This document shows positions 1 to 64,000 of a stretch of DNA of 64,000 nucleotides, piece after piece; position 1 is the first letter of the stretch; each line of letters begins with the position of its first letter. The position numbers and the translations under genes were made by a program. The notes under the pieces are model-generated. The model was given only the letters and a program-made list of their open reading frames with translations, was not told the origin of the DNA and did no database searches. The stretch comes from Spirodela intermedia (taxonomy: Eukaryota; Streptophyta; Magnoliopsida; Alismatales; Araceae): NCBI GenBank assembly GCA_902729315.2, contig LR746269.1, positions 780,001-844,000 on the forward strand, given 5' to 3'.

Positions 1-1412
1 CTTAGCATCAGTATTCTGCGTGCGATTGTTATTGATTTAGTTTGGAAATAACCCACAACAAAATTAGCATGGAAGCTGGATGGCAAGTAACTTGTGAATT
101 TTATTCAGAGTGGTAGTGGTGATCCCTTCACAATGTTAATTATTTTCCAGGATAGCCTTTTATTTCATCCACGAAAGCTGCATATTGCAGTAATTGTTAT
201 TCCTTAAACGGAATAGAAGTGACTGAATCCGGGCACACTGCTTGTAGAAAACTTCATATTAGAACAAGAGAAGTGACTGAATGGTGGATAATCTTATTCC
301 AATCGACCTATTATATCGAAAAATTGTATTTGTACTTATTAGATCCAAAAATCGTTATTGGTTCTGCAGTAAAATTAATTATTCTTGATAATGAAACAGA
401 AGCTGTTGCGAAGCTTTTAGGCACTGTAGTTTCTTTCGTGGTGATGAATGGCTTGATCCAGTTGAGCTCTTAGAATTAGTTAAGTTGTACCCCCCTTGTG
501 ACTGATCGCAATGAATTTACTGGGTGATGCGAAGATGAACCTGGGCTCAGACCCAACTGAAATGTATTTATCCTAACCTCGCCCCTCCCCAAACTCACCT
601 CCTGTGAAGATGAATACTGTCAGTGCGTCAAGAGATTCAGAAAGGGATTCAAGCATGAACTGGTGTAGCAAATCTTAAGTCGAGATTTATCAACCATATC
701 AGCCAAATCCGCAATGTAGACCGATTTCAGGATACTGATTTTAGGGTCACAGTACCTTTTCGAATGGGATAAGAATCAGCCCGATTCGTCCTTACGCAAT
801 TTTGTCTTCTAAGCGTAATTAACCATGACCAATCATTCGTTCGGAGAAAAAAAAATTTAGTCTTTTTTCTGTTAACATATCAATTTCGAAAGCATTTAAA
901 ATGCAGATGAACAACCTTGTTTATTTTTGTGTACCTAATGGAGGTTAAGCATGATTGCACTTGGAACATCTATGCACTGTAATGTGTTTCTATGGACATA
1001 TGTTAATCATGTATGCGTGATATAATCAGCAGCCTGTCAGCATAAATGACAACAAAATGAAAAAGTAATTTTAAGGGAAATGTATCCCAGTTAAAAATAA
1101 AATTTCTAAATATATATCTTCTTCATTGAAATTGGATAAATATTACTCCTCATTATAAACATTGTGACTAACAAAGTCAGCATGTTTAATGTTTAAATAG
1201 AAATCAATTAATTTTTTAGGTTTAGAAAATACCAACCTATTGTGGCTGTGGTATTTTTTTAAACGTCCTATGTCACTGATGGTTCTTTTCAAGAAATGAA
1301 AATTTCACCCATAACCTTAAGTAATGCATTGGTGATATATCAAAAACATCTGAGTTAATCTTTATTTATTTCATTTCTTCTTCTTCTTCATTGTCGTTAC
1401 TGTCTTTTGTAG
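1..1412 (+). other. intron 2 of first deoxyhypusine synthase gene (partial)
   Basis: No exon is recognisable here. The stretch ends in a normal acceptor (tttgtag) before DHS exon 3 at 1413. A block at about 489-520 (ccttgtg..tcgcaatgaat) resembles 5068-5100 inside intron 2 of the second DHS gene. This implies that the two introns are homologous and that exons 1-2 of the first gene lie just left of the window. Confidence 0.6.
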
Positions 1413-3907
<2,495 letters not shown>

Positions 3908-3998
3908 AATGTGCATGCAAGGTATCTATTACCATCATTCTCGTGATCTGTGCGATGAATACGTGCGTCTGTGACGAATTCTTCTGGGCTCTAGGATT

Positions 3999-6657
<2,659 letters not shown>

Positions 6658-6856
6658 GGTCATCGCCCTCTCGCAGGTACCGTCCTCTCCACCTCACCCC
6701 CCGTTACCTCTCTAACTTTTTGCTGCTCTTGGGGAGAAAATAAAATAAAATAAAATAAAATAAAATTCTGTCAACGTGGCGGGAGGGCCCACCAGGAAGG
6801 GGGGACCCAAGTCTGGGTCTTGCCTGGCCCATTAATTAAACCCCCCCCCCCCCCAA

Positions 6857-6888
<32 letters not shown>

Positions 6889-7495
6889 GGTAAAGAGTTT
6901 TCGGATCATTTAGCTTGGTTTGCCGATGCCTTAATCAGACCCTCATCCCGCCCCCTGAGATGACTGAATCAGCAACACCGGCTCTCCAGTGAACATCTCC
7001 CTCGTGTCTGAAGTCGGATACCCCTCGGTGTTGACTTCGGACAATGAACGGCCAACTTTTATGAACCGGTTCTTTGTCATGTTATCCAAATGAGCCCCGA
7101 GGTCAATCCCTAGATCACGGGATCTCCTTTACAGTGTATAAAGCATCGTTTTTTTTATTTTATTTTTTATGTCTATATCTAGTGAGAGAAAGAGCGAGAG
7201 ACAGAGAGACAGAGAGAGATGAAAGAGGTGGTGGCTTGGGTAATACTGGGCCACTACCCAACTTGGCCCGTGTCATTTCATCGGAGGATGGGCCCCGCAG
7301 AAGAGTCGGTGCGTTGAGGGAGGCGCACCTGTACTTTTCTTCAGTACCAGTGTTAAGTATCCACTTTTTCTCCCATAAATCCTCGTCCGAAGAAGGCCCA
7401 AAGTCAGGAGGCCCCAGTCAGTAGTAGCCAGAGGGAGAGGAGAACAGAGGGTTTTTCTGACTCTCTCCCGAAGCTTATCCTTCTCCGTTCACACG
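6658..7495. other. DHS-Dof intergenic region with microsatellites
   Basis: Non-coding. It contains an AAAAT pentanucleotide run (about 6736-6766), a run of 14 C (6841-6854) followed by (TTA)n (about 6858-6888), and a GA-rich stretch near 7183-7222. A weak TATA-like tataaag lies at 7137-7143, about 350 bp before the Dof ATG. Confidence 0.6.
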
Positions 7496-7963
7496 ATGTG
7501 GGATCCTCCTCCGCCGCTTGCTGCAGCGGCGCCGCCGCTGCTGTTCCGGTCCGAGGAGAGGAACCTACGGTGCCCGCGGTGCCAGTCGACGGACACCAAG
7601 TTCTGCTACTACAACAACTACAACCTCGCCCAGCCCCGCCACTTCTGCCGGAGCTGCCGCCGCTACTGGACCAAGGGCGGCTCCCTCCGCAACATCCCCG
7701 TCGGCGGCGGCTCTCGCCGGAACACTAAGCGCGTCGCCCCCTCTCCCTCCTCCTCCTCCAAACGGCCCCTCAACCCCCTGGCAACTGCCGGCTCCTCCGG
7801 CGAGGCTTCCGACGGAGGCTGGGTGCCGCCGCTGCCGCCGCCACCGCCCCCACCGCCGGCGGAGACTTTTGTGAGTTCTCAGGACAACGCCGACGACGGC
7901 TGGGACGCCGCCGGCGGGTGGCCCGATCTCGTCATCTACAGTCACAGCTCCAACTTCCAGTGA
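7496..7963 (+). CDS. Dof-type zinc finger transcription factor
   Basis: Intronless gene for a 155-aa protein with one Dof domain at roughly residues 23-75. The C2C2 finger uses the cysteines of [20 protein letters not shown] and [19 protein letters not shown], followed by the basic [11 protein letters not shown] tail of the domain. Dof proteins are plant nuclear factors that bind AAAG-core promoter sites. Downstream come a Ser-rich stretch, a run of ten prolines and an acidic, Trp/Asp-containing C-terminus (residues 125-150) that could serve in activation. At 155 aa it is among the shorter Dof proteins. The ATG at 7496 is the first in frame and leaves a short N-terminus before the finger. The gene is very GC-rich. 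Which Dof subgroup it belongs to cannot be told without a tree. Confidence 0.95.
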
Positions 7964-10623
7964 GCCCGTAAATTCGGAAGACAACCCGAAGATTGATTCC
8001 GATTGCTTCTTCTTCTTCTTCTTCAAAACTTCCCGGTCAACTGCGGCCTCCCATAGGAGTCAATCCTCCAGCTCTGGCGACCCCAAGAAGGAGCGGAGCA
8101 TGATTTGTAAGGAGTGACTGGCTGCCTTCCCCTCTCTCTCTCTCTCTCTCTACTTCTCTTTGAAACCCCGATTTCGAGCTCTCAAAAACCCCACGCGGAG
8201 TGGCATCGCCGGGATTTCTTCAACGGCGACCGCCGGCGGGAGGAGGAGGACGGTGGACATGGGTCGTTTCGAAGACGGAGGGCCGACAAGGGTTCAAATA
8301 GTAACTATCTTTTTATATGGGGTTCTATTTGCAAATTGTGCCGCCATTTTTCCGTTGCATATCATCTCATCGTGTTCCGGCAATGTGACGCGTGCCGCTT
8401 GAAATCGCATCCACGTCCTGGTCACTCCCGCAGTGGACCCGTTCTCTTGAACGTCAGATTCTATTGCGCGTGATATGATTTCCAGGTGAAATTGTATATA
8501 ACCCTTTTTTAATAGAGTTTTTATATGGCCCTTTCAATTTCTGCAATCATCTAACCCATCTCATATGCGCACTCTAGGGACTTCGGGTTGGAAGTCAACG
8601 GGATAGAATGGAAATAATGGTGCTTTATATTGATATTTTAATTCTCAATCATAATACTTTGCAAATAATAATAATAAATTGTGAAGTCAACTGTGCAAAA
8701 GTCCTTGTCATTTGCCTAGGATTTGACATCCAATTAAGTTCATCTGCCCAGGATTTCATTACAAAAATATATCTTATTAAATTATTGGTTTTTTTTATAG
8801 TAAATAAGAATTAATAAACAATTTGCCCCTTATGAGCATAATATCGTAGAGTCATAGGAGCTCCAAGTGAGTGAAAAGTCAAATTGAAAAAGTCAATAAT
8901 CAACAAATCAATCCTAGGAGAGAGAAATAAATATTTTTGGTATTATATTTGATATATTGAAAAAATAATAACATATTGACAATGGCAAATCATCTCTTAT
9001 TAATTATATTAGACGATGAAAATAATATGAGAAATGTCTTGTTAACACATCTATTCAACAACTTGGTCCACAACTTGATAATACATTATATTGACTATGT
9101 CGCAAGGCAACGCATGAGTCAACCCAATAAAATATTTAATTTATTAAATCTCAGCCATTTTAGTTATAATGGTTGAATCTTTGGGCTTTATAGATATTCC
9201 ATGTCAAGAACTTTCACAAGAACACATCAATGTTTTGTCAATTTCATCTAATAGCAGTGGAAACATACGTTCTATCTCTAATGCAAATATAGCTACTTAA
9301 AAGCTTCCTCAATCATCCAAATATTCACCAAAAAAAAAAGGAAGAACATTCATTAACTCTCATAATCATTTATGGGTATTACATTTTTATATTTATATAT
9401 ATGACGTCACTTAGGAGAGTGTTTCCAATATGACAAAAAGTCAACGTAGTGATTTTTTTTGTTTAAATAGTTTTGTTGATATGTGAATTTAAATGTTTCA
9501 TATGAGAGAAAAATGGTGGAAAATCAGAGTAATAACTCGAGCCACGTGAATTCAAGCTAGAAAAAGTCAAATGTACTAAATAAGGGTGTGTGCCTTTTTC
9601 GGTTGCTTTCTAGTGTGTTGACCCAACCTGGTCAACTCGTGTCTCGATCCACCCAGCATAGATGAGGAAAAATATTAAAAAAACCCAAGAGAGGTGCATA
9701 ATTTTTTTAAATAACTCACTTACCTACCTCGTGTCACTTTAAATATTTTTACAAAATTTAAAAGTTATTTACAAAATCAGATAATATTTTAATATAACGC
9801 GTAAGGAGAATAATTCCATTAATTAAACATCTGTTGGCCTCCTCGTGGATTAATTATTTAGTCAATTAATTGGGCTTCTAGTTGCTCCATACGATATGGT
9901 TGCCTTATTAGGATGCCTGTGATGGGCCGATGGGAGGGACCATGTCCGTTCCGTTTTCAGAAAAGGCCGGCCCATCTTGGCCGTCTCGAGGTCCAGTCGG
10001 TCCATTAGGGCTTTTCGGAATTCCGCTTCCCCCACCTATCGCATCCGGTTATTCTCGCCACTCTTTTCTCTCAGGCAGGCTGGGGACCGACGCCGGCCGG
10101 AAGGCTTCTCCTCTCGCGGCCACTCTGCATCGGAGGAGCGGCGTTCAATCCGGCGGCTTTCGACGGCGCCGACCGCCGGTACGGCGCCTCTCTCCTTCTG
10201 TCGAACGTTTCTGGTCCGGCGCAGGGTCACCGCCGTGATCAAGCTGTCGTGGAGTGGCTCACTCTTTCCCTTTTTTCTTGGTAGTTTTCAGGCCTCTTCC
10301 TATCGGGCGGGGGCCCGACGAACTCTGCAACGTCAGTCGACCACAGCCGACGGTCCTCCTGGTTCTTCTTAATCTGGTGATTACACCTCTCAACGTCTTT
10401 CAATTGCTAACGCATTTCATTGTTATGCTTATCTGCTTACATTCGAGTAATTCATTATCCGCTTGATTCTCCATATATGTAATTTTTTTTTTTATGCTGT
10501 CGTTCGGGGAAAGTAAAGCATTTAGCGGTCTTGGCTAACATCGTGCTCACCTCAGTTTCTTTTGAACCAATTTGCAGTTGTTAACCGAGGTCATTGTAAC
10601 CGGATTTGTTGGTCTCTTTTGCA
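7964..10623. other. Dof 3' flank, AT-rich spacer and PheRS 5' leader
   Basis: No gene recognised. 7964-8500 is a GC-moderate Dof 3' flank with a short TC tract near 8130. 8500-9900 is AT-rich with many scattered GTCAA/TTGAC words and nothing coding. 9930-10623 is GC-rich and probably holds the promoter and 5' leader of the PheRS gene. A leader intron is possible (donor near 10376, acceptor near 10577), inferred only from splice-like borders. Confidence 0.4.
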
Positions 10624-13600
10624 ATGCCGACTGTAGGCGTTGGAAGAGACCTTCTCTTCCAAGCTTTGGGAAAGTCTTACAGTAAATTTCTGTAAAACCG
10701 AAAAAGCAATGCAGTACCTGTTTGATTGTTCTATCTTTGAGGTTCTTTTTCCCTTTTCTCTTCCCCCCAGAGAATTTATCCGCTTTTGATCTTCATTGCA
10801 GCTCAAGAAGAGTTTGATGAACTATGTTTTGAGTATGGTATTGAGCTTGACGACGTGGTGAGCTAGTTGAACTTTTCCATCATGTATTGTATTCCATTTT
10901 ATATTTCAACCTGTGTCTATTCTTTGTTCTACAATGATTTTTTTCTCAACGTGCATGGACAGACTACAGAGAAAGCAATAATTAGGAAAGAGAAACACCT
11001 GGAAGAGGATGCAGAACCTGATGGTGATGACGAAGAGGTCATCTACAAAATTGAAGTGCCAGCGAACCGGTCTGTAAATGTTTCTGCCACAGTAGCATTC
11101 TATTACCCTCTTAGCTTCAGCACCGTTACCATTATTGAGTGTTATTCCATCTCTCTCGGGTTATGATTTGGTCCAGGGTGCCAGTTTTTCCAATTATTTG
11201 TGCATTTAACTGTCAACGTGGTTCCCGATGACCTAATATTTCGCTTCATGGTCTGAACTCCAAACAATCACTGATAAACTATCTTCTCTCACCACGATTA
11301 TTATCAAATAAACAACGGGATGATATATCAAAGATGAAGAAGGAAAAACAAAATGAAAAGGCCAAATAAGTTACGCCATGTGGCTACATACTTTCGTTAT
11401 TTTTAATTACAACTGGGCAGTTGAGAGAATAGCAGTATGGCTGCCCCTTTGAATGTGATTTTAGTCCTTGTTTACCGATGAATAAGTTTCAAACAAAAAG
11501 TAAAACGGCAGGGTGCTTTAGACATTAGTCTGCATATGACTTGCTAATGCATCAATTGTCTTGTATGATGGTTGGGAGAAATAAAATCAGAATGATGTAG
11601 TGCAAATTATTTGAATAAATAGTCTACTTCCTCCGCTCCTGTGTCTGACATGAGGGAATGGGAAAAATGCGGTGGGTGGCATCGTGATGAAAAGTTGAAT
11701 AAATGTCTTGTTTGCTTGGCTCCCTGGCTTTTGAGATTCCCTTCTTTCTATTGAGGGAGTCTGTTTCAAAGTAGCCATTTCTTCTCGTTAAATTTTTTTA
11801 GCTTCACAGTTTTTCCTTTTATATTATTTTAGTGACACGGATATTCGTATTCAGGTCTGATTTGCTTTGCCTTGAAGGAATTGCACGATCTCTCCGCATT
11901 TTTACAGGAGCAGAAGAGACGCCTAAATATAAGCTTTCTGATATCTCATCTAAATCTATAGTTACTATGCACGTTAAACCAGAGGTAGTTATGGTGTCAT
12001 TGATCCCTATTTGTTCTTATATTTCACTGTTACGGGCTTCGCTGTTTAAAAGGAGATATCTTCATATTACAGACTGAATTGATTCGACCATATGTTGTCT
12101 GTGCGGTGTTGAGAGGAGTGAAGTTTGATCTAGCAAGATATAACAGCTTCATCGATCTTCAGGACAAGCTTCATGAGAATATCTGCCGGTTGAGTATTTA
12201 TTTTATTTTATTTTTTTAATCCTTGAGATATATTTCATCACTAATTATGTTTACATCATGCATAGGTACTTTTTTCGGGTAAGATCTTAATTTCTCATTT
12301 TTTAAACTCATTTTTTAGGAAGAGAACGCTCGTTGCCATTGGGACTCATGATCTGGACACAATAGAGGGACCATTCACATACGAGGTTGTTCCTTGTCTC
12401 TCGTAACAGACTCGGTTTTGCCATTATCATTTTATTTTCACCCAAGTTGTTTTAACGAGCCATCATGAGAAGAATGTAAGTAGATCGCCTTAAACAAGCA
12501 AAATGACAGAAGGAGTTACCTTTTAAGAGCTAAATATAAAACCTTAAAATCATTATTTATTCATGCAATCCTCGATTCCAAATTATACTTACCTTAGCCA
12601 ATTAGCTTCTCAGGTTGTTTGAAAGCAGTATCTTTCTAACCATGGTTGATTAAGTTTAGCCGAAGTAGAATCTAGATTTCGTTCATGTTCTGGGCTGTGT
12701 TAAGCTTTCATATTGTCTCAGTAAAGTCTAATTTTATGTTTGGGCTTCGGAATTTTATGCCTAATCCTCCATTACCAAATGTTTTTTTACAGTTATGCCG
12801 AAATATACAGTTGCATCCGGAGGTCAAACTAGTTGGACAAAAAATTAAGATCTCTGTAGATCATGATTAATGAACATGTATGAGCGGCACTCAGGGAGCG
12901 AGCACCTTCTGGAAAATGACACGGGAATTCTTATATTTGTGATAAATCTGAAGTGGTACAAATAGGTTAAATGCTCTGATAAAATAATAAAAAGAATGGG
13001 ATAAAATTGAGATGGTGAAGCTGGATATTTTGGTGTGAGCTATATCCACAAACCTGTGAAACAAAATATCCATTTCATAGCTTCCCCACGTTACTTGTTT
13101 AGATTAGCAATAAGCCTTTATATTACTTTGACTGGATGCGCTGAGTTGGGTCACAGCAAACCTTACCATAGTTTTAGACTATCAACAACAGACGCACAAG
13201 GGACTCTAGATATGCACTCATAATTTTTCATCTTGGGTGATCGTGCGGTCAAAATGGCCTGCTAAAGGTTTATTGAGAGGAATTGAATTGAATTCTAAAT
13301 CTACTCAACTCCTTACCAATGTGTCCATATTGTGACTACTTTAGTGTGCCATAACTTGTGTCTCAAAAATCATTGCCTCAAGAATTTGCTCTGTAGCTCC
13401 CCAGTTCTTCATTATAAATTCATTTTATACCCTCTTTTAATTTAATTAACTCGTAAATGTTGTATCATGCGATAAGCATATCAGATGATACATCAGCAAA
13501 GTGTTATAGCTACAGACGCTACAAATGTTCTCATTGAGAAATCTAAGATAACTTGCTGCAGCAACCTAGCAGGGAGAAAGTTTTGGTGTTAGAGACTTAT

Positions 13601-16600
13601 TCCTGTATCATGATCATGAGATCCTTTAAGCACTCGTCTATTTCCTTTTTAACTGTAATTGATGGGATTGGCATCCAAGGGAACTGGTTGACCTCCTTTC
13701 CAAGCCTTGTGGGTCACATGCTGTCCACATGGCAGTGACCCATCAGGAAATTTGGAAGAGGACTAGGTTAGTCTTCTGTATACCCCATAAGTAGAGATGT
13801 TTTTTGTTTCAATGCACTATCTAGTGCTCTATCTCCCTCTTCTTCCCTCCATTTTGTCGTTTGTTTAAGGGCCGAGTGTTACATCAAGTGTTGTGATGAT
13901 ATCTTCAAATAGTAGCAAGTCAATTACGGCTTGCAATACATCATTCATGAGCTTTCGTGATCTCGTTGCTGTTCCTAGAAGTGAAAATGGATCACTCCAA
14001 ATGATTCAAACAAAGCTAAATAAGGTCAATCATATGGTATGTTCTGTGGCTACTTGTCATTCTATCTCTGGTTGTGTTAGATTAGACTATATCAACGGGA
14101 GGCTCCAACTCTTTAGCTAGAAGTCTTGAAATTATGAAGATTGGCTTCTTGAGAACAGTGTTGTGATTTTATGGTTGATAACTCAGTTAGCGTTTTGATT
14201 TAACCCATAATTCTGTGGAAGATTACAACATATAGGGTGTGAATTATTATAGCGAAAATGTTTCGGCAGAAGCAAGATATTTGTTGTATATATTAACTCA
14301 CGACTGAAATACACTCTATGTGACAAGGAAATATGTTCGTCATGGGTACCTTGGTGCTCTGCATAACAAGTAGGAGAATCTTCCATTGAGGATTGGAATC
14401 CATTTAAGAATTGGAGAAGTGTTACAAAAAATGATTGACAGAAGAGGATTTTTGCATTCTTCACACAGATGAACCCAAAATATGAGCGTTTAGGAGTCGA
14501 ATTCTCAATTCTGATCCTCTACCAACTTTATAGCTGGTGTATTTCAAGATCTGGAGTGAGTACCGAGGAAAGTCATGAACGAACACCAAACTCGTATAAG
14601 TATTGGAGAAAATGGTTGTTCAACATTTATGAAGAAAATTAAAAATGGAGAAATATGGGAAATAATCAATGTAAGGAAAAGAAGAAGGATGTCAGGTTAT
14701 GCATTCACTATGGCAAGAAGAATCCTGACAAGAAGTTTGTGAGGTTCAGAAGGAGAGAAGTAGCTTTAGAGAACATAACCACAGCTAGTCATCTAACTAT
14801 TATTTCTGCTTGTTCGTTTTTCTAAGAGTAGAACCTAATTAGCAATTTTATGACATCTCATCATTAGACATTGCTGCATTTCTAAGAATTCTTTCACAAT
14901 TTAGTAGGACCACCTTAAAAATGTACTGAAAAGGTTGCCTCAGTACTGCTAATTCAATTGCTAACTCTTGGCCTATTGTCTTAGAACCAACTGACCGTAT
15001 GACAGGTTTCTTTACCTTGTCTTCTTAATATTTTCTTGGTTCTATTGTCTTTGAAGCAACTGACCGTATGACAGGTATCTTTACCTTGTCTTCTTAATAT
15101 TTTCTTGGCCCTAGACAGGATAAGGTGATCAATTTAGATGGTACAATGGTCACTATTGCTGACTAAATGGCCAAATACCTCCAAATATTTCAATAAAGTA
15201 GGAAATGGGCTTAGGAGCAGGGAAATAGACTCCTTTTTCCGTTCCTTTTTCTTGAAAATCCCTCAGCTCCTTTTAGTGTTTTTAAAATATGATATATGAT
15301 TGTTTCCTGGACTAGTTCTGTGTGAATTATGGAGAAATTTGTATAAGTGAAGCTGGGAATTGTATAGGTTAAATTGACCTACTTTTGGCCAGGCCCTATA
15401 GCTTGCGATACAACCATACAATTATCTAATCACTTTTCCAAGTTTTTAGACTAGAATTTGCTAAACTTCTACTTTGTGCTGAAATTATATGTAATGGCTC
15501 AATTGACAATTTATTTACTATTTTGAACTTTATGTTCTTTCTTCTGCTATTGTTTGTAGTTTCGATTAGTTTCCTGTCAACAAGAGGAGGAATTTGTTAT
15601 TTTGCTGTTGTTTTTGCCCTTTGATTATCAAAACATCGCAGTTGCCACCCTCTCTACATTATTTTAAAATGCAGCTGATTTTTGTGAGTATTTCAGCAGT
15701 AAACCGGATTTATGATGTGACATTCTTAATTATTATTTTGCAGGCACTACAACCATCACAAATCAATTTTGTGCCCTTAAAAGAGGTAAATAGTCAGCGT
15801 TTTCATTCGTTCTCTAGAGTTTAGGAAGTTGGATTTCGAGTTTCGATGTTTTTTTGAAAAAGAGATCTGTATGAATTCAGAAGAGGGAAAAAAACGATAC
15901 CCTTTGCCTCTGTTAGAGCGGTGAACTCAATGATATTCAAACAATCTTTTCCTTTTTTATCTGAGCAATGATTCTAAATCCAAGAAAAAAGAATTTATGT
16001 TGTGAACATGCTCTAGAATAAGACCAAGGTTGCAGATACACTAAATAGTCCTTTATACAAAGTTCTTTCATGAAGAAATATTAACCTTGTGTGAATTTAA
16101 TATGAAGTATCAATGTCCACACTAGGCAGTTTTCAGTCTTCACAAACTATTTTTCTATTCCCTTTTCAGTCAAAAAGCTTCAGAGCTGACGAACTGATGC
16201 AACACTACAAAGTAAGTCCAGTAAAGTGGTTGTGTATATTTCTGCTTTTGAATCCTTGGTTTATATAAATAGTTCGTTTATTATCCTCCTTTGTCACTCT
16301 CTGGCGAAATTTGTCTTTGCTCATAAGATAATTTTTTGCATTTTTAATTTGTTCCTTGTAGTCAGATAAGAAACTGAAGAAGTTCTTGAATATAATTGAA
16401 GATTCGCCAGTTTACCCTGTCATTTATGATATAAACAGGTAACATGTCCGTTTCATGTGATTCTTTCCAGGACTATTTTAATGCAAGATGTTTCATTTTA
16501 TGGTTTTGGAGTTTCTTTTAAGATATAATATTTTCGCAACGGTCTCATGCTTATCTTCCTCTATTTTGAAGGTACTGTTCTGCACATCCAATTTGTTATC

Positions 16601-19600
16601 GTGTAATTATTAATATGCATAATAAATTTAAATATGGAGGGCATTAACCGTAATATGTTTTCTAATAAATGCGCAAAATAGTAATATTCTTTCATTCTTT
16701 TCCATATTTAGAGGAATCATCAACTGCTACTAGTAAGATCAACGGATTAAGATTTTTGGTTTTATGAAATTTCTGGTTTGACGGGTCTCCTGTTTGCTTG
16801 TTAGAATGATTGATGCCTTTATTTATTAGAATTTCACTGCTTCTCTTTGCAAATAATTTCAACACAATTTTATGCTTTTTTTTAGTGAAGAAAAATAATT
16901 TCTCAATTTGATTTATATTTTGACACCCTTTTGCTGCTTTAAGTTGTTTGGATTTTTACGAGTTGCCATCTCTGGGAAAATGTTTTAATTGATTTACTGA
17001 CAACTCAATTGAAAATGGGAGTGGGGTGTTTCAGGCTGGTGTTCATATATGTTATGGTGACTGTGTTTTACCTGCAGAACTGTTCTTTCACTCCCTCCAA
17101 TCATTAATGGTGCACATTCTGCAATCACTCTCAAGACGAAGAATGTCTTCATTGAGTGCACTGCCACTGATATAACAAAGGCAAAGATTGTTCTGAATAC
17201 AATGGTAGGTTGTATGGCTTAATCACCACATGATACCAAATAATGTCATTATCTTTGCACAAACTTTGTATAGTTGACTCCTTTTATATTCCATATAGGT
17301 GACTATGTTTTCTGAGTACTGTGAAAGAAAATTCGAAGTTGAACCGGTTAAAGTGGTGTATGCCAATGGTTCATCGCAAATTTATCCCGATCTCTCGGAC
17401 TACACATTGGAAGTACCACTGTCATACATTACCAGTCAAGTTGGCATCAAGATGGAGGCAAATGAAGTATGGTTTTCTCTTTAAAATTTTAGAAATTTTC
17501 TGACGATAAGATGCATAAATGACAAGACTTTCATCGTGGCTTTTTCTGATGGCCTGATTTTAACTGAATCTATATTTTAAACAAATATTTATAATTGCAA
17601 GAAGCTAATCCTAAATTTTGGTTACGTTATAATTACAGTTTGACAGATGATTGAATCTGTACTCAACCATTCCTGTCCTCGAGTTCTAACTTCTGAGTGA
17701 AAACATTGGTTTTGAATGATGTGCTATGGTATAACTCATTTAAAAGGATGGGAAATTCTGACTTGACTTAATGACGTGTAACTTTATTGGAGTCATGCAA
17801 ATTTGCATTATTTGCTTTCAAATGTACGGTATCTTGGATGCTTCTAGATATTTCGTGTCCAAAGATATAGAAGAAGTTGAATCTACTTTTGACTCATTGA
17901 GATAGTGTAGATGGACATCTCTCAACTCTATACATTTAAAGTTGGTTCACGTTTGTTGTCGCTTGGATGGTCCATACGGTTGAGCTGAGTTGCATTGGAT
18001 CAATAAGACTGATGCAACTTGGTTTCAATTGATCCAGCCAATATAAGTTGCTGTGCGTTTGTCCACTTATACTTGATTAGTTGTTGACTGCTAATATATA
18101 TATATATTGTGTTTCTTCAGGTTATTTCTTTTCTGAAGAAAATGCAATTGAATGTGAAACAGTCAAATTCGGGTGATGAAAATAGTATTACTGTTTCTGT
18201 CCCTCCAACTCGAAGTGACATTCTTCATGCTTGTGATGTGATGGAGGTATTGATCATGTTGTGTTAATTCCCTTTTTTTTTCTATGCTGTCTTATCCTTA
18301 TATTAAAGAATTTTTCTTTATAATTTTCAAGGATCTCTCTATTGCGTATGGATTTAACAAAATCCCAGAAACAATTCCTGCGACCAGAACAGAGGGGAAA
18401 AGGCAACCCTTGAACCTTTTTTCTGATCTTATTAGATTGCAGGTACTTTCATTGTTGTCCAAGTATCACTCTGGTTCCGGTTTCTCATTGTGTAGCTAAG
18501 AGAACATCTCCTATCAGAAAATTATTGGCTAAATAGGTTGCCTTTTCGTTTTTAGTTTATCTAACATTCCTTGTGCAGGTTAACGACGGGAATCCCAAAT
18601 TCTATTTATTTTACCTACATTTTACTGGAGGAGGTTCACCCATTGTCAAGATCTAATTTTTGCAGGTTGCCATGGCGGGTTACAAGGAGGTGTTAACGTG
18701 GGTATTGTGCTCTTGTGAGGAAAATTTTTCAATGTTAAATCGGAAGGATGATGGAAAGACCTCTGTTATCATTGAGAATCCCCGTTCATCTGAATTCGAG
18801 GTCTGTTTAATCTTTCTTTTTGCTACGAACATTGATAACATATACTTAAACTTAGATCTGCATGCCTCTTCCCAGCTTTGACAGTGATGCACGTCAAGTT
18901 TGGGAATTAGGTCTCTAATAGAGTGCTGCAAATAGTCGTGGAACCTCATTAAGCCAATTTCTCAGTAAATGGTATTTTTTGTGCAAAGGTTGTTCTGTTT
19001 GACAAAAAGTTATACTAGTCGAATTTGAACTTCGAAACATACGCATTTAAACCGCATGGTTTATGCTAAGAGTTAACTATGGTTATAGGGTTGCAATATC
19101 CAGTGAAGTATAACCCTGCGTGATTCTTAAAAATGGCAGACCGAGGGTTGTTGATAATCATTTCGGGTTACATCTTGTGAGGACCCTTTTTGTTTTAAAG
19201 TTGGTTGAATGACTATTATAGAAACATCTATGAATTTTTTGACTGTGGATAGAGCTGTGTATTCATGCAATGAGAAAAATAGTGGACAGGATGTACATGT
19301 ATGAGCTCTGTGTTCTCTAGAAAACCTAGCCCTGTGGATAGCTTCTATATGTACTTGATCAAGACGGTATGGGCCAATATCATTAGCCCCAACTACCCAA
19401 AAATGACGGAAGTGTTACTTGCTCGTTTACAAAAACCTCTCTTACTCTTTTACCTTAAGTCTTCTTAATGTATGTCACTAGTAGTTTTACAAGTATGCTT
19501 GGGGACTCTCGGGGCACTACTGATCCTGGGTTTACCTGTTGAAGCCTGTGTTTATCCATTACCATAGTGATGATCAGCAATAAATTAGTCAATCTTTGTT

Positions 19601-21510
19601 GAACTTCCATAGGTCAGATTAGACCTCTTATGGATGTTCCTCTCGCTGTGGATGACTAGCGCGAAAATACATTTCAAAACAGAAGGAAGAACAGAAGACT
19701 AAAAACTGTGATTGGCCCCGGCAGAAGAAAAGGGGAGGAGAGTGTATGCACAAGGACAATGAAAGAGAAAAGCAGGGAGAGGAAAAGAGAGCTTACTATT
19801 TCCACTCAGTTACCTAGGAGTAAAACATAGAGGGCAACGTTTTAAAATGATCATTGTTAGATAAAATCGTTCTTTTAGTTTTTTGCTTCATATCATTTGC
19901 GCATGTTTTTTAACGTCTTTCAAAATTAATGTATTGTATATTTTTAATCTTATTGATTTGTGCCGCTTGACGTACTGATTTGGCTAGTTATCTTGAACTG
20001 GCCACTCAAACATAAGTTAAGAACTATGCATTTGGATTTTGAATTTCCATGCTTGTCTATTTTGGTTGTGCAAATTGTTCAAAGGGACGTCCCCCAATCA
20101 AAGAATATACTCAGGGGGGCATTAATCAACATTCTGTTAACATTTTATCTGTTTGTGGACCGGTCTGTTTCAGTATAGGGTGCGGTATTTGTCAGTCAAT
20201 CAAATTTTTTTCTTTTTTTTTGCCATTTATCTGTTTTAATTGTTATCTTTTCGAGAAAGTTTTTTGTTTTGCTTGCTCATCTATGAGATTTTTGTAGTGT
20301 TATGTTTTAATGCTGAGTTATAATTGTATCTACTGCTTTGTTTTTTTCTTATTTCTAACTAAATAGAATATTATGCTTTGGTATTTGTTATCACGTTGCA
20401 TTCTAGACTAATAAGCGGTCCTACAAGCTTCAGTTTGTAGGATAGAAGACAATGAGTATGTTTTTTGTTGCATGTTTTTGAATTCTTCTCAAACTGTTGC
20501 ATTGGTGATCGATATTACAGACAATTTCCAAAATACTGCATTTTTTTGTGCTCTTGTGTTTGGTTGTTTTTCTATCTCACAAACTGCTGCATTTTGAGGA
20601 CGTGGCCTATACCAGTGTGTTCCTAGGAACAGAGTAATAGTTTATACCAGGGAGAGCCTGGTGTGCTAGAATCTGAAGATTTAGTAATATTTAACTAATT
20701 TTAATGCAAGGAATTTTCAGGCTGTTCGGACGACTCTCATGCCAGGCTTACTCAAAAGTGTGAAACACAACATGGACCATCCAAGGCCAATTAAGGTATA
20801 TGCCTTGATATCTTTATCCCTTCATTCGATGAGGCGCAAATTATGCATCTGTGATTCCCTTGATTTCATGTCTGAACAGCATGTCATCTATTTTTATATG
20901 TTAATCCAAAAGCTCAACTGGTTCATAATGTTTGAGATATTAATCCAAAGTTTTTTTCTCGTCATATAGTACACAGCGAATCAGAATGCTGCGATTTGGG
21001 ATATGCCGTTTCGATACACAATAGTTTCATGTCAGCTTGGTTCTTCATTGTCATGGCTACAGATTTGGCTGCCATTCATAACTATATGCCAAAACTAGTA
21101 CTTTCATTGTCTCAATTCTAGATAATTTGAGTTAATTTTTGGTTTCCTATTTTTTAGGATCCTAAAATTTATCAGAAATCCCTTACATATCTGGCATTTC
21201 TGGCATTTGATCTCATTAATACTGTCAGAAAATAGAAAAGCAGGCTATCTGGGGATTGGTTTAGAAAAGAACTCTTTCTTGAGGCATCATACTTTTGTAC
21301 GGATGTTGTGAAACTGTAAATTTGTAATGTTTCTCCTGGTGGTAAGTCTGCAAATATAGACATATTTAATGTTATTTTTTCCCACTGAGTAGACGCGTAA
21401 GTTTTGAATTTGGTATCTATTGTATAGTTTTCTCCGCTGCCTTTCCACATCATTAATCATCTTGTCAGTGTTATCTAGTGAAAGTTCTTATAAACAGGAG
21501 GAATTCACTT

Positions 21511-21545
<35 letters not shown>

Positions 21546-22053
21546 TATCGCCTGCTGTTTGTTTTAATCCCTTGTTTTTGGGTAATTTTTGACAGATATT
21601 TGAAGTGGGGGATGTAGTATTTCTTGATGAGGAGCAAGATGTTGGTGCATCGAATAATCGGAGGCTGGCTGCATTGTACTGTAGTAACAACTCTGGATAC
21701 GAGGTAGAGTTATCGGCAGTGACTTGCAACAACGCAACGATGATATATTTATTTCTAAATTTGGTTATGTTTTCATCATGCGGCTAATTAGATTTGCATT
21801 CCGGAGCGACTAGTTGTTAAAACCATAGGATAGTGTGTGATGACACGATGATAGAATATTTTATATTATTTGATAAATATTATTCGAAAAATATAATTCT
21901 TTGAAGCTGCTTGCACCGATGACTAATTCTGTCTCTCTCCATAGGATATCCATGGCCTGGTTGAGAGAATCATGAAGATAATCGGCATACCAGTTGACCT
22001 CACGGGGGAGAAGAAGAAGGACGACCACTATTACCTACAGCCGTCGCATGTAA

Positions 22054-22088
<35 letters not shown>

Positions 22089-22467
22089 TCATCTCCAGTT
22101 GTTTTAATTTCTCGTCATGGTGTGTTCTGATATAACAAGACCCTGCTGGCTGCTTCTTCCCCCTTGTTTTGAAGAAACCGGAGTTCCTAGAGGGGCGGCA
22201 GTGCGATATCATAGTCAACGGGCGAGCGGTCGGCACATTCGGCATCGTTCATCCTGAGGTAGTTTGACTTCCCATAAGAAGAAAAAACATAAAAAGAAGG
22301 GGGTCTTCATATTTTTCATATTCCTTTGTATAGTAGAAAAACGCTGGATATCCTTGGAGATTTACTTGTCAGCAACGTGGTATTATTGTGCTCAGGTGCT
22401 GGAGAAATTTGGGGTCTACCCAAACCCCTGCTCCTTCGTTGAGATGGACATCCAGTGCTTGATATGA
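10624..22467 (+). CDS. phenylalanine--tRNA ligase beta subunit, cytosolic
   Basis: Beta subunit of the eukaryotic alpha2-beta2 PheRS, which charges tRNA-Phe with phenylalanine in the cytosol. Nineteen exons were placed: 10624-10681, 10802-10857, 10963-11069, 11855-11984, 12073-12188, 12319-12385, 15744-15785, 16170-16211, 16362-16438, 17078-17204, 17299-17466, 18121-18246, 18332-18442, 18666-18800, 20721-20795, 21596-21703, 21945-22049, 22175-22258, 22396-22467. They sum to 1806 bp (601 aa, the family size) with every junction in phase. Landmarks in order: [19 protein letters not shown] start, [109 protein letters not shown], and [16 protein letters not shown] near the C-terminus. Introns 6 (3.4 kb) and 14 (1.9 kb) are the largest and hold no recognisable gene. 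No break or missing segment was seen, so it is likely functional. Confidence 0.97.
12386..15743 (+). other. large intron 6 of the PheRS beta gene
   Basis: AT-rich intron of 3.36 kb. Small open frames occur (for example near 13893-14120) but none resembles a known protein. The only clear structure is a 69-bp tandem duplication at 14968-15112. Confidence 0.6.
14968..15112 (+). repeat. 69-bp tandem duplication in PheRS intron 6
   Basis: Two adjacent copies sharing CAACTGACCGTATGACAGGT and CTTTACCTTGTCTTCTTAAT, offset by 69 bp, with few differences. Confidence 0.9.
18801..20720 (+). other. intron 14 of the PheRS beta gene
   Basis: An intron of 1.9 kb between phase-0 exons. No coding similarity or clear repeat was seen. 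Confidence 0.6.
21515..21541 (+). repeat. (AT)n microsatellite in PheRS intron 15
   Basis: Short perfect AT dinucleotide run about 55 bp before the exon 16 acceptor. Confidence 0.9.
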
Positions 22468-22488
22468 GCGGACCCCTCACTTCCATCA

Positions 22489-22737
22489 ATGCGAGTACTT
22501 GCTATCTCTCTCTCTCATCTATTTATTCTTATGGCTTTTGACTTTTCTTTTGTTCTTGGTCCCTGCCAATATTTACAAGTTTGCCCGGTTATTCTATCGA
22601 GTCAATCCATACTTCCAACAATGCGAGTACTTGCTCTCTCTTTCTCTCATCTATTTATTTTTATGGCTTTCGACTTTTTTTGTTCTTGGTCTCGGCCAAT
22701 ATTTACAAGTTTGCCCGGTTATTCTATCGAGTCAATC
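22489..22737 (+). repeat. two tandem copies of a ~130-bp unit after the PheRS gene
   Basis: Both copies begin ATGCGAGTACTTGCT (22489 and 22621) and end ATTCTATCGAGTCAATC (to about 22607 and 22737). They include the shared block CAATATTTACAAGTTTGCCC. They start about 20 bp after the stop codon, so they probably lie in the 3' UTR. Confidence 0.93.
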
Positions 22738-22797
22738 GCAAGTATGCTCGCAGGAGATGTATCCGTGAGAAAAGATGCTGGACTTTGTTCTTCTTTA

Positions 22798-22836
22798 ATT
22801 AATTAATTAATTAATTAATTAATTAATTAATTAATT
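22798..22836. repeat. (TTAA)n tetranucleotide run
   Basis: About ten perfect TTAA units, self-complementary and able to form a hairpin. Confidence 0.95.
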
Positions 22837-23649
22837 ATATTTTCGGAATCAGAGTCTTATTGCCCAAGCTCTTTCAGCATATAATCATTAATGAATAATT
22901 TGGGCAATACTCTCAGACTCGTCTTGGGTTGATGGGTGAAAATCCATCTGGGAAAATATATTTTTGAAAGAAATACGAGTGGCTCTGCTTGGATCAATTA
23001 ATTTCACTCTTTGTTGCCTTCCAAGGGAGCATTACTGCTACAAATGGCCCATTAATTTTATCTTCTTTCAGCAGGTTCTTATGACGAGAGATAAATGGCC
23101 CAAGGTCGTCTTCCCACTGAAATAAATGGCCCGAGGTAATCTCCTTTATAAATTATTATTATTATTATTTCTATTTAAAGACCGGATTGGACCCATTGTT
23201 CTGGCATCCTACTCTTTCTTGATGACCATCCAACGGTCCGGATCTATCGTCATGGGTCCCCACGAATGCAATGCGAGGTTGGTGATTTGGGCCCAAGTCG
23301 TCCTTATTTTAGGAAAGACGTGCGCGGTAATGCTACGGTCCAGAGCCGGGACTGAGCCCAATGGGATTTTTTACTCTGGGCTTGATATTCTTGGAGCCCA
23401 GCGCAACTTTGGGCGCTTTCTGGAGACTTCTGGGCGTAGGCCGAAGTCCTTCGAATATAAGAGAGACCATAGTGAGGCCCATTTAGCACAGTAAGAAGCA
23501 AGCAAGGTGTGATATTTGGGGAGGTCCAATAAGGCTCAATGCGGTCTCACTGTACTCCCAACAGAAAAATAAATGGGCCCACTCCAAGTGGTTCGGGTCG
23601 GATGGATACGGCCCAAAAATCTCTCCCTTGCTTAGCCCAGAGCATAATC

Positions 23650-23651
<2 letters not shown>

Positions 23652-23698
<47 letters not shown>
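23652..23698. repeat. (GA)n microsatellite
   Basis: Perfect 47-bp GA tract about 120 bp beyond the stop codon of the CoA carrier gene. Confidence 0.95.
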
Positions 23699-23704
<6 letters not shown>

Positions 23705-23816
23705 GGCCGTCAAGAAGTTAAGACTGATTAACCCCATCTTCTCCCGGTGAACGGGGGAGGTGGGCTGTACATTTGTGATGAATGGAGATGCGACGGGGGA
23801 GAGGCGGCCCGCTGAC

Positions 23817-26800
23817 TCACGGAGAACGCAGAGACGTCGCGTGGCGGGTCATCTCCTCCTTGACCGCCTCGACGGGCGGGCCGTCGTCTCTCGACGGAAC
23901 CCTCAGCAGCGACTTCATCTGATCGTAGACGGTGAATCCGATCGCCACCGACGGAACCACCTGCAGAGGAATCGTCGCAGAGAGATGAATATTCTGCGGA
24001 TAAACTAAAAGGGCCCATTTTTCCATATTCCCTTTTTTTCTGGCGATCTTTGTGGGCGAGGCGAGGAGGAGGATGGTTGACCTTGAGATAGTTGATGCTG
24101 AGACCGGAGAAGAGCTGCCGCCAGCCTTGCCTTCTGAAGATCAGAACGAGGCTTCCGAATGTGCCCTTCCCGACTCGCTGGGTTGACTCGGAGAATGCCT
24201 GCACCTGAGGAAGACGGAAAAATCTCTTTCGCACTTCGACTTTCTAGAGGCGGTGATGGGAAAGGGAGACGGTACCTGCATCTGCCGCCTGACGACGTCA
24301 AGAGGGTAGGTCAACGTCTGGCCGAGCAGGCCGGCGATGGATCCGCAGGCGAGCTTGACGGCGATGTCTTCCTTGTGCTCCTCTGGGACGTGGGTCTTCA
24401 TCTCCTCGTAGAAGTAGAACTTCAGACCAGAGTATGGGAAGATTCCGTACAGCGACGGGCCTGACCAGAAACCAATAATCCATAAATACTATATACATAT
24501 ATATATCTATGGTTCTGACGAACACCAGGCTAAGCTTGGACAGACTATATATACAGAGAGTCATTTTTCTCATGACAAGTATGATGCTGAGCACAAGAAG
24601 ATGTGAACTAGTCTAGAGAGAGACAGAGCGAGTGTAAGCTTCTAAAGAGAGAACTTGCTGTTCTCTACAGAGACATCAGATCCGAGTCCGAGTAGCACGG
24701 CCATAAAATCTTTTCAATTATAGATTTAATGTGGGGAAAAATTCTTCTAAAGGATGGAGTTGCTGGTGAATGAACCGGGGAAGAACAGGACATCTTTTCA
24801 TACCACTATGTTTTGACCACGGAACAAGTTTGCTGCATGTATAGATTTGGTAGACGCACCCGCAAGATCAGGAGAAGTAGAGTTCCCCAGATAATATAAA
24901 CAGAAAAGCTTGACAATTCCAATAAATTAATGCTCATTCAAAAGCTTGATTCATTTGAACGGAACATCTAGTGAATCTGAATTTGGTATATGATCATTGA
25001 GCCGATATCTTAGAATAAAACGGCCAGGTTCTATAGTGAAAAATAAGAGATTTTACCCCAGCATCATTCAAGAACCAGGCAAGAACAGGAAGAGTTGTGA
25101 CGGCATCTGCTGGAAGATCTACGGGGTCTTATCCACCATTTTATGGAGAGGGATTGATGAATAGTCACGATATTGCTAGCCAGGAGGCTGAACATGTGGT
25201 GAAGACAGTGAGGGTTCGGATTATGGGAGCGAGCACCATCAATGGCAATTATTTCGACTACCTTCTCTCTGTAGCATCGAAGAAGAATTCTTCTTTTTTG
25301 AAGACCAATGTGATCTGATCTCCAGGAGTCTCTAGGGTTGCCTAGCTTTATAGAAGATCTGGGTGTCCATTAAGCGATGCAGACTGAATGCAGTGGATAA
25401 TTCTCTGGGAGGTTTTAGTCTCACTTATCTCATGGTTATGGATTTCATATATGTATCTAACTGTTTCTTACAGAGACATCTAGTATTAGTTTGGTCAACA
25501 AGGCGGCTATCTAGAATTATAAAGCTTCCAATGGTTATCTCGCAAAAACAGAAGCAACTCTTGTTCTTGATACATACCAACACCGCGGTAAAGGCCTCTT
25601 ATGCCACATGACCTGTAGATCTTTAGAATGCAGTCAACGATTCCTTTGTAAACCTGCTCCGTTGGAGACAGCATTCTCATATTCAGCTGGGTTGGACTTA
25701 CAACCTGCAGGTCCACACAATAATTCAAACCTCCAAATTGGGAGGGGAAGAAATTACCTTTTGACTAAGTCTTCTTTTACCTGATATGCTAGTTTAGTGC
25801 GGACTAGATCAAGTGGATAAGTCAAGATAACCGCTGTTCCTCCTGCAACCGATCCTGAAAGAAGATCAAGCACAGGTCCTCGTATAGGAGTGGGGAAACT
25901 GAGGATGATCAGTCGACGATATTGCTCATAAGCCATGTAATGCAAAGCAGCATATGGAACTATCCGAGCAACACTGGCACCATTTCCCCTGGAGTGAAGC
26001 CACAGGAGAATATCAGAGAGATTCCATGCTAGAAAGACTGATGCAACATCAGAAGAAGAGCAGACCTGTAGAAACCCTGAATCCCTTCCCTCTGCATTAT
26101 CTTCTGGAAAGAGCCCAGCAATCCTACGCTCTGAAAATCAGCTCTCCTGGTCTGAAAGAGAAGCACTGGTATATTTAGGTATAAGTATGGCGAGCAGGCC
26201 ATGCCCCTGAGTGATCGATTATTATATAAACAAGTATATTTTCTATGGTGTTTATTAGATGTCAGCTGGTTGTATCAAAGACCCGCTAAATAACTCAAGA
26301 AAACTAATGGAATTCGTTGTTTCAGTCTGAATCGCTCATTTATCATGGATTCCAAATCGAACTTGTTTCAGTCCCGAGAGATACCAGAGAGCATTGAAAG
26401 AGGTTCTCCATCCATTTTTGCACATTCGTTAAAATTCTCCTTTCCCAAAGATTTTTGGTCTGGCCAGTTGTTTCATAATCCTATCAGCTTGTAATGAGAA
26501 GCACTATTGTGGAATTCTGGAGAGGACATACTACGCCTACGATGCAGGTAGGTCTCTACCCGAAGCCTCTCTCTCTCTCTCTCGATCGTGCCACCCGAAC
26601 ATGGCCGACATGAATAATCTGCAGGAAAGCTAGCCAGGAGAGAGGGAGAACAAAAATCCCTCATCTGCTCCGAGAATCCGACTGCACAACAAAAGAAAAC
26701 AGAGGGAAAAATTGCAGTAAGAGTTTTACCTGGAACAGGATCTTCACTCGCTCGAGCGGCGCAACGGCGGTCTTGGCGATCCCGCCTGCGACCCCGCCCG

Positions 26801-26927
26801 CCACGAGCTCCTTGGCGAAAACAGGCATGGACTCCTCGATCGCGCGGAACACTCCCCGTCGTCCCTCCCCCGCGTCGCCTCCTCCCCCCCTCCCCTCGCC
26901 GGCCATTGGAGGAGGCCAGGGATCCAA
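23817..26927 (-). CDS. mitochondrial coenzyme A carrier (solute carrier 25 family)
   Basis: Inner-membrane mitochondrial carrier that most resembles the plant CoA transporters (Arabidopsis CoAc type), which bring coenzyme A into the matrix. Exons from 5' to 3' on the minus strand: 26927-26730, 26151-26066, 25988-25781, 25704-25578, 24460-24276, 24204-24082, 23960-23817. They total 1071 bp (356 aa), all in phase. It has three mitochondrial-carrier repeats with signature motifs PLERVK (exon 1), PLDLVR (exon 3) and PLDVVR (exon 5). Matching landmarks are [57 protein letters not shown] and [20 protein letters not shown]. The N-terminus is a Gly-rich extension; an in-frame second ATG at 26906 is an alternative start. 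Exon 6 has two in-frame acceptors six bases apart (24204 or 24198). The related ADP/ATP-type or APC carriers are less likely given the residue pattern. Confidence 0.93.
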
Positions 26928-26975
26928 GAAGCAGGGATGGGAATGGAGACCGGAGCAGGACTCCCCTCCCCACGC

Positions 26976-26984
26976 ATATATATA
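26976..26984 (-). promoter_or_regulatory. TATA box of the CoA carrier gene
   Basis: TATATATAT on the minus strand, about 50 bp upstream of the ATG at 26927. It implies a very short 5' leader. Confidence 0.5.
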
Positions 26985-27698
26985 CCAACAAAATCTCGGA
27001 AAAGGTCGCCGACGGAGAGAGAAGAGAAGAAGGCGAAGAAGAAGAGAGAAGGTTCAGCACGGCATGAACAAGCAGCAGAATGCAGTTCTACGTCGCTCCG
27101 GCGAACCTCCTCACCTTCGCCGGAGGAATTCCTCCGGCGAGCCTCCCGCCAGCGACTGCGAGCCTCTACAGCGTGGATCGATTGCCCCGTTGGGGAAGAT
27201 CGGAATCCATCAGAGCGCCCGATTGGTTGAGTGATGTTTCTTCTAATTGGTGACGTCATCAATAAGTAAGGCCCGCAGCGCCGCGTAGAGAAGTCCAAAT
27301 AATTATCCGCGTTGGAATCCGTGTTACGACTAGTTCGGATTAATAGCCGAACCCGGTTGGCGGCTCGGGGCTTGCCGGCCGGGCTTTCTTGCCCACGCCA
27401 CCAGAAGCCCTCCAGGGCCGGGAGTGATGAAAACGAGCACTGATTTGCTAATAATTCGGGCTTTTCCCTGGGCCCGTAAGTCACTTAATCGGCCCGTGGT
27501 CGTGATTTCAATTCACTAATATTTCAAATAACTCGGTAAAAATCAGCCCGCGTGAAAACAAGACGACTCGGTTCGGTGGACGAGTTCACGACTTCCGACT
27601 CCTCTGACCGTGGCGCAGGAACCCGGGCAAAGTCAACAGTAGGACCGAACGCCCTGGTCCGTCCTCACCGGCCCTCCGCCCCCACCTGCACCTACAGC
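26985..27698. other. bidirectional promoter region
   Basis: About 0.7 kb between two divergent TATA boxes (CoA carrier to the left, At4g22030-like gene to the right). GC-rich with a few ATTCGGCC/GGCCCGT-like words and no coding sequence recognised. Confidence 0.5.
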
Positions 27699-27705
27699 TA
27701 TATAA
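27699..27705 (+). promoter_or_regulatory. TATA box of the At4g22030-like gene
   Basis: TATATAA about 150 bp upstream of the ATG at 27853. The intervening leader is rich in GAGA repeats up to the start codon. Confidence 0.6.
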
Positions 27706-27852
27706 CATCATCCCCTTCCTCCCAACCTCACACACCCGAGACAAACTCACCCTCTCCGTTTGCCGATTCTCTCACTTCTCCAGCCACCAACCCTAGAACC
27801 AGTAGAGAGAGAAAGAGATTGAGAGAGAGAGAGGAGACAGACACAGAGAGAG

Positions 27853-29118
27853 ATGGGATCGCTGCGGATGCAAAACCTGGCTGTGCTACCGTCGTCTTCC
27901 TCCTCGGCGGCTCCACAGAGAAGCGGAATTCGACCAAGGCTCCCCAACATCACCAAACCCAAGAACCAGAGCCTCTCTGTGCAGAAACTCCCCATGAGGA
28001 TTCCCGTAGAGGAGTTCATGTTCCTACAGCTGACGAACCCTCCGATCGGTCATGCGGAGCAAGCGGAGCAGGCGTCGACGTCCTGCGCAGGCGAGGGAGA
28101 CCATGGAAACACAGCCAAGCTCTACGCAATCATGGAGGCGGCTGCAGATCGGGCGGCGATGCACGACGCCATCGGTGTTCAGAGAGACGGCTGGAACACC
28201 CTCCTGCTCAACTCCCTGAACTCCATGACCCTTGCGGCCTCCATCGCCGCCGGGTTATCGGCCATGGAGCCCCACCAGGGGGCGCTGAAGGTTTCCTCCG
28301 CTATTCTCTACTCCGCCGCCACGGCGATATCCCTCGTGGTGAACAAAATCCAGCCGTCCCAGCTTGCAGAAGAGCAGCGCAACGCCGCCCGCCTGTTCCG
28401 GCAACTGGAGAAGAAGATCCGCACCGCAATCGCCGTCGGCGGCTCCACAGTCGCCGATGTCGAGGACGCGTTGGAGAGGGTGCTGGCTCTAGACAAGGCC
28501 TATCCGCTCTCCCTTCTCCCGGGGATGCTGGAGAAGTTCCCCCAGAAGGTGGAACCCGCCGCCTGGTGGCCGGAACGCCGCCAGCCTAGTCGGAACCGGC
28601 TATCCACCGGGAAGAAAAATGGCTGGAGCGAGGGGCTAGAGTACGCCATGAACGGGGTTCTCAGGACGCTGAAGAAGAACGACACGGCGGAGTACGTGAA
28701 GCTGGGGGAGCTCGTTCTGGGAATCAACAGCGTCTTGGCGATCTCCGGCCCTCTGCTCACCGGACTCGCCGCCGTCGGAGCGAGCATGATGGGCCCCGGC
28801 GTCTCGGGGACATGGCCGGTGCTTGTGGCAGTGGTGGGGGGCGCCCTAGCCACGGTGGTCAACTCGTTCGAGCACGGCGGGCAGGTGGGGATGGTGTTCG
28901 AGATGTCCAGGAACTCCGCGGGTTTCTACAGGGAGATCGAGGAGGAGATCCAGGTCAACTTGGGGGAGGAAGAGGAAGACAAGAGGGAGTACGGTGAGCT
29001 TTTTGAGCTGAAGACGGCCCTGAAGCTCGGCCGGAGCCCGGCGGAGCTCCGGCGACTGGCCTCCCACTGCTGCACCAGGGAAAGCGAGATCAGTGAATAC
29101 GCAGGGAGGCTGTTTTAG
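27853..29118 (+). CDS. At4g22030-like plant protein (annotated 'probable F-box')
   Basis: Intronless 421-aa plant protein. The conserved region starts near residue 90 (KLYAIMEAAADRAAMHDAIG, then WNTLLLNSLNSMTLAASIAA). It continues through a stretch typical of the family (NKIQPSQLAEEQRNAARLF, ALERVLALDKAYPLSLLPGM, WWPER). Two hydrophobic segments lie near residues 118-135 and 295-335. The first 50 residues are Ser/basic-rich and could be an organelle-targeting peptide. The C-terminus (about 365-390) is acidic. The family is annotated from Arabidopsis At4g22030 as a probable F-box protein, but I see no F-box motif here and the biochemical role is unknown. The ATG at 27853 is favoured because it follows a TATA box and GAGA leader; an overlapping frame from 27552 is a shadow. 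A broken copy of the last ~80 codons lies inverted at 30.4-30.7 kb. Confidence 0.8.
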   Translation: MGSLRMQNLAVLPSSSSSAAPQRSGIRPRLPNITKPKNQSLSVQKLPMRIPVEEFMFLQLTNPPIGHAEQAEQASTSCAGEGDHGNTAKLYAIMEAAADRAAMHDAIGVQRDGWNTLLLNSLNSMTLAASIAAGLSAMEPHQGALKVSSAILYSAATAISLVVNKIQPSQLAEEQRNAARLFRQLEKKIRTAIAVGGSTVADVEDALERVLALDKAYPLSLLPGMLEKFPQKVEPAAWWPERRQPSRNRLSTGKKNGWSEGLEYAMNGVLRTLKKNDTAEYVKLGELVLGINSVLAISGPLLTGLAAVGASMMGPGVSGTWPVLVAVVGGALATVVNSFEHGGQVGMVFEMSRNSAGFYREIEEEIQVNLGEEEEDKREYGELFELKTALKLGRSPAELRRLASHCCTRESEISEYAGRLF

Positions 29119-30425
<1,307 letters not shown>

Positions 30426-30725
30426 GTATTATCGAATATCTACATCAGACCCCATGCTTGTCAGCCGTTGACTTAGAACAGCCGCCCCGCGTGCTCTCTG
30501 ATATCAGTTTCCGTGGTGCAGCAGTTGGAGGCCAGTCCCCGCAGCTCCGGTAGGCTCCGACCGAGCTTCAGCTCAGAAAGCTCACCGCACTCCCTACTTT
30601 CTTCGTCTTCCTCCTCCAAGTTAACCTGGATCTCGTCCTCGACCTCCCCGTATAAACCCCCGCAGTTCCTGTAAATCTAGAACATCATCCGTAGGCCTCC
30701 CCCCACCCCAAGTTGACCTTTCCAG
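30426..30725 (-). pseudogene. inverted 3' fragment of the At4g22030-like gene
   Basis: Read on the minus strand, this region aligns with the last ~80 codons and about 45 bp of 3' UTR of the gene at 27853-29118. Shared blocks include EIQVNLEEEDEES (parent EIQVNLGEEEEDK), LASNCCTTETDI (parent LASHCCTRESEI) and AGRLF followed by a stop (TAA at 30473-30475). The upstream part of the homology (about 30660-30725) has decayed and contains an in-frame stop. Nothing further upstream matches, so the 5' three-quarters of the gene is absent. The copy is inverted relative to its parent and 1.3 kb away. It has no obvious promoter and is best read as a truncated, non-functional duplicate. Confidence 0.85.
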
Positions 30726-31870
30726 CCTTAGCTTCCATTCTATTGAATTTGATCAACAGACCGTCTGATCTTCCTCGTCAAGATCAGTCAACCCTGGTTG
30801 ACTTGCTTTCCCGTCATAGCTTCAGAAATCAGAGCATCATGACTCGCAGAGGCTCACTCCATCGCTGACTTTCCTCCTATTAAAGATAAAGAACCCGTCA
30901 GCTGCAGAAGGGTTCATGAGACGAAGCTGGCTTCTTATAGTAGTTTTTCAAGATTCTCCTCTGCCCTTATTAAGCCTGGTTTCATTCAATCGGAGGATTA
31001 CTTACTCCCTTTCAGCATGCGCTCATGGATCTATGGATCGTTGTTCTTGCATGGACGATCAAATGTCAACGTCGAATGCCAAGAGATTTTTTGCACTCTA
31101 AATTTCAGGTCAATGCTGAATCGAGATCGCATGCTGGATCCCGTTGGATGGGTCCAGCTGGGGCTCTTCCTCGTTGGCAAACCACTGGTGCGGCTGCATG
31201 GATTGCCCAGTGTCTATTGCACGCTTTCCTCGGAGAAGATGCATTTATAGTAATTTAATTCTTATTTAATCTTTAGCTTAATACGGCTCGATTCGAGTAA
31301 AGTCAAGCTGATGAAATATGCTGGGGTGGCTGAAAAATAAGGATTATGCAGTTTGCTGGGAGTCATAAATTAAATCCTACAAGGGCGAATAACTAGAGAA
31401 ACGCAATAAATAAATAAATAAATAAGTAAGTAAGTAAGTAAGTAGGTAAGTAAATAAATAAATAAATAAATCACCCCAAGCCCAATGGATTACGGGATTT
31501 GTAGGGAGCATAAGAGAATTTATCAATAAAACTGAAAAATCCTATAAACAGGTGCCAGCTGGGCTTAATCTGCTTGTAAGAGCTAGGCCCATTAATGGAT
31601 TACTGGATTGATGACGTGGCGAGGGAAGCCACGTCGGATGCAACCAAGGAGGGGACGAGAGCGGCGGGAGGAAGCCAGCCTGTGACGGCCAAACCGGGTC
31701 AGCTCCTCAGGCAGATAAATACAGCGCAACGGTCCTTTTTCCTCCTTCTCGACAAGGCACGTCAGAGGCAACCCACAAGAATTCTATCATTACATTATTC
31801 TGACGATTCCATACATAAACCAATGACTGTACAGACGCCCACTGACTGACTACAAACGAATGGAATAGAA

Positions 31871-31905
<35 letters not shown>

Positions 31906-31995
31906 AAAACCCGTGTGTTCTATACACCGAGTGAGGACGATTCCCCAGCTGGAAAGACGGGGAAGGAAGGGTACTGTAGATTGCAGGTTGGCTGG
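30726..31995. other. intergenic, no gene recognised
   Basis: Several short open frames (31017-31258) overlap each other and match nothing I know. A TAAA/TAAG tetranucleotide array lies at about 31403-31472 and a CT tract at 31876-31906 beside the NDL 3' end. Confidence 0.5.
31403..31472. repeat. (TAAA/TAAG)n tetranucleotide array
   Basis: About 17 units. The central units carry TAAG and the flanks TAAA, a symmetrical pattern of point-mutated repeats. Confidence 0.9.
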
Positions 31996-34900
31996 CTACT
32001 GGGAGCCACCAGGAAGCCTGGTCCTTATCGGCTTGAGCTTCAAGCCCATGCTCTCCGGCGAGAGGAGCTCCGGCCAGATGTGAGAGGGGCTGAGGGGGCT
32101 CCGGGGGCTGCCGCCGGTGCTCGCCGGCCGGTGGAGACCGTAGCCCATGAGGAAGCGCTCCAGAGGGACCATCATGGCGCTGGCCTGCTCCTCCGTCACA
32201 AGGGACCCGCAAGAACGGACCTGTGCACAGAAGCCTGGTGACGAAGCTATGCAAGGAGGAAGGGGATGGGGAGAGGAAGATTATATATGGAAATATATTA
32301 GTAGCAAACCTCGACCAGGGCGGCGCGTCTCTCGTCGAGCTCGGAGAACATGTGCAGGGCTTCACAGTGGAAGGGGGAGCTCTCGCCGACGAAGATCAAG
32401 GTCCGGCATTGGAGATCCTTGAGACCTTCGGAGATGTCGCGCCGTCTGACGTGACAAAGCGGGGGGGAAAAGGGGATCGATTTTTTTTATTTGTTATATA
32501 TATATACAGGAAATATAATACCCATCAATCGTGAAAATGGGGGATAATAGAAAGCAGAATACCCATCAATGGACTGGAGAAATCGCCAGACGTTTGTACT
32601 CTGCCTCTCGTCGAGCAGCTGCAGGGAGGGGGAGAACGAGAGAGTTCGTCAGGAAAGCTGGTCAGTCCTCAAGAGCACCAATCACCCGTGAAGACATCTT
32701 GACTGACAGAAACACTCACGCTTCGGCAGGCTATCACTAGATTTGACTCGACCATCCGGGCTTCCTGCACATAGAACAAACAGGGGAGAGTAAGGCAACG
32801 GAGGGTGCAATGTTGAAGAAGGTGAGTGCCGATGAGAGATATGTCGGTCCCACTACCTTGCTGAAGTACCGCTGGAGCAGGAGTTCCTTCAGCAAGCCGC
32901 ATGTTCCATAGAAGTAGAGCAGGTTAGCCATCACCTGTAGAGTGTTGAATGGATCTCATTGGTCAGCTGAACTCGCACAGAAGGCCTAAATTGGTAGCTA
33001 CTGCTGTGACCCAGAAGCTCAAACCTTATTGAAGAACCATTCAGTCCACGACGGAGCTTTGCACAGGGGAGAGACCAGTATCAACCCAAGAACCCGCTCC
33101 CCATATTTCATCTGCGAGACAAGTGGGGAAGAAGATATAAACAAGCATGATATGACTGCCATTGTGGTATTTGTTCAAGGAACTTACAGCGAATAGGCTA
33201 AGGATGTAAGCACCGGCAGTCACGCCCATACACATGACAGCTCCTAATCTGGCATTCGGAAAAGATGAGAGGTGCATCAGGATACCACGGGATTTCAAGT
33301 TTTCCCCGCAGAGAAGAATTCGAGATGAATTACTTCAGGTATTACCCAAAGAAGTTGAGAACATCGGCAACTTGATCTGCTAAATCATCAACGGATGGAA
33401 TGGGGACATTTGAAGCAATTCGGGCGGCACCCAGCTGCAAGAACTCTTGATTTTTTAGTTTTTATGAAGTACACTGTTAATCCACAGAGAGCTAACGCTG
33501 TAATAACCAACCTCGTGGCCAGGAGGGCTGATGTGATAAATGCAAAAATTATGGAGCAGCAAGGAAGATACTTCTGGGCAGAAAAACAATACTTGGAAAC
33601 ATGACATATCTGATCAACATAAGAATAAAATATCAGCGAAATTATGGACTGACAATTATATATCAAAATGAGCCGATTTTGTGGATCAGATAGATAAACA
33701 ATGAAGTATTTGATCGACTAAACACTGAGAGACGCTACAACCAAATATAAACGAGACCCTATTGTTGGAATCAGGATCCGACCGTTGATCAAGGAATAGA
33801 GCTGATCACAGTCCTTATTAAGAAATTAAGTCCTGGCACTTACGATTCAAAGCTACATCGGGATATGTGACAAGTGCGGGCTTGCTTCGGTCCCCATAAA
33901 CAACAACAGAAACGGATCCACGCCTACATTTTATGATATGTTCCTGAGTAAGAATCACAGAGAACCGGGGTATTAATAGAGAGTCAAGAGATTCTACGAC
34001 CAAATAACAGGAGAAGGCTATGTATGAGGGGATAGGTGAAACCTCCACGAAAAGTCAGGAAGAATTCCAAAAAGGTTTGAACAGAGAAGGTCGATATGGT
34101 GATCATGAGAAAGGAATGAAGGAAGAAAGGGAGAAAACATAACTAGAAAAGGGCACCACAGAACCGAATAACGAAAGTCTCACAAAAAAAGCTGGCATTT
34201 CGTGAATACAGATGACAAAAGCATGTCGATATAATGATAGCAACCGATCACATCGACATAGTCGACAGTTCCATCATAGCCCTGATAACCTGAAGCTCGG
34301 TCTAACCGTCTGGTAAATGCTTATCGGAGAGGAACAAATATTCGGGAAACAGACACGAAGGTGTCAAGTTACATGTTCCTATTGTTTCAGGCGAGGTGAA
34401 GTCTGAGTAATGTCAAGCTTCGCTTCCTCGTTTAAATCCACATCAAACAAACTTGACCACAATGCATTAAAACAATATCCCTGAGAACCTGAAGATCGGT
34501 CTAACCATCTGGCAAAAGCTTATCAGAGAGCAACAAACTTTCGGGAAACAGATCACGAAGGTGTCAAGTTACATGTTCCTATTGTTTCAGGCGTGGTGAA
34601 GTGTGAGTAATGTCAAACCTCGCTTTCCTTGTTTAAATCCACATCAAACAAACTCGATGGCAATGCATTAAAATGTTTGACAAATTTTCAATGCTCATGA
34701 CATACCGGAGGAAATATAAGAGGCGTAAATAATATCCGGCGCAAGTCTAGATGAAACCAAAAAAGCCAGTCTCATTGAGGTCTACATCCTTTCAACTCAT
34801 CATGAATCTCCAAGTAAAAGAAAAGAATGAAAAACTCTCATACGATAGGCACCAGGCACAAAATCGGGAAATAATCCCCGATAATGGGAATGCGACTAAA

Positions 34901-35131
34901 AAAATCATACTCTAACGAAGAAATATACAATGAACTCCAATGGCAGGCACGGATAGTCCCGAGCAAGAAGAGAAAAACTTAAGAAGAAGAACCGACAATG
35001 GGGCAAAAAAGAGGAAGTACAGTCCCCGCACGCAGATGGCAGCGGCAGAATGGAATGTGGCAGAGCGGTACCTTGCCGCCGAGAGAGATCCTCTCCACAT
35101 CGATGAAAATGGAGCCATTAGATTCTCTCAT
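31996..35131 (-). CDS. NDR family protein (NDL/SF21 type)
   Basis: Plant N-myc downstream-regulated-like protein with a non-catalytic alpha/beta-hydrolase fold. The Arabidopsis NDL proteins bind the G-protein beta-gamma dimer and act in auxin transport. Eleven exons on the minus strand, 5' to 3': 35131-35072, 33943-33844, 33609-33512, 33434-33346, 33248-33188, 33111-33025, 32934-32857, 32764-32720, 32618-32563, 32445-32310, 32220-31996. They total 1035 bp (344 aa, the family size), all in phase. Landmarks: [97 protein letters not shown] and [20 protein letters not shown] near the end. An in-frame ATG at 35194 would add 21 residues, but it lies too close to the TATA box, and the family begins like the protein starting at 35131. 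Exon 8 (15 codons) seems a few residues shorter than in Arabidopsis relatives. It looks intact. Confidence 0.95.
33944..35071 (-). other. intron 1 of the NDL gene
   Basis: A 1.1-kb intron containing a ~209-bp tandem duplication (34280-34675). No coding exon seen. Confidence 0.7.
34280..34675. repeat. ~209-bp tandem duplication in NDL intron 1
   Basis: The unit begins CCCTGA.AACCTGAAG at 34280 and again at 34489. Shared blocks include CACGAAGGTGTCAAGTTACA and TGTTCCTATTGTTTCAGGCG. The copies differ by scattered substitutions. Confidence 0.92.
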
Positions 35132-35207
35132 GACGCCCTGCCTGGTCGTCGGAGAGGAAGAAAGCAACTCCGGCGACCTCCTCTCCGCCACCACCTTTCC
35201 AGAGAGT

Positions 35208-35217
35208 TTTTTTATAG
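35208..35217 (-). promoter_or_regulatory. TATA box of the NDL gene
   Basis: CTATAAAAAA on the minus strand, about 80 bp upstream of the chosen ATG (35131). Transcription would start near 35180, below the alternative ATG at 35194, which supports the shorter protein. Confidence 0.55.
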
Positions 35218-36164
35218 AACCCCGCTTTGCTCCGACACAGTCGATTAAATGCCTTGCAGATAACTACGATCTAACCATGGTTGACTCACCGACGCCTGGC
35301 TGGGTCGTGGCTCGATCTGGACAGCTGTGGGCATTTAACGGCGCCCAGAATGCGGGGTTAATCACCGGTTAATCATCACACTGCTCAAAAGAAATCCTGC
35401 CCGTCCATTTTCACAGAATCTCGGGACCCACTCCGAGTTCAACGAATGCGGATCTCGGATGTTACCGATAAGATGTCGGAAATGGAGAGCTACCGACGCA
35501 AGGGGTCCACATCGACGGCTGAGATTGCTCCGTCTGAAAATCGATGGTCAATATGTAGTCACGCAGCACCGTCACCCCAGGGAGAGAGCCCACGGTGGTC
35601 ACCGATGCTCTCCGGAGGGTGGGGGACGGGCATTAACTGATTTTTAATAGCTTCTACACAATAAAACTGCGTTCGATTATATGAAAATAAACCGTAAATA
35701 AAATATTTATAATTACCATTAAGTCCTTATAAATTCTATCTTTTCTTCGTAAGCCTTGGAATCGGTCCATTTGTTCTCCACTTATGACGTCATGCTCGCG
35801 CCACTTGTCCGTTGGAACGAGTAGGGAGAGAATCCTCGCTGCAGTGGAGAGAGAGACGGACGTATCATTCTATTATAAAATATTTTCTCGTTTTCGGGCT
35901 GTCAGGTCGTGACACGCGCGCACGAATCGTCTTGGGCGGCGAGCCTGGGATCATGACGTCACCCATAATCCCAAAGCAGCGTTTCAAAAATTTCAGCTTT
36001 TTGTTAGCTGACGTGGGCTATTACTGTGTGGGCCAGAGATAGTGGGCTGAAGCTGTTGATAAGAATACGGCCCACTACAGTGGCCCTTTTGCGCAATATA
36101 AACCCAAACAGGCGACAGATCTCCCAGCCCTTGGACGGTGATCGTTTATTTATATAATTAACGA
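35218..36164. other. NDL upstream region, no gene recognised
   Basis: GC-moderate sequence with short unmatched frames and TGACGTCA-like words (near 35785 and 35954). No coding sequence supported. Confidence 0.45.
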
Positions 36165-36310
36165 TTAGAAAATCCTGATCCTGTGGGAGAGAGAAAAACC
36201 GGGGCTTTTATTGATGCATAAATATTTATTCGGGAATTTCTCACTATATAGAACCCTGCTGAAAAGTCTGAACATATACCATTTCGACTTGCACATTTAA
36301 AAAATCCAGA
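36165..36310 (-). pseudogene. relic of the 3' end of a third GH71 gene copy
   Basis: This stretch resembles the 3' flank of the GH71 gene at 59.0 kb. Shared blocks are AGAAAATCCTGA, then TTTTATTGATGCATAAATAT and TTATTC, then TAGAAC..TGCTGAAAAGTC and GAAC.TATA. A degraded trace of the last ~10 codons follows (TTCGAC..ACATT against TTCCGACGTAGACATT). The orientation is the same as in the two intact copies. The homology stops at a (GA)n tract at 36316 and no GH71 coding body follows. It is therefore a remnant of a third copy, or a transposed 3' end. It has no function I can see. Confidence 0.75.
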
Positions 36311-36312
36311 TC

Positions 36313-36315
<3 letters not shown>

Positions 36316-36355
<40 letters not shown>
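36316..36355. repeat. (GA)n microsatellite abutting the GH71 relic
   Basis: 40-bp GA tract exactly where homology to the GH71 3' end ends. Confidence 0.95.
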
Positions 36356-36360
<5 letters not shown>

Positions 36361-37912
36361 TAGTAGTAACATAAGGAGCGATGAAGGGCTCCTAGATTCT
36401 TGGAGATCTCCTTAGTAGAATTGAGCCAATTTTGGTTTAGCAAATCGCCAAGTCACTAAACCAGTGAACGTGGACTTAATCCAACGGAATGAGAAATGAG
36501 GGGGGGAATGGATAGAGTGGGCGGCAATGAAGTAGCCGAAATAGCAGAACGATGGAACAGCGAAATAGAGTAGATGAAGTGACAAGCTGAGAGAATGGTT
36601 GAGCAAATAACAGAACTTGCATGGGGATCGAGAATAGTCGATGACACTAGACAGATGATGGTGTCACATAACAAGTGAATGGCGGATGAAAATAGATAGA
36701 TATTGAACAATGGAAGTGGATGATAACAGAATGCATAGGTCTAGTAGATGATGATAGTAGATGGTGACCAAATGATTATAAATAGTAAATGGTGGCCAGA
36801 TGATGATTGAAAGATGATAGATGGTGGACAACAAGGGTGGATGATGGTTGAAAGACAATGGAGGATGCTCAATGATGCCATATGTGGATTGATGATGATG
36901 GATAGAGAGCATTGGACATCAAATGGATGATGTGGATGGATAAGGACCCTCATGGCCTCTCCCTCATGGAGCAATGTTAAATACCTTTATCTCCTTTTCC
37001 TCAAAAAGAGATGAAATGTAAACATCTAAAATCAAGTAATTTTTCTCTATTTTTAAGTTATTTATACCCTCTTTGACATTGAGGATAAAGAAGTAAATAC
37101 TTAATAACAAAGAAGTTACTCCTTAATATACCTGAGTTTGATGTACATAAGATATAGATGGTGGCCTACTTCATTAGTCCTCATCATATCAGATGTAAAA
37201 CGTATTTTGTTTGAGAAATTACACCTCAATCCAAATTAATTTATTTTAAAGAAATAAAAAATAGCTTATTTATGACACAATATTAATGAAAAGCATCTTA
37301 GTTGATCAAGACAAAGTGAAAGTCATGTTATGATGGCTATCTTTAGTAAATCTTTGTGAATTCAATAAATTTTTGGACCTCATTAGTTAGTATCGTTGAT
37401 TCATCACAACATTTGGGTCCCTAGTTTGACCATTGACTCAATAGTTGAAGAATGGTGCATTTTACTAAAACTCAAAAGTAGTGACAACCTACTGATAACA
37501 TGGATTCTTATCATGTATGTACACTATATTTATCATACTTTAGTGCATAAAATTTATAGAAATAATGCATGTTACCATTTAATTTCTGGATACTTAGATC
37601 ATTCATGGATAAAAACATATATTCTGATATTTTGATATTATTTTAAGATACATAATTTTAAATAATTATACATACAATATTTTTTTAATTAAAGTTTTAT
37701 ATTTTTTAGAATTTACTTTAGATTTCTAGATTTTCTTATAATTTATAAGTTTTTTTGTGTGGAGATTTTAGGGTATTTTGCAGGAATTACATATGACTTT
37801 GACCATATAGATAGAAGTCTCTTGGTTGCAGGCCATACGAGGAACTTATTCTATGCTATTATAACCTATTTCCAATCCTCTAATGTACTAAACCCATAGC
37901 CTATGACTTAGA
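36356..37912. other. intergenic; low-complexity TGGATGATG-rich then AT-rich DNA
   Basis: 36640-36940 is rich in imperfect GATGATGG/TGGATGA words giving spurious His/Ser-rich minus-strand frames. 36960-37900 is AT-rich with no recognisable gene. Confidence 0.5.
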
Positions 37913-37913
37913 T

Positions 37914-38060
37914 CTCCCAACTATATTGAATATCCATTGTATATTCCATATGTCACAATTGAAGAAAGCTCATGGGCGGAGCCCTCCCACACCTCTCCCC
38001 AGAGATGATGACCTTAATCGGGCAGTGCTTGATCATCTCCTCCAGTCGTCTCTCTCATCC
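37914..38060 (+). mobile_element. Ty3/gypsy polyprotein C-terminal relic
   Basis: The frame reads IHCIFHMSQLKKAHG followed by a PTPLP-D-like segment. That is close to the hallmark 'HPVFHVSQLKKA.G...PLP' found after the integrase core of plant gypsy elements. Only about 50 codons remain. It is followed by a CT tract (38066-38101) and no other element parts, so it is a dead fragment. Confidence 0.7.
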
Positions 38061-38063
38061 TAT

Positions 38064-38104
<41 letters not shown>

Positions 38105-38562
38105 GTTACACACGAAATGGGTGGGGTTTAGCAGGAGCATTGATAGAATTTCACAAAGAAAGAATAGAAAGGAGCCCAGGAGAAAGAGTGAGAAGGCAAG
38201 GCTGTTAGGGTGACGGAAGAGAGATCATGCGATGAAGAGAGAGGTAGGAAGATAGAGGAATGGGCGAGACAACCATAACAGAGTACTGCTTTGTACCTCG
38301 GCCTCTAGACGGGAACCGAGGTGAAGGAATCGAGCGCCACTAGAGGATGGGAACAAATACCAGACACCACGGGAAAGAGCGAAGGGCTCCGAATAGGAAG
38401 GAGGCTTCGTATGCGAAATTCGCACTTGGGCCGCTGTTTTACCGGCCCACAAGTTGTTCTTATAGGCCCGATAAGTTTATACCCGGACGGCTGGTACAAG
38501 GTAGAAAACAGGACCAGCGTCTTCTTGCTTCGGGAGGAAGAGTTCGGAGAAGAGGGCTGAGG

Positions 38563-39366
38563 ATGAGCGGAGGTGGGAGGCCTCAAAGAACAGAAGCCCT
38601 GTTTGATCCGGGCCAGAGGGAGGTGGAAGAGCTGCTGAAGGCCGCGCAGGACGACCTGCTCCTCAGGCTCAGCGTCAACAGCCATATCGCCTCCTCGTCG
38701 CCCTTCTCTTCCGGCGCCTCTTCCTCTTCCCTCGATCCGGATCTCGCCAGGCGGTTCGAGGTGCTCAAGTCGAGCCCCGCGCCCGCCGCGCAGAGGCCAT
38801 CGATCGCCACTTCGGATCGGAGTGGTGGAGGAGCCGCACCAGATGCCGTTGGCTCTGATGCGAAGGAGACGAAAGGAGGAGGAAGAAAGGGGGATGATGA
38901 TGAAATGAGCACGATCCTAGGGGATGACCTCGCGTCCAGATTCGCAGCCCTCAAGGGTTCCATTTCTTCTCATCTTCCTGCGGATGGCGTTGACCGGCCC
39001 CGAGACCGGTTCCCTGCCGAAGACGATGAGGGCGATAGTGGCGAATCTGACGACGGCGAGGGGGGCAGTGTCTCCGAAAAGGAGGTGGAGAAGCTGATGC
39101 AGTGGGCAATGGACGCGGTCCGCCTCGATCTAGTCTCCAACACAAAAAGCGAGGAGGACAACACAAGGACGAAAGACGAAGAAGAAGAAGAAGAAGAAGA
39201 AGAAGAAGAAGAAGAAGAAGAAGAAGAAGAAGAAGAAGAAGAAGAAGAAGAAGACGACGACGAAGAATCTGATCAAGAGGAGGTTGGCACGAGGGAGAAC
39301 GAGAAGGCGAAGAAGAAAAGACCAGATGCCAAGAAGCCTCCTACTAGGAAGTGGTTCATCTTCTGA
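38563..39366 (+). CDS. acidic protein with two DLAxRFxxLK repeats
   Basis: Single-exon 267-aa protein. A conserved N-terminal block reads EVEELLKAAQDDLLLRLSVN (about 17-36). Two copies of a short motif follow: DPDLARRFEVLKS (about 58-70) and GDDLASRFAALKG (about 122-134). After these come an acidic Ser/Asp region, the helix KEVEKLMQWAMDAVRLDL, an almost pure run of ~25 glutamates encoded by a GAA tract, and a Lys-rich tail ending RKWFIF. The repeats resemble the MIT-interacting-type helices of the ANCHR/ZFYVE19 (abscission checkpoint) family, but no FYVE finger is present. That link is a suggestion only. The ATG at 38563 is preferred to the upstream frame from 38347, whose added residues are low-quality and lack conserved features. 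Probably a real, uncharacterised plant gene. Confidence 0.72.
   Translation: MSGGGRPQRTEALFDPGQREVEELLKAAQDDLLLRLSVNSHIASSSPFSSGASSSSLDPDLARRFEVLKSSPAPAAQRPSIATSDRSGGGAAPDAVGSDAKETKGGGRKGDDDEMSTILGDDLASRFAALKGSISSHLPADGVDRPRDRFPAEDDEGDSGESDDGEGGSVSEKEVEKLMQWAMDAVRLDLVSNTKSEEDNTRTKDEEEEEEEEEEEEEEEEEEEEEEEEEDDDEESDQEEVGTRENEKAKKKRPDAKKPPTRKWFIF
39177..39255 (+). repeat. (GAA)n trinucleotide tract coding poly-Glu
   Basis: About 26 GAA/AGA units inside the coding sequence. The tract length sets the length of the glutamate run. Confidence 0.95.
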
Positions 39367-42300
39367 TCTATCGATATGCTCTCATCTGGTATCTCTCTCT
39401 GCTCTTCGTTCTGGCCCTTCCTCTGTGTGTATCACTTGGCACAGGTGACTGCATTCTCCGGCGTGTTGGCCGTGAATGAGCAGAGGAGACACACAACACA
39501 AAAGTTGTTCAAGCGACTGTACATCTCTCTACTCTCCTGCGATTATGTGAATGTTTTATAAAATATTTGATTCATCTAATCGAGCCTTCCCGCTTGGTCC
39601 GAAGAATCCAGTTTGAGGACCAGGTTTATTGAGGAATGTGAACACGTTGTCGAGACGAATGATATTGGCTGTGGGACGATCACTGATCAGTTGTCTTCTA
39701 CTTCAGCTGCTGATTGGTATGTAAATCAAAAACTGTGAGCATCTTTCTGGTTCCGGCCAGCAATTCCATGACTGATTATCAGGACACAGAAAGCTTCCCA
39801 AAGAGATGTGTCTTGGTTTCCATTAGAAATCAGTCATGGGAATGTCATCAAGAGCTGATACTGGTAAAAGAATATGATCATATCAAGCCCAGTTTCTAAA
39901 GAGGTTAGTTACTAGAGTTTTTGGGGAAATTGTCAATGGAATCCTGGGAACTCGGCAATTTTGTGAGTGAGGGTCTCATATTCATTGAATTGGGCTTATT
40001 CTTTTTTCCCTCTCCTATCATGAGCAGATATTACTCTGTCTATTCCTTTCGTTTTACAAGACATACAGGCTTCACTGCATGGTAATTTATATATTAAACT
40101 GCAATAGCAATATCATTTTCTCTGTCATACCTTTTCTCCATAAAGAAAGTTACCACTCCTTTCCGCAAGCAAGAACTGCTCATCATGTTCCCTACTGCCA
40201 CTAGCACACGGCCATGTACCTTGAAAGTCAAACCTACCAACAGATTTCTTTTCTCTCCTTGTTATATGTTTTTCCATGGTGGGGGGGACAATCAACAAGT
40301 AGATGGATGCTTCGAATGTTAAGTTTTGAAACCCTATTAGAAGTCCTCTCCTCTATAGATTCAACTCTCTTTTCATCTTGTTTCCTTGGATCTCTTGAAA
40401 CATCAGATGGTTGACTCCCACAAACAAATTGCTCCTAGGGGAAACGCATGAGCTTATTTCTCCTTATGCAAACCAGATTGAGACCTAATTACCTGTGCAA
40501 ATGGTAAAATTAGGAGACAAAAGAATAAAATCACATAGTAGTCCCATAATTGAAATGTAGAACTATCAATATACCCGTATTGTGTTAGTGTATAGAGTAA
40601 CTATGATAATTACATTCTCATGAGAACTCTTATTTATTTTATTAAAATATGATAATAAGGTCAAACCATAAATCTAGAAGGAATAAAAGAAAGATGCTTG
40701 GATTAAAAACGAGAGGATTTTTGATAAAATTTGGGGTAAAAAGTTCTTTTTGGCATTTCATCCTTAGACTACGGGAAAATTAGTTGTAGATCTTCAAACA
40801 AATAAGATCACACCAACATAAAATACTAAAATAAATGATATTACAGAAAATTAAGAACTTTTATTGAAAGTCACCAAATTTAAGAGTTTTACACATATAC
40901 TTAAGATAATTAAAACTAATATTTTACTTGAATTCGTTGAGGTTGCATCAATGTTTTTTATCACCAACATACAATATGTATGTTGATAAATTTCATATGA
41001 GAAAATTGTCAACCTTGTCAACATCAAGATATCTACTTCAACATGATATAATATGCCAATTCATGCCATTTGAGGCTATTTGAGAAACGAGAACTATTAG
41101 GAATAACTATGTATTGTGTCATAAGTTATATCAACCTTTTGCTTATTCTTAATTTTGAAAACTAACTTGCTGGCTGTATTGTGCATATAATATATCAAAT
41201 AAGAATGTTGGGATTGGTATTTATATAGACTACTAAAATCCAACTAGTATTATTATAAATCAATTGGTGAGAAGGATAAAAATTTAATTTTCAAAGCTTA
41301 AATGATTGATGTTCTTGACTTATCCCTATTGATTTTTTCATCACCAAAAAGGAGATTGTTAGAAAATTAATTAATAGATGAAATTCTGATGAGAAAAAAA
41401 CACAAAAAATAAATGGATCAAGTTATGTGGATTATTAATAAATTAATAAATTATTTTTTAATGATAATGATTTTATTAGACACATCCAGACCAATAAATT
41501 TTTGATATATATGGTAATTTTTAGTGGCTAAATGCATTGAATTTTTCTTAGAAGATACCTACCTTAGAGGACATGTCGTGTTGGTTTTCAATTGTTCATA
41601 ATTTTGACTAATTTTAGAATTGTAATGTTGAATAATCATAGGAGATATAAACTTTCAGAATCAAAATTCTCCAAAGTTCTGCCTCCATCATGCCTAATGA
41701 GTTTTCAACAACAATCGTTGATATCTTAATAATCTCTTTATCTAATGATTTCTACAAAGAACTACATGGAAATTAAAGTGAACTTTTCAACTTGATTTAA
41801 GTCTTGATGTCTCCATCAACCAAAAAGTTTCACTATGTGAAGAGAAGAAAAAAAAAAGCCAAATTCTACCCTATTTGCCGAATTTTTCATGCAAATTTAG
41901 TGTCTTAAAATCAATTATAAAAAAATTACATAGTGAAACTCTTACTTATTACTGTAAAGAATAAAGTTGTGATTAAATTTCAATTTAATTACTCAATAGA
42001 GTTATATATATAATTAGCATTGGGTCAACCAAAGCTATGAATATAAAATAAACTTTTTGAGTGAAAAATTATGAGAGTTTAACCCAATAATCACTAATTG
42101 TTTGGTAAATACTTGGTCTAATTGAACCCAAGAATGAAGCGTTCTTAGAGATCCGACATAGGTAGAGGACCAAACCTCACCTCAATAAAAACTCTTAAAT
42201 ATGGTACACTTTGATCTAAAAAAATCAAAATAACTCAGGATAAAAAATAGACGGTTGAGAAAATTATTGGTTGACAAAATGACAAATTAGGGTATGATTA

Positions 42301-42948
42301 ATTCTGGCCCCCTTTTTTTATCCAAGTTTGACTTAAAGTTTAATAGATATGTCATTCATTTTCAAATCCTTCTCTAGCTTTTGATGCCATGTGCATGTTA
42401 ATTTTGCTATGTGCCATCAAGTGATGTCATGGGCCATCTTAATCTGAACTTCTATCATTTTGATTTTGCATCATATCATTATCATGTGTCACATGGTTTT
42501 GTTTCTTGCCATGTGTTTCTTGAATTGTAAGATAATGTCACATGTCATTAGCATTCAATATTTGCCACAAATAAACCTCAATACCTTGTTTCATTTTAGT
42601 TGTGGTTTACATATTTTCATCAATTTCTCTCTCCTTACTAAATATGGGTAGAGACATATCTCTGTGGGTCTACACACCTCTCACTTCTTACTTGGTTTCA
42701 CACAATTCTTATTGGGCCATACACTTTTTGACCTATTTTCTGAGTCCTCTATTTTTCTCTAAAATGACTTATTTACCTTTATTTGGCTTCATGCATAAAT
42801 GACTTTTGATGTCCACTTTAATAATTTGAGGCCTTACTTTTGACATCCATACACTTATAGTATTTGATTTTTATGACACAATAATCTATTATTAATTTTG
42901 AAAATGTTTCAATACAATCATTGCAACAAATTCACAATGAAATATAGC

Positions 42949-43143
42949 TCGAAGATTGAATCATCTGACTTAAAATCAACACTAATAATGAATCAACTAA
43001 CCCAATTTTACAACTATACTACTTTATTTCTCTACGTACCAAAGTGGGACTATCCTTGTGTAACCTTTAATCTAATCTTCAATGCTCACTTAAGTACTCG
43101 ACTATCGATGAAGAACAAAGATGTCATCTATCCATACTCAGCT
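42949..43143. repeat. ~200-bp direct repeat, copy 1
   Basis: Shares with 43937-44140 the ordered blocks TCATCTGACTTAAA, TTTACAACTATA, TATTTCTCTA.GTACCAAAGT and CTCGAC..TCGATGAAGAA. The two copies are about 990 bp apart and same-oriented, which could be LTR-like or MITE-like. No element body is recognised between them. Confidence 0.85.
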
Positions 43144-43936
43144 CATGTGAGAACCAAAGATGAGAACCAAAGAAGTCATCTGCCCTTGTCTTTAATGGCC
43201 AATGTGAGAACCAAAGATGAGAGCGGTGTGTAGCCAACTTGAGGACATGATCTAGCACCATGACAGCTTAGGCATCGTGGGTTAAACGGTTCCTTCATGT
43301 TTTATAACGTCCTCTACTCTTAGTCTCATGTCTCGTGCAAATCCCACACAGAATTATTTTATTCATGGACCTAGCCTTCGGATTGCTATAGAGAGGTGAA
43401 AATGTTGGCAGTCGCATACGAAGCCAATAGAGAAAGAGAGGGTATCATAAAACTTATTGGGGCTAAAGAAACCATATCCGTCATTAAAACTTTTAAAAGC
43501 TTCGTCTAAAAATATTGCGTGAGAAAGAAAAGAAGAATTATCCCTATTTGAACATTCAGTTCTCAATCCATACAGAACTTCTCTTCATATCCTCTGAAAC
43601 AATTAATGTAAACAATAACCTAAATTCTCAGATCTCTAAGTTCTCATCATTGGAAACCACACCATGCTATCTTGCTACAAAGTTATGGTTATAAATTGCA
43701 GCATTGAAGAGTGGTGCATCGTGAGTGAAACAAGTGGAGTTTTATCGTCACATTTTTTAAATTATGGTAAATATATGAAAAGTTTGACAACCATCTAAGT
43801 TATTGTATCAGCAAAACTAAAGTTCAGAAGCCTAAGAAGATTGATATTGTTTTTATAATCATGAGGCTGTATTTGGATTGATCTATGAAGCTTGTGGAAA
43901 TAATGCGTAACTTTATATTCAGTCCACTTCAATAAT

Positions 43937-44140
43937 TCGAAGATCGGGTCATCTGACTTAAATCCGTTGATAATGAGTCGAGTAACCCAAATTTACAACT
44001 ATATTACTCTATTTCTCTATGTACCAAAGTGAGACTATCCTTCTGTAACTTTTTGTCTGATCTTTAGTGTTCATAGTTTGTGAACTAAAGTACTCGACCG
44101 TCGATGAAGAATTGAGAAGTCAATCGTCCATAGTCAGCTC
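43937..44140. repeat. ~200-bp direct repeat, copy 2
   Basis: Second copy of the repeat at 42949-43143, with scattered differences and a small internal insertion (TTCATAGTTTGTGAAC). Confidence 0.85.
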
Positions 44141-44370
44141 AGCCCCCAAAGGAATGGCTAACCCCCGCTCTTCGACCGATTCCATAAAGTATAAGAAGGT
44201 TTTGATTAGAGAACCACCGATGAGGTGTGGGTAATGAGGAACCATAAAGCATGGGTTATCAGAAAATACCTTTTGTGCCTGTCACCAAGATGTAAATGAG
44301 AGAGTGGAAGAAGAAAGGAATCCATCACACATGTGCATGCACTACTAAATAGTAGGGAGGTTTTACCCTT

Positions 44371-44428
44371 GATGCTGACGCCGACGTCGATGTTGACGTC
44401 GACGCCGACGCCGACGCCGACGTTGACA
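44371..44428. repeat. GACGCC/GACGTC hexamer array
   Basis: About nine imperfect GAYGYY hexamers. It yields an Ala-Ser/Thr-Ser dipeptide frame on the minus strand with no other coding support. Confidence 0.85.
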
Positions 44429-45792
44429 CTAGTATGGAACTGAATCGTGGAGACGGATATGTTTGTCGACAGAAGATAATGGTGAGATGTGGTCCTCCAG
44501 TGGCGGCGCAGTGCGAGCTCTCAATTGTCCACAATCCGAATAGATCTGCTTTGAATACACCATTCACTCGGTCGATCGCCACACCAGAGCCACATGAGAG
44601 GTACCTTGGATGTCGTTAGTGCTCCCAATAGCAATCGTCGTATCGCCAATCATCGTAGCATGAGAACAAGCTCCCCACGGGCTTCTGCTTCCCAAATATC
44701 ACTTGTATGCAGAGGGCGTCCGTGCGCTAGGCTGTGGCTCCGCTGTCAAGGGGTTGGGGGGCAAAGGAAGCCAATAGGGGCATGATGAGAACCAGAACCA
44801 CAACAGTTGAGACGTTATGCGCCTTGCCACTCTCCATTTCTGTCTCTCTCTGGCTTATACGATGCACTTTTTGCTGCTGCAACAATGACTTTTGCAAATA
44901 TTCTTCACCTTGAAACTATAGAATAAAAATATTTAAGCCTTTGAATCTAGAAGAGATTGATCTTGAGTCCACAAGAGAAGGAGATCCATCTTGAATCCAT
45001 AGAAGAGTTGCCAAAATCTACAAGTAGAGAGACAGAACCTTAGGAGTGGAAGAACTTTCGTAGAATTAATTCAATGTCTCTTGCACACCTAAACCTTATT
45101 TGAAAATAGAGAGTCTACTATTATGGCACTAAAAAATTGAATTAAGACCCATTTGAATAAATTGAAACTAACTAAAAGTAAAAAAAAAAAACTAAAAGTA
45201 GGAAACTAAATTTAGACATATTTATGGTGCATTTTAGTATAGGAAAAATATGTTAATGGACCAACTTGAGCATGAGATGAGACAAATAGCATCTTCAAAC
45301 ATCATAGACTTTTAATTCACTAGAGATGGAATGTAAATGTGCTCCGTCAGTATATTTGAGTGAGTAACTAATTTCTAACACATTTTGAATACATCTAAAT
45401 TTACCCAAAACTAATTTGAGCCTTTTAAGGTCTTTTGATCATTGTATAATTGGCCCATATGTTTAATACCACCTAGGTCAAAAACCTTTAGTTGTTCTTT
45501 TGATTGGATTTGATGTCTTACATCACTTAATTGGTGTCAATCCAAATGGAATTGTTTTGACCACAACATTCGTGTGATTGACACAGTTGTCATATCAACA
45601 CTACACAAGTACTTGAGATCCCAAGAATGCTTTTGGTAAAAGAGTTAAAACTTTTACATGAAAGTGGTCACATCGTGGACTCAACATACCAGCACTACAC
45701 AAGTATCTTTCTCTCAATCTCTTTTTCTATCTATCTATATATCTCTCTATTCCTCTATTTATATTCTCTATTTATTTCTCATTTTCTTTATA

Positions 45793-48700
45793 TGATATCA
45801 AAGCCAATCAACTTAACATTTTGCCTTTTCTTTCTCTTAAGTTATAATAGAATGAATATTTCTTATGGGGAACACAAATTGTTTCTTTATCAAGAGCTAT
45901 GACTTTATGTGTCTATGGTTGATGGCTCTACTATGCCACCACCAAAGGTTCTCATTGATGATAAGGAAATTAGACTTTATTTCCAAGGAAAGAGCTGATC
46001 AAATGGTCCTTTTATGGTTTATATCTTTCCTAACTGAACCTCTTCTCCCACAAGTAGTGGGTTATCATATATCAAAAGATGTATGGATGCTTTAGCTAGA
46101 GCTTTTGCATTGTGCTTGAAGTGATGAATTTTATAATTATGTATCAAACTATATGCTTGATATATAAATGCATTTAGTGTATCAAAATAATCTCTGATGA
46201 ACTTGTTATGATTGGTCAGGTAATCTATGATTAAGATTTTATTATTTTTATTTTGGTCATATTCAGTCAAATTTATTAGACTTTTATTTTCAAAATTATC
46301 ACTTATCTTGATTTATTCACTTTATAAGATGTATTTGGACATGTTATTGCAATGAGACAACCACGACACAACAACACTCTTTTATAGCATCTCAATAATA
46401 TTCTTTCGTGAATGCAACTACTATAAGTTATAATGAGAGAATACATTATGGTGGTGTTGAAGGTTGTGGACATGGTCATAGAAGACACATATTATGTTGC
46501 TAAATTTATCTTCAATTTCAATATTATGATTGTAACTTCATATAGAATTATCAATATGCATGTCATAATCTATCATTTGATAAATTATTTCATACTTATT
46601 CTACATATACAACTTATTTGATGGCTTTGTGATATTTTACCCACACTAAAAGGAGCAACATCATGGAATCTAAATAGTGGTGATACTTGTCATATTACTT
46701 TAGACTATAATCCCTTTGTGATTCAACAAGTTATATAAGTTTTGATAAACTATTTGTAAAAAATCATGAAGGTCTATCCATTTCCTCTCTTAGATTTACA
46801 ACCCCACCCTTGATACTCTTTTTTGTTCTCTCTAATTAAATAATATTTTACATGTTCCTTGTATCAATTGTAATTTACTCTCCGTTCATAAGCTTATTGC
46901 TAATAATACCTTTTATTGAAGCTCATCTATTTTATTATCTTGTGAAGGATCACACATCAGGTCAACTTCTCCTATAAAGAGACCTTAAAGAGAACCTCTA
47001 TTATTTTCTATCATCTCAATCGGTACTCATGATTCATGATGAACGTGTCTCCTCCATTCTAACACTCTCATCTTGGTCACTTAACTTTCAAATTCTGTCC
47101 ACTATTATTAATAAATTTGGCTTTCTAATGACTTATTATGTCACTTGAACTATTTGTTGGCTTGATGTTTGTCAAAAAGTCATTAATTACTTTTTATCTA
47201 ATCTTCTATGTATGAAAAATAATTTTTAATTAATTCACTTTAATCTATTAGGACCTACTCTTATTATCTCCTTGTAAATTTTCATAGATATTTTTTTATG
47301 ACTTTGTTAAATACACTTGAATTTTTCTTCCTAAATATAAATCTAATATCTTAGATTTTATTTGGATAAGGTACAAACTCTACTATGCTTTAAGTATCCC
47401 CTTCAAATTGCCGAATTAGAAAAATGGGATGCTATCATACCATCGCCTAAGTTCACGAACTGGAGGTAAGTGAACTCGAACTTTTTCATTTTCAACATGA
47501 TTCTAAACATCTATTTGGTCTTTGTATTCTTATCCTCTAGTTTGATCTAATGGTGAATATCAATCACTCAATCATCTTTTTTACTATGGTACTCAACACC
47601 ATATTTCTTGTCCATATACACCAAAATAAATTAGAATAGTACGGTGAAAATATTTCCACACTATTTAGACTGCTCTAGGTCTTCTATGTACTATTTTCAT
47701 GCCACATCAATTTCAAGACAAGTTTGCCTTGACTTCTATTTGCTTGATCAATCATCTATTTATACTTGTTCTTAATTCAAACTTTTGGGTGGATATGTTA
47801 TCTTTATCCTTGGGTTACGTAAACTTATTGATATGAGAATTACCTTTTTTTGGATGTAGTGATCTGCACTATCGTTACTATTGACCTTATATTTATGCTT
47901 ACAAATAAATCAAAAGACATTCTTCCACATACCCCAATGGTGTTGTCCACTACACTTGGGATTATTAGGCTATTCTCAAGTTAGCCTCCAAAGCCTAATG
48001 AAGTTACGATATCATCTTTTACCTTTTTACGCATGACTCATTAAACTTTATTGTAGAAGTTAATAATGAGCTAATATCTTCATTCAAATTGTCAACATTT
48101 ATTATTGAACATGATTCTACATATGAACATTCATTTGGTGACTCATCAAACTCTACTAGAGAAGTTACTAATGAGCATGTATCTTCACCCAAAGTATCAC
48201 TATCTCTAACAATGTGCACTCATTCTCTTGTAAATCATTATGTTATTACTTCATATACATTATTGGTACAATTTTATCCTTTATTTATGTCTTGTCATAA
48301 GCATACCCTATATCAATACTAATTTTACTCAAGCATCAAATGATTAACATGGAAAGCATCTAGGCTTGTTGAATTTGATGCACTTTTGTGTAATGAAATT
48401 TCACCTCCTGTGTTTTGATATCCCCATATAGATGTTGTTAGATATAAATATGTTTTCGATTGAACTATAAAGCTGATGGATCTTTCGAGCATCACATAGC
48501 ATGATTTTTGGCTAAAGGTTTTCAACAAACATTAGGTATTGACTTTCATCAAACCTTTGGCCCAATCATCAAAATTACTATCTCATGTCTTCTTCTTGCT
48601 ATTGCTATCAACTACATAGTCTATATGATAATTATGTGTTTGATGCCTTTCACCATAGTTGTGTTGAGGAAATTATATTTATGGATCAACTCCCAAGCTC

Positions 48701-49690
48701 TATGCATCCTCTTTTTCCACATCATGTTTGTCATCTTAAAAAAATATTTATATTATTTACATCAAGCTATGAGAGTATAGTTCACATGTCTTCATTTACA
48801 ACTTTAGGAGCTTGGTTTCTCTAGCTTGAGGACAGACTCATCTTTGTTCTATCATCACTCTAACAACTCACAACTTTTCATTTTGAGATATGTGGATAAT
48901 ATTCTTCTTATGAACTCAAATATAAGAAAAATTGATGCATTCATTACTTCATTAAATACTAAGTTTCTTATTTCTGATCTTGGCAATACTCATTACTTAG
49001 GCATTGAGTTAGTCAATCATCTAAATAATTGTTTTTTTTCAAACTAAATATATTATAGATCTACTTAAGGGAGCTAAGATGAAAAGTTCTAAGCTCATAT
49101 CTACACTTATTATTGCCTCATCAAGTTATGAACACACTGTTATATTTAGACTATGTGGGTTCATCTCATTATATAAGTATTTTGAGTTCTCTTCAATACG
49201 TTGCTATCTCTTATCTTGATATTCATTTTATAGCTAATCAGGCTTTCAAGCTTCTCAATTCATTTGTGAGCCATGGGTTGAGTATTATATTGTGGTCAAA
49301 TGTATTTTGTGATATCTTAGAGGGATTATTGGACTATAGTTTACTACCTCAATCTAACATCGAAGTAGAATATAAGGCCATTACAAATACCACAATATAT
49401 TTAATTTAGTTACATTCACTCTTACAAGAACTTGAACTTTCATTTTCATCACCACCAAATCTTTGATAACATAATATTGGGGCCATTTACCTTGTTGTAA
49501 ATTTAGGCTTCCATCCTTGAAAGAAACATATCAAAATCGATTTTTTCTTTGTTCATTAACAAGTAACATCAAATCAAATTTTAGTATCTTTTATTTTCAC
49601 AAAAGATCACCTAGTAGATCCTTTTAGAGAAGGAATATCAAAGAGTCAATTTACATGGCTCAGAGAGAAGTTCTATGTGATAGACTAGCT
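45793..49690 (+). mobile_element. decayed Ty1/copia retrotransposon (gag-pol)
   Basis: Ordered copia remnants in shifting frames. A primer-binding-like TGATATCAAAGCC lies at about 45793, against the usual TGGTATCAGAGC. Gag is at 45850-46110 (SMVDGSTMPPPKVL, LTEPLLPQVVGYHISKDVWM). A zinc-knuckle-like trace is near 46555 and a protease trace near 46660 (SWNLNSGDTCHIT). GAG-pre-integrase follows near 46940-47190 (VKDHTSGQLLL). Integrase traces are at about 47200-47780 (TQHHISCPYTP). Reverse transcriptase is at 48490-49050 (AKGFQQTLGIDFHQTFGPII, then EEIIFMDQLPSSMHP, then RYVDNILLM). RNase H is at 49110-49690 (KKHIKIDFFFVH, then FIFTKDHLVDPF). Stops and frameshifts are frequent throughout, so it cannot encode a working polyprotein. 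I could not match two LTRs. Confidence 0.9.
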
Positions 49691-50660
49691 TGATTGATCA
49701 TAAAAGTTACATAAGAACCATGTAAATTTTCTGTGCAAAATAGATTTAATAGACTCCAATGGATTCTAAGAAATTAACTTAGAGCTGAAAAATTACCAAA
49801 ATATCTACCAATGCACCCTCTCTCTTAGTACTTCAACTAATAAAATTCCAAAAGAAGAACTCTAATATTTTAATTAAGAAGATACTAATATTATATTTCA
49901 GTTTTTAGATCAAAGAAGTGTGACTAATTATGTTTGAGTTATAGAATATCAAATAAAATATTACATATTTTATGGGCTCAAGGATTAGTGAAACATATAC
50001 AAGCTTTGTGATAATTAGAGATCTAATAGATGATATTGATATGATTCTATTAAAAATCAAAATCATTTTCTTCACTTTGGTCTAATAAAGTGTTACAATT
50101 GTTAAATTTTCTATTTGACAATTCAACTGTCACATTTGACTTCTTTCTCTATTCTAATTAATAACAATGTGGATTATATCTTAATTATTAATACTTTAAT
50201 TATATAATATTATTGAAAGAGAAATATTTTCAGATAATTATATTGCTGATGAAATATGTTTCTTGAGGAAAGATACATTGAAAGATAACTTTTCTGAAAT
50301 AATTCATAAATTATGTCACTAATGAAATATGTTTCTTCTTTGAATATGTTCAATATTCTTTTTTAATATATCTTTCCCCCCTCTTCATCAAGTTCAATTA
50401 TATTTTAAGTGCTAGGATAAGAACTCTCTACTATGATTCTCTACTCTCATTTCAATTTTTTTCTTTTTCATCAATAGTCCTAAATTGAGCATCAAAGAGT
50501 CCTAGTAATATTCCCACTAATACAAGTTCAAAGCATTGATTACTCTAATACATTGGCCCTTGGGGTATTTGAGCATTAAATACATGATTATGTTGATGAT
50601 GAAAAATATTTGTAAGATCAATTAAAGATTAAAATATTTACATTATATATATACATGTAA

Positions 50661-50663
<3 letters not shown>
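49691..50663. other. AT-rich spacer
   Basis: No gene recognised. A block at about 50440-50540 (GCATCAAAGAGTCCTAGTAA, ATACAAGTTCAAAGCATT) recurs at about 55690-55770. Confidence 0.5.

Positions 50664-50730
<67 letters not shown>
50664..50730. repeat. (GA)n microsatellite downstream of GH71 copy 1
   Basis: About 67 bp of GA dinucleotide, followed by TTACACCATAAAAAGATTTC, which also follows the GA tract at 58698-58737. It marks one end of the duplicated segment. Confidence 0.95.
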
Positions 50731-50732
<2 letters not shown>

Positions 50733-50981
50733 ACACCATAAAAAGATTTCTTATTTTTCTCGAGGGCTATCCCTCCTCAAGCAGTCATCACCTTTCCAAG
50801 TCATCGGACACTATCATTTCTATGATAAAGATGAGAAAATCCACAGAGAGAGAAAGAGAGAAAGAGAGAAAGAGAGAAACACGGGCCTTTGGTATCAAAA
50901 GGTTTATTATTCAACAAGATGCAGAAATATTTATTATGAAATTATTGCTCGCTACATAGAACTTCGCCGAAAACTCAACAC

Positions 50982-52256
50982 TTATATAGTTCCGACGTAG
51001 ACATTGAAATTATAGACGTTTGATGGGCAGTCAGTGGTGAAGTCGCGAGCCGACGTTCCGGAGAGTACAGTCAGCCCGTTCCGTTTGAGACTGAACGATT
51101 GCTGACCTGCGCCGATGGCCACCTGAGACATGACGGCGCCGGCGGCAACGTTGAAGGTCGACGACTGCCCCCCCGAAGTTACGACCAGCTGGGCCGGCGA
51201 GGTCAACAGCGTGACGACGAACAGCGTGTCCGAAACATATTGGTATCCCTCCGGCCGACCGGTCGCGTCGTTGCACTGGGCGTTGACCGATTGGATTCTG
51301 TACCAGTATACTATGTTGTCCCCGGTGATCACCGGAGAGGAAGACCCCGCCTTGTAGGCCTTGACGAAGGCATTCTGAATCAAGCGGAAGCCGTCGTGGG
51401 GCATCCCGGTCGTCCAGGCCGAAGCTCCTGCAGGGTACAAGTTGGAATCTGTCCTGAGCGGGGCAATGTATGTGCTCTCCGAGTAGTCGTTCCAGGTCAG
51501 CTGGTAGACAGCGGCGGGGGAGGTGACCAAGATGTTCTGCCAGCGCCGGAGGTACAGATCTTCCGTCGGGAACAGCCAGTTCTTGTTGTACGAGCTGGGA
51601 GGGTAGTGGGTGAAGAACCAGGGGGACACGGGGGCGAAGTAGAGCTTGCTCCCTATCGTCGCCTTCCAGTAGGAGTCCTGGTTGACAAGGTTAGGATAGG
51701 GATCGGCGACTCCCTTGTTGTTGACCGTCCCCCAAGCATTCCAAGGATATCCTCCCTCCACCAGAGAATTGGAGGCCACAAAGGTGGGGTCGGCCCAGTT
51801 GGGAGCGAGGAAGATGTTGGTCATCGACTTGACGCTCGACCAGTCCTGGTTATCTCCGATGAAGGTGGTGACCAGAGGTCTACCCTCCACCGTGAACTGG
51901 GCGGGGGAGGATGCGTAGGTGTTTATGATCTGAACGATGAGATTGGAGTCCGACGGAAGCGAGTAGTAGGCGAAGTCAAAGGAGATGAACATCTTGAAGT
52001 TGCCCGCGGCGGCAGCAGCGGCGTAGGCATAGCCCAGCTGGGTGTTAGTGTAGCTGTCCTTCCCGATGTTTAGGGCGAAGGCATCGATGCCTGAAGCCTT
52101 TGCGTCAGCGATCTCCGTGGCCCAATTCGACTGCGTGTAGCCGCTGAGGATGCCGACGACGACATGGGCGAAAACTGACTTGGGTATTGTAGCGCCGCGA
52201 ACACCGAGGAGAAGTGAAGAAGATACCAGCAGGCCGAGGAGCGCAACAGGCTTCAT
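50982..52256 (-). CDS. GH71 alpha-1,3-glucanase (mutanase-like), copy 1
   Basis: Intronless 424-aa protein that looks like glycoside hydrolase family 71, endo-acting enzymes on alpha-1,3-glucan known mainly from fungi. Residues 1-21 (MKPVALLGLLVSSSLLLGVRG) form a clear secretion signal. A (beta/alpha)8-type domain (about 24-335) has typical GH71 blocks: KSVFAHVVVGILSGYTQSNW, ADAKASGIDAFALNIG, TQLGYAYAAAAA, FKMFISFDFAYYS, GRPLVTTFIGDN, and YQLTWNDYSESTYIAPL, whose Asp and Glu are the expected active-site acids. Residues about 336-424 form the usual C-terminal beta domain (YWYRIQS to YNFNVYVG). No carbohydrate-binding module is fused. The start at 52256 is chosen because it opens the signal peptide; the in-frame ATG at 52334 adds a basic stretch whose frame is not conserved in the sister copy. 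A TATA box lies at 52434. The protein differs from copy 2 at about 19 positions. Likely an apoplastic wall- or fungus-directed enzyme (inference). Confidence 0.93.
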   Translation of the reverse strand: MKPVALLGLLVSSSLLLGVRGATIPKSVFAHVVVGILSGYTQSNWATEIADAKASGIDAFALNIGKDSYTNTQLGYAYAAAAAAGNFKMFISFDFAYYSLPSDSNLIVQIINTYASSPAQFTVEGRPLVTTFIGDNQDWSSVKSMTNIFLAPNWADPTFVASNSLVEGGYPWNAWGTVNNKGVADPYPNLVNQDSYWKATIGSKLYFAPVSPWFFTHYPPSSYNKNWLFPTEDLYLRRWQNILVTSPAAVYQLTWNDYSESTYIAPLRTDSNLYPAGASAWTTGMPHDGFRLIQNAFVKAYKAGSSSPVITGDNIVYWYRIQSVNAQCNDATGRPEGYQYVSDTLFVVTLLTSPAQLVVTSGGQSSTFNVAAGAVMSQVAIGAGQQSFSLKRNGLTVLSGTSARDFTTDCPSNVYNFNVYVGTI

Positions 52257-52433
52257 GTTTGGAGGGCACCCAGATGACCGTCTCTTTCTTTGTTTTTTTC
52301 GCCGTAAGAAGAGATCGAGGGGAGTAGAGGCCAACCAGCATTAAGGAAGGGAATGATGACGAGGAACCTTCTGTTTCCTCACAGGGGGAACCGTTTCTGT
52401 TGTTGGCTGCGATCTGCGGATGTCGAAGGCGGA

Positions 52434-52440
52434 TTATATA
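52434..52440 (-). promoter_or_regulatory. TATA box of GH71 copy 1
   Basis: TATATAA on the minus strand in the context TTCTTCTATATAA, about 180 bp upstream of the ATG at 52256. The same element and spacing occur at copy 2. Confidence 0.7.
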
Positions 52441-52690
52441 GAAGAATTAAGAGTCGGAAGCGAATAAGGGGTTTCTAGATTGTACTCGTGGAACAGTGAT
52501 TTCCGAGTCCTCACCGGGAAGAGGGGGCGGCGGCCGCCGGTGAGACAACGACGGAGAACACCCAATCCACGGAGTCAACAGATATCCGAGAAACGCGGTT
52601 AGAGAACAAGCATACACGGAGACGCCAACCTGGAGGATGTGCCCATTAATGAGGCGGCAGTGATGACGACGGACAAAGGCCAAGTCAAAC

Positions 52691-55600
52691 ACGTCTACTC
52701 CTGCACATAAAACACAGTTATTCCATTGATGTAACTATTTGTAATAGTATTATGTGACTTGTCGATTTCTTGGAAAGACGCGTAATTCCATGAAACAAAC
52801 AACCTTTTTACATTCTCTCTCTCTCTCTCTCTGGCTCCTCTTACATACTCTTTATTGAATTCTAGTGTCAATCTAATTTGCATGTTGGGTAAATATGTGT
52901 AAAGAGTAAAGTAGTCATTTTATGTCATCATGAAATTTATTACATATTTATAAATTTGAATGAACGAGTACTTATAATTTTTGTTGCCTTCTTATTTCAA
53001 TATTTCAGGAAAATGAGTGTAGTTAGATAGTTGACTCAGCTTGTATGAAGAGACACAAGAAAAGAAATTTAAGCATTACAAGAGAAAAGAGGGAGAATGG
53101 TAGTTCTAACTTTCATACAGTTCGTGTTGTATGTTTACAAGTAGTGTTCAACGTTCTATACTATGTACATGTTGTATGAAGAGGCAACCAGGAGGGTTGT
53201 GAATTATAACCTTGTGCATGTTGGCTCTTGGAGTTATAAGTTTGTTGATGTGGGAAAAGGTGTATACAAGTAAAATGGTCATTTCACACTATTATAAAAT
53301 TTCAATGTCTAAAAATTTATGAAATCAGAGTTTATTAACCTTTGAAAATTTCTACAAAAATTTAGAGCAATTTGGAATGTTTCAATTAACATTCTCATTT
53401 CAAGAAAATGAGTAAACTTGATGCTAATGAAATGAAAAGAAAAGGAAAAACTTGAAAGTGCTACAATGCAGACTACCCAAACTATAATACTCATGTATGC
53501 TGCAATACTTGCGACCCATGAAAATTTTTCTTCACAATTGTTACAATACATAACTATGAGCTAGCCAATAACCACATGTGGGTAGCCCTTAGAACAGGTT
53601 TAAATGAGAATATTTTGTTTGCTATGTTGGTTTTTAGATCTTTCATAGTTTTGAGGTTGAAAAAAAAAGTCAAAGGGTTCAGTGATGACTTTACATTGTT
53701 AAAAATATATTTATTTTGGAAAGAGCTAAGCATAATGTTTTTACAAGTCTTAGAATAGTTATATGTCATCAGAAGAGTGATTGAATGGCCCATTGTCTCT
53801 TCCTACTTTTCATAAAAAAAAATCCACTTATGAGTATACTCACTTAATTGGAAGAAATTTACTGAAAGAGAAAAACATCGTCTAATGGGAAAATAGTGAT
53901 TTCACATTAATAAGATTATATCTTAAACTCATGAAAATATTCTTTACCCATTTGGGCTTACAAGTTTTCTTTATTCACTTCATTTTATTAAGTGAATTGA
54001 CTCACTTTGTATGAGACATGCCCAAGTTACCATTATGAGAGTGTCTTGATAGTCTTATATGGTAAGACTAAATAAGGAGTCAATTCACTTGTTATTGTGA
54101 TTCTAAAATAACAAAGCAAGTGAGTCATTATAATGGGAAAACACTACAATCACTAACAGTAAGTTATCATTCAAGTAAATTAGTTGACTCATTTTAAAAT
54201 AAAAAGATAACTTAAGAGAAAGTGCATACAAAGGTAAAATAATATTTTTTAATTAAAAAATGAATATTTACATGATCTTAGATAGTATTTTTAATATTCT
54301 AAGAGATATTATTTTCAAAAAAATTCTATTTCTTTCCCTTTTGCAGGAAGTGAGTCAAACTCATGAGTTCACTCATATAAAGAGAAGTTGGGGCTAGAAT
54401 AGTGTAAGCCAAAATAAGCATAAGACAAGCTGATACATTAATTTTAACAATATGAGAATTAAATTATTCAGCATGCAACGAGATGACTCAGTACTCCAAG
54501 AACTTCATTTCATGTTTTCTCTCAAGATTTCAAGTCACTCTTCTCCCATAGAAACTTATGTATACTCGAGCCTACAAATTCATAGCAACAAAGGAACACG
54601 CCAAAGTGTAAGAGTAATAAATTATTATATTCTTGTATCTGAGCAACTTTTTTCCAGAAACCTATAAAAAGTATTTTTCAAAAATATTTGAGTTCACTAG
54701 AGTTGTTCAATTTAGTTGGATGGTGCCTGAAGACTATGTTCAATTGATGTACTAACAAGAGCTAGTAGCGTTGATATTGAAACAGCCACACTTAAATTAT
54801 TTACTATAGTTTAACTTTAAATCTTTCTTCCACAGCTTGATCACCTTATTTGAGTTTGATATACTTATCCTAAACTTCACATCATCAACAGAATGTATTT
54901 TATAGTTATTTGGTCCCAAATCTACATCTAATCCTAAGGATGTGTCCCTAAGTTCTTCTACTAGATGATATGCCTTGTCTTCACTCTTATTCATAAAATT
55001 TCCTTTACATGGGTATTTTTTATTTTTTATGTTGTTCTATTAGTCTAATATAAAAATATTAACCAATTTTTTACTTAGGAACTTCATCGTGTGGATATTT
55101 TCTCATAATTCTTTTAAATCTACTCCACGGTGTGGACGTTTTTCCTTTTCAATTTTTGTGGGCTTACCATTTTAAGCTGACCCAACTGATGTAGCTTCAA
55201 TGATGCAGCTTTTAATAGTTTTCATACGAAAATGCATACATGTCAAAACCATGGATTAAATTTTCTTTTTATTGTGATGTGGCTAAGAAGGCTAATAGCT
55301 TAATCAATAGGTCTTGGTCTACTTTTCACACGCTTCAACACAACTCCAATTTTTTTTCCAGAAAAGTAAGAAATTTCTAATTTATAATCTTACATCATGA
55401 ATATATTATTGAAAAATATGAAATACAATTCAAGGCTATAAACTTTGGATTATTGTATTAATACGTAAATTAAAATATCAAAATAATTTCATAAATATAA
55501 ATGATCTAAAGTACAAGTTTAATCATGAATTTTCTATATAGTATTTGAACATGTAAGTATATTTTAATTCAAATATATGTAGTTAATCATAAATTTATGT

Positions 55601-58600
55601 TAATATTATATAAAATTAAACATATTTTCCTTATAAGCTTAGAGTGTTACAGCTCCCTAATGTAATTCTATGCTCTCATTTTACATTTCCTCTTCTTCAT
55701 CAACAACCGAAAACAAAGCATCAAAGAGTCCTAGTAATATTCACTCTAATACAAGTTCAAAGCATTTCTTTTTTCTTATTAGTCCAATATTTTGTACCTT
55801 GAACACTTGAATGACTTTGTTCTTTCAACTTTTTTTAAAAAAACTTTCTACATGTAACTAATTTGACTCTAACCTATGGAATCCTTCTCAAATATTCTTT
55901 TCTTAAAATTTTCTATTTATGTAACTTTGAAACCATAAAATGGTGAAAATTTGGGTTTTAGAGATAACCCTTCTTTGATACTTGATAAATTATACACATA
56001 CAAAGTGACCATTTTATATCATTATAGACAGTTATTGGAAACCAAGGTATTGTCCTCTTTGGGCCCAACATACTTTACCTTTCATTCCTTGTAAGGAGTC
56101 TCATATTAAGACCAAGGAAACACAACTAAAGAACTTGTACCATCAAGAAATTCTTGTTTGATATGAAGTTGGAGGTCCAAGGAAGGGATAAAAATGGTCA
56201 GAGCCTAATTGTGTAGTATAGTGTAGAATTATAGAGTTTGATAGATTCAAAATTTCATAAATATAATGCATGACCTTATTATCATTACACTATAAGGACA
56301 CCTTCAAAAGATAGGTAAATCAACTTGTTAGATTCTACGTGACAGCACATAGTATTAAGAGGGACAAGGGGAGATTAGTTTTGCTTGAATTCCTTTATAC
56401 TTATATAATCATGATGTTAGGACAACTTCAAGAAATAAGATTAGTTTAAAATTTGTCACGCAAGTGACTTGAAAAATGTGAAAATGTGGATACAAACATC
56501 TAAAGGCCCAAAATGACCTCAACCCCAATATCTATTGGGCTAGTCCCAACACTAAGGATATTGTGTCACAAACTAGTGATTTGTAGTGTTTAACTTTGCC
56601 CCTTTTTAATTCTTGACTTTTTAGCAAATTTGAGTTTAAAGGGCATTTAGATCATTTTTCAACCACAATTAAAGGCTTTAACACTCTAGATGATCAGTAA
56701 TAATATCTTCATTCTCTTTGAGATATTTTTTATTTACATGAAGATTAAAGCGATCATTATGGCTTTAAAGATTGTGAAAAAAAATTCAATTGTTGTATTT
56801 TTCATGAATTGAAGTAATTTGTCTTATGAACTGAAAACCTGAATATTTGTTCATCTAAAACTTATGCTACATCAAATATAAATGGAAAACACATTTAACA
56901 CCTATAATTTATAGTTGTTCAGTCTACTTGACATATTCTACTCCCCAAATGGTCATATATTACGCAGGCACTTAACGAACTCTTCGCCAACAATCACTTG
57001 TGTGCCGGATGCCTAACCAACCTAACCTCTCTTTAGTGCTAGGAAAGCATGCAGAAGTACAAAGAGAGATGTTTGGATCAATGTAGATTTTATTCTAGTT
57101 CTAGAATACAAGGGGGAAAAAGGATAAGGAGAATCTTCTCACTACCTCTGCCCCAACTAGGCAAAGGCTCTCCCTATTTAGGGGAGAGGATGGAGAACCT
57201 CCTTCCATAATTTGGATGGAGCATGTCCCCTAGTTGGACTTGCCTTCCTTAGTCAAGACTTGGTCACATCTTCCCTTTCTTGGATGGTTCCCTATTTTGT
57301 TCAAGAATAGTTCAAACAAGTCCCAAAGGTGCCCGCATGTTCCTAACTGACAATTACACTCTGGTTGTCACACACATCTAGATCGTGATGATAATCCTAT
57401 GACTATTATGCCCATGTCATGCGCCCACATCTTGGTCATGTGCACGCATGTTGCACTTCTGCTCCCCACTTGCTGCACCTGTCATACTCTCATACCATGC
57501 ATCCCCACATTGTACTGCCGGATGCGCACCTACCACATGCACCCGCTTTGCACCACTCCTATGCCAATACTATGCTGCGCCATGCCAATCATTAGCAAGA
57601 CCTTGCACCCACAGATGTAGTGTCTCCACGGCATCTGTGGTTCTCCAATGATCATTTAATGTTCTAAAGTTGGTCTTTTAATAGAAAAGACGTCCTATGT
57701 TCATTCAATGGTCTAAAGTTGGTCTTTCATAGAGGTAACATGTCCAATAGTAACTTCCATTTTCATCGAGGCGACAGTAATACATACATTGACAACAAAA
57801 TTCTTGATAAACTATATATATCATTTTAGCACATATATGCAATCATCTTGGGCATTTTCAAGGGTCAAAAGAATACTTAATTTCGTTTATAATGTAAAAT
57901 AAGTATTACCCAACTAGGTAGAATTATTTGTTAATTTAAAGACATATTTATCATTTATGGCATCATTAATGTTTTGTTTAAATAATTAAAAAGGCAAGAG
58001 GACGAAATAAGACAAACTATTGCCTCAATAAAACCTAAAGGAGTGAAGAAGGCATATAGATCTTATCCAAGGATGACTCATGCTTCTATTTGTTAAATAG
58101 ATAAACTTACACAGGTGTTGGAATTTAGCACAAGGACTTTATGCAAAGAAGATAAAACTGATTCTCCTCCTTTTATAAAAATTGATAAAGAAATGAGGGT
58201 AAATGATTCAAATAGTTTTTCTCAAATTTTGGTGAAATTGTGTTGATGAGTTATTATACTAGAAGGAAAATTTAGAATAGGAAATTCCGAATTAGAGTGC
58301 AAGCTCCACATTGGCCATTGAAAGGATATATGATCAAGCTTGAGATGATATTATATTAAAATTATTTGATTAATTCAGTTTTAAAAGGTCTTACCACATT
58401 TATTATTATTCCTTACCATCCATTTTAACTATCAATAAGTATTATCTATTTCCCCTTATACTTTTGAAGTAGGAACTCTCCAATTGAATCATGTGTTCTT
58501 CCAATTAATATTAGTTTTTGAATTATTATATGTTATACTACATAATTTCGTAACTTCTACGAAATCACAATACTATGTTTCAACTTTGGAGATAACGTCA

Positions 58601-58697
58601 TACACCAGCCTGATATCTATATGAATAAGAAGGCAGATAATCTTCAATGACATAGAGATGCAAATGGATAAATAATGTGAATATTAAATAAATAGAT
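52691..58697. other. AT-rich region between the GH71 copies
   Basis: No gene recognised over 6 kb. 52.9-54.4 kb contains recurring degenerate words (GTTGACTCA..TTGTATGA, AAAATGGTCATTT, GAAAATGAGT) suggesting an old repeat array. 55690-55770 repeats a block from 50.5 kb. 57.4-57.65 kb is a C-rich CCCA/GCAC-biased patch with spurious frames. The rest is plain AT-rich DNA. Confidence 0.5.
55690..55770. repeat. dispersed repeat shared with 50440-50540
   Basis: Shares AGCATCAAAGAGTCCTAGTA and TAATACAAGTTCAAAGCATT with the segment just before GH71 copy 1. Same orientation. Confidence 0.85.

Positions 58698-58737
<40 letters not shown>
58698..58737. repeat. (GA)n microsatellite downstream of GH71 copy 2
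   Basis: 40-bp GA tract followed by the same TTACACCATAAAAAGATTTC word as at copy 1. Confidence 0.95.
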
Positions 58738-58739
<2 letters not shown>

Positions 58740-59009
58740 ACACCATAAAAAGATTTCTTATTTTTCTAAAGGTGATTGAGATCGTCAACGTGTGGATGAT
58801 CTAGGGTGGAGGGTTACCCCCTTGAACCAGTGATAACTTTTGCAAGTAATCGGACACTAATCATTTCTCTCATAAGGATAAGAAAATCCTGAAAGTAAGT
58901 AAGAGAGAAGAAAGAGAGAGAGAGGGAGAGAGAAGGGGTTTTATTGATGCATAAATATTTATTCTGACATTATTGTACACTACATAGAACGTTGCTGAAA
59001 AGTCCGAAC

Positions 59010-60284
59010 TTATATAGTTCCGACGTAGACATTGAAATTGTAGACGTTTGATGGGCAGTTAATGGTGAAGGAGCGAGTCGACGTTCCGGAGAGGACAGTC
59101 AGCCCGTTCCGTTTGAGACTGAACGATTGTTGGCCTGCTCGAATGGCTACCTTAGTCATGACGGCGCCGGCGGCAACGTTGAAGGTCGACGACTGCCCCC
59201 CCGAAGTTACGACCAGCTGGGCCGGCGAGGTCAACAGCGTGACGACGAACAGCGTGTCCGAAACATATTGGTACCCCTCCGGCCGACCGGTCGCGTCGTT
59301 GCACTGGGCGTTGACCGATTGGATTCTGTACCAGTATACTATGTTGTCTTTGGAGATCACCGGAGAGGAAGACCCCGCCTTGTAGGCCTTGACGAAGGCA
59401 TTCTGAATCAAGCGGAAGCCGTCGTGGGGCATCCCGGCCGTCCAGGCAGAAGCTCCTGCAGGGTACAAGTTGGAATCTGTCCTGAGCGGGGCAATGTATG
59501 TGCTCTCCGAGTAGTCGTTCCAGGTCAGCTGGTAGACAGCGGCGGGGGAGGTGACCAAGATGTTCTGCCAGCGCCGGAGGTACAGATCTTCCGTCGGGAA
59601 CAGCCAGTTCTTGTTGTACGAGCTGGGAGGGTAGTGGGTGAAGAACCAGGGGGACACGGGGGCGAAGTAGAGCTTGCTCCCTATCGTCGCCTTCCAGTAG
59701 GAGTCCTGGTTGACAAGGTTAGGATAGGGATCGGCGACTCCCTTGTTGTTGACCGTCCCCCAAGCATTCCAAGGATATCCTCCCTCCACCAGAGAATTGG
59801 AGGCCACGAAGGTGGGGTCGGCCCAGTTGGGAGCGAGGAAGATGTTGGTCATCGACTTGACGCTCGACCAGTCCTGGTTATCTCCGATGAAGGTGGTGAC
59901 CAGAGGTCTACCCTCCACCTTGAACTGGGCGGGGGAGGATGCGTAGGTGTTTATGATCTGAACGATGAGATTGGAGTCCGACGGAAGCGAGTAGTAGGCG
60001 AAGTCGAAGGAGATGAACATCTTGAAGTTGCCCGCGGCGGCAGCAGCGGCGTAGGCATAGCCCAGCTGGGTGTTAGTGTAGCTGTCCTTCCCGATGTTCA
60101 GGGCGAAGGCATCGATGCCTGAAGCCTTTGCGTCAGCGATCTCCTTGGCCCATTTCGACTGCGTGTAGCTGCTAAGGATGCCGACTACGACATGGGCGAA
60201 AACTGACTTGGGCATCGTAGCACTACGAGCACCGAGGAGAAGCGAAGAGGATACCAGCAGGCCCAGGAGCGTAGCTGGCTTCAT
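59010..60284 (-). CDS. GH71 alpha-1,3-glucanase (mutanase-like), copy 2
   Basis: Second intact, intronless 424-aa GH71 gene, about 95% identical in protein to copy 1. It keeps the signal peptide (MKPATLLGLLVSSSLLLGARS), every catalytic-domain block including WNDYSES and TTFIGDN, and the C-terminal beta domain. Changes cluster at the two ends: in the signal and first ~25 mature residues (GYTQSNWAT becomes SYTQSKWAK), and in the last 100 residues (VITGDN to VISKDN, SQVAIGAG to TKVAIRAG, ARDFTTD to TRSFTIN). Residues about 50-310 are almost unchanged, with one T-to-K change after AQF. Several changes add lysine or arginine, so this form is more basic. The start at 60284 opens the signal peptide; the longer frame from 60365 is probably 5' UTR. 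Prolidase lies upstream on the same strand, with its stop about 1.1 kb away. Confidence 0.93.
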   Translation of the reverse strand: MKPATLLGLLVSSSLLLGARSATMPKSVFAHVVVGILSSYTQSKWAKEIADAKASGIDAFALNIGKDSYTNTQLGYAYAAAAAAGNFKMFISFDFAYYSLPSDSNLIVQIINTYASSPAQFKVEGRPLVTTFIGDNQDWSSVKSMTNIFLAPNWADPTFVASNSLVEGGYPWNAWGTVNNKGVADPYPNLVNQDSYWKATIGSKLYFAPVSPWFFTHYPPSSYNKNWLFPTEDLYLRRWQNILVTSPAAVYQLTWNDYSESTYIAPLRTDSNLYPAGASAWTAGMPHDGFRLIQNAFVKAYKAGSSSPVISKDNIVYWYRIQSVNAQCNDATGRPEGYQYVSDTLFVVTLLTSPAQLVVTSGGQSSTFNVAAGAVMTKVAIRAGQQSFSLKRNGLTVLSGTSTRSFTINCPSNVYNFNVYVGTI

Positions 60285-60465
60285 GGTTCGGAGGGCACCC
60301 AGCTGAACGTCTGTTTCTTTCTTTGTTTTCGCCGTAAGAAGAGATTCAAGGAGAGCTGAGGCCAACCAGAATTAAGAAAGGGAATGAAGAGGGAGAAGCT
60401 TCTGTTTCTTCTCAGGGGGGGACCGTTTCTGCTGTTCGCTGCAGTCTGCGGATGTCGGAGGCGGC

Positions 60466-60472
60466 TTATATA
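60466..60472 (-). promoter_or_regulatory. TATA box of GH71 copy 2
   Basis: TATATAA in the same context and at the same distance from the ATG as in copy 1. Confidence 0.7.
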
Positions 60473-61426
60473 GAAGAATTAAGGGTCGGAAGTCCTGGTT
60501 CCTCTCTCTCACTCTCTCTCTTTCTCTCGCTTCCTCGCTCTCGCTCTCGCTCTATCTACCTATCTAGTTGCGTATGTGTAAAAGCGGTTGCTTGCTGGGA
60601 CTGCCCTCATTAATGGGTTATCGTTCTATGGCGTTGTCAGCATTAGACAGCGTCGCGGAGGTTCTCCTTCTCCGTCGGACTGGATAACACCCCCACCATC
60701 TTAGTCTGGAGAATGAGTATGATGTGCCGCCGGGTATGTCGGCATGACGGGTCGCTGAGAGGAAGGACCTGTGGTTCGCGGTCTATGAGCGTTGACTTCT
60801 TCACTCCAGAGTTTGGGTATGAGAGATAGACACGGATTCGAATAACATGCTTCTGGGTCGTACTCTTGGAAATAGCGACTTCCCAGTCCAACTCCACGAG
60901 AGGGGCGGCCGCCGCCGTAGAACACCCAATCCACGCAGTCAAAGGGCTGATATCCGAGAAACGTGGTTAGAGAAAGAGCAGATCAGGAGACGTCTACCCG
61001 GAGGCTAGAGCCCTTTGATGAGGCGGCAAGCATGGTGACGACCGACGGACTCCCCGTTACACAGGCCAGATGGCGGAGAAAACTTGCGGTCTACACTCTT
61101 AATGGCATTGATCAGCTGAACAGTATGTCTAGTTCCAGGAATTGCGGTAAGATAACCCACGGATTTGTTGGTCAAACAGAGGAATTGCCATTTGGAATGT
61201 TTGACTTTTTGCTTTAAATTGTTCTAAGAGATCGAGACCGATTTGTCTCTTGGAATCTGGGTTGGAAGACTGGAAGATTTTGATCCCACCTTTTGGCAAG
61301 AGTGATGCCTTGAAGAGAAATAACATTTCATAAATCCAGCTCCACGAAGGTCAACATGGCGGCAGAAGGGAGATGGGCCTCTCATCCGGCAACAGTTGAC
61401 CAGCTGTGCCTTCAACAGTGGGCACG
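60473..61426. other. GH71 copy 2 upstream region / prolidase 3' flank
   Basis: Holds the ~350-bp segment unique to this copy (with TC-rich runs at 60500-60555), the shared distal block (about 60860-61060) and then prolidase 3' flank. Short frames here are not supported. Confidence 0.5.
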
Positions 61427-62850
61427 TCAACGGTAGCCGCCGTTCTGACTGAGGGTTGCAGGGGGGGGCGGCGGCCACGGTGCTCCAGCCATCACCGCCT
61501 CGATTTCCCAGGTCTTCCGAGGGCAGTTGGTGAGATTCCTGCAGCCCTCCGCCGTGACGAGCTGGGAAGCATAAAAAGAGGCCACACCGACCTTGAGATA
61601 TATGAATAATAATATGTTCTATGTAGTATAAGTTCAGCAGTTAATAAAACCACTGCATCATATTAGCCTGGTTTCATGAACCAAGCCCAGAAGAGAAAAA
61701 AGAACAATCTGGCCCGAGATTCATCGGGCCGGGCCCGGATTATATTTCTCGGGCTTTTACCTAGGGGTTGACCCAGAGCCTAGTTTTTGGGGATTTTCTC
61801 CACAACACCCCTACTCAAAAGCTTCATTTTCTGATGGTTAGAACATACGAGTGCAATTTTCCAAGTCAGGCAGACGATGAACTAGCTGACTTAGGAGAAG
61901 TTACAGCGTCATACCACATTGCTTTCAATCCTGACGCCGCCAAAGCCCCTGAATCTGCTGATCTCTCTGCAATTAAAGTGCTTCGATTTGTCTGGATCTT
62001 CCATCGCCGGAACAAGCAGAGCGTCGATGAAATAGCAGCCGGGCTCCACCGTGATCACCTTCAAAAAAGCCATTACTCCCACTGTTCATAATTTCAGGGT
62101 GGCATTCGGTCTTGAGAGACCTGGATCACTATACACTATGCAGAAGCATCAATTAGAAGGAAATGAGCATGTAAATAAGGCAGTGTAAGAACAAGGCAAT
62201 ATATAATGATGTTATTACCCGAAATATATTATGATCAATGTGCAATGATGCATCATGCATTATGTTAATACTTATCTTATTAATAAGATTCTGGGCATTT
62301 TGGTTTACCAAAAACGTTTGGATCCAGACAAAATAAGATGATATAGATTGAGAAGTCTCAGGTGAAAATGTGACCAGAAAAAAGCATGATTGTAGACTTT
62401 TTCACGGATTTTCAAGCATTAGAAGATCAGTACAAACCAAGCCCTCTTGCAGTGTCCTCGTTGTCCTCAAGGACTTTAGTCCCGGCTCTTTGGGGCGCTC
62501 CAATCCCTAGATTAGGACATTATTAATCGCTATTCGAAAGAACAATTTTGAAACACAGAATTTTTTGGGAGCCAGATTCAGGGAAATAAGGTTGTGGGGA
62601 CCTTTGGGTAGCCCCCAGGATCATGTGTGTCGATTCCAATGAGGTGGCCAAGACCATGTGGCATGAACACAGCACCCAGTCTTCCAACCATCATGTCATC
62701 AACATCACTGAACCAAATCCAAGTGCAAATAAAATTTCCATCAAAGTTGAATTTCAGAAACTGTTGCAGCGATGGAATCATTTAACACAAACCTACCCCT
62801 GAATAAGCCCACCTTCCTTCAGTGACTCAAGAATGGTTCTCTCTGCTAAT
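61427..62850 (-). CDS. Xaa-Pro dipeptidase (prolidase), C-terminal exons
   Basis: Metallopeptidase family M24; cleaves X-Pro dipeptides in the cytosol. Five exons are visible on the minus strand, 5' to 3': 62850-62797, 62707-62602, 62506-62438, 62058-61915, 61561-61427, all in phase and ending in TGA. Landmarks: [107 protein letters not shown]. The metal-binding His of GLGH and the Glu residues of TVEPG and RIES are present. The last exon ends in a short Pro-rich tail that depends on a run of eight C. Exon 4 would run into an in-frame stop if its donor were not used. The first exon here starts mid-codon, so upstream exons lie beyond the right edge, past an intron of over 1.1 kb that holds a copia relic. 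Confidence 0.93.
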
Positions 62851-64000
62851 CTGCAACATTGGTTGAGAGTACCAACCCCAATGAGTTTCTATCAAGGAAA
62901 CTAACAGCAGGAAGATTGTAGCAAAAATAAAAAACGGTGCACATTTCACCCACCTCCCAAAGTAAATGTTATTGATGCTTTCACTACACTAGAGATGTCA
63001 TCACTCATTCAATAGATCACATAGAAGAAGAAAAATTATGGCCCATTGTGGACGGCATGTGTTTAGTATATTTTCGAGTTATGTGACTATGTATAGAAAG
63101 TTCCAAGACCCCACTAGGTTACAATTAGATCCAATGGTCAGAATACATTTAAGAGATTCTGACTAGGAGAGGGATGTTTACATCACCTGGTAGATGGAAA
63201 AAAAACACGTGAGAACTGTAAATGAAGAGAGGAGGATGCACTAATGAAGACTTGGACCTGGGGAACTATGATTTCCGAAATTAGTCATAATTTTTTCTTC
63301 TTAGCTACAGTCAAGAATTTGTGGGAAATTTTCCATGCGAAATTATCACGGAAAAATGATGAGGCTTATATATATGAATTAGAGACAAAATTCATGTCTA
63401 TAATTCAAGGTAATAAATTCACGATTGAATATGCTGGCGAATTGAAAAGTTTATCGCAAGAGCTTGACTATTATCTCAGTCTTGACACAGAAAAACATGA
63501 GTAGATTACTGTCTTACAAAACTTTATAGAACAAAGAAGAGTCTTTAAATTTCTTGCAAGACTTAATTTTATTTTTGATCATGTTAGACAACAAATTTTG
63601 GGCTGTGAGAGGAAATATAATATGGATGAAGCTCTTTCAATTATTTGAATGAGGAGAGCCATCATAAATTAATGTTATCAGTCTTGAGATAGATAACACT
63701 GCATTTATGACTAAATAAGGAGAAAATATGAAGAAAACTACAGATCCAAATCAACAGCCTCAACCTGGTCAAGAAAAAAAAATCAAAAGTCTGATTTTCA
63801 AGATAATCTCTGGTGCACATTCTGTAGAAAATCCCATCACACTAGAGATAGGTGTATTAAACTTCATGGTAGACCACAATTTTAGTACTGAAAAACATGA
63901 AAGTCATGCACATGTGACCGTGGAACTACCTACTAATTAGACTCCCGGTTTGGCATTAGAACAGTCAAAATCTTAACATCTCTCTTCTCTACAAATGGAT
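62851..64000 (-). other. prolidase intron (continues off window)
   Basis: No prolidase exon recognised. The segment from about 63244 carries a Ty1/copia gag on the opposite strand. Confidence 0.6.
63244..63890 (+). mobile_element. Ty1/copia gag relic inside the prolidase intron
   Basis: The first open part (63244-63504) reads like copia gag (MISEISHNFFFLATVKNLWE, YELETKFMSIIQGNKF, LKSLSQELDYY). After an in-frame stop it continues (FKFLARLNFIFDHVRQQILG, to 63648). In another frame a CCHC zinc knuckle follows at about 63811-63879 (WCTFCRKSHHTRDRC, then IKLHGRP). At least one stop and one frameshift show decay. Pol would lie beyond the window edge. Its orientation is opposite to the host gene. 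Confidence 0.88.

What the first reader, a model, noticed from the sequence alone, without database searches (positions are those of the whole stretch)
50982..60284. Two intact secreted GH71 (fungal-type) alpha-1,3-glucanase genes in a plant chromosome
Seen: two uninterrupted 424-aa frames with signal peptide, GH71 blocks and the WNDYSES motif, each with a TATA box, between clear plant genes (NDL, prolidase). Known: characterised GH71 mutanases are fungal, and alpha-1,3-glucan is a wall polymer that pathogens use to mask themselves from plant defences. Inference: the gene entered this lineage from a fungus (intronless, GC-rich island in AT-rich DNA), was kept and duplicated, and may act in defence or symbiosis.
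Basis: partly seen in the sequence, partly recalled or inferred. Interest (0 to 1): 0.88.

Follow-up and report, generated by a model that had tools for sequence, protein, structure and literature searches.

The report
Ancient fungal glucanase in aroid plants
A small floating duckweed carries two intact copies of a gene for an enzyme that cuts a fungal cell-wall sugar; relatives in other arum-family plants suggest that the gene was taken from a fungus long ago and has been kept ever since.

The parts
50982..52256 (-). GH71 gene copy A, 424 aa, one uninterrupted frame
59010..60284 (-). GH71 gene copy B, 424 aa, one uninterrupted frame
51477..51488 (-). copy A codons Asp257-Tyr-Ser-Glu260, aligned with the AnGH71C DxxE dyad and with Agn1 D237/E240
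   Evidence: role of the dyad from PMC12394665
59505..59516 (-). copy B codons Asp257-Tyr-Ser-Glu260
52191..52256 (-). copy A hydrophobic N-terminus, putative signal peptide (about residues 1-22)
   Evidence: by eye; pLDDT under 50 there in the model
60219..60284 (-). copy B hydrophobic N-terminus, putative signal peptide
   Evidence: by eye; mostly pLDDT under 50 in residues 1-17
52428..52444 (-). TATA-containing block conserved between the copies, copy A
60460..60476 (-). TATA-containing block conserved between the copies, copy B
50762..52460 (-). duplicated segment, unit A (92.1% identical to unit B over 1704 columns; a further 80% match at 52549-52674)
58809..60492 (-). duplicated segment, unit B (further match at 60913-61046)
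27823..29118 (+). F-box At4g22030-like neighbour (PF14476); a Colocasia homologue, Taro_012898, is on a contig of the same length as the Colocasia GH71, Taro_012892
32307..33943 (-). Ndr (NDL) exons of a plant neighbour gene
62578..62781 (-). prolidase-like exon (by eye; further frames in L083)

Best explanation
The two genes are tandem copies of a fungal-type GH71 alpha-1,3-glucanase that entered the aroid lineage from a fungus before duckweeds and taro-like aroids parted. It then passed down vertically, apparently at one chromosomal place, and was duplicated in the Spirodela line. SHOWN: intact frames, whole GH71 domain, conserved catalytic dyad, predicted barrel plus beta-sandwich, one aroid clade, fungal rather than bacterial side of the family, a shared-contig neighbour in Colocasia, more silent than replacement change and uneven divergence between copies. 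INFERRED: direction of transfer and fungal donor, secretion to the apoplast, inverting hydrolysis of alpha-1,3-glucan (Asp257 as base, Glu260 as acid), and use against fungi by trimming or unmasking wall alpha-1,3-glucan.
Against: The AU test does not reject aroids outside all sampled fungi (p 0.44; 0.429). The serine in WNDYSES is commoner in bacterial rows (WNDYSE in 15 of 20) than in the other listed hits (5 of 143, as WNDFSES). Conifer and bryophyte GH71s are not in the trees. No expression or activity data. The dyad loop is the least certain part of the models (pLDDT under 50 at 257-259; block means 73-81 at 251-280). Residues beside the dyad differ from fungal ones, so the substrate may have shifted. 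AnGH71B and C act only minimally on insoluble alpha-1,3-glucan (abstract). Low dN/dS between the copies is partly a product of conversion. Colocasia has at least three such F-box proteins, and the linked one is not the highest-scoring, so orthology of that neighbour is not proven.
Confidence: 0.72

Rival explanations
1. An old eukaryotic GH71 inherited vertically by plants and lost in nearly all lineages except aroids; no fungal transfer.
For: The AU test cannot exclude aroids as sister to all sampled fungi; gymnosperm and bryophyte GH71s are in print.
Against: Would need very many independent losses; no other plant name among the 120 hits listed in each; the Torreya paper found GH71 only in gymnosperms and earlier lineages among 19 plants, of possible bacterial origin (passages).
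Confidence: 0.1
2. Transfer into aroids from a non-fungal eukaryote that itself got GH71 from fungi (for example a mycoparasitic oomycete), or from another unsampled donor.
For: Mycoparasitic Pythium species carry GH71 taken from fungi (PMC7720654 passages); the aroid stem is long (1.1-1.7 changes per column).
Against: The paper places the Pythium gain in the ancestor of P. oligandrum, with an ascomycete source, which seems too young; no oomycete among the named hits listed (a share of the hits is unnamed).
Confidence: 0.13
3. Fungal contamination or an assembly chimera.
For: Only the fungal-type sequence itself.
Against: Two diverged copies inside a 10.17-Mb contig; Pfam-confirmed plant genes on the low side and a prolidase read by eye on the high side; no listed fungal hit above 45%; homologues in Colocasia and Anthurium.
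Confidence: 0.01
4. The enzyme has left its fungal role: residues next to the dyad changed and it now acts on another alpha-glucan or a plant-internal substrate.
For: Seven positions are fixed in the five aroids where at least 85% of 80 fungal rows share another residue; two (Y251, Q252) lie shortly before the dyad and one (A265) shortly after. WNDYSES in 5 of 5 aroids and 0 of 143 other listed hits.
Against: Dyad and fold are kept; no plant alpha-1,3-glucan substrate is known to me (recalled).
Confidence: 0.2

Closest known systems
AnGH71C (Aspergillus nidulans) and Agn1 (fission yeast), GH71 alpha-1,3-glucanases
   Same: Domain, barrel plus beta-sandwich, DxxE dyad, no extra Pfam domain; 43% and 35% identity in the structural alignment
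   Different: Encoded in a plant; Y251, Q252, S259 and A265 around the dyad; activity untested
GH71 of gymnosperms, mosses and liverworts (Picea, Taxus, Cryptomeria, Torreya)
   Same: GH71 in plants (PMC12394665 section 6; PMC10006428 passages)
   Different: Reported as of possible bacterial origin and absent from angiosperms, while the aroid genes fall on the fungal side. Not compared directly here
Beta-1,6-glucanase genes moved from Epichloe fungi into cool-season grasses (LpBGNL, AsBGNL)
   Same: Fungal wall-degrading glucanase gene in an angiosperm nucleus (PMC5567365 abstract; PMC8432771 passages)
   Different: Other linkage; LpBGNL has 90% DNA identity to the Epichloe gene and is dated at 9-13 million years, against 45% protein identity or less in the hit lists here
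GH71 of mycoparasitic Pythium
   Same: Fungal GH71 gained by a non-fungal eukaryote (PMC7720654 passages)
   Different: An oomycete; traced to ascomycetes
GH99 endo-alpha-mannosidases
   Same: Related barrel, acidic pair at a like place (PMC12394665 section 10)

Membership tests
GH71 (alpha-1,3-glucanase) | PF03659 match over the whole domain above the curated cut-off | tested here: met
   381.7 and 385.6 bits against 34; profile 1-374 of 375
GH71 (alpha-1,3-glucanase) | DxxE catalytic dyad | tested here: met
   D257/E260 align with the AnGH71C dyad (one off from the paper's Asp265/Glu268 in my chain count) and with Agn1 D237/E240
GH71 (alpha-1,3-glucanase) | (beta/alpha)8 barrel with packed C-terminal beta-sandwich | tested here: met
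GH71 (alpha-1,3-glucanase) | inverting hydrolysis of alpha-1,3-glucan or nigero-oligosaccharides | not testable with these tools
   needs protein and assay
Fungal side of GH71 | groups with fungal and not with bacterial GH71 | tested here: met
   20 bacterial rows against 65 fungal plus 5 aroid rows, 100/100; 10 against 45 rows, 100/100
Fungus-to-plant horizontal gene transfer | plant gene nested inside fungi with support | tested here: inconclusive
   nested in the best bacteria-rooted trees (pairing with one fungal group 90/75 and 81/64), but AU p 0.44 and 0.429 for aroids outside fungi
Fungus-to-plant horizontal gene transfer | integrated in a plant chromosome | tested here: met
   10.17-Mb contig; plant genes at 5-34 kb by Pfam and protein search; prolidase on the other side by eye
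Fungus-to-plant horizontal gene transfer | patchy distribution in plants | tested here: inconclusive
   only aroids among plant names in the 120 listed of 645 and of 989 hits; lower-ranking hits were not seen
Gymnosperm/bryophyte GH71 | sister relation to published plant GH71s | not tested

The most novel reading that the evidence does not exclude
An aroid ancestor captured a fungal alpha-1,3-glucanase, and the family has kept it for on the order of a hundred million years (age recalled) as a secreted enzyme that unmasks or digests fungal walls, with the surroundings of the active site retuned. It would be among the oldest known fungal genes in flowering plants and independent of the gymnosperm GH71s.
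Probability: 0.45. Interest if true: 0.8.

Novelty: new member of a known kind. Interest (0 to 1): 0.62.

Why it matters
Fungal genes in flowering-plant nuclei are few, and the grass beta-1,6-glucanase, presented as the first, is dated at 9-13 million years (PMC5567365 abstract). A fungal-type alpha-1,3-glucanase at what looks like one orthologous place in duckweed and taro would push such events far back, and it goes against the published statement that GH71 is absent from angiosperms. Alpha-1,3-glucan is a fungal wall component and the enzyme family is poorly understood (abstract). A plant that makes its own enzyme against it would allow a direct test of that part of plant-fungus interplay, in duckweed, a convenient laboratory plant.

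Tried and rejected
Recent transfer from a listed fungus: rejected, no listed fungal hit exceeds 45% by BLASTP, or 47% in the alignments of part of them (35 rows, 80 rows). GC-rich island as a mark of transfer: rejected, GC3 is like that of the one neighbour gene compared. Contamination or chimera: see rivals. GH99: Z falls from 50.7 to about 19. Nesting inside fungi with a bacterial root: tried twice, not decisive (AU p 0.44, 65 fungal and 20 bacterial rows; 0.429, 40 of 67 fungal and 10 of 20 bacterial rows). Mobile-element origin of the spacer: the stretch 56950-57800 matched only itself and two weak places; no conclusion. Bacterial relatives: scan with the aroid alignment found none; tblastn with a fungal GH71 on plasmid records found one, Nonomuraea, 24.4%; a scan with that protein gave 76 loci, 20 of which went into. 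Phage records: no match. NCBIfam: no family for either copy. Rows dropped before the trees: P0097 (short domain), then rows at or over 75% identity to a kept one, 148 to 70. The third and last protein search went to the F-box neighbour, so conifer and moss GH71s could not be sought. Literature: ten searches were answered; the three that pair GH71 or transferred glucanase, or fungal transfer, with Spirodela, Araceae or Colocasia returned 0 papers. That speaks for that library and those words only. The Colocasia DNA itself could not be read.

Full report
OBSERVATION. The window holds two uninterrupted frames on the minus strand, 50982-52256 and 59010-60284, each 424 aa. Both match Pfam Glyco_hydro_71 over its full length (381.7 and 385.6 bits, cut-off 34). 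A search of the 136,496,439-base genome had two candidates, both scored, and these are the two genes. The window is bases 780001-844000 of contig C6, which is 10,170,165 bases long.

ORGANISM. A protein that NCBI names Spirodela intermedia (P0158) is 100% identical over 424 residues to a place on contig C9. Genome size (136.5 Mb) and a 13.40-Mb contig C9 fit the published assembly of S. intermedia clone 8410 (136.6 Mb; Si09 of 13.4 Mb; passages of PMC7645714). The host is thus a duckweed, an aroid in the broad sense (recalled).

NEIGHBOURS. Of ten segments scanned, four matched Pfam: deoxyhypusine synthase, Dof and two mitochondrial-carrier pieces. An F-box At4g22030-like gene (PF14476) is at 27823-29118 and Ndr exons are at 32307-33943. 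On the other side a prolidase-like gene starts at 62578; that name rests on reading exons by eye. Pfam did not match the exon, a Peptidase_M24 search did not list the place, and the exon is single-copy in the genome. Three F-box relatives and an Ndr gene lie about 34-42 kb apart on contig C9, where no GH71 was found; this may be an old duplicated block.

RELATIVES. The first protein search gave 645 hits at E <= 1e-5 among 7997 scored candidates, of which 120 were listed. First come P0003 (94%, unnamed source), P0004 (77%, Anthurium amnicola) and P0005 (78%, Colocasia esculenta, Taro_012892). The other listed hits have 40-45% identity, and those with names are fungi. A profile search from the five aroid proteins gave 989 hits, 120 listed, with the same three first, no further plant name and 39-45% for the rest. 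Lower-ranking hits were not seen, so plants with weaker similarity are not excluded.

SYNTENY. The F-box gene lies 22 kb from GH71 copy A. Its hit P0155 is Taro_012898 of Colocasia, 56% identical, on a contig of 494,368 bases; the Colocasia GH71, Taro_012892, is on a contig of exactly that length. Equal contig length and near-consecutive tags say that both genes are linked in taro too. A caution: Colocasia shows at least three such F-box proteins, and the linked one ranks third of them, so this neighbour is a family member at the right place, not a proven orthologue. One acquisition before the duckweed/taro split is still the simplest account. The age (on the order of a hundred million years) is recalled and comes from no call.

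TREES. From 148 GH71 proteins (5 aroid, 143 others), 147 domains passed and 70 rows were kept after thinning at 75% identity. The five aroid rows form one group at 100/100 in every tree. With 20 bacterial rows as root, bacteria part from fungi plus aroids at 100/100, and the aroids pair with a group of 36 fungal rows (90/75). Without bacteria that pairing has 98/94, and 99/93 with Agn1 and AnGH71C added. In a smaller rooted set the pairing has 81/64, with Agn1 and Umbelopsis P0123 branching off earlier at weak support. Fungi form one side of a branch in 2% and 6% of 200 bootstrap trees. Against this, an AU test does not reject a tree with all fungi together and aroids outside (p 0.44; p 0.429). 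The branch to bacteria is very long (3.12 + 3.12 changes per column). Donor lineage and strict nesting therefore stay open, and the direction fungus to plant is an inference from distribution.

WHAT IS IN PRINT. PMC12394665 (section 6 read) says that CAZy holds two plant GH71s, from Sitka spruce, with BLAST relatives in yew, Japanese cedar, some mosses and liverworts. PMC10006428 (passages) says of 19 plants that GH71 was present only in gymnosperms and earlier lineages and not in angiosperms, and of possible bacterial origin. PMC12122422 (one passage) lists GH71 among genes that a pine gained horizontally, without saying there from what donor. None of these names is among the hits listed, although a close orthologue should outrank 45%-identical fungi. 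This suggests, without a direct test, that the aroid genes are a separate acquisition. Searches pairing GH71 with Spirodela, and transfer with Araceae or with Colocasia and Spirodela, found no paper.

SELECTION. The copies differ at 43 of 1275 coding bases, 24 of them at third positions; dN and dS are 0.022 and 0.075 (NG86, ratio 0.29), with ratios of 0.28 (YN00) and 0.25 (ML). Differences are unevenly spread: an identical run of 359 bases was reached in 0 of 20,000 shuffles, and third positions alone give a 119-codon run with p 0.007, as gene conversion would. The duplicated unit takes in upstream DNA with a conserved TATATAA block. The ratio between copies is thus a soft sign; the firmer sign of constraint is 77-78% identity with intact frames in Colocasia and Anthurium.

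COMPOSITION. GC3 is 0.76 in both copies and 0.81 in the F-box neighbour, the only other gene measured; window GC is 0.405. GC-rich coding DNA in AT-rich surroundings is thus not special to GH71 here and says nothing about origin.

MECHANISM, MOST LIKELY. Transcribed from a TATA promoter and secreted by its N-terminal signal, the enzyme cuts alpha-1,3-glucan in walls of fungi at the plant surface or in the apoplast, by inversion at D257/E260. Transcription in Spirodela, secretion, activity and benefit are inferred. AnGH71B and C act only minimally on insoluble glucan (abstract), so the plant enzyme may trim soluble or exposed chains rather than dissolve walls.

VERDICT. The protein is a member of a known family; the lineage, the age and the likely independence from gymnosperm GH71s are what is new. 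Interest 0.62.

Noticed in passing
G000:C9:11459923-11466930 and 11501418-11503312: Three F-box At4g22030-like genes and an Ndr gene on C9 mirror the F-box/NDL pair of the window, without GH71; possibly an old duplicated block.
   Followed up: partly
window 51421-51779 and 59449-59807: The two GH71 copies are identical over 359 bases in the middle and diverged towards both ends, a sign of gene conversion.
   Followed up: yes
hit lists: A Wolffia australiana protein is in the database (P0162), but no Wolffia GH71 was listed; the gene may be lost or unannotated there. The named S. intermedia records also showed no GH71 row.
   Followed up: no
L027, L030, L031: GH71 genes 54-57% identical to that of Nonomuraea in contigs labelled Candidatus Saccharibacteria; either transfer or mis-binned contigs.
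   Followed up: no
L006 (NZ_LT559118.1): An 11.85-Mb Nonomuraea record listed as a plasmid, more likely a chromosome.
   Followed up: no
P0006, Exidia glandulosa protein: The protein begins with what looks like the C-terminal piece of another GH71 domain, perhaps a fused gene model.
   Followed up: no
window 50665-50730 and 58699-58737: Long AG repeats lie just 3' of both GH71 copies, at the edge of the duplicated unit.
   Followed up: no
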